Origin: Hahella ganghwensis DSM 17046
GTDB taxonomy: Bacteria; Pseudomonadota; Gammaproteobacteria; Pseudomonadales; Oleiphilaceae
Direction of reading: 5' to 3'
DNA: 51,557 bases
NCBI RefSeq assembly: GCF_000376785.1
Contig: NZ_AQXX01000097.1
Span: 1-51,557, forward strand
The notes below the pieces were generated by a model. It was not told the origin of the DNA, searched no databases, and worked only from the letters and a program-made list of their open reading frames with translations. Below are positions 1 to 51,557 of this stretch, in pieces. Each line of letters opens with the position of its first letter. Position 1 is the first letter of the stretch. A program made the position numbers and the translations under genes.

Positions 1-1
1 C

Positions 2-247
2 GACAATAATTGGGTGGAAAACCAGATCCGGCCTTGGGCGCTGGGTCGTTCCAACTGGTTGTTTGCCGGATCGCTGCGCAGTGGTCAGCGGGCAGCGGCA
101 GTAATGAGTCTGATCCAATCGGCCAAACTGAACGGACATGATCCCTATGCTTATCTGAAAGATGTACTGGCGCGTCTGCCGACGCAGAAGAACAGTGCCA
201 TTGCTGAATTACTGCCTCACAACTGGAGCGGTCCGGTCAACCTGTGA
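2..247 (+). CDS. tnpC: IS66-family transposase TnpC, C-terminal end (cut by window edge)
   Basis: This is the last 81 codons of an IS66-type DDE transposase, the enzyme that cuts and joins the element ends. The frame is open from base 2, so the real start lies outside the window. The first visible residues, DNNWVENQIRPWALGR, are the family hallmark; the Glu of VEN is the third acidic residue of the DDE site. NWLFAGS follows, then the IS66 C-terminal region ending LLPHNW. The stop codon overlaps the first base pairs of the element's terminal repeat. The tnpA and tnpB partner genes expected in a full IS66 would lie upstream and cannot be seen. No stop or frameshift is present in the visible part. 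Confidence 0.93.
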   Translation, partial: DNNWVENQIRPWALGRSNWLFAGSLRSGQRAAAVMSLIQSAKLNGHDPYAYLKDVLARLPTQKNSAIAELLPHNWSGPVNL

Positions 248-673
248 TAGCCGGACGCTTACGGGAGTATCACCATCGACGATGCTTAACCTTTCAAACC
301 AGGCATTACCGCTGACCACGTGAAATAACCGACCACGAGTCGTATTTTTCACGATAGTGTCTTCCATGGAGCGTCCAATGATTTCGATGTCATCAGTGAT
401 ATCAAAGTCATCCCTGACGTTGTGGTTTTCGTCAATGAACTCCCAGTCATCGGGCTCAGGGGGAATTTCCAGTGTATAGGTTCCAGCACCCAGATAGATC
501 CTATCCATTCCTGGAGACTGGTTGGCAAGTTCTATAGCTTCCCGCAGTGAGCAATCGTCATCACAGGTGCCGTCGAATGTATCCGCGAACTTGGTCACGT
601 AAATCGTTTGCGCTCCAACCAAGTTGGATAGAGCAGATACAAGAAGTGCAGAAATGGTGACTTGATATTTCAT
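209..673 (-). pseudogene. CSLREA-domain exported protein, 3' part removed by IS66 insertion
   Basis: Residues 1-21 form a signal peptide (hydrophobic core, cleavage near GAQT). Residues 40-47 read DCSLREAI, the CSLREA motif found at the N-terminus of secreted proteins that continue as a right-handed beta-helix; AGTYTLEI and DITDDIEIIGR fit the first helix turns. Start: ATG with AAGGAAGG upstream. The native gene covers only about 137 codons (673 down to 263). The last 17 residues are encoded by the IS66 terminus, so the reading frame runs into the element and stops by chance. The rest of the beta-helix should lie beyond the IS, outside the window. The original role was probably a surface or secreted protein; the truncated product is probably non-functional. 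Confidence 0.8.
245..262 (+). mobile_element. Right terminal inverted repeat of the IS66 element
   Basis: The reverse complement of these bases begins GTAAGCGTCCGG, the GTAAGCG-type terminus of IS66-family elements. It follows directly on the transposase stop. The next eight bases, GGGAGTAT (263-270), are the predicted target-site duplication; the second copy would be outside the window at the other end of the IS. The element interrupts the CSLREA-type gene on the minus strand. Confidence 0.8.
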
Positions 674-809
674 ATGGCCTTCCTTTTCCTTGTGGAATCA
701 GCAATTAAATAAATCCCTTAACTGGCATATCCAAATTACCTCAGTCACCATATGGATGTACAGAGCACGAGCGTCTCAATGATATTGATAGGGTAAAGTC
801 TGCACTAAT

Positions 810-1388
810 CTAATAAGTAGCCACATTCTCCGCCGCAGTCGTCAGCAAAACCTTTTTATACTTCCACAAGGTAAGTTGGGTCTCTTTGTTCTGATCCCAA
901 GCTCCGGCCTGACCACAGTAGTCAACAATGGCGTCCCGGCCACCCTTCAGTAGGTCGTAAACCAGATCTGAAACCTGTTCTGCTGTCCACTTCGCCTTGT
1001 AACCTTTCGCTCCTGTAGGCGCGCCATTGGTGCCATTAATATACTGATTCAAGGTATATTTGTTTTCCCATGCCATCAGCACTGTGTAAAACTGCCCCTG
1101 CTCCGGTGTCGTATGCTGGTACCAGGGCACCACAACAAAGTGATGCACGGGATTTTCCAACATGAAATGCCATACCGCAGTGTATGAATTCCCCTCAAAT
1201 ATGACGGATGGATCGATCCTTTTCTTCACTGTGGATTTCGTAAACTTGATTCCGTCTCCGGTATCATCCTGAGTAACACCATATATTGCCTTGCTGACCT
1301 CTACCGGAACTGCCGGGCAATTATTGATATCCAGGAGCTTCTGTTTTCTCAACAAGGCTTGAATCATATCCTGTCCCTGATCTGGCAT
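810..1388 (-). CDS. Hypothetical protein, 192 aa
   Basis: I do not recognise the family. The protein is soluble-looking, with no signal peptide or membrane segment. It has an aromatic-rich centre (WHFMLENPVHHFVVVPWYQH) and a C-terminal half with several Trp and Lys residues. The ATG start has GAGGAG ten bases upstream. A small inverted repeat lies 31-49 bases before the start and may act on its expression. It stands alone between the broken CSLREA gene and the P4H/WD40 operon, in DNA that looks horizontally acquired. An effector or immunity-type protein is possible, but nothing in the sequence shows it. Confidence 0.6.
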   Translation of the reverse strand: MPDQGQDMIQALLRKQKLLDINNCPAVPVEVSKAIYGVTQDDTGDGIKFTKSTVKKRIDPSVIFEGNSYTAVWHFMLENPVHHFVVVPWYQHTTPEQGQFYTVLMAWENKYTLNQYINGTNGAPTGAKGYKAKWTAEQVSDLVYDLLKGGRDAIVDYCGQAGAWDQNKETQLTLWKYKKVLLTTAAENVATY

Positions 1389-1418
1389 TTTGTTTCTTCT
1401 CCTCTATGAGATAATTTG

Positions 1419-1437
1419 TTCTCACCTGAAGTGAGAA
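1419..1437. promoter_or_regulatory. Inverted repeat upstream of the 192-aa hypothetical gene
   Basis: TTCTCAC and GTGAGAA are perfect 7-bp arms around CTGAA. The repeat sits in the 5' leader or promoter region of the minus-strand gene. It could be an operator or a leader hairpin; there is no T-run, so a terminator is unlikely. Confidence 0.3.
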
Positions 1438-1663
1438 TTTCGACAAGGGTATGGACAGCTTTTGTAAGCTACGAGCGACAACCAGATATCACGAAATAAC
1501 TAACAGGCGGCCCATAACACAGGACGCTAATCCGAACAGATAACTCGGTAGACTTTGATTCTTCTACTAAGTAATGCGGGATATTGGAAAAGTTCCCTTA
1601 ATCAAAAGATGCTGCTGATTAACTTCCTGCTCGGCATAGACTCCTGTAACCGTCATTGTTCCC

Positions 1664-3106
1664 TCAGGTCTCGTGTGACTCAATCCGACCTGTGTAAGAG
1701 GAAGAAAAGAGTTTACCCCCATTACCCCAGCATAGTGATGTTGCAAAGTTGCTATGCATATGAATTTCTGCAGACATCTCAGACTCCAGGTTAAAGCCCA
1801 TGACTTTACCGTCTTCAGCGCAAGTGATTACTTCAGAGCCTTTGATAGTAATATCCCGGACAATGCCATTGTGGATCTTCCAACACTGAACAACCTCTAA
1901 AGACGTGGCGTCCAATTGAGAGACGAATCCAGATTCACCACCAACAAAAAAGAATTCACCATTTCCCGCCAAGCATCGTACAGAATCCTCCAAACAGATT
2001 TCAGATACTGTTTCGAGTGAAGCCAGCTTTAGATATTTAACCTCTCCCTCGGAGGTACTGATTAAGAAACCATCGTCTGTCACGACCAAGATTTTCCAGA
2101 CCCAACCCTTGGATACTTGTTTGCTATCGATAAGCTTGCCTGATGTATCCCATCTGCTCACACATCCATCAGCACCGCAGGTTAAAATACTCTCTCCACA
2201 AACAGCGACACTCAACACCGACTGGTGATCCGTGTGAATTTTTTCTATTAGTTCATAACCAGAGGCCCCTTCTTCCCAGATCAATAAGAATCCGTCTCTT
2301 GATACGGAGTACAAATAATTCCCTGACCCCGTTATATCAAACACTGAGTTCTCATGGCTCACGAGTGTTTGCTCCAAAGTCATCGACTCGTTCCAGATTT
2401 TTATAGATTTATCTCGTGAAGCAGAAGCTATTCGCTTCCCTGGAAGATTGATCAGCTTCCAAATATATCCATCGTGATGTGACTGATTCAGTTCTCGTTG
2501 CCCGACCACCCTGTAAATAAGGTCACTGCGCAGAATATACTTAAAGTTCTTCGTCACTGTTTGCCCGCTATGCCAAAGAGAGTGATCGAAGATCATCACA
2601 TCTCCCATGCGACCTTTATATTCGGCAACTTTGACCGTTCCTGATTGATCCTCAAAGAAGGCCGTCTCGCCCCCCTCATAGTCATTACGGTCGTTTAGAT
2701 ATAAAAGAAAAGTGAGAACGGACTCTTCGCCAGGCTTGGCAAAGTAAATACCATCCTGATGTATAGAGAAGCTCTGACCTGCAGCGTATTTACAGTACCT
2801 GAGTCTTTCATTGAGACCCGAGAGAACATATGACTTATTACTGGTTTCGATTTTTTCTGGTGTTAGGTAACGCACCTTTTCAAACAGCACATCGGCTAAA
2901 CCGGAATCATCAACCTGAAGACGCTCATTGTTTCTATAGCTCTCTGGGTACTTGTCATTGGCAGGTCTGAATTCAGTGCATGTCGCTTGCCTGAGAATCT
3001 CCTCGCACTCTGCTTTACTGAAAGCGTTTCTGATGACAAAGCATACCTTTTTTGTTTGAGGTGATAGATCTACAAGCTTCTCGTTAGCTTCGCAATCCAA
3101 CATCAT
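1664..3106 (-). CDS. 2OG-Fe(II) oxygenase (prolyl 4-hydroxylase type) fused to a WD40 propeller
   Basis: The N-terminal ~200 residues are a prolyl-4-hydroxylase-like dioxygenase. The iron ligands are visible as H116-x-D118 (SIHQDG) and H179 (LWHSGQ), with K189/R193 in the KYILRSDLIY strand as the 2-oxoglutarate anchor; YEGGETAF is also typical. Residues ~213-480 are WD40-like repeats (SASRDKSIKIW, SVSRDGFLLIW, TCGADGCVSRW and weaker ones), about six or seven blades. No signal peptide, so cytoplasmic. The family hydroxylates Pro or other residues on proteins; here the propeller probably selects the substrate, which is unknown. The ATG overlaps the stop of the HD gene as ATGA, so the two are translationally coupled and share the TetR-controlled promoter. 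The fusion of these two domains is unusual in bacteria. Confidence 0.85.
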   Translation of the reverse strand: MMLDCEANEKLVDLSPQTKKVCFVIRNAFSKAECEEILRQATCTEFRPANDKYPESYRNNERLQVDDSGLADVLFEKVRYLTPEKIETSNKSYVLSGLNERLRYCKYAAGQSFSIHQDGIYFAKPGEESVLTFLLYLNDRNDYEGGETAFFEDQSGTVKVAEYKGRMGDVMIFDHSLWHSGQTVTKNFKYILRSDLIYRVVGQRELNQSHHDGYIWKLINLPGKRIASASRDKSIKIWNESMTLEQTLVSHENSVFDITGSGNYLYSVSRDGFLLIWEEGASGYELIEKIHTDHQSVLSVAVCGESILTCGADGCVSRWDTSGKLIDSKQVSKGWVWKILVVTDDGFLISTSEGEVKYLKLASLETVSEICLEDSVRCLAGNGEFFFVGGESGFVSQLDATSLEVVQCWKIHNGIVRDITIKGSEVITCAEDGKVMGFNLESEMSAEIHMHSNFATSLCWGNGGKLFSSSYTGRIESHET

Positions 3107-3738
3107 AATGCCCCCTCCTTTGTCAAAGCATCAATTTCCCACGCGATGTTTTGGCGAGCCTGATACTCAAACGTTTTACGAAAAACAGATGTTTGGTAAA
3201 GATAATCCCGCTGAAGAAACGACTTCAAAATCCGTATTCTTCCCCGGCAATATTGACCTCCAGGTAAGTTATATTCATCCCGGCACTGTTTTGCATACTG
3301 GCTGTACTCTTCTCTGGAAGAACCAAGAATCGCCAAATCTAAATCGACGAATAACCTTTCGTCACTGGATTTGGTCGACATATGATCTTCCGTCGCCAAG
3401 ATGAGTTCAGCGGCTTCATTCGCTTCTGAAGACAATTCGAGGTCACCTATTGCTTCCAGGCACATTTGGGCACTCACCTTTTCATTAGCAGTGAATCTAT
3501 TTTGGATAACATCGTGAAACCAGATAGCAATGTAGAACGCTTGCCTATTGTTGATTGCAGCCTTGTATTTTTCCGCAAGAAGTAGGAGGTGAATCACATG
3601 ATTGAGTGAATGATATTGGCGCTCTTTGGAGGTGTATTGGCGCACCAAAAACCTGAACCATCGCTCAGCCTGAAGGCTATTCCCACCCCAGCGATCTATA
3701 TTTCGACTCCAACTCGCTTCCAGGATTTCCAGGTTCAA
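3103..3738 (-). CDS. HD-superfamily metal-dependent phosphohydrolase (COG4339-like)
   Basis: Visible metal-ligand motifs are YHSLNH (residues 42-47), FHD (74-76), EDH (117-119) and DLDLAILG (132-139), the pattern of predicted HD-type phosphohydrolases of about 210 residues. Substrate unknown; nucleotides are likely. The frame is open further up, but that would begin inside the operator palindrome. I choose the TTG at 3738: AAGGGGTGG lies just before it, and it gives 211 residues starting MNLEILEASW, where the family normally begins. First gene of a two-gene operon; its stop overlaps the start of the oxygenase/WD40 gene. A -35 TTGACG and -10 TATAAA lie upstream, flanked by two palindromes, so repression by the divergent TetR protein is likely. 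Confidence 0.8.
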   Translation of the reverse strand: MNLEILEASWSRNIDRWGGNSLQAERWFRFLVRQYTSKERQYHSLNHVIHLLLLAEKYKAAINNRQAFYIAIWFHDVIQNRFTANEKVSAQMCLEAIGDLELSSEANEAAELILATEDHMSTKSSDERLFVDLDLAILGSSREEYSQYAKQCRDEYNLPGGQYCRGRIRILKSFLQRDYLYQTSVFRKTFEYQARQNIAWEIDALTKEGAL

Positions 3739-3755
3739 ATTACCACCCCTTAAAT

Positions 3756-3771
3756 TTGGTTGAACAACCAA
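3756..3771. promoter_or_regulatory. Operator O1 of the TetR-HD divergon, overlapping the operon transcription start
   Basis: TTGGTTGAACAACCAA has 7-bp arms around AA. On the minus strand a promoter reads TTGACG (3801-3796), an 18-base spacer and TATAAA (3777-3772). The predicted start of transcription, about 3765, falls inside this palindrome. A repressor bound here would block the HD/P4H operon. Confidence 0.65.
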
Positions 3772-3806
3772 TTTATATCCCAACACATTCTCACCCGTCA
3801 AGTAAT

Positions 3807-3822
3807 TTGGTTGATCGACCAA
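3807..3822. promoter_or_regulatory. Operator O2, overlapping the tetR -35 region
   Basis: TTGGTTGATCGACCAA matches O1 in sequence (TTGGTTGA..ACCAA). The two sites are 51 bp apart, close to five helical turns, so they face the same side of the DNA. On the plus strand TTGGTT (3807-3812), a 17-base spacer and TAAGAT (3830-3835) form a plausible tetR promoter, so binding here would give autorepression. It also lies just upstream of the -35 of the operon promoter. Confidence 0.65.
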
Positions 3823-3866
3823 TAAATGATAAGATCACCTCAACAAAAACCTCAGAGAAATGAGCA

Positions 3867-4472
3867 ATGCCGCGCCCCTCCAACAAAGATGAAAGAAGAA
3901 AACAGATCGTCGAAGGTCTGCTCGAAGTGATGTCGAAAAAAGGTTATGAGAACGCCTCTATCCAGGCGATAGGCAAAGCGTGTGGATTAACACCAGGGCT
4001 TATTCATTATCACTTTAAGAGTAAGCAGGAAATCCTGGTTGCCCTGATAAAAACCCTCTCCTCAATCGCGTGGGATAGATATGAAGAGTTATTGGAAAAA
4101 GCCACCAGCCCCAAAGAAAAGCTGGAAGCCTTTATCGACGCGGCCCTGTCCTTAGGGCCAAACTCAAACGAAAAGGCCGTCTCTGCCTGGGTCATTATTG
4201 GCGCTGAGGCTATCCGCCAGGCCGAGGTTCAAGAGCTTTATCAGGAAATTATTAACCGCAATAAATTGGAACTGATCGCACGGCTGTCAGAATACGCGAC
4301 AGACACCAAGGCCATGTTAACAGCCCAGAATATTGAAAATATCGCCATGATGAGCATCGCTTCAATAGAGGGGGCTTATCAATTAGCGACCACTGCCAAA
4401 GAGATTTCACCGAAAGGGTATGCAGCCGATACGGTGAAGCGATTCATTTTCAGCCTTCTGCATAACTCATAA
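3867..4472 (+). CDS. TetR/AcrR-family transcriptional repressor
   Basis: 201 residues. The N-terminal helix-turn-helix is clear: ENASIQAIGKACGLTPGLIHYHF, residues ~28-50, followed by KSKQEILVALI. The C-terminal ligand domain resembles the BetI/TetR_C_6 type (SAWVIIGAEAIRQ, SIEGAYQLA). It is transcribed away from the HD and oxygenase/WD40 genes, with two near-identical palindromes between them, the classic layout of a local repressor. The inducing ligand is unknown; if the operon genes act on a nucleotide or a stress product, that could be the ligand. The start is the ATG after GAGAAATGAGC, a weak ribosome site. Confidence 0.9.
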   Translation: MPRPSNKDERRKQIVEGLLEVMSKKGYENASIQAIGKACGLTPGLIHYHFKSKQEILVALIKTLSSIAWDRYEELLEKATSPKEKLEAFIDAALSLGPNSNEKAVSAWVIIGAEAIRQAEVQELYQEIINRNKLELIARLSEYATDTKAMLTAQNIENIAMMSIASIEGAYQLATTAKEISPKGYAADTVKRFIFSLLHNS

Positions 4473-4850
4473 TGAAGACGTAGCTGTGCAACAGTATCAA
4501 TTTAAAATCACTGAAAGTTAGAGCTTTACACAACGAGAAGGGATCTAAAACTTCTGGTGACTGTAGGGCTTAAACGCGACCGACTTCGGTGAGCAACCAG
4601 TATAAATAGTTAAATATTGTGTAAATCGACCGCAAAGTTCGGACTAAATCCGAAACTTTCATGGTACTTTTAATTTTCTCTCAAGTTATCGTTCCGTACA
4701 AAAATACTTTTTTGACTAATCCTTCATAGGGTTAGACAGATTCAAGTACCTACTGCGGATTGTGTAACGACCAATGTTTGCAACCTCTTTATGGTGATAC
4801 AATAACCAGTCAGTTTAGAATCAAACTGGAATAAACTTAAGGAGGTCAGC
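4473..4850. other. Intergenic region with toxin-antitoxin promoter and operator-like repeat
   Basis: 378 bases without a convincing gene. Two items stand out. (1) An imperfect hairpin at 4634-4659 (AAAGTTCGGA, loop, TCCGAAACTTT), perhaps the end of the tetR transcript, though no T-run follows at once. (2) Just before the antitoxin, TACAAT at 4798-4803 could be a -10 box, and CAGTTT/AAACTG (4811-4828) is an inverted repeat at the predicted transcription start, as expected for autoregulation of a TA operon. Confidence 0.4.
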
Positions 4851-5096
4851 ATGGCTGGCAAGTCAGTGGATAAAGATGATTATGAGCTGCGTTCGTTCGA
4901 TGACGTGTCTGTGGATGAAATAGCAGAGTTAGCTTTACAGGCAGGGAAACAAGCCAGGGATCGAGCACTAAATGCCGGGTTGGAAGTATGTCGTATCGAC
5001 GAACAGGGCCGCACGGTGATCGATAAGAAATTACCCGATGGAACAATTCAAACAACGATTCAGGAAGAGTCAAAAGAAGATGACCAAAAAGCCTAA
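4851..5096 (+). CDS. Putative antitoxin partner of the zeta-type toxin
   Basis: 81 residues, acidic at both ends (DKDDYELRSFDDVSVDE, EESKEDDQKA). A central helix (IAELALQAGKQARDRALNAG) is followed by a short strand-rich stretch (VCRIDEQGRTVIDKKLPDG). I do not recognise a DNA-binding motif. It has an excellent AAGGAGGT ribosome site and overlaps the start of the downstream kinase gene by 17 bases, as antitoxin genes usually do. Small acidic proteins in this position accompany COG4185/zeta-like kinases, so the antitoxin role is inferred from position and size. An inverted repeat at 4811-4828 is a likely autoregulatory site. Confidence 0.65.
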   Translation: MAGKSVDKDDYELRSFDDVSVDEIAELALQAGKQARDRALNAGLEVCRIDEQGRTVIDKKLPDGTIQTTIQEESKEDDQKA

Positions 5097-5679
5097 ACTA
5101 ATTTTAATTGCCGGGCCTAACGGGTCAGGAAAAAGTACGCTCACTAACCACTTGATGACAAAAGGCTTTGATTTTGGCGTTTATGTAAACCCTGATGAAA
5201 TTGCCGCTCGCCTTACCGGCTCTGACATTGAAAGAGCCAGACAAGCCCAAAAAATTGCAGAGAATCAGCGCAACAAGTTAAGAGTTGCAGGGGTTTCTCA
5301 CTCATTTGAATCAGTTATGAGTCACCCGAGTAAAATAGAATACATGGTGCAGGCTCAGGCTGACGGATTTGAAGTTACTCTGCTATTTGTTGGGATTAAT
5401 GACCCGAAAGTTAATGTCCGGCGTGTAGCCAACCGAGTGAAGGAAGGCGGACACCCCGTCCCTATCGATAAAATATTATCTCGATACCAGCGAACAATGG
5501 ACATGCTTTTTGATGCTGCCATGACAGCGGATCACGCGCTTATATTTGATAACTCTAGCGATGAAGGTATTAAGCTAATCGCAGAAGTTAAGAACAGTGA
5601 CCTGATTCGCTATGAAAAAGGTGTTCCTTGGGTCCAAGTACACTTTATGGACAAATACACAAAGAAAAACGAGACTTAA
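5080..5679 (+). CDS. Zeta-toxin-like P-loop kinase (COG4185 family)
   Basis: 199 residues. A Walker A motif, AGPNGSGKST, lies at residues 11-20. YVNPDEIAARL, FESVMSH and NRVKEGGHPVPIDKI..RY are conserved elements of the zeta/PezT-like kinase group. Zeta toxins phosphorylate UDP-N-acetylglucosamine and block wall synthesis; whether this subfamily has the same substrate is not known to me. The frame extends 14 codons further up, but the ATG at 5080 is preferred: the protein then begins MTKKPKLILIAGPNG, and GAAGAG/AAGAAG lie nearby. It overlaps the antitoxin gene, so the two are co-translated. The position next to tRNA-Pro suggests it stabilises an acquired region. Confidence 0.82.
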   Translation: MTKKPKLILIAGPNGSGKSTLTNHLMTKGFDFGVYVNPDEIAARLTGSDIERARQAQKIAENQRNKLRVAGVSHSFESVMSHPSKIEYMVQAQADGFEVTLLFVGINDPKVNVRRVANRVKEGGHPVPIDKILSRYQRTMDMLFDAAMTADHALIFDNSSDEGIKLIAEVKNSDLIRYEKGVPWVQVHFMDKYTKKNET

Positions 5680-5888
5680 CAGCCTCGTCAGGCGGGGCAC
5701 TCCCTTCCAAGGACACCCGCCATTACTTTTTGTTTATAAGCTTGCTCCCGTGCCATTACCCTACCCTTCGCAACATAACAATACCTGCCAAAAACTTTGT
5801 GACAATGCTCTAAAGCAGCTCGAAAGGGTAGAACCCAAATGACAGCTCGGGTATGCATTGCATGGGTATAAGTAGCCTCTGCATATGG

Positions 5889-5906
5889 CATGAATAGCTA
5901 TTCATG
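5889..5906. repeat. 18-bp perfect palindrome
   Basis: CATGAATAGCTATTCATG is fully self-complementary, with no spacer. It lies seven bases beyond the stop of the minus-strand mini-ORF. It could be an operator or a transcript-end hairpin; no T-run follows on either strand. Confidence 0.4.
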
Positions 5907-5912
5907 TGCACA

Positions 5913-6020
5913 TCAACTCTCCCAAACCAAGACTGCTAACATCACCACAATAACGACTGCCGCAATAAGTAGCGGAAAAATATATACCAGATAGTTAAGA
6001 GTTAAAGAAGAAGGAATCAT
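5913..6020 (-). CDS. Possible 35-aa single-pass membrane peptide
   Basis: The frame starts ATG ATT CCT and codes for 35 residues. Residues 1-9 (MIPSSLTLN) are polar; residues 10-32 are almost entirely hydrophobic (YLVYIFPLLIAAVVIVV, then MLAVLVW), enough for one membrane helix; the peptide ends WES. No clear ribosome site precedes the ATG (CCTAAAGTTTAGCA), the main doubt. The composition is far from random for this AT-rich DNA. It lies just downstream of tRNA-Pro in the tRNA's own direction of transcription, so it could ride on the tRNA transcript. Function unknown; type I toxins and small membrane regulators look like this. Confidence 0.3.
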   Translation of the reverse strand: MIPSSLTLNYLVYIFPLLIAAVVIVVMLAVLVWES

Positions 6021-6121
6021 TGCTAAACTTTAGGATCAAAAAAAGAAGCCATTCCGAAACTATTGCGGTCTAGAATTCCGAACTTTGAAGTGGTTTTACA
6101 TATTGGAAAAGGATATTAAAT

Positions 6122-6198
6122 TGGTCGGGACGGCAGGATTTGAACCTGCGACCACTTGCACCCCATACAAGTGCGCTACCAGACTGCGCTACGCCCCG
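6122..6198 (-). tRNA. tRNA-Pro(GGG)
   Basis: 77 nt with encoded CCA. Acceptor arms CGGGGCG and CGTCCCG pair with one G-U. The anticodon stem is CTTGT/GCAAG with loop ATGGGGT, giving anticodon GGG (codon CCC) after the invariant T33. The T-arm reads GCAGGTTCAAATCCTGC. It follows merR in the same direction, the usual pseudomonad-type arrangement. Confidence 0.95.
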
Positions 6199-6326
6199 AC
6201 TGAGAAGTTCCATACGATTGCTGGAACGGGTGCGAATATTACCCCAAGCGAATGGAATTTTAAAGGGTTGGAAAGCAAATTTTTAGGACGAATGTTGAAT
6301 CATCATTCGTCCTTGGGGTAGAAGCT

Positions 6327-6683
6327 CTACCTTTCCAGGACTAACAATACTTCTTCAAGCTCAGTGATCATTTGGCGAATCAGCTGTTTAGCCTGAGTAG
6401 CATCGTCCTTATTCTCGGAACCCGACAGTTTCTGCTTGGCGCCACCAATCGTATAGCCCTGATCATACAGGAGACTTCGAATCTGGCGGATCATCAGTAC
6501 GTCCTGACGCTGATAATAGCGACGATTACCGCGTCGCTTCACCGGCGCCAGTTGTGGGAACTCTTGCTCCCAATAACGCAGCACATGAGCTTTTACACTG
6601 CAGAGATCACTGACTTCGCCAATGGTGAAATAACGTTTGCCCGGTATCGGGGGCAATTCATCATTGTGACTGGGTTCCAGCAT
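6327..6683 (-). CDS. MerR-family transcriptional regulator, ihfA-linked
   Basis: 118 residues with an N-terminal winged helix ([24 protein letters not shown], ~17-40) and the RRGNRRYY wing typical of MerR proteins; the C-terminal helix ends [13 protein letters not shown]. It lacks a cysteine-rich metal-binding tail, so it is not a classical mercury sensor. Its gene overlaps ihfA by 23 bases, an arrangement conserved in pseudomonads and relatives. Regulated genes are not known. It probably shares the pheST-ihfA transcript. Confidence 0.9.
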
Positions 6684-6966
6684 AGGCTTCTACTTTTGCT
6701 TTTAATTTCTGGCCCGGACGAAACGTTACCACACGACGTGCGGTAATAGGAATTTCCTCTCCCGTCTTCGGATTTCTACCCGGCCGCTGTTTTTTATCTC
6801 GCAAATCAAAATTACCAAAGCCCGATAGCTTCACTTGCTCGTTGTGGCTCAGAGCATCCCGAACCTCATCAAAGAAGGCTTCTACCATTTCTTTGGCTTC
6901 TCTCTTATTGAGCCCAACCTCCTGATAGAGGCGCTCAGCCATATCTGCTTTTGTCAAAGCTCCCAC
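6661..6966 (-). CDS. ihfA: Integration host factor alpha subunit
   Basis: 101 residues, the normal IHF-alpha length. With IHF-beta it forms the heterodimer that binds and bends DNA in recombination, replication and sigma54 promoters. The family signature [23 protein letters not shown] is complete, including the Pro at the tip of the DNA-inserting arm (RPGRNP). The start is GTG with GAGGAG seven bases before it. It follows pheT by two bases, the ancestral arrangement in gammaproteobacteria, and overlaps the merR gene. Confidence 0.97.
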
Positions 6967-6968
6967 GA

Positions 6969-9341
6969 CTAACTCCTCAAGGATGCACCTAAACGATTGC
7001 TAAGTTCTTGGATCACGTTATTGAATGCCTCCGTGATTTCTTCGTCCCGTAAAGTGCGTTCCGGATGACGCCAAATAACCCCAATGGCAAGGCTTTTCTT
7101 GCCCTTTCCGACAGATTCACCGTGGTATACATCGAAAATATGGTGTCTGACACGCCACTCCCCTGCACTTTCTATAATTGATTTAGCGACTTCGGCATAA
7201 GGCGTTGCTTCATCAATAATAATAGCAAGATCTCTACGGATTTCCGGAAAACGCGACACTCCTTTGAAAAATGGCACTTTTCCGTCTGCTACTCGATTTA
7301 AGAATAGCTCAAATATAAAAAGTGGGCCATTTAAATTCAAAGTTTTAGCAATTTTTGGATGCACAGCACCTAAAGTACCGACAACTTGACCGTTTCTGCT
7401 TAATTGAGCAGTTTGCCCTGGATGCAGAGCTGGATGTTGGGCAGATTCCCAACTGAAATCGTCACCAATTACTCCGATAAGCGATTCGAGATCACCTTTA
7501 GCGTCATAGAAGTCGATCGCCCCTTTTCCCTGAGACCAGTTTTCAGGCATTTTGGAACCTGCAACCAAACCTGCCAGCACGGGCTCCTGAATAATTTCCT
7601 CACCTTGTTTCACGAAGGTAAGACCAGATTCGAAGAACCTTACCCGGGATTGTTGGCGATTCTGGTTATATTGGGCCGTATTCAACAAACCTGCCCAAAG
7701 GCTCGTTCTCATGACAGACATATCACTGGCAATCGGGTTGGCCAGCTCAATGTTTTCCTGATCAGGAGTGATCAGAGCCTGCAGTTTGGGATCAACGAAA
7801 GAATAAGTGATCACTTCCTGATATCCGAGAGATACCAGATGCTGCTTTAATCGACGCAAAGAAGTCTTCTTCTCTGGCAGAGGCTGAATCGACATTGAAC
7901 CCATTGGCTCTGTCGTCGGCAATTTGTTATAACCGTAAACCCGGGCAATCTCCTCAATCAGGTCTACTTCGATGGAAATATCGAAACGATGAGATGGCAC
8001 CTTAAAGGTCCAACCTTCTTTAGTCACTTTCTCCACAACAAGACCGAGACGAGCCAGCAACTCTTCCACTCTAGTTCGATCCAAGTGAATTCCCAACACC
8101 TCATCAATCCGGTGATGGCGCAGAGTGACATATTCTTTTTCAGGCAAGTGCTCTTTACTTTCCACGACGGTTGTCGGGCCAGGCTCACCACCAACGATAT
8201 CCAGAAGCAATTGTGTCGCCCGCTCAACCGCACGCGCCTGGTGAGCATAGTCCACACCACGTTCAAAGCGATGCGAAGAATCCGTATGCAAACCGTAACT
8301 TCTTGCCTTCCCGGCGATATTCAAGGGAGAGAAAAAGGCACTTTCGAGGAAAATATCCTTGGTGTTTCCACTGACACCACTGTGCTCTCCTCCCATAATA
8401 CCGGCTAGCGCCAGGGGCCTTTCCTGGTCAGCAATCACCAAGGTATCAGGCTGAATGGTAATTTCCTGACCATCCAACAACACCAATTTTTCTTCGTCTT
8501 TGGCGAAACGTACGACAACCCCACCCTTAAGCTCATTCAAGTCAAAGGCGTGCATGGGCTGCCCCAGCTCCAGCATGACAAAGTTGGTGATATCAACGAC
8601 CGGATCGATACTGCGAATACCACTGCGACGCAGTTTCTCCACCATCCACAAAGGTGTAGGCCTGGATAAATCCACATTACGAATAACACGTCCAACATAT
8701 CTGGGACAGGCTTCCTTTGCCTCAATGGTCACAGCAAAACGATCTTCATTGACAGCCGCAACTGCTTTGACCTCAGGATCATCAAGGGTCTCTTTATTCA
8801 ATGCCCCAACTTCGCGGGCCAGCCCAAGCAAACTCAGGCAATCACTGCGATTTGGCGTGAGGTCCACATCAATAATGGTGTCATCAAGCTTAAGATAGTC
8901 GCGTACATTCACACCCAATGGCGCATCTTTTGGTAAAGGCATCAGGCCATCGGACTTTTCTGCCAGGCCAAGCTCCTCTTCAGAACAGAGCATACCGTGA
9001 GACTCTACGCCTCGCAGTTTTGCTTTCTTAATTTTGAAATCACCAGGCAAAACAGCACCGATACGCGCAAACGGTACACGCATACCCGCGAAAACATTGG
9101 GCGCTCCACAGACGACCTGATGAGTGTCCGTCCCGTCACTGACGCTGCAAACCCTGAGCTTGTCCGCATCTGGATGAGGCTCCAGCCCGGTAACTTCTGC
9201 AACAACAATACCGCTGAATGGCTTGGCAACTGATTCCGTGCCGTCAACTTCAAGACCTGCCATGGTGATTTGCTGCACCAGGGCTTCCGAACTCAGTTTT
9301 GGATCAATCCACTCTCGCAGCCAACTTTCGCTAAATTTCAT
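6969..9341 (-). CDS. pheT: Phenylalanyl-tRNA synthetase beta subunit
   Basis: 790 residues, standard for the bacterial beta chain. Domains in order: N-terminal B1 ([18 protein letters not shown]), the EMAP/OB-type tRNA-binding domain ([20 protein letters not shown], ~46-65), the B3/B4 editing domain (~210-390), B5, the catalytic-like core, and the C-terminal anticodon-binding FDX-ACB domain ([14 protein letters not shown] to the end). It pairs with PheS to form the alpha2-beta2 enzyme that charges tRNA-Phe and hydrolyses mischarged Tyr-tRNA. The gap to pheS is 144 bases, wider than usual, with no clear terminator. Confidence 0.98.
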
Positions 9342-9485
9342 TTTGCTCGCCTAGGATATTCTGTGAAGCTTCCATGCAAAGATGCAGAGGAAGGCCTTCA
9401 AAATTCGGTTTTAGTTCGATATTCAATTAAATGTCAGGACGCTAAGCTTCCAATCGCCATAACAATTGTGACGAAGGAAACAACG

Positions 9486-10538
<1,053 letters not shown>

Positions 10539-10567
10539 TCATCAACAAGTACTGCTGACTATGTAGA

Positions 10568-10924
10568 TTAAGCCAGGGCCTCTTTCGCTTTCTCGACGAC
10601 AACAGCAAAAGCTGCTTTTTCATTCATGGCCAGATCAGCCAGAACTTTACGGTCGATTTCGATATTGGCTTTCTTCAAACCGGCAATCAGACGGCTGTAA
10701 GACAGACCATTGTCACGCGCACCGGCGTTGATACGGGCGATCCACAGAGCACGGAACTGACGCTTACGCTGACGACGGTCACGGTAGGCGTACTGACCTG
10801 CTTTGATAACCGCCTGTTTGGCTACACGAAATACGCGGCTACGCGCACCGTAGTAACCCTTGGCTTGTTTTAAAACTTTTTTATGACGACCACGTGCCGT
10901 CACACCACGTTTTACTCGAGGCAT
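10568..10924 (-). CDS. rplT: 50S ribosomal protein L20
   Basis: 118 residues, the exact usual length. Basic N-terminal tail ([24 protein letters not shown]), then the conserved [22 protein letters not shown]20 binds 23S rRNA early in 50S assembly and in E. coli represses the rpmI-rplT transcript. It follows rpmI by 35 bases within the thrS-infC-rpmI-rplT-pheST-ihfA operon. Confidence 0.99.
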
Positions 10925-10959
10925 ATTTTCAATCCTTCCGAATCAATGATGACAATAAA

Positions 10960-11151
10960 TTACTGACACAGCATACGCTTGACCAATGGAACATCAGCGA
11001 CGTGAACCTGAGTTTTAGGACGCAGGTGACGCTTACGCTTAGTGCTCTTCTTAGTCAGGATGTGACTGGTGAAGGATTGACGATGCTTGAAACCGTTAGC
11101 AGTTTTTTTGAACCGCTTGGCAGCCGAGCTCTTGGTTTTCATCTTAGGCAT
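10960..11151 (-). CDS. rpmI: 50S ribosomal protein L35
   Basis: 63 residues (E. coli: 64), with [17 protein letters not shown] at the start and a very basic centre ([20 protein letters not shown]). The start has a CGGAGTT ribosome site. It sits between infC and rplT as in nearly all gammaproteobacteria. A small hairpin (CCTCAG/CTGAGG) lies in the 69-base infC-rpmI gap; it may take part in L20 control, but that is a guess. Confidence 0.98.
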
Positions 11152-11220
11152 TAGAATAACTCCGCATTCATAAAATGATAAATGTATAACGCTGGTATCC
11201 TCAGTGATGAGCTGAGGGCG

Positions 11221-11754
11221 TTACTTTTTCTTTTTCGGGGCCAACACCATCATTGCCTGACGCCCTTCCATTTTGGGCCTTTGCTCGACGACACCAAACT
11301 CCTCCAGATCCTTTTCGATCCTTTGCAGCAGTTGCATGCCGAGCTCTTGGTGAGCCATTTCCCGACCGCGATAGCGAATCGATACTTTGGCCTTATCCCC
11401 GTGTTCAAGGAAACGTATCAGGTTGCGCAGTTTTACCTGATAATCCCCTTCTTCCGTCCCTGGACGAAACTTCATCTCTTTAACTTGAGTCTGTTTCTGC
11501 TTTTTCTTGGCTGCGGCTTTCTGTTTCTTCTCTTCGAAGATCTTCTTGCCGTAGTCCATGACCTTGCACACTACCGGATCTGCATCCGCTATCTGCACAA
11601 GATCCAGAGATTCCTGTTCAGCTTTTTCCAAGGCCTCGCTCAGAGGAACAATTCCCACCTGGGTACCGTCCGATAAAATCAGGCGGACCTCTGTAGCGGT
11701 AATGTTTTCATTTATTTTTGGACGATCTTTGCCTTGTGGCGTGTTGCGCTTAAT
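11221..11754 (-). CDS. infC: Translation initiation factor IF-3, AUU start codon
   Basis: IF-3 binds the 30S subunit and proofreads start-codon choice. The first ATG/GTG in frame would give only 145 residues and remove part of the N-domain. In-frame sequence upstream encodes [31 protein letters not shown], the conserved IF-3 N-terminus. The only sensible start is ATT at 11754, with GGAG eight bases before it, giving 177 residues (E. coli: 180). An AUU start is the known basis of IF-3 autoregulation: IF-3 rejects its own start codon when abundant. The C-domain shows [17 protein letters not shown]. It lies 65 bases after thrS, as in E. coli. Confidence 0.96.
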
Positions 11755-11819
11755 ATCAATCTCTCCATTTCAATGTGAACAGATCCAGCTAACAGACTTT
11801 CTTTAATACCGGGAAGAAA

Positions 11820-13754
11820 CTATGACGTCTTCCCGATAGCCTGTCCCCGACTGCGCAATGCAACATTCTCTTGGAGCATTTCAGAAAACGCAGAAAAGGA
11901 CATCGTTCCAAGGTCTTCCCCTTGGCGAGTCCGGATAGCCAGTGTTTGTGCTTCTACTTCTTTATCGCCGATTACGACCAGATAGGGCACTTTGTTCAAA
12001 GTATGCTCGCGAATTTTAAAGCCGATCTTCTCGTTTCTCAAGTCCAGATGTGCCCTAAAGCCCTGTTCATTGAGCATTTGTGTAACTTTTTTACAATATT
12101 CGGCCTGATTATCGGTAATATTCAACACTGAAACCTGGGTTGGAGCCAACCAAACAGGAAATGCCCCTTCATAGTTTTCAATCAAAATTCCGATAAATCG
12201 CTCAAACGATCCCAATATTGCACGGTGCAACATAACCGGCACTTTTCGGCTTTGATCGTCGGCGACATATTTAGCCCCCAGTCGACCCGGCATGGAAAAG
12301 TCTACCTGGACAGTACCACACTGCCAGAGCCTTCCCAAACAATCTTTCAATGAGAACTCAATCTTTGGACCATAAAACGCGCCTTCACCCGGAAGTTCAT
12401 CCCATGGCAGATTCTTCGCATCCAACGCCTCAGCCAGGGCTTTTTCCGCTTTATCCCAGCTTTCATCTGAGCCAACACGCTTCTCAGGACGAGTAGAAAG
12501 CTTGTAAATGATTTCGTTAAAGCCAAAGTCCTCATAGACTTCGTGCAGAAAATCGATAAAGCGGCTTACTTCAGCCTGGATCTGATCTTCTGTACAGAAA
12601 ATATGAGCATCATCCTGGGTAAATCCCCGAACACGCATCAACCCGTGAAGGGCGCCAGAGGCCTCATTACGATGACAGGAACCGAACTCAGCCAGCCTTA
12701 GAGGCAGATCCTTATGACTGCGCAACCCCTGATTGAAGACCTGCACATGACATGGACAGTTCATTGGCTTGATAGCATAGTCACGATCTTCCGATTGAGT
12801 GGTAAACATATCCTCACGGAACTTTTCCCAGTGACCGGACTTCTCCCACAATGACCGCTCTACCACCTGCGGAGTTTTGATTTCCTGATATCCGTGTTTC
12901 AGCTGCTGCCTGCGCATATACTGCTCAACAGCCTGATACAGCGTCCAGCCGTCAGCATGCCAGAAAACCATACCTGGCGCCTCTTCCTGCATATGGAACA
13001 GATTCAGCTTTTTGCCAATTTTTCGGTGGTCACGCTTTTCAGCTTCTTCAATTCGGTGAAGATAAGCTTTTAAATCTTTCTTATTCCCCCAGGCAGTCCC
13101 ATATATACGCTGCAACATGGCGTTATTGGAATCACCACGCCAGTAGGCTCCCGCGACTTTAGTCAGCTTGAAGGCTTTTATTTTGCCCGTGGAGGGTACG
13201 TGGGGGCCACGGCACAGATCAATGAAATCGCCCTGGGAATAAAAGGATAAATTCTCTTCGGTGGGAATATCCTTGATAATCTCAACCTTGTACTCTTCGC
13301 CCATCTTATGAAACAGCTCTGCTGCTTCAGCACGGGACATCAAAGACCGACTGACAGGGAAATCGGCATCAGACAGCTCTTTCATTCGAGCTTCGATTTT
13401 AGCCAGGTCTTCCGGCGTGAACGGACGCTCGAAAGCAAAATCGTAGTAAAAACCGTCTTCAATTACCGGTCCGATAGTCACCTGGGCAGACGGAAATAGT
13501 TCTTTTACAGCCATCGCCAAAAGGTGAGCACAGGAATGACGGATAACATCCACTCCCTCCTGATCACGTTCGGTGATAATCGCCAACTGGCAGTCACTCT
13601 CCATGACATGAGAGGTATCAACCAGCGTACCATCCACTTTACCAGCCAGGGCCGCCTTGGCTAGGCCAGGCCCAATGTCACTGGCTACATCGAAAACAGA
13701 AACAGGATTGGCAAATTCGCGCTGGCTTCCGTCAGGTAAGGTAATTACAGGCAT
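11820..13754 (-). CDS. thrS: Threonyl-tRNA synthetase
   Basis: 644 residues (E. coli: 642). Domains: TGS ([20 protein letters not shown], 1-61), the N2 editing domain ([11 protein letters not shown], with the HxxxH pair), the class II core with the zinc ligand Cys in [10 protein letters not shown] and motif 2 [21 protein letters not shown], then the anticodon domain ([13 protein letters not shown] to the end). The frame is open 11 codons further, but the ATG at 13754 has AAAGGAT six bases upstream and matches the family. In E. coli ThrS represses its own mRNA through a tRNA-like leader; 154 leader and promoter bases are available here, but I did not resolve such a fold. It heads the operon. 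Confidence 0.98.
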
Positions 13755-13908
13755 AGTCGTATCCTTTACAGTGGTGATCCGTACCAAAGATCACTTGTCG
13801 TTAAAAAATGGGCTGGTGATTCTACCAACTTAAATGTTGAGATACTATTCCCAGAAGCTATTCTAGGAAAATTACATTATAAAACAGAGCCCAAGGAGCA
13901 AGGCCTCA

Positions 13909-14655
13909 ATGAAAGTCGTCGCCGTATACAACCTTAAAGGTGGTGTTGGAAAAACCGCCACCGCAGTAAATCTAGCCTACTACAGTGCTGGTCAGGGATA
14001 CCGGACACTATTGTGGGATCTCGACGCACAGGCAGCCGCCAGTTGGTATTACAACATCAGCCAGAAGAAGAAACTCAAAGTAACCAAGCTGGTAAAAGAC
14101 AAGGTCCCTCTCTCCGAATTGATTCATGAGTCTCCTTTTGACAACCTGGACATCATTCCATCGGACATTTCCTACAGAAATCTTGATGTCCTGCTTTCCC
14201 GGAGTCATGGCAACCAAGTCAGACAATGGCTATCGGCGCTGGGGGAGATATATCAGGTCATCATTCTCGACTGCCCACCTTCTTTTTCAGAGCTGGCATT
14301 GGAAGTGCTGACCGCAAGTGACTTGGTATTGGCGCCGGCGGTCCCCACCCACCTGTCATTTGAGACATACCGGAACATGGAAGAGATCATGAAGGAAAAG
14401 AACATCCCAACCCAAAAGCTCTATCCGGTACTCACGATGATTGACCGCCGCAAAAACCTTCACCGGGAGTTTTCAGATAAATGTCAGAAACTTATTGGAA
14501 AACGCCCGCTAGGTTATATTCCATACTGCAGTGATATTGAAAAAATGGGGGAATTCCGGGCACCGGTTGGTGAGTTTGCTTTTCGTAGCGTAGGAAATCT
14601 TGCCTACCAGCTGCTGTGGGACAACCTGAACAAGAAACTGAAAAAAAGCACCTGA
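13909..14655 (+). CDS. ParA-family ATPase (orphan)
   Basis: 248 residues. A deviant Walker A, KGGVGKTATAVNLA (10-23), with the signature Lys of ParA/MinD proteins, then LWDLDAQAAAS, the switch region ILDCPPSFSE and PAVPTHLSFETYRNME. Such ATPases position cargo (plasmid, chromosome origin, chemoreceptors, carboxysomes) by patterning on the nucleoid. No parB partner or parS cluster is visible, so the cargo is unknown. It starts ATG after AAGGAG and is divergent from thrS and convergent with the TAXI gene (15-base gap). Not the main chromosomal parA, which sits with gidB and parB. Confidence 0.88.
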   Translation: MKVVAVYNLKGGVGKTATAVNLAYYSAGQGYRTLLWDLDAQAAASWYYNISQKKKLKVTKLVKDKVPLSELIHESPFDNLDIIPSDISYRNLDVLLSRSHGNQVRQWLSALGEIYQVIILDCPPSFSELALEVLTASDLVLAPAVPTHLSFETYRNMEEIMKEKNIPTQKLYPVLTMIDRRKNLHREFSDKCQKLIGKRPLGYIPYCSDIEKMGEFRAPVGEFAFRSVGNLAYQLLWDNLNKKLKKST

Positions 14656-14670
14656 GCGACCTGCTCTTAT

Positions 14671-15639
14671 TTACTGATTCAGCAGCCCAATTTCCCGATA
14701 GTACTTCTCTGCCCCTGAATGCAAAGGGGCGGTAAGACTATCCAGCACCATCTGCTCTTTCTTCAAATTGGCTAAGGCCGGGTGCAACCGCCTGAACAGA
14801 TCGAAGTTTTCAAAGACCGCTTTCACTACCGCATAAACCACCTGATCCGAGACCTCCGTTGTAGTTACGAATGTTGCACCTACACCAAAGGTTTCGATGG
14901 TTTTATCCGTACCTTTGTACATTCCCTGGGGAATGGAGGCATGGCGATAATATGTATGGGTCTTAATTAACTGCTCAACCTGATCCCCCTTCACTGGCAC
15001 CAGGACACTGTCGCATAACGTCGTCGCCTCTTTCACCGCACCACTGGGATGCCCGACTACATACAGCATCACATCGATATCATCTGCGCAGAGCGCCCTA
15101 GGCTGTTCTATCGCTTTTATTTCTGTCGCTTCCTTAAAGTCCTTCAAGGTCCAGCCATAAGCCTGCATCAAAACTTCCAAGGTGCTTCTCTGCCCAGTAC
15201 CTTCACTACCGACATTAACCCGCTTACCTTTAATGTCTTCAAAAGTCTTGATTTTGGCATCGGCTCTGGCCACAACCGTAAAAGCTTCTGGATGGATGGC
15301 AAATATTGATCTCAGGGACTTATTTTCACCAGCCTCTTTGAATATGCCTGATCCATAATAAGCATGGTACTGCCAGTCTGACTGCACAACAGCAAAATCC
15401 ACCTCACCTGCTCTCAGAGCTCTGAGATTAAAAGGGGACCCTTCTGTACTTTCGACATAGCAGCGAAAACCGTTTTCCTTGCTGTTTTTATTTACCAACC
15501 GGCAAATAGCGCCGCCGGTTGGAAAATAAACACCGGTTTCATTACCAGTGGCGATAGTGACGTGTGAGACATCCGCAGCGAATCCCTGACATGACAGACC
15601 CAGCAATACGAATAAGACTCCAATGACCACTCGTTTCAT
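14671..15639 (-). CDS. TAXI-family TRAP-type solute-binding protein
   Basis: 322 residues from the preferred ATG at 15639; the frame extends 20 codons further, but a signal peptide (MKRVVIGVLFVLLGLSCQGFA, cleaved before AD) begins there, after AGGTGG. The mature protein has the TAXI pattern: VTIATGNETGVYFPTGGAICR at its start, FAVVQSDW, KRVNVGSEGTGQR. TAXI proteins bind a solute in the periplasm (glutamate or other carboxylates where known) for a fused DctQM permease. No TRAP permease gene is nearby, so it may serve a distant permease or another role. It follows the RND gene by 71 bases on the same strand and could be co-transcribed with that cluster. Confidence 0.9.
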   Translation of the reverse strand: MKRVVIGVLFVLLGLSCQGFAADVSHVTIATGNETGVYFPTGGAICRLVNKNSKENGFRCYVESTEGSPFNLRALRAGEVDFAVVQSDWQYHAYYGSGIFKEAGENKSLRSIFAIHPEAFTVVARADAKIKTFEDIKGKRVNVGSEGTGQRSTLEVLMQAYGWTLKDFKEATEIKAIEQPRALCADDIDVMLYVVGHPSGAVKEATTLCDSVLVPVKGDQVEQLIKTHTYYRHASIPQGMYKGTDKTIETFGVGATFVTTTEVSDQVVYAVVKAVFENFDLFRRLHPALANLKKEQMVLDSLTAPLHSGAEKYYREIGLLNQ

Positions 15640-15710
15640 TACGTCACTACCACCTGTTCCAGTGTCATCTGTTTCCCGCGCTACCTGTTGCCAGCGCAAA
15701 GTATCCTATA

Positions 15711-18101
15711 TTAAACAGCCTCGGCTGCCCTGGCCTTGGCTACCATTTTTTCAGGCTTCAGCAGGAAGCGGGCCAGCGCCGGCAACAACCAAAGCGCCCC
15801 AATCATATTCCACAGGAACATGAAGAACAGCAAAAGCCCCATGTTTGCCTGGAACTTGATGGGAGAAAATATCCAGGTACAAACACCAATTGCCAACGTC
15901 ACACCGGTGAACATGACAGCTTTACCGGTAGAACGCAGAGTTTCAAAGTATGCAGACTGTAGCGTCTTCCCTTCAAGTAGATAATGCTCGAATTTGGTAT
16001 ATATGTAGATACCGTAATCTACGCCGATACCAACTCCCAATGCGATCACCGGCAGCGTCTCCACTTTGATACCAATCCCCATTTGCGCCATCAGCGCCTC
16101 ACACAGGATTGATGTCAGCCCCAACGGAATAACAATACAGGCAACCGCTCTAAGCGAACGGAATGTCAGGAAACACAGAATACTGACAACGGCATACACA
16201 AAAAACAGCATCAGGTCCTTGGCTTTGGAAATCACCTGATTGGTCGCAGCATCAACCCCGGCATTCCCCGCCCCAAGCAGGAACTGCATGTCTTCGTTAT
16301 TGTTCTCGTTGGCAAATTCTTCCACCACGCCCACAACCCGCTGCAGAGTTTCAGCCTTATGGTCTTCGAGGAACGCAAACAAAGGCGTGAGACTACAGTC
16401 AGAGTTGATCAGACCCGAGGGCGCTCTCTGAATGGATGAGTTGATAATTTGCTGATTTCGGGATAATTCATACCACTTAAAATTCCCTTCATTCAGCGCT
16501 TTGGTCACGATTTTTGACACCGTCACCAGAGAAGCCGTTGACTCGACACCGGACGTATTTTCCAGCTTCCACTGCAGACGGTCCATCGCTTTCATGACCG
16601 GATAACTGGAGCAGCCTTCGGTACCGGTTTTAACAATAACCACCAATACATCAGAGCTGGTACTGTAGTTGGAAATGATATAATCATTATCCAGATTGTA
16701 ACGACTATCCGGCCTCAGTTCTGGCGCTCCTCTGTCGAGGTCTCCTATTTTCAGGTCCTGCTTGTAATAGATCCCGAGCCCCGTCCCTACAGCAGCTATA
16801 AGGATAGAAATAGGTGCCACAGACGGATGGGCAAAGTAAGACATCCAATGCCATTTACGATCCGTGTTTTCATCGCTTTTCTGGATATAACGAACTCCAC
16901 GCTTGGTAATACCAACATAGGAGAGAATAATCGGGTGCAGCACAAGATTGGTGATAATAATCACCGCCACACCAATACTGGCGGCAACCGCCAGATCCTT
17001 GATGACATCGATCTTGATGAACAGCAATGTCAGAAAGCCCATGGCGTCACTGACCAGTGCCAGCATACCCGGGATATACAGCCCGCGAAATGCAAGTCGA
17101 GCCGAGGTCATGGCATCGAACCCACGCGCCGACTCGATTGTCATAGCATTCACAATCTGTACGCCATGACTGATACCGATAGCAAAGACAAGGAATGGGA
17201 CCAGAACGGAATACGGGTCCAGACCATACCCCAGCAGACGCAAAATACCCAACTGCCAGATAACCGCCACAATGGAAGCGAATATCGGTGTTAGCGTGCC
17301 CGACCAACAACGGGAATAGCCGAACAACAGAATGAGTGTCAGCCCAACTGTAATACCAGCAAATTTAGCAATGGCACCAATACCCTCAATCAGGTCACCA
17401 ATTTTCTTGGCGAAGCCGATCACGCGAATATTAATGTTGGGATTCTGTGCCTGATACTTATCACGAATCTTGGCTTCAAGCTCTATTGAAAAAGCCTCGT
17501 AATCCAGAGACTCTCCTGTGTCAGGATCAACCTCCAGCAGAGGTGCGTAAATAATCGTGGACTTGAAATTATCCGCCACCAGGCTCCCAACTTCCCCGGA
17601 TCTCAGAATATTCTGACGCAGATCATCAAGGCTTCGCTTGTCACCACTGTAACCGTCAGGAATTACCGTACCGCCCTGGAAGCCCTCCTCGGTCACTTCC
17701 ACCCAGCGGACATTCGGCGTCCATAGAGATTTCACCCCCGACCTGTCCACACCACCGAGGTAAAAGACCTCATCCGTGATCTGCTTCAGGGTTTCCATAT
17801 AGCGCTCTTCAAATATGGTCCCCTCTTTTGCCTCTACGGCAATCTTGACGAAGTTACCAAGATTCTGAAGATCATCACGGTTCTCCAGCATATTCTGGAT
17901 AAACGGATGCTCAAGAGGAATCAGACGTTCAAAACTGGCATCCGGTTTGATTTGGGATGCGCTGTAAGCCAGATAGACAGTTATACAAAGAAAGGCAATA
18001 AGAATAAAAAAACGGTTATTAAAGACCAACCGTTCCAGAAGAGGCTCCGCCTTGGGCGTCAGGATATAATGATCACCCTGATCATGTAACTTTTTCGACA
18101 T
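15711..18101 (-). CDS. RND-superfamily (MMPL/COG1033) exporter
   Basis: 796 residues. One N-terminal membrane helix (FFILIAFLCITVYLAY, ~31-46), a ~190-residue periplasmic loop, a first block of helices with AIGISHGVQIVNA, a second periplasmic loop, then a second block with GVGIGVDYGIYIYT; the two Gly/Asp-rich helices are the repeated proton-relay elements. This is the two-fold architecture of SSD/MMPL-like transporters, which move lipids or hydrophobic compounds. The gene follows the YCF48-like and DUF1329 genes in the same direction, a recurring partnership, so the likely task is moving a lipid-like substrate across the envelope. Substrate not shown. Confidence 0.9.
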   Translation of the reverse strand: MSKKLHDQGDHYILTPKAEPLLERLVFNNRFFILIAFLCITVYLAYSASQIKPDASFERLIPLEHPFIQNMLENRDDLQNLGNFVKIAVEAKEGTIFEERYMETLKQITDEVFYLGGVDRSGVKSLWTPNVRWVEVTEEGFQGGTVIPDGYSGDKRSLDDLRQNILRSGEVGSLVADNFKSTIIYAPLLEVDPDTGESLDYEAFSIELEAKIRDKYQAQNPNINIRVIGFAKKIGDLIEGIGAIAKFAGITVGLTLILLFGYSRCWSGTLTPIFASIVAVIWQLGILRLLGYGLDPYSVLVPFLVFAIGISHGVQIVNAMTIESARGFDAMTSARLAFRGLYIPGMLALVSDAMGFLTLLFIKIDVIKDLAVAASIGVAVIIITNLVLHPIILSYVGITKRGVRYIQKSDENTDRKWHWMSYFAHPSVAPISILIAAVGTGLGIYYKQDLKIGDLDRGAPELRPDSRYNLDNDYIISNYSTSSDVLVVIVKTGTEGCSSYPVMKAMDRLQWKLENTSGVESTASLVTVSKIVTKALNEGNFKWYELSRNQQIINSSIQRAPSGLINSDCSLTPLFAFLEDHKAETLQRVVGVVEEFANENNNEDMQFLLGAGNAGVDAATNQVISKAKDLMLFFVYAVVSILCFLTFRSLRAVACIVIPLGLTSILCEALMAQMGIGIKVETLPVIALGVGIGVDYGIYIYTKFEHYLLEGKTLQSAYFETLRSTGKAVMFTGVTLAIGVCTWIFSPIKFQANMGLLLFFMFLWNMIGALWLLPALARFLLKPEKMVAKARAAEAV

Positions 18102-18154
18102 TCAGGTTTCCCCTGTCATATAAATTTTTTATTGGCTTGATATCGAATATTCTC

Positions 18155-19294
18155 TTAGTTCAGATCGCTGATTCCGCTTACGATGCTGACACCACCCTCG
18201 CCTACCAGGAGCAATTTGTCTGAAGAGAGAAACTTGGCTCCCAGCAACGCCAGACGATCATCTCGCGTATGCGTCCGGAAGGTTTCGCCATAATTGCTGC
18301 TGAGCATCATCACACCAGAATTCCCGACAACCGCGAGCCTGCCTTTATCCCCGACAGCAATAGCCATCAGAGTCTGGTCTGCATCAGAGCTCACCTGCTC
18401 CCATGACTCACCAACATCCTGTGAATAGAAAAGATGTCCTCGCAAGCCGTAGAGAAGAACCTCGTTCACATTCCCATTACCGCTAACACCAAAAAGAGAG
18501 CCGTCATAGGGACTCTCCAGCATTTCCCAGGTATCTCCCAGATCTGTCGAACGATGAACGATCCCAGCCTCTCCCGCAATGAACAACGCCCCACCTGCAA
18601 CCTGATTGATGGCATTCAGATGAAATCGCTCAAAGTTATCCAAACGTGCACCCCAGTTAGACCAGGTCTCTCCGCCATCTTCTGTTTTAAAGAAAAATCC
18701 ATATGCCCCAACCACAAAGCCCACCTGATTATCCTTGAACCAGACATCAAGCAGTGGCTTGCTGGGCCCGATATCTGCGTCAAACTCGGCATCTTCCAGC
18801 GCAAACTGGGCTTCCTCAAGCTGAAACTCAAGGTCGGAAAGATCTGCCTCATCAGCAGCATCCAGTTCCTCTTCGAGTCGGGTTACTTTGTTTTGCGCCT
18901 GTGCGATTACCATCTCATTGGCAACCGTTCCATCAAACTGCTTCACCCAGGTTTCGCCACCGTCTTTCGTATGCAGAACGACAGCGCCGTGACCAACCGC
19001 CCAACCGGTCTTTTCATCGGCAAAATGTATCGCCGTAATCAGTGTCGATACCGGTACGGTCGCCTGAGTCCAGTTTTGGCCTTCATTATCCGAATAAATA
19101 ATATGACCACGCTGCCCCACTGCAACCAACCGGCTACCTGCCGAAGCAACATCCAATAACAGGTTCTCTGTCGCGAGTTCGGTTTCCATGGCCGGAGTCT
19201 CAAGCACATCTGGATCTTCAGCCCATGCATATCCGATGGAAAGACCAAGTGCACATACAGCGAGGAAATTTCGTAATGGTGTTTTGTACCTCAT
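18155..19294 (-). CDS. YCF48/BNR-type beta-propeller, exported
   Basis: 379 residues from the ATG at 19294, preceded by AAGG at nine bases; a further 17 codons are open upstream but come before the signal peptide (NFLAVCALGLSIGYAWA, cut before ED). Repeated Asp-box-like units follow: YSDNEGQNWTQ, HTKDGGETWVK, KTEDGGETWSN, RSTDLGDTWEM, YSQDVGESWEQ, SSNYGETFRTH. A roughly 55-residue acidic coiled-coil insert (QNKVTRLEEELDAADEADL and on) breaks the propeller after the second unit. YCF48/HCF136 proteins assist assembly of membrane complexes; here the partner is probably the RND exporter encoded next. Periplasmic. Confidence 0.88.
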   Translation of the reverse strand: MRYKTPLRNFLAVCALGLSIGYAWAEDPDVLETPAMETELATENLLLDVASAGSRLVAVGQRGHIIYSDNEGQNWTQATVPVSTLITAIHFADEKTGWAVGHGAVVLHTKDGGETWVKQFDGTVANEMVIAQAQNKVTRLEEELDAADEADLSDLEFQLEEAQFALEDAEFDADIGPSKPLLDVWFKDNQVGFVVGAYGFFFKTEDGGETWSNWGARLDNFERFHLNAINQVAGGALFIAGEAGIVHRSTDLGDTWEMLESPYDGSLFGVSGNGNVNEVLLYGLRGHLFYSQDVGESWEQVSSDADQTLMAIAVGDKGRLAVVGNSGVMMLSSNYGETFRTHTRDDRLALLGAKFLSSDKLLLVGEGGVSIVSGISDLN

Positions 19295-19469
19295 TCCATT
19301 CAGCCTTCGTGTTAGCGTAGTTGTTATAAGTGCGTTTTTTATCAATGTCGCGCTATTATAGGTATTAGAAACAGTCGGAATGTTGAGCCGACCGCTGGTG
19401 AATCATGCCAAATAATCTCCGACAAGCTTTTGATCGCTCACTAAAAAAGATAGTAAAAGCCCATGCAAT

Positions 19470-19505
19470 AACAAGCTTACCTGAAGAGATAAGCTTGTTA
19501 TTTTT
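19470..19505 (+). terminator. Terminator-like hairpin facing against the surrounding genes
   Basis: AACAAGCTTA and TAAGCTTGTT are perfect 10-bp arms with a 10-base loop, followed on the plus strand by ATTTTTACG. All neighbouring genes run on the minus strand, where no T-run follows. It may stop antisense transcription, or attenuate or stabilise the DUF1329-YCF48 transcript as a plain hairpin. Confidence 0.45.
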
Positions 19506-19538
19506 ACGTCACATCAATACGGAGATGACTTGATTTAA

Positions 19539-20927
19539 CTAGCGTTTGCCGCGGCGTCGAAGCGACTGCGGACTAAAATACCGGCGGTCGGGCACTTCGT
19601 TGGTAAACACCAGAGTGGAGCGCTCCTCAGTATCAAGTCCTTGAACATGATAACGCCTGGCCTGCAGATCATAGAATACATCCAGCGCCGTCCATGTCCC
19701 TGGCAGCTCATAATAGTTCTTCAGCAGAGCCATGCTCACACGCCACAGATCTCCCCGACCGTCATATTGGTCAATCAGGGCGATATTCCAGCTATCTTCG
19801 TCAATATAAAAGACCCGCTTGGAATAAATGTGCCGCGCGCCTTCCTTCAAGGTCGCCTCAACAACATGAACCCGATGCTTTTCAAAACGAGTATAGGTTG
19901 GATTAACGTGGGAAATTCCCAGCAAATCAGAATACTTCAGACCAGCCTGTGCAGACTCAAAACTGTTGTAAGGAATATACATTTCCTTAAGTCCGACATA
20001 CTTCCAGTTATAACGGTCGGGGGCACCGTTGAACATATCGGTATCATCTGCAGTTCGCAAATTGTCAGCACCGGCAATGGGTGAGTCGTATGCCAGATTG
20101 GGAGCACGCCTGACCCGACGCTGCCCAGCGTTATAGCCCCACGCCTGTCTGGGCTCCTCCACCTGATCAAGAGTTTCATGCACCAGTACCGCCCCACCAG
20201 CAAGACGTGCGGGTGAAATGGTGAAAGACAGGTAATAGAACAATGTATTTTTCAGACCTTTGTGGTCAATTTCCGGATTATACATATTCCAGAACACTTC
20301 CTGCTGAGAGTTGACCAGGCTGTATTCCCCATTGCGCTGAATCGCCGCCTCGGCAGCACGACGAGTCACAAAAATACCCCGCCAGCGAGTCAGATGATTC
20401 CAAATGGCCTGCAGCGCTTGCCGGTCATTGGCTCCGTGAAGAATAGGAAACGGTATGCCCCCATAGGCACCTGAGATACCATTACCGTCTTTGCTCAACT
20501 TCGCCCGGCTAGCATTCTCAGCAGTGTTCTTATAAACCCATTCAGGCGCCGAGTGTGAACGTCGGGTTTCATAAATGGGGATTTTAAAAGTGGTAGGGTA
20601 AGTACGGAAAAGCGCTTTCAGACCCTCGGTCATATAGGCACTATAGTTGTCCATATTCTGCGCGGTAATTGTCGCAATCGGCTTGTCGGCCTTATATGGA
20701 TCCGGGTGGTGCTGACCAGCCCGCTGGTATTCTGCCGGTGGCTCGGTTATCCCACCATCCCATTTGGGAATATCCTTTCCATTACCATCCCTGATAGCTC
20801 CAAACGGAGTCAGATCTTTCGCTAGTCTTGCCGCTTCTGCGGCGGATACTTCAGCGTGCACACTGGTGGAGGAAAAGGCAAATGCCAACAGACCACCAAG
20901 TATTATTTTTTTATGGTTCATAGACAT
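19539..20927 (-). CDS. DUF1329 exported lipoprotein-fold protein
   Basis: 462 residues. Signal peptide at the N-terminus (KKIILGGLLAFAFSSTSVHA, cut before EV), then the DUF1329 core: PFGAIRDGNGKDIPKWDGGI, FPILHG, RRVRRAPNLAYDSP, VFYIDEDSWNIALIDQYDGRGDLWR. DUF1329 proteins adopt a LolA/LolB-like fold and are thought to handle lipidic molecules in the periplasm or at the outer membrane. Start: ATG with AGGA five bases before it. It is first in the cluster DUF1329, YCF48, RND; the DUF1302 partner usually found beside it is absent here. Confidence 0.92.
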   Translation of the reverse strand: MSMNHKKIILGGLLAFAFSSTSVHAEVSAAEAARLAKDLTPFGAIRDGNGKDIPKWDGGITEPPAEYQRAGQHHPDPYKADKPIATITAQNMDNYSAYMTEGLKALFRTYPTTFKIPIYETRRSHSAPEWVYKNTAENASRAKLSKDGNGISGAYGGIPFPILHGANDRQALQAIWNHLTRWRGIFVTRRAAEAAIQRNGEYSLVNSQQEVFWNMYNPEIDHKGLKNTLFYYLSFTISPARLAGGAVLVHETLDQVEEPRQAWGYNAGQRRVRRAPNLAYDSPIAGADNLRTADDTDMFNGAPDRYNWKYVGLKEMYIPYNSFESAQAGLKYSDLLGISHVNPTYTRFEKHRVHVVEATLKEGARHIYSKRVFYIDEDSWNIALIDQYDGRGDLWRVSMALLKNYYELPGTWTALDVFYDLQARRYHVQGLDTEERSTLVFTNEVPDRRYFSPQSLRRRGKR

Positions 20928-21222
20928 GTGTATCCTGCTCGTAGGTCTTTAAAGGGCATTCAGACTCAGAGACTCGAACCCGAGCTCCCAGAACAAGTAC
21001 CCATAGTGATGCTTTTGTTATTATTCGTTGAATCGTTATTATTATTGGACTTATAACAGCTCCGGGCCTAACCACAGAGCTGTTTGCAAATTGCTCGCAG
21101 ACAGGCTCGCAAATTGTTGATATTGAATAGCTTAACCATGTGACCGTGATTGTCTATCAGAATCGCTATTCATTTAGTAACCAAATATTGATATTTATTA
21201 ACAAATCGACGCAAGAAAGAGC

Positions 21223-23844
21223 CTATTTAAGACTCTTACTTACGACTTCATAAACATCTTTTGACAAATCGGGCGCACGGGCAATTCTGGCCAGACTACT
21301 CTTCATGGCTTCTGAACGAGCGGGCTCATAACGCTTCCAGCGCGTGAGAGGCGTTACGAGACGTGCGGCAATCTGAGGGTTCAGTTTATTCAGCTTCAGT
21401 ATCCAGTCCGCCAGAAATTCATAGCCACTGGCATCCGCCTGATGAAACTGCTTCCAGTTCTGGCCTGCAAAGACCCCAACCACTGAGCGCACTTTGTTTG
21501 GATTCTTTTCTGAGAACAGATCATGCTCTGTCAGTGCTTTTACATTTTCCAGAGATCCATAGGCGTCACTCGCCGCCTGCACGCTGAACCAGCTTTCCAT
21601 GACCAGCGCATCCTTGTGCCAGCGCTGATAGAAAGCCTCCAGCGCCTGTGCCGCCTGTTCGCTCGCCGCTGTCACCAGAGCATTTAACGCCGAAAGTTCG
21701 TCAGTCATATTCTCAGCGGCCCGGAATTGCCTATGGGCCAGATCGCCCACGGACTCACTTCCACCTGCCGCCAGCAGCATTAGTAAGGCATTTTTATATG
21801 ACCGCATCCCCATGGTCAGACTATCTGTCCCCGTCCCTTTCATCGACGAATCCAGCACCTGATAGCGCTCCACGATCAACGATTCAAATTCAGCCACAAG
21901 CCTTTTCTGCAAAGTTTCTCTAGCGTCGATTAAGGCATCCACATGGATGACATCACTCTGCTCTGCCAGGAAAGAAAGACTGGGAACCGCCATCATTTTG
22001 GCCAGCATGGCATAATCGTCGCCTTTATCCTCCAGCACTGATCTGAATGCCTCCAGATAGGCCTGATCGACCTGAAGAGCTTCACCTGCCAGAGAGGCCT
22101 CCATCATGTCCTGCAACACACTGGTTGCCAGCCGTTGCCCAGCATCCCAGCGGTTGAAACCATCACTGTCATGGGACATCAGGAAGGTCAGCTGTTCACG
22201 GGTGTAACCGTAATCAATCTTTACCGGCGCAGAGAAGTGCCGGAAAAGTGAAGGAACCGGCCGGGAAGACACATCAGAAAACTCAAACGTCTGTTCAGAC
22301 TGAGTAAGCTCAATCACATCATTGGCAAAGGGAATGGCAAGATCCTGACCATCACTACCCACCAGTCCGAGTTTCATGGGTATATGATACGGTTCTTTCA
22401 CCTCCTGCCCCGGCGTAGGTGGACAGGATTGAGAAACATGAAGCCGATAAACCTGGCTGGCCTCATCGTATTCGTCCGTCACAACAATTCTGGGTGTTCC
22501 CGACTGGCTATACCAGCGACGGAACTGAGTCAGATCCCGTTGACTGACCTCCTCCATGCAGGCGACGAAATCATCAGTTGTCACCGCCTGACCATCATGG
22601 CGCTCAAAATACAGATCACTCCCTTCGCGAAACTTTTCAGCCCCAAGCAAGGTATGCAGCATACGAACAACTTCAGCGCCCTTTTCATAAACGGTCAGGG
22701 TATAGAAGTTGGAGATTTCCATGTAGGAATCCGGACGTACCGAGTGCGCCATGGGCCCGCCATCTTCGGCAAATTGCGCAGTTCGCAGCAGATTCACATC
22801 TTCAATCCGCTTCACCGCACGGGAATGCATGTCAGCCGAAAACTCTGAATCCCGGAAAACAGTAAATCCTTCCTTGAGACTCAGTTGAAACCAGTCACGG
22901 CAGGTCACCCGATTCCCTGACCAGTTGTGGAAGTATTCATGAGCAACAATAGCTTCTACTCTCTGGAAAGTCGCATCCGTCGCCGTTTTTGGATTGGCCA
23001 GGACACAGGAGGAATTGAATATATTCAGTCCCTTGTTTTCCATCGCCCCCATGTTGAAATCACTCACGGCCACGATATTGAAGATATCAAGGTCATATTC
23101 CCGGCCGTAAACTTCCTCATCCCACTTCATGGAACGCTTCAGCGAATCCATCGCATGATCGCATTTTTCCAGGTCATGAGGCTCCACATATATGCGTAAC
23201 TGAACGCGACGCCCGGACATGGTGTCGTAATGGGATTCAACAAACTCAAGATTCCCAGCGACCAGAGCAAACAGATAACATGGCTTTCTGAACGGATCTT
23301 CCCAGGTTACCCAATGACGATTATCTGACTCACCGCTTTCGATCGGGTTCCCATTGGATAGCAGAACAGGATAACGGTCTTTTTCCGCTTCAATGGTTGT
23401 CGTAAACCTGGACATCACATCCGGACGATCCAGATAGTAGGTGATCCGGCGAAAACCTTCCGCTTCACATTGAGTGCAGAACATAGAACTGGATCGATAC
23501 AGCCCCTCAAGACAGGTATTTTCCTGAGGCTTGATCCAGGTCACCACATTCAGCACAAATGCCTTGGGCAGTCTTTCCAGAGTCAGCCCATCTTCGTCCA
23601 GAACATACTCATTGGGCTGCAACTCACGACCATCAAGTACCAGATGCTGAAGTTCCAGGTCCACGCCATCCAGCCGCAGTACGTTACGAAAATCCACCGC
23701 ATCAGGATTCTGGCGGATGTGCAGATGGGAAGTCACCCGGGCGCCATCCTCAAACAGCTGAAACCTCAGATGGGTTTCATCAATCAGGAAATCAGGTCGA
23801 CGATAATCTTTCAGATAAATAGTTCTTGGCTGGCTTTCTTTCAT
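21223..23844 (-). CDS. pepN: Aminopeptidase N (M1 family)
   Basis: 873 residues (E. coli PepN: 870). The exopeptidase motif GAMEN is at 266-270 and the zinc site HEYFHNW at 302-308, with the third ligand E325 in LKEGFTVF. N-terminal beta-domain, thermolysin-like centre and the long helical C-terminal domain (DUF3458-type) are all present. Cytoplasmic, broad-specificity removal of N-terminal residues in protein turnover. Single gene with its own 295-base upstream region; that region holds direct repeats of GCAAATTG and CTCGCA near 21080-21115 but no clear operator. Confidence 0.97.
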   Translation of the reverse strand: MKESQPRTIYLKDYRRPDFLIDETHLRFQLFEDGARVTSHLHIRQNPDAVDFRNVLRLDGVDLELQHLVLDGRELQPNEYVLDEDGLTLERLPKAFVLNVVTWIKPQENTCLEGLYRSSSMFCTQCEAEGFRRITYYLDRPDVMSRFTTTIEAEKDRYPVLLSNGNPIESGESDNRHWVTWEDPFRKPCYLFALVAGNLEFVESHYDTMSGRRVQLRIYVEPHDLEKCDHAMDSLKRSMKWDEEVYGREYDLDIFNIVAVSDFNMGAMENKGLNIFNSSCVLANPKTATDATFQRVEAIVAHEYFHNWSGNRVTCRDWFQLSLKEGFTVFRDSEFSADMHSRAVKRIEDVNLLRTAQFAEDGGPMAHSVRPDSYMEISNFYTLTVYEKGAEVVRMLHTLLGAEKFREGSDLYFERHDGQAVTTDDFVACMEEVSQRDLTQFRRWYSQSGTPRIVVTDEYDEASQVYRLHVSQSCPPTPGQEVKEPYHIPMKLGLVGSDGQDLAIPFANDVIELTQSEQTFEFSDVSSRPVPSLFRHFSAPVKIDYGYTREQLTFLMSHDSDGFNRWDAGQRLATSVLQDMMEASLAGEALQVDQAYLEAFRSVLEDKGDDYAMLAKMMAVPSLSFLAEQSDVIHVDALIDARETLQKRLVAEFESLIVERYQVLDSSMKGTGTDSLTMGMRSYKNALLMLLAAGGSESVGDLAHRQFRAAENMTDELSALNALVTAASEQAAQALEAFYQRWHKDALVMESWFSVQAASDAYGSLENVKALTEHDLFSEKNPNKVRSVVGVFAGQNWKQFHQADASGYEFLADWILKLNKLNPQIAARLVTPLTRWKRYEPARSEAMKSSLARIARAPDLSKDVYEVVSKSLK

Positions 23845-23917
23845 GCTGTGATCTTCTGATTCATCTTGGTTTTATGTCTTAAACCAGTACCCGACCATTG
23901 CCCGGGATCATACCGGT

Positions 23918-24763
23918 TCACGATGCCGCTTTAAATTCCACTTCGAATGCAGTGAATTTACGAATATTGATACATCCCGTATCCAGAATCAGGTACTGTC
24001 CCTTAATCCCCAGAAGCGTACCACTGACTTCCGGGATCTTTTCCGGATTAATACTTTTTACTTTGACAGGATATTCGAGGACAGGATAAGCGATCTCCAG
24101 GCTTTCTGCGTCTAAAAGTTTTGTCACTTCTGCACCCTGCTCCGTCTGAATCAACTGTGAAACTCCCTGATCAAAGGTCGCGAATAATCTATCACGCTCA
24201 GCCAACAAATCCAGTGGCTCAGGGGCGCCTTTGAGCATCGCTTGCCAGTGAGTACGATCATTGAGTTCTGATCGGAGAAGGTCTTCCACCAGGCCGGACA
24301 TGCGTCGGTTATGCACTTCCAGAATCGGCAGTGCCTGTGCTGCCCCCTGATCAATCCAACGAGTGGGTATCTGGGTTTTCCGGGTAATCCCCACTTTCAA
24401 TCCTGACGAGTTTGCCAGATAGACAACATGTGGAACCATACAATGAGCTTCACCCCATTCCGGCTCACGACAAGTACCCTCAAAATAGTGACATTTTTCC
24501 GGACTCATGATGCAGGAATCGCATCGTGCCAGTTTCTTGAAACATGGGAAGCAGAATCCCTGACTAAAGCTCTTTTTGGTTTTACGCCCACAATGACTGC
24601 AGAAGATATTACCACTGAATTTGAGTTCGACCGTCTTTCCAAGACTCGGGTTCAGGTCAATACGCTCGTCACCGATGATCATCTGGTAATCCACCGGCAT
24701 TCCTGGCTCAGAGTTCAGGCGGCTGCCCATTTTTTCCAGGCAGCCTTGCACTGTATCTGTCAA
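23918..24763 (-). CDS. DUF2797 protein (GIY-YIG-like with zinc cysteines)
   Basis: 281 residues. An N-terminal Cys cluster (FCSHCGRKTKK, CFPCFKKLARCDSC, CHYFEGTC) looks like a zinc-binding region. VVYLANSSGLKVGITR, near residue 125, resembles the core of GIY-YIG nucleases. Function unknown. The start is TTG at 24763, well supported by GAGGTG five bases upstream; the ATG twelve codons later has no such site. It lies just upstream of pepN in the same direction, with 73 bases between. Confidence 0.85.
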   Translation of the reverse strand: MTDTVQGCLEKMGSRLNSEPGMPVDYQMIIGDERIDLNPSLGKTVELKFSGNIFCSHCGRKTKKSFSQGFCFPCFKKLARCDSCIMSPEKCHYFEGTCREPEWGEAHCMVPHVVYLANSSGLKVGITRKTQIPTRWIDQGAAQALPILEVHNRRMSGLVEDLLRSELNDRTHWQAMLKGAPEPLDLLAERDRLFATFDQGVSQLIQTEQGAEVTKLLDAESLEIAYPVLEYPVKVKSINPEKIPEVSGTLLGIKGQYLILDTGCINIRKFTAFEVEFKAAS

Positions 24764-24954
24764 AGTATCACCTCATATATTCAGCGACTGACAGGTATAC
24801 ATGAGTACCCCGTCGCTGTGTCGTTCTTTTGATTATATGTCGGCGACTCCCTAAGCCTGCTCACGGCTTGGCAATCGCTCAGGATGGCAGCCATTCAGGA
24901 CCTGTGCCCCACAGATAGTGCCATTCAATTGAATAAATTTTGCCTATGTGGCGA

Positions 24955-25236
24955 TCAGTGACGGGTGTCGTTCCCGCCAGGCGTCCAGACACCAGATGCG
25001 GGCTGATTACCTGCTTTCTCTGCACAAGGAGTGGGTTTGTCGCGGGCGATATACCCTACCCGCTGCTCTTCCGGTACATTATTGGCCGCTTCATAGGCAA
25101 TAACAGCATCCATGCAAATCTGTTTTTGCTCTGTCGTCAGTGAGCGTCCATCCGGCCAGCGCCCCAGTTCCAGGGAACGCTTCAGCGACTCATAAACTTC
25201 AGGTGTAAGATTCTTCGCGACTTCAACAAAGGACAT
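24955..25236 (-). CDS. DUF1315 (YeaC-like) small protein
   Basis: 93 residues. The DUF1315 pattern is clear: MSFVEVAKNLTPEVYESLKR, LGRWPDGRSLTTEQKQICMDAVIAYE and RVGYI. The start ATG at 25236 has AGGAG six bases before it; seven further codons upstream are open but lack a site. No known function; widespread in gammaproteobacteria as a soluble protein. The 3' end carries a Pro/Gly-rich tail. It is transcribed away from the Fur-box RNA described next. Confidence 0.88.
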   Translation of the reverse strand: MSFVEVAKNLTPEVYESLKRSLELGRWPDGRSLTTEQKQICMDAVIAYEAANNVPEEQRVGYIARDKPTPCAEKAGNQPASGVWTPGGNDTRH

Positions 25237-25432
25237 GGTTTCTCCTGCAGGAAACATTAACCGGAAACTGGAGCGGAACTATACCACAAAGCCCCAGCTC
25301 TCTTTTATCCCGCTATACAAATAACCCTGCAATACAAATAGCCCTATTAGTCATTTTACCCGTCTGGCCAATTCACCTCGCATGTAGATTGTGGCCATTC
25401 AACATAAAAAACCAGTTAGCACAAAAAAAGTG

Positions 25433-25464
25433 TTGACTTACAATTGCAAATCATTATCATTTGC
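25433..25464 (+). promoter_or_regulatory. Sigma70-type promoter overlapped by a Fur box
   Basis: TTGACT (25433-25438), a 16-base spacer and TATCAT (25455-25460) form a promoter. The palindrome GCAAATCATTATCATTTGC (25446-25464) matches the Fur consensus of NAT(A/T)AT repeats around a central T and covers spacer and -10. Fur with iron would shut this promoter. The only thing downstream on the plus strand is a short structured RNA. Confidence 0.7.
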
Positions 25465-25466
25465 AT

Positions 25467-25597
25467 TGTGTGTTTGATCCCACACAAACTCTCATCAGAG
25501 TATTCACAGCATATTTAGAGGGAGAGACGAAAGCTGCGTTGTTAGGATCACCGCCATCACAACGGTCGTTCTTGCAGCTTTCCCCCCTCGTTTTTTT
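25467..25597 (+). ncRNA. Candidate iron-regulated small RNA (RyhB/PrrF-like in regulation)
   Basis: About 130 nt, bounded by the Fur-box promoter and a terminator. Stem 1: TTGTGTG/CACACAA, beginning at the predicted +1 (25466-25487). Stem 2: ACTCT/AGAGT with loop CATC (25488-25501). Then an A/T-rich single-stranded stretch (ATTCACAGCATATTTA), a possible Hfq site. Stem 3: GAGGG plus GAAAGCTGC pairing with GCAGCTTTC plus CCCTC (25518-25589), with a short inner stem CGTTGT/ACAACG, closed by T7 (25591-25597). No convincing protein is encoded. Low iron would induce it. It does not contain the E. coli RyhB core that I remember, so similarity is in logic rather than sequence. A discontinuous match to the sodB start region is described under findings. 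Confidence 0.6.
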
Positions 25598-25670
25598 CAG
25601 CTTCTTTTATCTCAATCTGATTTTCAGAATTCACCAAGGAAATATCAGAGCGAGCCCAGCTCGACAATCA

Positions 25671-26531
25671 TCAACGCTTTTTAAATATCAGCATCAGACC
25701 CGCTGCCACTACCCCACAAACAAACCCCATAAAATGCGCCATATTGGCCAAATGAAGACCGAACAGATCAAACACGCCAAAGATTCCGGCAAACATCCAT
25801 AGAACACTTAGCACAACTAAACTCTGGTGGACCCATATTCCCTTTTTGGGCGCGAGTATCATTCCTGCCGCATGGACCCCGATCATGGCATATACCACAC
25901 CGGAAAAGCCGGCAAACCCCGGCCCGCTGGCAAAAAACTGACTGACATTGGAAATCAATGCGGTGACAAAGACCAGAGTCAGTAAACCAAACACCCCCAT
26001 ATAGCGTTCCAGGCTACGCCCAAAAACCCACACCCCCAGGGAGTTAAACAGCCAGTGCATCACGCCCCAATGTAACCAGGCAGGAGCGATAAGACGCCAG
26101 TAGTCCCCTTCCTGAAACAGAAAACGGATCCCCTCCATCGGGGAGGCCATTAGAGGAAAAGGAAAGGCATACCTGTCCAGGAAGAGAAAATAGCGATGCG
26201 AGTCAAATTCGCCAAACCCTGTCCAGACGGCTGTAATGAGTAAACTGATCAGCAGACAGACGATAGTCGGATAACCGGCAAGCCTTGCCAATAGTGACGG
26301 TGTCGCCACCTGACGACCCTGAAACCAATCCTGCACTTGCCCCTGCAGTTGCGTGTCTTGCAGATACCTTTTTGCCGCCTCCAGTACCATAGGCCGCAGG
26401 CTGGCATCATTTACCCAGATAATTTGTTTGCCGGATTCTTCCGAGACCTTTATGGGAATTCGTTGTGATTGCAAATAACGATAGAGGGGCTCGATATTCA
26501 CATCGACCCCCAGTTCGAGGACTTTTTCCAT
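25671..26531 (-). CDS. Rhomboid-family intramembrane serine protease (GlpG-like)
   Basis: 286 residues from the ATG at 26531; the frame runs on upstream, but that part is a shadow of the phosphoesterase gene. Residues 1-80 are a cytosolic domain like that of GlpG. Six membrane segments follow. Family landmarks: HWGVMHWLFN (oxyanion-hole His and Asn, 154-163), catalytic Ser210 in GFSG, catalytic His266 in NMAHFMGFVCG. Rhomboids cleave membrane proteins inside the bilayer; substrate unknown. It starts 14 bases after the phosphoesterase stop, so it is in an operon with it and nadK. Confidence 0.92.
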   Translation of the reverse strand: MEKVLELGVDVNIEPLYRYLQSQRIPIKVSEESGKQIIWVNDASLRPMVLEAAKRYLQDTQLQGQVQDWFQGRQVATPSLLARLAGYPTIVCLLISLLITAVWTGFGEFDSHRYFLFLDRYAFPFPLMASPMEGIRFLFQEGDYWRLIAPAWLHWGVMHWLFNSLGVWVFGRSLERYMGVFGLLTLVFVTALISNVSQFFASGPGFAGFSGVVYAMIGVHAAGMILAPKKGIWVHQSLVVLSVLWMFAGIFGVFDLFGLHLANMAHFMGFVCGVVAAGLMLIFKKR

Positions 26532-26545
26532 TCGTTTAACCGGCC

Positions 26546-27556
26546 TTAATAACTCAGCCCTGCCCCTGGCGGAATATCCCTTGAGACATCCACCCAGACA
26601 AAATTCTCTTTCTTCAAAGCCCGCTCGCCACTCATGCGATAGGCCACCAATTTGCCGTACTTCACTGCACTGTAATCCAGGCAGGCAATATTCTTTCTTA
26701 CCGGTCGGGGAGTTCCTGATAGCCAATAATGTCCGACAAATAAGGGCGCTTCATCCGGCCCATAAAACACCAGCCGGGATCGCTCAGTGTCAGAGAGAGG
26801 CCTGTGCTGAACCTCCTCGGGCAGACCATCCGGCTGAAACACCACGTCGTCGTAGGTTTGCGGATCTTCCGCCCAGAATTTGGTACGGAAGAACGTGCGG
26901 GTATATCCATCCCCGCTTTTCATTGCCAACCCTTTGGGAAGCGGCATGTCTGTGCCTCTGAGCAAACGATCCATGACATGGCCGGCAAAGCTTTCTCGGA
27001 CGGTGGAAGCGTGGAGAAAATCTTCATCAATGACCGCATCCGGATGAATCTCCAAAAAATCCTCGACCAGCTTATGATCCCAGCATGCGTGCACCACGCG
27101 AAATTCTGGTGTATCAATCAGAATCGGAAGGGTCATAAACCATTCCAGAAAGTGATTCCACTCATGCCCATAATTCGCAAACTGCTCCAGGGTTTCCCTG
27201 ATCACGCGCTCATGCCGGGGGGTATGCTCCCGCAGATAAGTTTTATTACTGCCCGGTCGCGCCAATGTACAATAGCCCAGCGCATTATATTCGTGGTTTC
27301 CCATGACAATCCGGGCAGCACCATGCTCAACCATATCCCGGACAACGTGCAGCGCCTCTCTGATTCGAGGACCACGATCAACAATATCGCCCACAAAAAC
27401 CGCCTGGCGGTCTTTATGCTGAAATACGCCGTTTATCTTCTGGTAATCCATTTTTTCAAGTAGTTTTACCAGCGTTTTGGCACAGCCGTGCACATCGCCG
27501 ATAAAGTCATAACCACTGAAACGGCCTGCTTCTGATCCGGTATCTACTTCACTCAT
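26546..27556 (-). CDS. Calcineurin-like metallophosphoesterase
   Basis: 336 residues. All metal motifs are present: GDVHG (20-24), GDIVDRGP (56-63), GNHE (86-89), then HACWDH and FVGHYW further on. This is the phosphoprotein-phosphatase/ApaH-like subgroup; candidate substrates are diadenosine polyphosphates or phosphoproteins, not decided by sequence. ApaH itself is shorter (~280). The ATG lies three bases after the nadK stop, with GGAGTG inside nadK as its ribosome site, so the two are coupled. Confidence 0.9.
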   Translation of the reverse strand: MSEVDTGSEAGRFSGYDFIGDVHGCAKTLVKLLEKMDYQKINGVFQHKDRQAVFVGDIVDRGPRIREALHVVRDMVEHGAARIVMGNHEYNALGYCTLARPGSNKTYLREHTPRHERVIRETLEQFANYGHEWNHFLEWFMTLPILIDTPEFRVVHACWDHKLVEDFLEIHPDAVIDEDFLHASTVRESFAGHVMDRLLRGTDMPLPKGLAMKSGDGYTRTFFRTKFWAEDPQTYDDVVFQPDGLPEEVQHRPLSDTERSRLVFYGPDEAPLFVGHYWLSGTPRPVRKNIACLDYSAVKYGKLVAYRMSGERALKKENFVWVDVSRDIPPGAGLSY

Positions 27557-27559
27557 CCG

Positions 27560-28450
27560 TCAGTACACTCCGTCATTTTTACTACTTGACCACCCCAGCT
27601 TATCGCGGCAGATCTGATAGAAATTATGATTCATAGGATGTATCAGTCGCAGTTTCTGAGGCTTCTTCCCAATGGTGACCGTATCACCGGGGGCACAGGT
27701 AATATGGGTTTGACCATCGCAACTGACATGGGGATAGGTTTCGTTATAGTCACCAATAATCACCTTGATCTCGCTATTACCGTCGACGACTATCGGTCGG
27801 CTACTCAGTGTATGAGGAAACATGGGCACCAATGCAACGGCATCCAGCCTTGGATGCATGATAGGTCCACCTGCAGACAATGCGTAGGCCGTCGATCCTG
27901 TGGGCGTGGTCACAATCAAACCGTCTGAGCGCTGACTGTTGACAAACTGTCCCTCAATATACAGATCAAAACCAATCATTCTGGTGGACTTCCCCGGATG
28001 CAAAACGATGTCATTCAAACCGCACCCATAACCGATGGGTTCGCCATCACGCTTTACGTATGCATCCAGAAGAAAGCGGGATTCTTCAATATACTTGCCT
28101 TTCAGCACTTCTCCCACCTGATCTTCGATCTCAGACGGCAGGATGTCGGTCAGAAAGCCCAAACGCCCGCGATTAACCCCTAAAACAGGCACATTGGAAC
28201 CAGCCAGAGCACGAGCAGCCCCCAGCAGACTGCCATCTCCCCCGACAACAATTGCCAGATCACATATCTCTCCCAGCATTTTCCTGCTGGAAACCTGAGC
28301 GCCATGGCCCGGCATCACTGCCGCGGTGGATTCCTCAATAATGACGGAATATCCTTCACTGAACAGGAAGGCCTTTAACCGCTTTAGCGTGTCCACAACC
28401 TGTGAACTGCCCATCCGCCCGATCAGACCAATGTTTCTGAATTGTTCCAT
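27560..28450 (-). CDS. nadK: NAD kinase
   Basis: 296 residues (E. coli: 292). It phosphorylates NAD to NADP, the only route to NADP. The catalytic GGDGS motif (VVGGDGSLLG), NRGRLGFLTD, LNDIVLHPG and the TPTGSTAYALSAGGPI loop are all intact. Seven further codons are open upstream, but the ATG at 28450 follows TAAGGGTATCT and matches the usual beginning MEQFRNIGLIGR. First gene of the nadK-phosphoesterase-rhomboid operon; divergent from the DUF1853 gene, with 142 bases between. Confidence 0.97.
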   Translation of the reverse strand: MEQFRNIGLIGRMGSSQVVDTLKRLKAFLFSEGYSVIIEESTAAVMPGHGAQVSSRKMLGEICDLAIVVGGDGSLLGAARALAGSNVPVLGVNRGRLGFLTDILPSEIEDQVGEVLKGKYIEESRFLLDAYVKRDGEPIGYGCGLNDIVLHPGKSTRMIGFDLYIEGQFVNSQRSDGLIVTTPTGSTAYALSAGGPIMHPRLDAVALVPMFPHTLSSRPIVVDGNSEIKVIIGDYNETYPHVSCDGQTHITCAPGDTVTIGKKPQKLRLIHPMNHNFYQICRDKLGWSSSKNDGVY

Positions 28451-28592
28451 AGATACCCTTAGGCTATTCAAGAGAAACGTGATTTGTCACTTTATGGTAA
28501 CCAACTTCAGACGCATTGTAGAGGATTGCACGTACAGGTTCTTCCCAATATCCTGTCATCCTTCATTAATTTTTCTCAGGTAAGACAGTATT

Positions 28593-29588
28593 TTGGATGA
28601 CACAAGACAGCTACAGGCAGACCTCGAATGGGTCATCAACAGTTCTTCACTGATAGAAATCCCTCAATACAATGCTGACACGCCGGTGCTGCCGCCCCCC
28701 TCCATACCCAGCGAGAAATTGCAGGAAGCAGTGAAGCAGAAGAGCCGCTTTCTGGGCCCCTACTTTGAAACACTTTGGAAATTTCTGATTGAACACAGCC
28801 AATCCCACGACCTGATCGCCCACGGATTACAGGTGATGAAGAATCGGCAAACGCTTGGAGAGTTTGATTTCCTGCTCAGAGAACAAGCCGGAACCCAAGT
28901 TATCCACCAGGAAGTTGCGGTTAAGTATTACCTGGGAGTCAGGCTTCCCAAGCCTACTGGCACCTCAGCCACAGCCGAGGCTACGGAAGGCTCAATTGGC
29001 AGCATGAAAGCCTCCTCTGCCTGGTTCGGGCCCAATTCCATTGACCGGCTCGACCTGAAACTCCACAAGCTACTTGAACAACAAATTCATCTTTCCGATC
29101 ACCCGGAGAGTATTGAAGCTCTAGCACACTTGGGCATTCTTACGCCGCCCAGCAAGCAGATCCTGATGAAGGGCTATCTATTCCAGCCTCTCAACCAATC
29201 TCTGACCTATCCACCGCACGCACACCCGAAAGCCGCCTTTGGTGAATGGCTTCCTGTATGCGATCTTAACAAAATCAGAACAACCAGTGATCAATGGGTC
29301 GCACTACCCAAGTTGAAATGGTTAAGCAGAGCCCACTGCGACAACAGAGATGTTTTGAGTTTTGAAGAACTGCAGACTCAGGTTCACGAGGCTGATGGTC
29401 GACCGATTTTGATCGCCGCCATGAAAGAGTCCGGGAAAAATATTTTAGAGGAAAAACAACGATACTTTATCGTCAGCGACCAATGGGAAGGCAAAGCTAT
29501 TGAATCACTGCAGAAGACGCCATTAACGGCCTATGCAAGCCACTCCAGAGCAGGCTCACTCCGACCTCCCTGCAATCCTCCGGTATGA
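28593..29588 (+). CDS. DUF1853 protein (possible PD-(D/E)XK fold)
   Basis: 331 residues. DUF1853 features: an N-terminal LQADLEWVINSSSLIEIP, then FLGPYFETLWKFLIEH, GEFDFLLREQ and HQEVAVKYYLG. The last two resemble the D...ExK active-site pattern of PD-(D/E)XK nucleases; this is my reading and enzymatic activity is not established. The start is TTG at 28593: a stop lies four codons upstream and no ATG is available before conserved sequence begins. The 3' end overlaps the convergent PLP-enzyme gene by 58 bases, so the last 19 residues are read from antisense DNA of that gene. Confidence 0.82.
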   Translation: MDDTRQLQADLEWVINSSSLIEIPQYNADTPVLPPPSIPSEKLQEAVKQKSRFLGPYFETLWKFLIEHSQSHDLIAHGLQVMKNRQTLGEFDFLLREQAGTQVIHQEVAVKYYLGVRLPKPTGTSATAEATEGSIGSMKASSAWFGPNSIDRLDLKLHKLLEQQIHLSDHPESIEALAHLGILTPPSKQILMKGYLFQPLNQSLTYPPHAHPKAAFGEWLPVCDLNKIRTTSDQWVALPKLKWLSRAHCDNRDVLSFEELQTQVHEADGRPILIAAMKESGKNILEEKQRYFIVSDQWEGKAIESLQKTPLTAYASHSRAGSLRPPCNPPV

Positions 29589-30475
29589 ACAAACACCACT
29601 TGCGCTGTATTAAAATGGCCGGAGCCAGCCAATGTCATCATGGCATGAAAAGCCTTGCCACTGTATACAGGCTCAAGAGGTATCCCCACCTGCCGATTCA
29701 CTTCATTTAGACTGGTTACAAGCTGCTGGTCCCACTTGCCGTAACCAGCACCTTCAAACCCCGAAACAATTTCCCAGCTTGACCCATCTCCCTGCCCCTC
29801 CGCCAACAGAGCTTCAACCGTCTGCCGTTGAGACTCAGCGGCTTTTACCACTGAAATCCCTACTACTTGATGCCGAGAATTCTCAGCAGCAAAGCCAGCG
29901 ATAGTACCGCCACTTCCTACCGGCAGAACGATCGTAACAGGCCTATCAAACCGGGAATAGATCTCTCCTGCCCAATCTCTGACACCACGAACACCGTCAC
30001 GGTTGCTACCTCCTTCAGGCACCACCAGCACCTCTTTGCCAGTCACACCTTCCTGAGCCAAACCTGACACCTGTAACCAGTTTGCCAGCTGTTCTTCAAC
30101 CCAAGATTGATCATAACGTCGTCGATAATCCTCGTGAGTCACCGGCACCAACTGCATTCCCCAATTCACGGCATCCTGCAGGGTAGCCGTATACTCAGTA
30201 CGCCAGTGACCCCGGACCACCCCGATGGTTTTTAGCTGGTACTGATGGCCAGCAGCCGCCAGCGCATGGAGGTGATTGGAATAGGCCCCACCAAAACTCA
30301 AGATAGCTTTATAGCCTTTCTCCATGGCGTACTTGAGATTGTACTTGAGCTTATACCACTTGTTGCCGGATATGTCCGGGTGAGTCAGATCCCCTCTGAC
30401 AATATACAGTTCCAGACCGTATTTCCGCATAGCACTGAGATCGACGGACTGAATAATAAGAGGTGGGTCAATCAA
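29531..30475 (-). CDS. PLP enzyme: D-cysteine desulfhydrase / ACC deaminase family
   Basis: 314 residues. The PLP Lys is K39 in ISGNKWYKLKYNL; SFGGAYSNHLHALAAAG is the pyridoxal/substrate loop, LPVGSGGTIAG the phosphate-binding loop, and VFVHTGGLQGG the C-terminal strand. Members either open the ring of 1-aminocyclopropane-1-carboxylate or split D-cysteine into pyruvate, sulfide and ammonia; the two cannot be told apart here. The start is TTG, six bases after the stop of the coiled-coil gene, so the two probably share a transcript. Tail-to-tail overlap with DUF1853. Confidence 0.9.
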   Translation of the reverse strand: MIDPPLIIQSVDLSAMRKYGLELYIVRGDLTHPDISGNKWYKLKYNLKYAMEKGYKAILSFGGAYSNHLHALAAAGHQYQLKTIGVVRGHWRTEYTATLQDAVNWGMQLVPVTHEDYRRRYDQSWVEEQLANWLQVSGLAQEGVTGKEVLVVPEGGSNRDGVRGVRDWAGEIYSRFDRPVTIVLPVGSGGTIAGFAAENSRHQVVGISVVKAAESQRQTVEALLAEGQGDGSSWEIVSGFEGAGYGKWDQQLVTSLNEVNRQVGIPLEPVYSGKAFHAMMTLAGSGHFNTAQVVFVHTGGLQGGRSEPALEWLA

Positions 30476-30481
30476 CGGATA

Positions 30482-31864
30482 TCAGCCTACCTGATGTTCT
30501 TCACAACGATTACTTTCGCCGGGGACATAATCACTTGGGGCTGCAATTCTGTTAATCGACTTTCCACACAAACCATGACCGGGAACCCGAAAATCACAGG
30601 CAGGCTTCTCATAATGATCCAGCCATTCTTTATACACTTTCTCAGAAACAGAACAACGCTCAGCCACATAGGCAATGGGATTATCCATATAACGCTTGAT
30701 ATCCTGCACCGGTAAGGTCAAATGTCCTGCCCCCGGGTGATAGACCACAAATACGACGTCCAACTCAGACAACTGACTCAAAACCTGACTGTCACCGCTG
30801 TTATCCAATTCCTCTTTCAGCTTCTGAATTTCAGCCCGTAGCTGTTCTTCACGCTCATTCCGAAAATAGATTTCTGCTTCACGCCTGTCCAGCTGCTCTT
30901 TGAGAATCGACAACTCCCCTTCCATCCGTTGCTTTAATCTCTCAGCCTCTTCACCAGGGAGTGCAGCCGACAGTTCTTTTTCCAGCAATGCCAGCTTCTT
31001 CCGATGTTTGGTCAAATCGTCCTGAAGATTTAAAAATTGATCACTTCTTTTCTGCAGCTTGGTTTTGGTCTGTTCGTACAAAACCCGCGTCTGCTTAAGG
31101 CTCTGCTCCAATTCCTGCTGCTTGTTTTTATAAGCCTGGGTTTCAATCCGACTTATCCGAGCCCGCTCTTCAATTTCCGCTTCGTGCTGACTGGACAGCG
31201 TCTTGATACGTAGGCGTTGCTCCTTCAGTATTCTGGCCAGTTTCAAACGATGCTTCTTCTCAAGATCCTTAAGCGCTTCACTTTCAGCATCTGGTTTTTT
31301 CTGAACAGCTTCAGGCACCAGAACAGGAATATCCTCATCGACTTCACGCTTATTCTTCCGCTTACTGGAAGGTTTTTCTGAAACCTCCCGCAACGTTGGC
31401 ACTTCCTCTTCTTGCATTTGTACAACTTCAAAACTTAAACGATTTTCTATCAGCGCCTTTTTGATCACCTGGAAATCATTGCCTCCAGGTCGCATATCCG
31501 GATCCCACAGATCTCTTTGGTGCCAGGAAATAGCGCACTGACTTCGACAAGCAAGGCGAATGGGTCCACCTCCGAGGTCCGGCCCCGATCCGGAGATTGA
31601 CGCCAGCCGTTTCAACGGCACATTCCACTCAGGGTCCGCCAAACCGTCTTCATCAAAGTACAGCTTAAAAAACACTAACGCCCGCGGTGCCAGTTGTTGA
31701 TTCATCTGTATGTAAACGGCATTCACTTCGGTGTCCACCAGATCGCTCAACGGGACAACATTATCCAGAATGGCCTCAAACTCACTGTATCGCATTTGTC
31801 TGGAGACATATTGATCTTCCAGAAAGAGAACGGCTTCGTAATCGTCTTTAATCGGCCTTGCCAT
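30482..31864 (-). CDS. Conserved coiled-coil protein, 460 aa
   Basis: I do not recognise a named family. Residues ~1-150 are a compact domain (MARPIKDDYEAVLFLEDQYV, then ADPEWNVPLKRLASISGSGP, GGGPIRLACRSQCAISWHQRDLW). Residues ~200-365 are a long charged coiled coil (LKDLEKKHRLKLARILKEQR and on). The C-terminus (ELDVVFVVYHPGAGHLTLPV, ACDFRVPGHGLCGKSINRI) contains several Cys. No signal peptide; cytoplasmic. The ATG at 31864 has AGGA seven bases upstream and is preferred to the start 14 codons earlier. It is six bases ahead of the PLP-enzyme gene. Such proteins are often labelled chromosome-partitioning ATPase, but no P-loop is present. Confidence 0.75.
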   Translation of the reverse strand: MARPIKDDYEAVLFLEDQYVSRQMRYSEFEAILDNVVPLSDLVDTEVNAVYIQMNQQLAPRALVFFKLYFDEDGLADPEWNVPLKRLASISGSGPDLGGGPIRLACRSQCAISWHQRDLWDPDMRPGGNDFQVIKKALIENRLSFEVVQMQEEEVPTLREVSEKPSSKRKNKREVDEDIPVLVPEAVQKKPDAESEALKDLEKKHRLKLARILKEQRLRIKTLSSQHEAEIEERARISRIETQAYKNKQQELEQSLKQTRVLYEQTKTKLQKRSDQFLNLQDDLTKHRKKLALLEKELSAALPGEEAERLKQRMEGELSILKEQLDRREAEIYFRNEREEQLRAEIQKLKEELDNSGDSQVLSQLSELDVVFVVYHPGAGHLTLPVQDIKRYMDNPIAYVAERCSVSEKVYKEWLDHYEKPACDFRVPGHGLCGKSINRIAAPSDYVPGESNRCEEHQVG

Positions 31865-32333
31865 TTCGATTTCCTGAATTGTCTGCAAATTACAACCAGC
31901 AGACATTACCTGAACAAAGATGAAACTCCCTTCGTCTGACTCCTGCCTATTTCGAAGAGACTGTAAAAGCTAGCATGATAATGACGCATTGTCAGTCCGG
32001 CTTTTGGGTAATTTACCCCAAAAATACAGTTAGCTACGCGACACCTACAAAAGTGCACACTTAGAGAAAGTTTAGCGTAGGTAATGCTCAGGGAAAGAAA
32101 ATTATCTAAAGACAACAACAGAACAGATTAACACCTCTGGCCTACACCCCTTAACCAGCAAATGAAAAGACATCACACACCGTCAACAACACCTTGGCAT
32201 CCACAGTCTTTCAGACTGAAGCCGGAAGATTTATTGAGGGTAAGAAATCAAACAGTATGAGAGTGTCGACAGATTAAGGGTATATAGAGATGAACCAAAA
32301 ACGGGAAGGCTTAAATAGACAGGAATAAGCACC
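31865..32333. other. Intergenic region, nothing recognised
   Basis: About 470 bases between the start of the coiled-coil gene and the fadH terminator. The part near 31900-32050 must hold the coiled-coil gene promoter. I see no RNA gene, repeat or convincing short frame. Confidence 0.5.
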
Positions 32334-32376
32334 AAAAGAAAGGGGCAACCTTCGGCATAAAACCAAAGATTGCCCC
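32334..32376 (-). terminator. Rho-independent terminator of fadH
   Basis: On the minus strand GGGGCAA pairs with TTGCCCC; inside it CTTTGG pairs with CCGAAG (one G-U), with a TTTTATG loop. TTTCTTTT follows. It lies 24 bases after the fadH stop. Confidence 0.85.
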
Positions 32377-32399
32377 CGGCAGGCATCAAACGGAGCTGA

Positions 32400-34454
<2,055 letters not shown>

Positions 34455-34715
34455 TCATCACACATATAACAGATTCACAGACTGTTATTGAATTGACTTT
34501 CTTTTTTAGGGCAGCAATCCCACCCATTTATCATGAAACCTCCGAAAAATCGCCTTCTAGCGATTATAGTCATGCTGACGTTTTTCGGAGACTCCTTTGC
34601 TTTTTATGAAGACTCTAAATTAGTATGATGCGCTTAATCTAACAATGTCTTCAAATAACATTTTTTTACCCTCAAAATACACCAAATCACTCAAGAAACG
34701 AGGCAAAATACTCGC

Positions 34716-35744
34716 ATGCAGCTAGGAGATATCTCGGTTAATTATGTCGAACTCATGTCCAGAGCGGTGCTTGATCATGGATTTAACCCTGAGGAAACAA
34801 TGCAGCAGTTCGGGATTACCAGAGAGTTTCTGGCTACTCCTAAAGCCCGAATCAGTATTCCCAGATTCATGCGACTGGGACATGCCTTGATACAACAATT
34901 CACACTACCCGAGCTGGGTTTGAGAATGGGATCATGCATCACAATTTCCCATCTGGGGCTAACGGGTCACGCCAGCATGACATCGGCCAATCTGGAAACC
35001 GCCTTGAGACTCTGGATTCACTATGAGCGACTGAGTAGCGAAAACAAGCGCGGCATCAGTCGGTTTTATATCGAGCATGGATGCGGTATTGCGCAGTTCT
35101 ACTCCATCAGCCCATACAATGATTTCAACTATTTCGTGGTTGATTGCATATTAGCCAGCTGGCATCAACTGGCTGGATGGATTACTGAATCAGGCAGCCT
35201 TATACAAGAGGTGCAGGTGGAGTTTCCCGCACCGCCCTACGCGTCCGAATACCAGAGCTTCTTTCAATGCCCGGTCAAATTCGAGCAACCAAGGAACGCA
35301 CTGATATTCAAGGAAGAAGCGCTAACCAAACCCTCTCATTATGCGCACACAGCATCCCATCAGGACGCTGTTGAGCTCTGTAACCGCGAGCTTTCAGCCT
35401 TGCTCGGCGCACAACCTTTTGAAGAACGCGTGCGACAAATCGTCACACCACTACTGCAGAAAAAGGAAATACAACTGGAGGATATCGCCGGACAGTTGGG
35501 TCTGACACCCTGGTCATTACAGAGACGACTCAATAAAGAAGGCCTCAAATTCAGCGAAGTAGTTGATAATACGAGGAAGAGTATCGCCGCACGCTATTTG
35601 ACAGCAACGGACCTCTCAATAGGTGAGATAGGTTTCTTGCTTGGTTATTCATCACCCGCAGCGTTTCACCGCGCCTTTAAGCGATGGTTTAACTCAAACC
35701 CCAAGCCTTTCAGGGAATTACACAAAAACTCAGAAGAGAAATAA
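34716..35744 (+). CDS. AraC-family transcriptional regulator
   Basis: 342 residues in the OruR-like layout: an N-terminal ligand domain of the Arabinose_bd type (SRAVLDHGFNPEETMQQFGI, GLRMGSCITISHLGLTGHA) and a C-terminal double helix-turn-helix (LEDIAGQLGLTPWSLQRRL, then SIGEIGFLLGYSSPAAFHRAFKRW). It is divergent from fadH with a 273-base shared region, so control of fatty-acid oxidation is the natural guess; the effector is unknown. The ATG has a GAGG about 13 bases upstream, somewhat far. The shared region holds no operator I can define by eye. Confidence 0.9.
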   Translation: MQLGDISVNYVELMSRAVLDHGFNPEETMQQFGITREFLATPKARISIPRFMRLGHALIQQFTLPELGLRMGSCITISHLGLTGHASMTSANLETALRLWIHYERLSSENKRGISRFYIEHGCGIAQFYSISPYNDFNYFVVDCILASWHQLAGWITESGSLIQEVQVEFPAPPYASEYQSFFQCPVKFEQPRNALIFKEEALTKPSHYAHTASHQDAVELCNRELSALLGAQPFEERVRQIVTPLLQKKEIQLEDIAGQLGLTPWSLQRRLNKEGLKFSEVVDNTRKSIAARYLTATDLSIGEIGFLLGYSSPAAFHRAFKRWFNSNPKPFRELHKNSEEK

Positions 35745-35765
35745 GTCGCGATCGAGTCTAAGGGG

Positions 35766-35852
35766 CTACCACTCTTCGCCGTCATCCAAATCCTCGTCAT
35801 CATCAAACTCTACCCAATTGAGCTCGACCAGCTCATCAATATAGTCCTGCAT
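35766..35852 (-). CDS. 28-aa highly acidic mini-protein
   Basis: ATG with a strong ribosome site GAGGA (35860-35864) at a 7-base spacing. The peptide starts MQDYIDELVELNWVEF and ends in an Asp/Glu run, GEEW. Fourteen of 28 residues are Asp or Glu and none is basic. The near-ideal start region and the non-random composition support a real gene too short for usual gene calling. It runs convergent with the AraC gene (21 bases apart) and is downstream of the tRNA-Asp/Val array in the same direction. Function unknown; DNA-mimic or protein-binding micropeptides share this charge. Confidence 0.5.
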   Translation of the reverse strand: MQDYIDELVELNWVEFDDDEDLDDGEEW

Positions 35853-36101
35853 TATTGAATCCTCGAAAGCAGATTATTCCTTCTAAACTACGGTATGAGA
35901 ATGACAAACTTATGACACACCCTAAAAGAAATCGCTTACAAATAAGCAAGAAGAAGACAGCGGACAGAAAAATCAGACCAACAGACACGCAAACGTCATA
36001 AAAAACAATGAGAATATAAGAATCGGAGTGATCAAAAGCATGAGATTTGGAAGCAGCTTCAATCTAAAAAGAAGTGATAAGATACTGCCTTAAGGAAGAG
36101 T

Positions 36102-36178
36102 TGGCGGAGCGGACGGGACTCGAACCCGCGACCCCCGGCGTGACAGGCCGGTATTCTAACCAACTGAACTACCGCTCC
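36102..36178 (-). tRNA. tRNA-Asp(GTC), copy in second tandem unit
   Basis: 77 nt with CCA. GGAGCGG pairs with CCGCTCC; anticodon loop CTGTCAC in a CCGGC/GCCGG stem gives GTC; T-arm GCGGGTTCGAGTCCCGT. Identical to the copy 225 bases further right. Confidence 0.96.
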
Positions 36179-36220
36179 AACAATTTCCATTTTTCTAATT
36201 ACATAAAGCACTTAGAGAAG

Positions 36221-36296
36221 TGGTGGGTGGTGCAGGGATCGAACCTGCGACCCTCGCCTTGTAAGGGCGATGCTCTCCCAGCTGAGCTAACCACCC
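36221..36296 (-). tRNA. tRNA-Val(TAC), copy in second tandem unit
   Basis: 76 nt with CCA. GGGTGGT pairs with ACCACCC; stem TCGCC/GGCGA with loop CTTACAA gives anticodon TAC. It is transcribed ahead of the neighbouring tRNA-Asp on the minus strand, with a 42-base spacer. Confidence 0.96.
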
Positions 36297-36326
36297 AGTC
36301 GAAACTGGATCCATCAAGAGAGAAGT

Positions 36327-36403
36327 TGGCGGAGCGGACGGGACTCGAACCCGCGACCCCCGGCGTGACAGGCCGGTATTCTAACCAACTGAACTACCGC
36401 TCC
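36327..36403 (-). tRNA. tRNA-Asp(GTC), copy in first tandem unit
   Basis: Same sequence as the other tRNA-Asp in this array, including the encoded CCA and anticodon GTC. The array reads Val-Asp-Val-Asp in the direction of transcription. Confidence 0.96.
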
Positions 36404-36445
36404 AACAATTTCCATTTTTCTAATTACATAAAGCACTTAGAGAAG

Positions 36446-36521
36446 TGGTGGGTGGTGCAGGGATCGAACCTGCGACCCTCGCCTTGTAAGGGCGATGCTC
36501 TCCCAGCTGAGCTAACCACCC
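36446..36521 (-). tRNA. tRNA-Val(TAC), copy in first tandem unit
   Basis: Same sequence as the other tRNA-Val, anticodon TAC, CCA encoded. It is promoter-proximal in the array; the promoter should lie just to the right (36522-36600), where I could not fix a clear -35/-10 pair. Confidence 0.96.
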
Positions 36522-36618
36522 ACGTCTCAAATGGAGATGCGCATTTTAATGATTTATCGCTGCCTGTCAAACACTGATTTCATTTTTTATCCGATGGATA
36601 ATTGGGGTTGCAAAGTAG

Positions 36619-36951
36619 TTACAAATCAGGCGCTTTATTATCCTTAGCCGCTTCCCTCGCCTTACATTCAAGACGGTGGTTAACTATCTGGCAGCGCCTG
36701 TCTTCAGGAATAGACTTTTCCGCCAGGTTACGGTTCAGGTCAACCATAAAGGTTTGAGCCTGTTGCCAATGCGCGGCGGCAAACCCTTTCACTCTCGGCT
36801 CAATACTGGATGTAAACTCCCCTGCTTCCTTAAGAGTTTCTTTTCCTGAACTCAGCGCTTTGGTGTAGGCCTTGGCGTATCTTGTCCGCAACGAGTCCAC
36901 AAACAGAGCGGTTCGATCAAACTGCTGGTTAATGACATTTGATACACTCAT
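36619..36951 (-). CDS. Hypothetical small helical protein, 110 aa
   Basis: I do not recognise it with certainty. It is predicted mostly helical (SVSNVINQQFDRTALFVDSL, RTRYAKAYTKALSSGKETLK), with no signal peptide and a lysine-rich end. The pattern loosely resembles phasin-like granule-binding proteins, but no signature confirms this. The ATG at 36951 has GGAGGA just before it; five extra codons upstream are open but unlikely to be used. It stands alone between the tRNA array and a divergent exported-protein gene. Confidence 0.65.
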   Translation of the reverse strand: MSVSNVINQQFDRTALFVDSLRTRYAKAYTKALSSGKETLKEAGEFTSSIEPRVKGFAAAHWQQAQTFMVDLNRNLAEKSIPEDRRCQIVNHRLECKAREAAKDNKAPDL

Positions 36952-37290
36952 GATTCCTCCGTCCAAATTCCATTTCTATTGACTGAGCCAACAAAGCCAT
37001 TCAAAAGACAGCTCAATATAATGCCACGAAGGGCCAGAACATCCACCCTCCACCTATACCGTTTCCGACTAAAAAAGCGTCAAAAACTTCTAATTGCATC
37101 ACTGAAATATACCGATTAATTGTTACACTTATTCTATAAGAAGAAAGAACCGGCCCTTCAGGCCCGGTTATAAGAAAGTATCCATAACAATAAATGAAGA
37201 TAAACGACACAGTGAGTCGCCTGAGCCTCCATTGATTCAAGTAGTAGCGGATTGCCGGTGCGGACCAGGAAGTCTTATCTGGAGGTGTCT
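36952..37290. other. Divergent intergenic region with a hairpin
   Basis: 339 bases between two divergent genes. At 37148-37169 the minus strand reads AACCGGGCC, TGAAG, GGCCGGTT, followed by CTTTCTTCTT: a terminator-like hairpin pointing toward the 110-aa gene although no minus-strand gene ends here. It may insulate that gene's promoter from antisense transcription of the exported-protein gene. No other element recognised. Confidence 0.45.
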
Positions 37291-37848
37291 ATGACACTGC
37301 TTAACAAAGCCAAACACATCAGGAAAGGTGCACCTGTCTCCTGCACCCGCAGCCTAATAGCTCCAACTTTGGCGCTGACAGTCTCTCTGTTCAGTTTTGC
37401 CGAAGACCCTCTCGACGTGCCCGACTCTCTTGCACCGGACTTTTCACCGGTAGAAGCCAGTATTGAAATGATATTTGAAAACGGGGATGGCCTGGACATC
37501 ACTTTTTCAGAAGCTCTGATCAACTTCATTCCTGACCAGGAGATCGCCAACAGGAGCACAATGGAATCAATTACAATGGCGATACTGAACAATCCGGAAC
37601 TGGCCGATATATTCGTTGCAGGACTGTTTGCCCCTCCCGCCGCTGGCGGCCCCGAATATAATCAGAATCAGCAGGCAGCGCAGGCGGATAAAGATGCGTC
37701 GCTATATGACCCAAATAAAATCGCTCGCCTGGAAACGTCAATTGCTGCAGCAATTCTGTTCGGACAATTGGTCGAAGTGCAGATAGTGCCGGACTTTCGC
37801 CCACCAAACTTTGACAACCAAGTCTACAATACAACGCCAAGACCTTAA
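37291..37848 (+). CDS. Hypothetical exported protein, 185 aa
   Basis: Not recognised. A signal peptide is clear (basic start MTLLNKAKHIRKG, hydrophobic SLIAPTLALTVSLFSFA, cut before ED). The mature part is acidic, with a Pro/Gly-rich linker (FAPPAAGGPEYNQNQQAAQ) and a short C-terminal domain. The ATG at 37291 follows GGAGGTG; 13 more codons upstream are open but would precede the signal peptide. No Cys-box, so not a lipoprotein. Its stop codon lies within the loop of a hairpin at 37835-37858. Periplasmic or secreted; function unknown. Confidence 0.65.
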   Translation: MTLLNKAKHIRKGAPVSCTRSLIAPTLALTVSLFSFAEDPLDVPDSLAPDFSPVEASIEMIFENGDGLDITFSEALINFIPDQEIANRSTMESITMAILNNPELADIFVAGLFAPPAAGGPEYNQNQQAAQADKDASLYDPNKIARLETSIAAAILFGQLVEVQIVPDFRPPNFDNQVYNTTPRP

Positions 37849-37858
37849 GGTCCTGGCG
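37835..37858 (+). terminator. Hairpin at the stop codon of the exported-protein gene
   Basis: CGCCA-A-GACC, loop TTAA, GGTC-C-TGGCG: nine paired bases with one mismatch, followed by pyrimidine-rich CTCTTCTCTATTT. The TAA stop overlaps the loop. The T-run is broken, so termination would be weak. Confidence 0.5.
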
Positions 37859-37898
37859 CTCTTCTCTATTTAGTCGGCAATGAGATCAGAAAGCGTAA

Positions 37899-38846
37899 TT
37901 ATTGCGTGCCAGCGGATTGCGGAGACTTTAGAGACCGGATTTCCAATGTCATTTCATTGATACGACGATCCAGCTCGACAAAACGCTGAACCAGCTGATT
38001 ACGGGTTTTATCCAGACCACTCATATTTTCTTCGAGCAACTTTAGACGATTTTCGTAGTCATTCTGACTAAGCTTCGTCACATCACGCTCTATTCTCGCC
38101 AGAGTCTGCGTTTGCGAGGATAGATTTTCCTCCAGCTTATTAATCCTCTGCCCCAACTGCCCTTCCAGCAAAACCTGCTGCGCCTGAATTTCCTTGGTGG
38201 TTTCAGTTAACTGGTTCAAGGAAGCTTTGCTGCTGTCGGCCAATTTAGCAATCGCCTCATCCTGCTTGCTAATACTCTGGCCGTGAGATTCATTCAATGC
38301 GATAAGGCCGGTTACTTCACCAGCTAGCCCCTGAGTGCGATCCACATTGGCTTTCAGGTTCGACTGCAAAGTCTTAAGCGCCTGCTGATTCTCCTCAATC
38401 CACTGTTTATTTCTTTTGTTGGAAACATCCCATAGTTTACGCATCTCCGAATCAAGAAATTTCAGCTCTCGCGCCATTTCATTACCACTCTGCGCCATGG
38501 TGGCATCTGTCTGATTGATCTGCCCCTCCAATCTGGCGGTGATCAACTTACTTTGAGAGATGTATTGTCTTGCCTGCTCAAGCTGTTGCTCCAGAGTCTG
38601 GATCGTGTTTTGCTGGGAATTCACCTGCCAAAAGCCGATTCCGGCCAATATCACGACCATCAGAAACACAAACACCAATGCAAACTGAGCTGATTTCGTG
38701 AGACTGACTGTGTTACCACCACTCGCCTTTGCAGGTACAGCAGTGGGAGTTTCGCTGCCTTTCTCATCGTTCGGCGGCGTTTTAGTTGACCGCCGCTGGG
38801 AATGAAACCGGTCTACTTCATCTTTTTCCGGCTTAATGGTGTCCAT
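37899..38846 (-). CDS. Membrane-anchored coiled-coil protein, 315 aa
   Basis: A charged cytosolic N-terminus (~1-55), one membrane helix (FALVFVFLMVVILAGIGFW), then a long periplasmic coiled coil (QQNTIQTLEQQLEQARQYIS and on, ~80-300) ending with RRINEMTLEIRSLKSP. The ATG at 38846 follows AGAGGA and is preferred to the longer frame. I know no specific function. Type II-topology coiled-coil proteins near purEK are seen in related genomes, but I cannot say more. A role in envelope or division scaffolding is only a guess. Confidence 0.7.
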   Translation of the reverse strand: MDTIKPEKDEVDRFHSQRRSTKTPPNDEKGSETPTAVPAKASGGNTVSLTKSAQFALVFVFLMVVILAGIGFWQVNSQQNTIQTLEQQLEQARQYISQSKLITARLEGQINQTDATMAQSGNEMARELKFLDSEMRKLWDVSNKRNKQWIEENQQALKTLQSNLKANVDRTQGLAGEVTGLIALNESHGQSISKQDEAIAKLADSSKASLNQLTETTKEIQAQQVLLEGQLGQRINKLEENLSSQTQTLARIERDVTKLSQNDYENRLKLLEENMSGLDKTRNQLVQRFVELDRRINEMTLEIRSLKSPQSAGTQ

Positions 38847-39229
38847 AGTTCCTCTCTCACCCAGCCTCTCCCCGGTTGCCGACAACTTCACGGGTTCAGG
38901 CCAATAACAAATTGAATTTTGAATATTATTCCGATTTTCCGGACTAAGATAAAGCCCATACTTTCCAGACAGGGCATGGCCTGACTTTTCAGAGCAACCT
39001 CTGTGCGGAATCGGACAATCTGTCGCCCAGAGACACCTATTTTTACCAAACTGGCGCTATGATTGATTCCAGGAGTTTCAAGAGGTTTGCATCACCTGAT
39101 ACGACTCACTAAACTATGCGCCTCTTTTTTTTTCATAAATTTATGGCCTAATTGCACACAGCACCGAATTCATCTGATTCACTGAAGAATATAGTGTTCA
39201 TCGCAGCTGGCGTCGATTGAGGAGAAATC
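38847..39229. other. Divergent promoter region before purE
   Basis: 383 bases between the divergent coiled-coil gene and purE. A strong GAGGAG ribosome site precedes purE. I found no PurR-like palindrome, riboswitch or terminator. A T9 run at 39126-39134 follows GCGCCTC but has no stem. Confidence 0.4.
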
Positions 39230-39721
39230 ATGCAGCCTTTAGTTGGGATCATCATGGGGTCCAAATCTGATTGGCCCACCATGGAGCACGCGGCTCAAAT
39301 GCTGGACAACCTGGGAGTTGCCTATGAAACTCAGGTCGTATCTGCCCACCGCACACCTGACAAGTTGTTCGAGTATGCCAAGACTGCCGAAGACAGAGGT
39401 CTGAAGGTCATTATTGCAGGCGCTGGCGGCGCTGCGCACCTGCCTGGCATGGTAGCGTCGCAAACCGCACTTCCCGTACTTGGAGTCCCTGTGCAATCCA
39501 AGGCACTCAAGGGCCTCGACTCCCTGCTGTCTATCGTACAGATGCCAGCCGGCATTGCAGTCGGCACCCTTGCCATCGGTACAGCAGGCGCTGCAAACGC
39601 TGGTCTCCTGGCAGCCCAGATACTGGGAACCAATGACCTCACTGTCAGAGAAGCCATCAAGACTTTCCGTCAGCAACAAACTGACAGAATTCTCAGTGAA
39701 CCCGATCCAAAACAGTCCTAA
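39230..39721 (+). CDS. purE: N5-carboxyaminoimidazole ribonucleotide mutase
   Basis: 163 residues, normal for class I Pur[19 protein letters not shown] (8-25) is the substrate loop with the catalytic Asp/His region; [10 protein letters not shown] and [15 protein letters not shown] complete the active site. It moves the carboxyl group of N5-CAIR to give CAIR in de novo purine synthesis, using the product of PurK encoded 36 bases downstream. Cytoplasmic octamer. Confidence 0.98.
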
Positions 39722-39757
39722 ACTATCCTCTATCAGTCATTCAGGCGTGCCGTACCT

Positions 39758-40930
39758 ATGACCAATCCATCTACGAAAATTCCTTCATCCGAACAGCCCC
39801 GTCCAACCAGGGTTGGTGTACTGGGAGCTGGCCAGCTCGGCCGCATGATGGCTTTGGCAGGATTGCCTCTGGGACTGGAGTTTTCACTGTATGACACCTC
39901 CGGCGCCCCCTCAGCCGGTGTTGGTAAGATTTATTCAGATCCCAAGAACACTCAGGAAGAGCTGGATCGGTTCCTTGACTCAGTGGATGTGGTTACCTAC
40001 GAATTCGAGCACCTGCCATTGGATCTGGCAAATAACATTGCATCGAAAAAACCACTTTACCCAGGTGTTGAAGCGCTTCGAGTATGCCAAAACCGAGAGC
40101 ACGAAAAAGGCCTGTTCCGGCAATTAAGCATTCCCACTCCTGAATACCGGATTGTGGCCAGTGCAGAAGAACTGGAAAAAGCAGCCGAGGAGCTTGGTAC
40201 ACCGGTGGTTGCCAAGTCTGTTACCGAAGGATATGACGGCAAAGGTCAGGCAGTCCTGAGATCTCCCAATGAAGCTCAAGCCGCCTGGGAAGCCATCGGC
40301 CACCCCAGACTGATTGCAGAATCCTTCGTGCATTTCTCAAGAGAAGTCTCCCTGATCGCAGCCCGTAACACTCAGGGCGAATTTATTGCTTACCCATTGG
40401 TGGAAAATATTCATCATGAAGGCATACTGCGATACACCATCGCCCCAGCACCAAAGGTTTCTCAGCAAACCCAGGACACGGCTACCGAATACCTCCATAA
40501 ATTGATGGACCATCTTGAGTATGTGGGCGTCCTGTCGCTTGAACTCTTCGAGACACCGGAAGGTTTGCTGGCCAACGAAATGGCACCACGAGTCCACAAC
40601 TCCGGCCACTGGTCAATGGATGGCGCCCATACCGGGCAGTTCGAAAACCACTTACGAGCGATCCTGGGACTCCCACTCGGAGATACAGACCCACACCGTG
40701 TCAGCGGCATGATCAACCTGATTGGCAGAACTGTGGACGCAGCTCAGATCTTGAAACTACGTGACACTCACCTGCATTTATACGGAAAATCTGAGCGCAA
40801 AGGTCGCAAAGTTGGTCATATAAATGTCAATGCGGAAAGTTACGCTGAGCTAAAGGACAAAATTGAGCGCTGCCTGCCCTTTGTACCGGAACACGCACCT
40901 TTTGCCTGGTCACCGGAGCAGAATTCCTAG
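39758..40930 (+). CDS. purK: N5-carboxyaminoimidazole ribonucleotide synthase
   Basis: 390 residues, ATP-grasp fold. GVLGAGQLGRMMALAG (~20-35) is the N-terminal nucleotide/AIR-binding loop; KSVTEGYDGKGQAVL is the grasp loop; NEMAPRVHNSGHWSMDGAHTSQFE-like sequence (here HTGQFE) binds ATP/Mg. It makes N5-CAIR from AIR, bicarbonate and ATP. The ATG lacks a strong ribosome site and probably relies on read-through from purE. The N-terminus is about 15 residues longer than in E. coli. Confidence 0.97.
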   Translation: MTNPSTKIPSSEQPRPTRVGVLGAGQLGRMMALAGLPLGLEFSLYDTSGAPSAGVGKIYSDPKNTQEELDRFLDSVDVVTYEFEHLPLDLANNIASKKPLYPGVEALRVCQNREHEKGLFRQLSIPTPEYRIVASAEELEKAAEELGTPVVAKSVTEGYDGKGQAVLRSPNEAQAAWEAIGHPRLIAESFVHFSREVSLIAARNTQGEFIAYPLVENIHHEGILRYTIAPAPKVSQQTQDTATEYLHKLMDHLEYVGVLSLELFETPEGLLANEMAPRVHNSGHWSMDGAHTGQFENHLRAILGLPLGDTDPHRVSGMINLIGRTVDAAQILKLRDTHLHLYGKSERKGRKVGHINVNAESYAELKDKIERCLPFVPEHAPFAWSPEQNS

Positions 40931-41324
40931 ACAGAATTAGCTATTTCCTGTCACGAATTCTGCACCAGTCAACGATACTTATTTTTTATTAATGCCATTG
41001 AAAACTTTGAATTTTTCGGGATAGTCCCCATATATCAAGGCATGCTATGATTTTGATCTTGAGGAAGAGATCAACCTCTCGGGGCTTGCGGGCACAGGAC
41101 ATCCCTGTCCCGACGCTGGCGTGGCCTTGGTTTCGCGTAACAATAGCTTTGCGTGTATACATCAACGCATCGGCAGAATACTTGGCCATCCAGCACCAGA
41201 CGTCATAATTATACCGGCACCCCAACAGGGAAAAGCCGGGGAAAAATGCCCACAATTACTCATTCATGATCGTTCGGAACATGAGACAGAGTTGGGATCA
41301 ACACATTGAAAAATGGAGAACACC
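40931..41324. other. Intergenic region before sodB
   Basis: 394 bases. It contains the hairpin TTGATCT/AGATCAA near 41053-41076 and a small stem ACAGG/CCTGT near 41095. The last ~40 bases are the sodB leader with its GGAG site. No Fur box and no gene recognised. Confidence 0.4.
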
Positions 41325-41903
41325 ATGGCTTTTGAACTTCCAGAACTCCCTTACGCAAAAAATGCACTTGCCCCTCACATTTCAGAAGAGACTCTTGAGT
41401 ACCATTACGGCAAACACCACAAAACTTATGTCGATAAGTTGAACGGCCTGGTACCAGGAACTGAATTCGAAGGCAAAAGCCTGGAAGACATCATCAAGTC
41501 TTCCAGTGGCCCTGTATTCAATAACGCAGCCCAGATCTGGAACCACACTTTCTACTGGCACTGCCTGAGCCCCAATGGTGGTGGCGCTCCTACTGGCGCT
41601 GTTGCTGACGCAATCAACTCAGCTTTCGGCTCTTTTGACGAATTCAAGAAGCAGTTTACAGACAAAGCCATCAACAACTTTGGTTCAAGCTGGACCTGGT
41701 TGGTGAAGAATGCTGACGGCTCTCTGGAGATCACGAATACCAGCAATGCTGGCACTCCTATGACTGAAGGCAAAACAGCCCTGCTAACTGTCGATCTGTG
41801 GGAGCACGCCTACTACATTGACTACCGCAATGCTCGTCCTGCCTACATGGACGCATTCTGGAACCTGGTTAACTGGGACTTCGTCGCCAAAAATCTGGGC
41901 TAA
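41325..41903 (+). CDS. sodB: Superoxide dismutase [Fe]
   Basis: 192 residues. ELPYAKNALAPHIS at the start, metal ligands in HYGKHHKTYV (H26-type), HTFYWHCLS, DLWEHAYYIDYRN (Asp and His), and the iron-type marker AAQIWNHTFYW. It converts superoxide to peroxide and oxygen. The ATG at 41325 follows GGAGAACACC; four extra codons upstream are open. A T10 terminator follows. In many gammaproteobacteria sodB mRNA is destroyed by a Fur-repressed small RNA under low iron, relevant to the candidate RNA at 25467-25597. Confidence 0.97.
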   Translation: MAFELPELPYAKNALAPHISEETLEYHYGKHHKTYVDKLNGLVPGTEFEGKSLEDIIKSSSGPVFNNAAQIWNHTFYWHCLSPNGGGAPTGAVADAINSAFGSFDEFKKQFTDKAINNFGSSWTWLVKNADGSLEITNTSNAGTPMTEGKTALLTVDLWEHAYYIDYRNARPAYMDAFWNLVNWDFVAKNLG

Positions 41904-41945
41904 TCGTTAAAACCCCAGGCTAATCGACAGCCTTAGAATTGAAAA

Positions 41946-41974
41946 ACCGGAGCCTCAACTCCGGTTTTTTTTTT
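41946..41974 (+). terminator. Rho-independent terminator of sodB
   Basis: ACCGGAG and CTCCGGT pair around CCTCAA, followed by a run of ten T. A run of five A before the stem makes it possibly active in both directions. Confidence 0.93.
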
Positions 41975-42164
41975 GCAATACGAGCAAATTGGCGCATCAA
42001 TAATCAAGATAGTAAGCCAGGACAGGATAGAATATGGAAAGATGTGGAATGAACGGCAGATTATTTGGGGTTTCAACGGTCAGACACTACACTTAATTCG
42101 TTAAGAGCAAAGTCTTTAACGAGGCTTCCCTGTTCCCCGAAAGGTATTCAACTCATACACAAAT

Positions 42165-44219
42165 ATGGACAATTCGCCCCAGCTACCCTGGCACCAGAGT
42201 CTATCGACTCAACTCATGAACCGAGTGCTTATCACCGCACTCATTGTTGGCTTTATCCTCAGCGCCGGGCAGATAGTTTTTGAAGCAGTCAGAACCTCCG
42301 ATGAAATGGATGATGATGCCCGGCAAATGCTGGCTGTTGTCAGAGATCCCGCCACTCAGGCCGTTTATAATATTGATCCGGATCTGGCAGCCCAGGTTCT
42401 TGAAGGGCTGTTTGAAAAACGCTCAGTCCGCCACGCAATCATATCTCACCCCAACAATCTGGTACTGGCAGAGAAATCCAAACCCTTGCTGAAGGCTGAT
42501 TATCGCTGGTTTACCGACTTCGTATTCGGCGAGGCTCGCCAATACAAAATTTCCCTGTATCGACCGACCCCTCAGCCAACCTACTATGGAGACCTCGCTG
42601 TCGTTCTCGACACCGCCTACTCCTCAGAGTTATTCCTTGAGCGGTCAATTTCAATCTTTGTCACCGGACTGTTGCGGGCACTGGTTCTGGCGATAGTACT
42701 TTACCTGGTCTATCACTACCTGCTGACACGACCGCTGAAAAACATTATTTCAGCGCTTTTGAGAATCAATCCGGCAGAACCCGGCCTTCAGTCAATCCCC
42801 ACTCCCGAGTCACATGAGAAAGACGAACTCGGACTTTGGGTGAGTTCAGCAAACTCTCTCCTCAAATCGATTGAGGAGCACCAGAAACAGCGCCATGCTG
42901 CAGAGGCAAGAGTTCTCAAATTATCCCAATACGATTCTTTGACCGGATTACCTAATCGCCTGCTGTTCACAAACTATGTCGCTTCCGCCATCGACGAAGC
43001 AGACATGAGCAATCAGAAACTCGCAATATTCTGTATCGGGATCGATGACTTCAAATCGATTAATGAACAGATTGGCTACGCCCAGGGTGATAAGTTGCTG
43101 CAGTCCTACGCAGAGAGACTGCTGTCTCAGAGAGAAGGAGTTCACACCGTCTGCCGCCTCGGCGGAGATCAGTTTGCCCTGATTCTGTTTAATGTTACCA
43201 GCAACTACCGTGTGGCCAGCTTTGCAGAAACCCTGCTGCATGAATTAAGCAGGCCTTTCGAAAATGACGGCACCTTGATTCCCACCTCAACAACTATCGG
43301 GATTACCCTTTACCCCGAGGATGCCGGAGATGCCGAACGAATCATGCAGAAAGCCGAGCAGACCATGATGCTCGCAAAATCTCAGAGCCAGAATCATTTT
43401 CAGTTTTATGTAGCCAGTGTCGACAGTGAAATTCGTGATCGCAAGCGCCTGGAAAAAGATCTCGCCCGAGCAGTCCAGGAAAAACAGTTTTTTGTGGTCT
43501 ACCAACCCCAGATCGATCTCACCAATCGCACAGTTGTCGGCGCAGAAGCACTGATTCGCTGGCAGCATCCGGAGAAAGGATTTATTCCACCGGACCAGTT
43601 TATTCCTCTGGCAGAAGCCAATGAATCCATCGTGGAGATCGGTGAATGGGTACTCAATGAAACCTGCCGCCAAATTCGCGAGTGGAGTACTCAGGGACTG
43701 AACATTAAAGTCGCCGTCAACCTGTCTCCCCAGCAACTCAGACAAAAGAATTTCGTCCCCAAAGTGCTCTCCATTCTGGAATCCCATCAGTTGACAACCA
43801 GCAATATCGAGTTTGAAATCACTGAAACGAGCTTCATGGAAAATCTGGGCGATGCCATTGCCACACTCCGGCAATTAAAGGAATATGGGGTTAAATGCGC
43901 CGTAGATGATTTCGGTACTGGTTACTCTTCCCTGAGCTATCTGAAACAGTTGCCTATTTACAAAATCAAGATCGATAAGCAGTTTGTCCGGGATCTGCTA
44001 CAGGATGAAGATGACACACAGATTGTGCATGCCATTATCCAGCTTGGCCGAAGCTTACGGCTGGAGGTCATCGCCGAAGGTGTAGAAACCGAGGAGCAGG
44101 AACGATTTCTGAAGCATGATGGCTGCCATCTGGTGCAAGGCTTCTTCTATAGCCGCCCTATTCCAGCTGATGAATTCCAGAAATACTGCCAAACCATTGC
44201 CAGCGCTGCCGAAGCTTAA
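42165..44219 (+). CDS. Membrane GGDEF/EAL protein, probable c-di-GMP phosphodiesterase
   Basis: 684 residues. Two membrane helices (~20-38 and ~163-186) flank a ~120-residue periplasmic sensor; a HAMP-like linker follows. In the GGDEF domain the motif is GGDQF (333-337): the catalytic Glu is Gln, so cyclase activity is doubtful, though GTP may still bind. The EAL domain is complete: EAL at 461-463 in GAEALIRW, NLSPQQL, EITE, DDFGTG, KIDKQF and AEGVETEEQ. The likely role is degradation of c-di-GMP in response to an envelope signal. The start ATG has no good ribosome site; a second ATG 17 codons on would also retain the first helix. Confidence 0.92.
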   Translation: MDNSPQLPWHQSLSTQLMNRVLITALIVGFILSAGQIVFEAVRTSDEMDDDARQMLAVVRDPATQAVYNIDPDLAAQVLEGLFEKRSVRHAIISHPNNLVLAEKSKPLLKADYRWFTDFVFGEARQYKISLYRPTPQPTYYGDLAVVLDTAYSSELFLERSISIFVTGLLRALVLAIVLYLVYHYLLTRPLKNIISALLRINPAEPGLQSIPTPESHEKDELGLWVSSANSLLKSIEEHQKQRHAAEARVLKLSQYDSLTGLPNRLLFTNYVASAIDEADMSNQKLAIFCIGIDDFKSINEQIGYAQGDKLLQSYAERLLSQREGVHTVCRLGGDQFALILFNVTSNYRVASFAETLLHELSRPFENDGTLIPTSTTIGITLYPEDAGDAERIMQKAEQTMMLAKSQSQNHFQFYVASVDSEIRDRKRLEKDLARAVQEKQFFVVYQPQIDLTNRTVVGAEALIRWQHPEKGFIPPDQFIPLAEANESIVEIGEWVLNETCRQIREWSTQGLNIKVAVNLSPQQLRQKNFVPKVLSILESHQLTTSNIEFEITETSFMENLGDAIATLRQLKEYGVKCAVDDFGTGYSSLSYLKQLPIYKIKIDKQFVRDLLQDEDDTQIVHAIIQLGRSLRLEVIAEGVETEEQERFLKHDGCHLVQGFFYSRPIPADEFQKYCQTIASAAEA

Positions 44220-44252
44220 GAACCAGATTCAATAGTCTAGAAAGGAGTAAAC

Positions 44253-44846
44253 ATGAGCATTTCGACCATGATCGGAATAGGTGTGATAGTCGTATTGGTG
44301 ATCTACCTGATTGCCATATACAACAAACTGGTTTCTCTCAAAAACCGCTTCAAAAACGCCTTTGCGCAAATTGATGTGCAACTGCAAAGACGGCACGACC
44401 TCATCCCCAATCTGGTCGAGTCCGCCAAAGCCTACATGAAACACGAGAAAGAAACCCTTGAGCAAGTCATGCAGGCACGCAATCAGGCAGTGACCGCCAC
44501 ACAGGCCGCAGCCCAACAGCCGGATGACGGCGGCAAGATCAAGCAACTCTCCCAGGCTGAAGGCCTTTTAAATAAAGCGCTTGCCAACTTTTACGCCGTA
44601 TCCGAAAACTACCCGGATCTCAAGGCTAACGACACCATGCAACAGTTGATGGAAGAGCTGACCAGCACTGAAAACAAAGTCGGTTTTTCCCGTCAGGCCT
44701 ATAACGATGCCGTGATGCACTATCACACTTACAGGGAACAATTTCCAAACAACTTTATCTCCGGGTTCTTCGGATTCAAGGAAACCGAAATGTTTGAGGT
44801 TGAATCCGCGGAGGTTAAAAAAGCCGTTAAAGTCAGCTTTAACTAA
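44253..44846 (+). CDS. lemA: LemA-family protein
   Basis: 197 residues. One N-terminal membrane helix (TMIGIGVIVVLVIYLIAIYN), then the LemA four-helix pattern: AFAQIDVQLQRRHDLIPNLV, ENKVGFSRQAYNDAVMHYH, FPNNFISGFFGF. The family is widespread and poorly understood; it often occurs beside a membrane metalloprotease, as here with the M48 gene. ATG after AAAGGAGTAAAC. Probably an operon with the protease, possibly including the upstream EAL gene (33 bases away). Confidence 0.93.
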   Translation: MSISTMIGIGVIVVLVIYLIAIYNKLVSLKNRFKNAFAQIDVQLQRRHDLIPNLVESAKAYMKHEKETLEQVMQARNQAVTATQAAAQQPDDGGKIKQLSQAEGLLNKALANFYAVSENYPDLKANDTMQQLMEELTSTENKVGFSRQAYNDAVMHYHTYREQFPNNFISGFFGFKETEMFEVESAEVKKAVKVSFN

Positions 44847-44939
44847 ACTTTAAACCAGGTCATTCCCTTCAGGCATCATTCGCTGGCTTTCTGACTATTC
44901 ACCGAATGATGCCGAACCACATCACATGCAATTAGATCT

Positions 44940-46913
44940 ATGGACTTTTTTGAGAAGCAAGACAAAGCCCGTCGCAATACTTACTGGCTACTCCTGTATT
45001 TTGCACTGGCACTCACCTCCATGACGGTCATTATAAACTTCGCTGCTTATTGGGTGACCCGACTGTGGATCAATAACCTCATATCCATCCAAGCTTGGTT
45101 TCAGGAACCGTTCTGGTGGATATCGGGAGGCGTTGTACTGACTGTAGGTGCCGGCACCCTGTGGAGATTAATCCAACTGAACAAGGGAGGAGAAAGTCTC
45201 GCACGGTTACTCGGAGCATCCCCTGTCTCACCAGAAACCCGGTTACCAGGGGAACGCAGGCTGATCAATATTACCGAGGAAATGAGCATCGCTTCAGGGG
45301 TGCCCATGCCCCGACTATTTATCCTTCATAGTGAGCAGGGAATTAACGCATTCGTAGCCGGGTACCGGCTTGAAGATATGTCGCTGACGGTAACACAGGG
45401 CGCGCTGGAGCAACTGACCAGAGATGAGCTTCAGGGCATCATTGGCCACGAATTCAGTCACATCCATAACGCAGACACCCGACTGAACATACAGATTGTC
45501 TCTGTCCTCGCCGGGATTTTACTCATCGGCGCTATTGGCAGCTTTCTGTTCCGCAGTGCCTTTCACTCTTCACGTACGGGCTTTCGCGTCGGCAGCCGAC
45601 GAGGCAATGACGCCCGCTCCACCGCAGCTCTTGTAGGAGCCGGAGCGGTACTTTTTGTTGTTGGATATACCGGGCTCTTTTTTGGGAGGATGATACAAGC
45701 TGCAATCTCAAGGCAGCGTGAATTACTGGCTGACTCATCCTCTGTGCAGTTTACACGCAACCCCGATGGAATAGGTGCAGCCTTGTTTAAAATCGGTTAC
45801 ACCAATCAAAATTCTTACCTCACTGCAACCTCCAAAGCCCAGGAGGTTAATCATATGTGTTTTGGAGAATCACTTAAGCTAAATAGCTGGTTTGCCTCTC
45901 ACCCCCCTATCAATCAGCGAATTGACGCCATCGACCCTAAACTCATGAGTCGCATGCGGTCTCGCTACAACACCGGAAAATTGGCGCCAGAAGCCGGGCA
46001 AAAAGATGAATCACCTATATCAGCAGGCATCAGCGGCTTTGCCAGCACGAAAACCACACAGGCACCACCTCCGACAGCAAAACAAAAACCTCCTTCCGCG
46101 CTGCATGAACTCGCCGGATCTGTCCCCGAGGATAGCCAACGCTGGGCTACCCACATTCTGGGAGAACTGGATCGGATCTTCGGTGACACCCTTCATCAAC
46201 CCACCCACTGTGAACTACTGCTTTACGGACTGGTATTAAAAGAAACCAGCTTAATGGCATCAACGCAGACGGAGCTGAAAAGTTCTGATGGTCAGAGCAT
46301 TCTCTCGCACCCTGACTACATCGAAAGCTGGAATAGACTAAAACAACTCCCACCTGAGGCCATGATGACACTGCTTGAAGTCGCGACCTCAGTCCTCAAG
46401 TCATGTAACAGCCAAGTGAGACAACACATCACCCAAACACTCAAAGAATTGGTTGCTGCAGATAATAAAACGACTTTTACGGAGTTCGTTATTCTCTCAT
46501 TTGCCGCCAAACATCTCCTGACCAAACCACCAGAAAAAACCGTAAACAAGCCGGACATTCTGGCAACAGAACTATCCGTAATACTTTCTATGTTCTGCTT
46601 TCTCGGCACTAAAGGATCCGGTAATCAACAAGTCTCAAGGGGGCCAGAATCCCTTTTCAATGAGATCACAACACTCTATTACCCCCTACTGACGAAGCTC
46701 AGCTACCAGCCCTCTATTTCGTCAACCCTACTGAGCCAGTCCATCCGTCGAGTCAGCAACATGAGCCCTCTACTGAAGCCTACAATCATTGATGCCTGTG
46801 CTGAAGCCGTCATGCACGACCAAACAGTCACACTCAAGGAATATCAACTACTCCGATTAGTAATTGAGTTGCTTGATTGCCCTATGCCACCAGTGATTCC
46901 TGGTGTTAAATAA
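44940..46913 (+). CDS. M48-family membrane zinc metallopeptidase
   Basis: 657 residues. Two N-terminal membrane helices (~15-40 and ~58-75), then HEFSH at 170-174 within GIIGHEFSHIHNADTRLN; the Glu of RQRELLADSS is the third zinc ligand. Two more helices (LAGILLIGAIGSFLF, AALVGAGAVLFVVGY) follow. This matches HtpX-type proteases up to ~350; the remaining ~300 residues are a helical extension not found in HtpX. Likely role: membrane-protein quality control together with LemA. The start has no strong ribosome site. It is convergent with gspD. Confidence 0.9.
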   Translation: MDFFEKQDKARRNTYWLLLYFALALTSMTVIINFAAYWVTRLWINNLISIQAWFQEPFWWISGGVVLTVGAGTLWRLIQLNKGGESLARLLGASPVSPETRLPGERRLINITEEMSIASGVPMPRLFILHSEQGINAFVAGYRLEDMSLTVTQGALEQLTRDELQGIIGHEFSHIHNADTRLNIQIVSVLAGILLIGAIGSFLFRSAFHSSRTGFRVGSRRGNDARSTAALVGAGAVLFVVGYTGLFFGRMIQAAISRQRELLADSSSVQFTRNPDGIGAALFKIGYTNQNSYLTATSKAQEVNHMCFGESLKLNSWFASHPPINQRIDAIDPKLMSRMRSRYNTGKLAPEAGQKDESPISAGISGFASTKTTQAPPPTAKQKPPSALHELAGSVPEDSQRWATHILGELDRIFGDTLHQPTHCELLLYGLVLKETSLMASTQTELKSSDGQSILSHPDYIESWNRLKQLPPEAMMTLLEVATSVLKSCNSQVRQHITQTLKELVAADNKTTFTEFVILSFAAKHLLTKPPEKTVNKPDILATELSVILSMFCFLGTKGSGNQQVSRGPESLFNEITTLYYPLLTKLSYQPSISSTLLSQSIRRVSNMSPLLKPTIIDACAEAVMHDQTVTLKEYQLLRLVIELLDCPMPPVIPGVK

Positions 46914-46949
46914 ATTGCACAGACGCTGACTGCAAAAGCATTCAGACAT

Positions 46950-46980
46950 AAAAAAACCGAGCACAAGGCTCGGTTTTTTT
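46950..46980. terminator. Bidirectional terminator between the M48 gene and gspD
   Basis: A7, then AACCGAGC, ACAAG, GCTCGGTT, then T7. The symmetrical A and T runs let it serve both convergent genes. It lies 36 bases after the protease stop and 13 after the gspD stop. Confidence 0.92.
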
Positions 46981-46992
46981 ATGTCTTGCCGA

Positions 46993-48936
46993 TCACTGCT
47001 CCAGTCTATTGTTCTGGTACAGCTCATTGATATCCGGCTTGACCATTTCAGCAGCATGGTCTTCGCCCTCTGACTTCCTTTTGATCCCCAGATTCAGCTC
47101 CCACAGGGCGTTGAATTTATCCTGACTGACTCGAGCTGCTTGCTCTTTGTCACGCAGAATGGTTGGACGCAGGAAGACCAGGAGGTTTTGCTTGTCTTTG
47201 GTCCTGGAATTACTTCTGAAAAGAACCCCTAGTAAAGGAATATCCCCCAACAGAGGCACCTTCGCTTCACTGGTACGATAGTTCTCACTGATCAAACCAC
47301 CCAGAACTATGGTTTCTGAGTTATCAGCAAGTACAGAGGTTTTAATCTGACGTTTATTGGTAATCAGGTCTGACGCATTCTCATTGGATGGCGCAATCGA
47401 AGAGGATTCCTGCTCAATCTCAAGTCGAACCAGATCTCCGTCACTGATAGAAGGAGTCACCCTTAGAGTCAGACCTACGTCCTGACGCTCAATGGTCGTA
47501 AATGGATTCGTTGTACCATCAGTCCCTGTTGCCGTCTCACCGGTACGGAACGGTACGTTCTGGCCCACAATAATTTCTGATTGCTGGTTATCCATAGTGA
47601 TAATTGACGGAGTGGACAACAGGTTGGCCTGACCACTGGTCCCAAGGGCCTGGATCAATGCAGCCCACTGAGCCCCCCCCTCATTCTGCTCACCAACACC
47701 AATGGCAGCAATATCACCAAGCGCGATATCTGTTGTCTGTGAGGCAATCGCGCTCAATACGGCCGAGGCAGAGATACCAACATTGGTAAAGTTGGTGAGA
47801 CCCGCAGGTCCTGATTCACCACTAATATCACCAGCAGCCAACTGAACACCCAACTGACGGCTCAGACCATCACTTATCTCTACAATTGCCGCCTCAATCA
47901 ACACCTGGGCACGGCGAATATCCAACTGCTGAATGACAGCCTCGATTTCTTTCATTACCGAAGGCTCAGCCCTCACCACCAGTGCATTAAGTCCTTCATC
48001 AGGATAGATACTGACCTTGCCTGACCCCGGCGCCGCTGCACCCTCTCCACCACCTTTGGCTGGAGCAATATCGCCCATCAACCCCTTGAGCAGTTCTGCC
48101 AGCTTTTCGGCATCCGCGTGGCGCAGATTGATAACTTTCGTCGTACCGGTAATCGCTGCAGGCTGATCAAGCTTTGAGATCAGTTCACGCATTTTATCGC
48201 GGAAGTTTTCATCACCTTTAAGAATCAGACGATTGCTACGCTCATCAGCAACAACACTGAACTTATTGGCCGCTTTGGTCGGGCCTTTACCAAGCTCAGC
48301 CGGTGCCAGCTCTTCAAGCAGCTTCACCATGTCACCAACCCAGGCTTCTTTCAGTTGCACAACTTCAAGCTCATAGTTGGAAGGACTGTCCAGCTCTCCG
48401 ACAATTCTTTCAATGCGCTGAATGTTGTTCACATGATCACTGATAATCAGAGCATTAGCTGCGGCCACTCCCGCCAGGTGTCCATATTTAGCCACCATAG
48501 GACGCAGAATGGGAACCAACTCCAGTGCATTGGCATTTTTTACCTGAATAACGCGGGTAACCAGTTGCTCCTTGGGAACAGACTTGAACATTTTCAGGTT
48601 TTCCGCCGTCTGCTTGGCTTCATTCTGCTGAACAATCTTGATCACACCTTCAGACGGAATGGCGGCAAACCCATGAACGTTCAGCACCGATAGAAACATT
48701 TCATAGATTTCGTCCTGAGACATCGGCGCATTGGAAACAACGGTGACTTTCCCCTTAACCCGGGGATCGACCACGAAACTATAGCCGGTAATATCAGCAA
48801 TCTGGGTGATAAATGCGCGGATATCCGCATCCTTGAGGTTGACCTTCCAGGTTTGATCTTCAGCCCATGCCCCTCCTATCAGAAAGCATGACAACAACAG
48901 AGCCAAAACAGAGGTTTTTATCGTTTTCATATCCAT
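46993..48936 (-). CDS. gspD: Type II secretion system secretin GspD
   Basis: 647 residues. Signal peptide (TSVLALLLSCFLIGGAWA, cut before ED), N0 domain (TWKVNLKDADIRAFITQIAD), N1-N3 repeats (LVTRVIQVKNANALELVPIL, TKVINLRHADAEKLAELLKG), a Gly-rich loop (AKGGGEGAAAPGSGK), then the secretin core (LLSTPSIITMDNQQSEIIVG, VPLLGDIPLLGVLFRS). It forms the outer-membrane pore for folded exoproteins. The C-terminus (~600-647) is the S-domain region that would bind a GspS pilotin. It is last in gspN-gspC-gspD; the other gsp genes are not in the window. Confidence 0.96.
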   Translation of the reverse strand: MDMKTIKTSVLALLLSCFLIGGAWAEDQTWKVNLKDADIRAFITQIADITGYSFVVDPRVKGKVTVVSNAPMSQDEIYEMFLSVLNVHGFAAIPSEGVIKIVQQNEAKQTAENLKMFKSVPKEQLVTRVIQVKNANALELVPILRPMVAKYGHLAGVAAANALIISDHVNNIQRIERIVGELDSPSNYELEVVQLKEAWVGDMVKLLEELAPAELGKGPTKAANKFSVVADERSNRLILKGDENFRDKMRELISKLDQPAAITGTTKVINLRHADAEKLAELLKGLMGDIAPAKGGGEGAAAPGSGKVSIYPDEGLNALVVRAEPSVMKEIEAVIQQLDIRRAQVLIEAAIVEISDGLSRQLGVQLAAGDISGESGPAGLTNFTNVGISASAVLSAIASQTTDIALGDIAAIGVGEQNEGGAQWAALIQALGTSGQANLLSTPSIITMDNQQSEIIVGQNVPFRTGETATGTDGTTNPFTTIERQDVGLTLRVTPSISDGDLVRLEIEQESSSIAPSNENASDLITNKRQIKTSVLADNSETIVLGGLISENYRTSEAKVPLLGDIPLLGVLFRSNSRTKDKQNLLVFLRPTILRDKEQAARVSQDKFNALWELNLGIKRKSEGEDHAAEMVKPDINELYQNNRLEQ

Positions 48937-49039
48937 AAATTTTTATGATCAGTTGGTATCCGCAAATTTAAGGGCCAATTATCAGACTCTAATGGCCTGT
49001 TTCCATTTACCCCGAACAACTTTTGTAAATCAGAATCCA

Positions 49040-49882
49040 TCAGCGTAAAGGATAGTTGATGGTGAATACAGCGCCATCACGCTCTATCTCTACTTCCAGC
49101 ATACCGCTCTCATAGAGCTCCTGTAGCCTCTGACTGTCTTCTTCTATGTTACCCAAAACATGGCCGTTTACAGAACGAATCACATCACCCTTCTGCATGC
49201 TCATAGCACCCAGCATCGGATTGTTTCCGTTATAAACGTACCCCGAGGGACCTTCATCTGAATTGATTGGACTCAACCCTACAGATGCCAGTGCCGCCCT
49301 TGGATCTTCAGTTAACCTTTGCTGAGCTACACTCATAAACTCCTCAGGAGTGTCTACCCCACCACTCTGAGCCGGGCTTGAAACCTCCTCGATATTGGAA
49401 GCAGCGTAGGTTGCCCCTTCCTCAAAGGTCAGCTTCTCCAGAGCTCCCGACCGACTGAGGAGTATATGGTCATGATAGACCGCGGCCAGTTTTGCATTAC
49501 CCGGCAAGTCATCGTCAATCCGGTAATACTCCGCGTTACGACCGCGCTCCGCAATAATGGCTCCGGACTGATTGTCCGTCAGGCCAACGACAACTCCATA
49601 AAGGTCCAGCCTAAGTTTTGTCTCAGGAGCATCCACCTGTTTCAAAGTGGCTTTATCTGCCTGTTTGATTTTGGCTTTACCAAACAGATTCCAGGACAAG
49701 TAATTTCCCGGCGCACTCAAGCCGTCAGACGTACTCCCTTTGACCGCCCCGGAAGGTAACACAATCGCCTGTGGCGCTCCCTCCCAGAATAACCAGGTCA
49801 ATTTTGCAGCCTGCCAGGCTACCGCAGCAACCAACAGAATTCCTACCCACCAGGCAAGTTTGGCAATAGTAGACGATTGCAT
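49040..49882 (-). CDS. gspC: Type II secretion system protein GspC
   Basis: 280 residues. One inner-membrane helix (WWVGILLVAAVAWQAAKLTW), a periplasmic HR domain (LDLYGVVVGLTDNQSGAIIA through HDHILLSRSGALEKL), and a C-terminal PDZ-like domain (MLGAMSMQKGDVIRSVNGHV). GspC links the inner-membrane platform to the GspD N0 domain. ATG after AGGTGATTTAGACCC. It starts four bases after the gspN stop and ends about 100 bases before gspD. Confidence 0.93.
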   Translation of the reverse strand: MQSSTIAKLAWWVGILLVAAVAWQAAKLTWLFWEGAPQAIVLPSGAVKGSTSDGLSAPGNYLSWNLFGKAKIKQADKATLKQVDAPETKLRLDLYGVVVGLTDNQSGAIIAERGRNAEYYRIDDDLPGNAKLAAVYHDHILLSRSGALEKLTFEEGATYAASNIEEVSSPAQSGGVDTPEEFMSVAQQRLTEDPRAALASVGLSPINSDEGPSGYVYNGNNPMLGAMSMQKGDVIRSVNGHVLGNIEEDSQRLQELYESGMLEVEIERDGAVFTINYPLR

Positions 49883-49886
49883 GGGT

Positions 49887-50642
49887 CTAAATCACCTTTT
49901 GCTGGATTCTGAACACAACATCATCCGGTCCGGAACTTCCACTCCAGGGTGCTCCAGCTAAATCCAGCAACCGACGGCGGATCTGTATCTTCGCCACACC
50001 ATCAGGCCCCATTTGAGCCTGCATCACCGCTTTACCCGATTCTTCTTCCGTAACTTCCAGAGAGATATCCTGGCCGACCTGGGTAATCTGTCCAACCAAC
50101 GGCGGCATTACAGTCGACTGTACCTCTCTGCCCATGGGATAGCTGACAGAGCCACCCTCCCATCGGCCCTGCCCCTTAAGCTCCAGGGGCTTGCCTGTAT
50201 TCAGATCCACCACCGTCGACAAACGCTGGATTGTGAGCACACCGCTGAGATTTAAGCGATGCTGGCGTAACAAAGGATTCAGCGCTGCCAGGTCTAGCTC
50301 CAGATTTGCATCGAGCTCTGCCTGTTCGAAATTTCTTAACGCTCCCTGTGATGTCAGACTGATGCGGTCTGACCTGAAATCAATATTAACCAATGAATCA
50401 GAAGTGATCAGACTCTGGGGAGCCAGTTGCCAGTCGATCACCCCACTGAGCTGACGGCTGCTTAATAGCGCCTCGCCATCCCATAGAGTGCCATTAGTCT
50501 GTTGTACCTTGACGGGTAGCTGTTGCAGCGGAAGCCATTCCTGGACATACCCCCAGGCAAAACTCACAGGCATGTACAATACCAGGGCAATAAAATAGCT
50601 CAGGCCGGCAATTACAAACATTGCTACGGATTTCAGTATCAC
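49887..50642 (-). CDS. gspN: Type II secretion system protein GspN
   Basis: 251 residues. An N-terminal membrane helix (SVAMFVIAGLSYFIALVLYM) and a periplasmic beta-rich domain (TNGTLWDGEALL, GVIDWQLAPQSL, LNLSGVLTIQ, KGQGRWEGGSVSY), as in GspN. The start is GTG with AAGGG nearby. GspN is an accessory inner-membrane component, absent from many T2SS; where present it is usually the last gene, whereas here it heads the gspN-gspC-gspD unit. Promoter expected within 50643-50880. Confidence 0.88.
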   Translation of the reverse strand: MILKSVAMFVIAGLSYFIALVLYMPVSFAWGYVQEWLPLQQLPVKVQQTNGTLWDGEALLSSRQLSGVIDWQLAPQSLITSDSLVNIDFRSDRISLTSQGALRNFEQAELDANLELDLAALNPLLRQHRLNLSGVLTIQRLSTVVDLNTGKPLELKGQGRWEGGSVSYPMGREVQSTVMPPLVGQITQVGQDISLEVTEEESGKAVMQAQMGPDGVAKIQIRRRLLDLAGAPWSGSSGPDDVVFRIQQKVI

Positions 50643-51320
50643 TTCCAGCCCTTTAAATACCGCATCTTCGAAATACTCTTACTTCCGTTTACTTTCTTAT
50701 TCCTGCCGGACACCGAAGCGGGACTCATCAAGCCTCCGGATTTCCCGCCTACCGGCATTATATTGTCGCCACCCAGGACTAACGCCACCTAGGGTTGTCG
50801 TCAGTCAGCATTATTGTTACCTAAGAGTCCGACCTGTTCCTGAGGTTCTTATTTCATACTCAGGATCATGCACTTCTGCCACTTTACCCCGGGCTTAGTT
50901 CTTTTTACCCCGGACTTAGTTCTTTGGTAAGAAAAGTGGCGATATGTCACTCAAAAACCAACAAAATCCCCTTCGTTTGACAATTTTGTCAGTAGCCGAA
51001 CTTTCTAATCAATTACCGGCACTATAGCAAGACCAACCCAAAAATTCGGCGTTAACGTTCGTTAATACTTTAGCTTGTCAGGCACCAGAAACTGCCAGAT
51101 GCCAGACAATATCATTTATCACAAATTACCAGACACCTGAACAGCACAAATGAGCCGGGCACGATATCATACTATCCCAACCCTTTTTGTGACTATCAGC
51201 CACTAAACCAATATCAAATTGCCTATACTGCTAATCCTTTGCAGGTATGGCTAAAAAAAAACCCCGGTAAACCGGCAATGCTGTTCACTTAAGTGTTTGA
51301 GTTAGCGCAGGGCTTAATAG
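50643..51320. other. Long non-coding stretch between gspN and the IS4 element
   Basis: About 680 bases. It holds a 21-bp tandem repeat inside inverted arms (50878-50940), two operator-like palindromes (TGACAA-TT-TTGTCA at 50978-50991 and TTAACG-TT-CGTTAA at 51052-51065) and several CCAGA/TGCCAG repeats around 51080-51120. The IS4 left end should lie somewhere near 51250-51300; CACTTAAGTG at about 51287 is a palindrome in that zone, but I cannot fix the terminus. No gene recognised. Confidence 0.45.
50878..50940. repeat. Two-copy 21-bp tandem repeat flanked by inverted arms
   Basis: Units at 50883-50903 and 50904-50924 share TTTACCCCGG and CTTAGTTCTT and differ at one base (G/A). They lie between GCCACTTT (50878-50885) and AAAGTGGC (50933-50940). 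The position upstream of gspN suits a regulatory site for the secretion genes. Confidence 0.6.
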
Positions 51321-51352
51321 AAAATCCAATGATGGAAACATCATCGGATTTT
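51321..51352 (+). terminator. Terminator-like hairpin shielding the IS4 transposase start
   Basis: AAAATCCAATGATG and CATCATCGGATTTT pair over 14 bp with one mismatch, capped by a GAAA tetraloop, with TT directly before the transposase ATG. It can end transcripts entering the element from outside, and in a read-through RNA it would bury the start region. Known elements such as IS10 and IS50 use similar hairpins against impinging transcription. Confidence 0.7.
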
Positions 51353-51354
51353 TT

Positions 51355-51557
51355 ATGGATTTTCAGCAAGACCTGCTCGACCTCAGCGACCTCTTTAACT
51401 TCTCAGACCTCAGCTCATTTACTCAAAACATCCCCGTCGAATGGGTTGAATCTGCACTGCGTTTGAGTGCCTCCGCGACGATTAGAAGGCGCCGACTACC
51501 ATCAGACCAAGTACTTTGGCTTGTCTTGGGGATGGCAATGTTTCGGGATGAACCCGT
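51355..51557 (+). CDS. IS4-family transposase, N-terminal part (cut by window edge)
   Basis: 67 complete codons are visible and the frame runs off the end. IPVEWVESALRLS, SATIRRRRLPSDQ and VLWLVLGMAMFRDEP match the N-terminal domain (DUF4372/IS4 N-terminal type) that precedes the DDE core in IS4-family transposases such as those of pseudomonads. The ATG has no clear ribosome site and sits at the foot of a strong hairpin, which fits low expression. The catalytic residues and right end are outside the window. Confidence 0.88.
   Translation, partial: MDFQQDLLDLSDLFNFSDLSSFTQNIPVEWVESALRLSASATIRRRRLPSDQVLWLVLGMAMFRDEP

Follow-up and report, generated by a model that had tools for sequence, protein, structure and literature searches.

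The window considered here is a stretch of 51,557 nucleotides from Hahella ganghwensis DSM 17046 (contig NZ_AQXX01000097.1), and it carries, between two genes of the reverse strand, a promoter overlapped by a Fur-box-like palindrome and followed by a predicted small RNA. The features of this locus, together with a more distant gene of the same window, are the following:

24955-25236, reverse strand: divergent neighbour, a DUF1315 gene (PF07023), which adjoins the RNA in 16 of 16 family loci
25433-25460, forward strand: promoter, with -35 TTGACT (25433-25438), a 16-nt spacer and -10 TATCAT (25455-25460)
25446-25464, no strand: Fur-box-like palindrome GCAAATCATTATCATTTGC (19-mer), which overlaps the -10 and is kept in relatives
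25467-25597, forward strand: predicted small RNA of 131 nt (fold z -4.0, single copy, no ATG)
25467-25486, forward strand: 5' hairpin with the loop UUUGAUCC (25473-25480), predicted sodB seed
25488-25510, forward strand: PrrF-like core ACUCUCAUCAGAGUAUUCACAGC, predicted seed for sdhC, leuC and acnB
25518-25597, forward strand: intrinsic terminator, a long interrupted hairpin (25518-25589) and a T7 run (25591-25597), the sequence of which is swapped freely among species
25671-26726, reverse strand, start codon provisional: convergent neighbour, a rhomboid protease gene (PF01694, NRho), present in 15 of 16 family loci
41293-41306, forward strand: predicted RNA-pairing site UGGGAUCAACACAU at -32 to -19 of the sodB leader, counted from the start codon
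41325-41903, forward strand: sodB, Fe/Mn superoxide dismutase (PF00081, PF02777), predicted target

The first-pass annotation had read positions 25433-25597 as a structured small RNA controlled by a Fur box, and its description of the anatomy was borne out by computation: both promoter elements are present, the 19-bp palindrome lies across the -10, and the RNA, in which three stem-loops and a T7 tail had been noticed within about 130 bases, is predicted to fold into three stems, the first of which opens at base 25467, the predicted transcription start. The statements that no plausible protein is encoded and that no gene follows on the same strand hold as well, as the RNA has no ATG, on which ground a small protein was rejected, and the next gene is convergent. 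The fold reaches -39.7 kcal/mol, compared with a mean of -26.1 for shuffled sequences (none of 200 equals it), and places the first 14 nt of the core inside a small hairpin of five pairs (25488-25501). The RNA has a single match in its own genome. Promoter-like sites in the scanned 2 kb are at chance level (two, against 2.7 expected), and a simple terminator scan does not list the terminator of the RNA, the hairpin of which is long and interrupted.

Regarding the palindrome, eight of its nine arm positions are complementary, a value reached by 83 of the 451,179 19-mers in the window plus 400 kb of the same genome. It agrees with the Escherichia coli Fur consensus at only 14 of 19 positions; 22 sites in 451,557 bases, itself included, have this score, and two more, overlapping each other, reach 15. 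Among 38 homologous loci, the window and a near relative (G004) score 14/19 and the other 36 score 15-19, the conservation of the Fur site being partly by construction in this set, which was chosen with half a Fur site in the search pattern; TTGAC is found in 33 of the 38. What places the Fur site above chance is its conservation across homologous loci.

Twelve of 97 genomes matched the RNA, among them all seven Hahella genomes (that of the window included); three of the matches (L010-L012) were rejected as plain Fur-box matches and not relatives of the RNA. Nine homologues were compared in one orientation: their first 35 nt, which comprise the hairpin and CTCTCATCAG, hardly vary, and eight of them retain the following ten (UUCACAGC). 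The terminator hairpin is rebuilt between species, in contrast to the conserved Fur site and initial 45 nt. In one homologue (L009), a double change keeps a pair of the first hairpin, with GCGUG/CACGC in place of GUGUG/CACAC. A pattern consisting of the Fur half-site ATTATCATT, 12-42 bases and TCTCATCAG was found in 124 of 163 family genomes, belonging to 9 of 16 genera, and the reversed control pattern had one match. One additional pattern match, in G363, looks like chance, and G041 carries the RNA (L048) yet misses the exact pattern, which means that a genome without a match does not necessarily lack the RNA.

The first-pass annotation had named covariation of the stems in relatives as a test, and the 5' hairpin of the Marinobacter-type RNAs passes it to a modest degree. 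Since MAFFT misaligned the 5' hairpins of mixed Hahella- and Marinobacter-type RNAs, the hairpin alignment was limited to the Marinobacter type (the g12 group; the genus name was deduced from kinship and the group labels are ours). In 34 distinct sequences, 95.6% of the cells of the 5' stem are paired, compared with at most 55% in slid controls, and double changes occur in three of its eight pairs, a number reached by none of 500 shuffles. The covariation score of the same stem is no better than that of shuffles, 177 of 500 being as high, and in the RNAalifold consensus the stem persists, two of 12 pairs having changed on both sides. The backing for conservation of the hairpin, as read from these alignments, is modest. 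The stretch is in all likelihood a real gene.

Fur-repressed iron-sparing small RNAs, such as RyhB, PrrF and NrrF, shut down iron-using proteins in iron starvation. The first-pass annotation took the RNA for the functional counterpart of this class, and the predicted targets support it. Raw duplex energies over whole leaders gave unrealistically long pairings (sodB ranked 10 of 344) and were replaced by an accessibility-corrected score, by which sdhC ranks 1, leuC 4, sdhA 8, acnB 13 and sodB 15 among 344 gene starts, acnA ranks 98, and the remaining ranks up to 14 belong to genes without assigned identity; these starts were picked by script in the window and in 20 stretches, nine of the latter from contigs selected because they hold sdh and aconitase genes. 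When the comparison is with 110 background starts, the rank is 1 for sdhC, 3 for leuC, 5 for acnB, 10 for sodB and 35 for acnA. The combined rank of these five genes is equalled by none of 39 dinucleotide-shuffled RNAs, a test in which sdhA was excluded from both the target set and the background and leuC owed its place in the set to an aconitase search rather than to any list of PrrF targets drawn up beforehand. Taken singly, sodB and acnB are equalled by 0 of 39, leuC and sdhC by 1 of 39 and acnA by 16 of 39. In the sodB leader, UGGGAUCAACACAU would pair with nucleotides 2-16 of the RNA through 14 pairs and one bulge (-19.9 kcal/mol, or -8.1 once the opening cost is included), while the predicted pairing lies at -23 to -8 in leuC, at -18 to -6 in acnB and across the start codon in sdhC. 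The RNA is thus predicted to pair where iron-enzyme mRNAs begin, as members of the iron-sparing class do, with acnA failing; most of the predicted targets are classical ones for such RNAs, and they favour an iron-sparing reading. The genome also has the two proteins that go with this class, with one Hfq gene and two FUR-family genes.

We consider it very probable that the locus encodes a small RNA akin in function to PrrF and RyhB, acting in trans, repressed by Fur and serving to spare iron in Hahella. Computation shows its anatomy, its conservation, its conserved neighbours and a complementarity to targets that exceeds that of shuffled RNAs; we infer its transcription, Fur binding, Hfq dependence and repressive activity. 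When iron is present, Fur bound to the palindrome over the -10 would keep the gene off; when iron is absent, the 131-nt RNA would be transcribed, starting near 25467 and ending at the T7 run, would probably bind Hfq, and would pair with the mRNA starts of dispensable iron enzymes, that of sodB being read by the loop of the 5' hairpin and those of leuC, acnB and sdhC by the core that follows. Such pairing would block translation and leave the mRNAs open to decay, sparing scarce iron for essential proteins.

The pairing with sodB can be followed among relatives. The sodB leader pairs with the loop of the 5' hairpin in all eight Hahella-type genomes, and the loop-complementary stretch is held by five distinct Hahella-type leaders, in each of which it is reached by 5-28 of 1000 shuffles; these leaders are not independent, because they are related. 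In a comparison of 37 genomes (the seven Hahella and 30 pattern matches that we selected for spread and unusual hairpins), the leader motif GGGAU[UC] and the RNA loop UUUGAUCC are both present in 8/8 Hahella-type genomes and both absent from the 29 others. Among 25 Marinobacter-type genomes, GGUCGU occurs in 20 RNAs, ACGACC in 15 sodB leaders, and GAGAGA, which could pair with UCUCUC in the core, in 22 leaders; ACGACC is found, by our count, in 106 of 126 matched sodB starts. When RNAs and leaders were swapped, with energies that ignore accessibility and genomes that are related, the Hahella-type RNA reached group means of -19.1 on its own sodB and -15.9 on the Marinobacter-type one, and the Marinobacter-type RNA -22.3 on its own and -14.5 on the Hahella-type. 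This preference does not extend to g7 (three genomes, -15.8 on own sodB) and g4 (one genome, -14.7), where foreign RNAs pair better, the single g4 leader giving -21.7 with the Hahella-type RNA and -23.8 with the Marinobacter-type RNA. In single genomes, a double change in RNA loop and sodB leader is seen in G049; the leader ACAACC forecast from the GGUUGU of the G361 RNA was not found, ACGACC standing there instead with wobble pairing remaining; G442 has a mismatch between GGUCGU in the RNA and ACAACC in the leader; and G408 has the leader ACAACC, the RNA not being seen there.

The pairing assigned to the core was compared with shuffles in Hahella genomes. For leuC, it is equalled by 0-4 of 200 shuffles in six of the seven Hahella genomes and by 34 of 200 in G003; for acnB, by 0/200 in the window's genome (G000) and G004, 3/200 in G005 and 13/200 in G001; for sdhC, by 4-11 of 200 in five Hahella genomes, and it is not significant against shuffled leaders in the window's genome (29/200) and G004 (26/200). 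On the sdhC, leuC and acnB of the window's species, the Marinobacter-type RNA reaches -17.8, -22.7 and -21.1, compared with -16.5, -17.9 and -20.8 for the species' own RNA, and because it pairs equally well or better, these sites do not discriminate between the two RNAs there; it is weaker on leuC and sdhC of G001, G002, G005 and G006. As a separate observation, the RNA of G003 (L008), a Hahella without UUCACAG, no longer has UAUUCACAG in its core, and the strongest pairing with sdhC there uses another part of the RNA, ACUCUC with GAGAGU (leader in L114).

These comparisons suggest that the RNA may consist of two seed modules that evolve separately. The shared core, the main part of which would have been kept from Pseudomonas to Hahella, would read Fe-S enzyme mRNAs, and the sodB-reading loop would have been replaced as a unit, being UUUGAUCC in Hahella and g14 and GGUCGU in most Marinobacter-type RNAs, so that the 5' loop and the sodB leader would have switched code jointly at one locus. 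We regard this two-module proposal, taken as a whole, as evenly balanced between being right and being wrong.

The relationship of the RNA to described families was addressed with Rfam. At the gathering threshold the window yields tRNAs only and no small RNA family; as a side observation, a block of tRNA-Asp and tRNA-Val stands twice in the window (36102-36296 and 36327-36521), with 195 of 195 bases identical. The earlier remark that the sequence does not resemble the RyhB core agrees with the RyhB models, which give nothing at the gathering threshold in the window and nothing at E 5 across a 301-base stretch surrounding the RNA, and a RyhB homologue is rejected on this account. Rfam returned, at lax limits around the RNA, a single match below the cut-off, PrrF (RF00444, 20.7 bits, E 0.22, curators' cut-off 90 bits), aligned on CUCAUCAG and UCAC. 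The RNA is thus not a strict Rfam PrrF. It does possess the PrrF core feature of CUCAUCAG followed by A/U and UCAC, the UCAC part of which is missing in L008 and in Marinobacter-type cores, and, by sequence, the PrrF feature of a Fur site over the promoter.

Across 293 genomes of the order, RF00444 matches 46 at E 0.001, in 24 of 119 genera. Seven of the 46 belong to the window's family; no match appears at this limit for the genome of the window, nor for at least five others among the family genomes listed. Twelve of the 46 lie over the cut-off and 34 below it, which makes the model look too narrow. Of 13 related loci, ten give a match at E 3, scoring 25.7-44.5 bits, and L002, L009 and L223 give none. 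The best counterpart, L043, from another genus of the same family, has 44.5 bits and E 1.6e-4 over all Rfam; three further Marinobacter-type loci score 33.5-37.9 bits, three g7 loci 26.0-35.4, and L007, L008 and L004 25.7-30.0. The model spans the promoter, so the Fur site contributes to every score, and the unrelated families tsr26, ncS54 and anti-hemB reach E 0.05-0.1 at the same loci; for these reasons only L043, and perhaps L074, stand alone. Tandem arrangements were also seen: G309 has five PrrF-like genes on contig 3 (L033:893-2221), 277-302 bases apart and with the core TCTCTCATCAAGCTAATCACGG, and G160 has three PrrF matches on contig 8 (352239-352926, L058), of which one core was read, TCTCTCATCAAAGCTAATCACGG, midway between those of the window and of PrrF. 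In Pseudomonas aeruginosa, according to a passage of PMC4211561, the PrrF genes are two in tandem.

The alternative that survives best is that the RNA does the same job from a separate origin, as a Fur-controlled RNA of the host's family that converged on the PrrF core. It is consistent with the scores of the Hahella-type RNAs, at most 30 bits and none significant alone, with the lack of any match for L002 and L009 at E 3, and with a 5' hairpin that differs from that of PrrF. Genomic context points the same way: among 58 loci compared (16 family loci with the RNA and 42 others, PrrF loci among the latter), tblastn queries with the proteins of the window (E 1e-3, mostly 1.5 kb per side) detect neither DUF1315 nor rhomboid at the 42 outside the family. 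A precedent exists in BrrF, an analogue without sequence kinship to RyhB according to PMC7377471. Against this stand L043, which occupies the corresponding position in a different genus of the family and has the RF00444 match at E 1.6e-4, and the intermediate cores TCTCTCATCAGGAACTTCACGG (g7), TCTCTCATCAAGCTAATCACGG (G309) and TCTCCTCATCAGGCTAATCACGG (matches over the cut-off). We find a separate origin possible but improbable, and distant homology to PrrF, traced through the positional counterparts, likely.

The conserved neighbourhood invites more local readings. DUF1315 adjoins the RNA at every family locus compared, the only exception for the rhomboid gene being L009, where the contig ends before it, and at L007 (g14) the Fur site ends about ten bases short of the apparent DUF1315 start codon. 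The Fur site could then serve mainly the divergent DUF1315 gene, the RNA being a by-product or a regulator of it; the -35 and -10 elements, however, are oriented toward the RNA, and the conserved 5' part of the RNA and its pairing to iron-enzyme mRNAs would be left unexplained, which makes this quite unlikely. The near overlap at L007 also raises, as a point of its own, that DUF1315, a family without assigned function, may be Fur-controlled too. A purely local action of the RNA on the rhomboid gene, as an overlapping antisense or by collision, would fit the convergent orientation at 15 of 16 loci, but the predicted RNA ends with its terminator at 25597, 73 bases before the rhomboid stop codon (25671), and conservation sits at its far 5' end; local antisense action was considered and rejected as highly improbable. 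That there is no gene, the palindrome and hairpins having arisen by chance, agrees with promoter-like matches at chance level and with a 14/19 consensus match that is not rare, but is scarcely credible given the conservation at fixed spacing in 124 of 163 genomes, the fold z of -4.0 and the target ranks equalled by no shuffled RNA.

Returning to the iron-sparing RNA as the preferred reading, the suggestion that it is probably undescribed agrees with searches of the open-licence literature, which gave no account of such an RNA in Hahella or Marinobacter: nothing was retrieved for Hahella with small RNA and Fur, or for PrrF with Hahella; Marinobacter with sRNA, Fur, iron or RyhB led to Caulobacter work only; and PrrF with Marinobacter led to a text in which, in the portion available, Marinobacter appears solely within a reference (PMC7857532). 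The RNA does have relatives, being a divergent and distant counterpart of the Pseudomonas PrrF RNAs that is apparently unrecorded so far. PrrF-type iron-sparing RNAs would reach well past Pseudomonas, into many genomes that the Rfam cut-off misses, and the Hahella RNA now has named likely targets and pairing sites. The comparative series moreover offers an sRNA and a sodB target that appear to have altered their pairing sequences jointly; the two-module proposal, if true, would provide a natural example in which the code of an sRNA and that of its target were exchanged jointly.

Several known RNAs share parts of this description. BrrF of Burkholderia, a low-iron RNA, carries a conserved pair of 5' hairpins and has the predicted targets sodB, sdhC, sdhA and acnA; it differs in being always beside hemP, and PMC7377471 reports no similar sequence beyond the Burkholderiales. 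RyhB of enterobacteria shares the regulatory logic and overlapping targets, but the window's RNA matches no RyhB family at the limits given above. ArrF of Azotobacter vinelandii, likened here by description, is termed a PrrF homologue and reported as a sodB regulator in passages of PMC2851614 and PMC4211561. In Pseudomonas fluorescens, a portion of PMC3377617 gives lower sodB in low iron, and its table rows for AcnB and LeuC hold mostly negative values in columns of uncertain meaning. The closest likeness is with PrrF1 and PrrF2 of Pseudomonas (RF00444), with which the RNA shares the Fur site at the promoter, the core CUCAUCAG followed by UCAC, an intrinsic terminator and predicted iron-enzyme targets; it differs from them in its score of 20.7 bits against a cut-off of 90, in its 5' hairpin, in its single copy and its neighbours, and in using, by prediction, the hairpin loop to read sodB.
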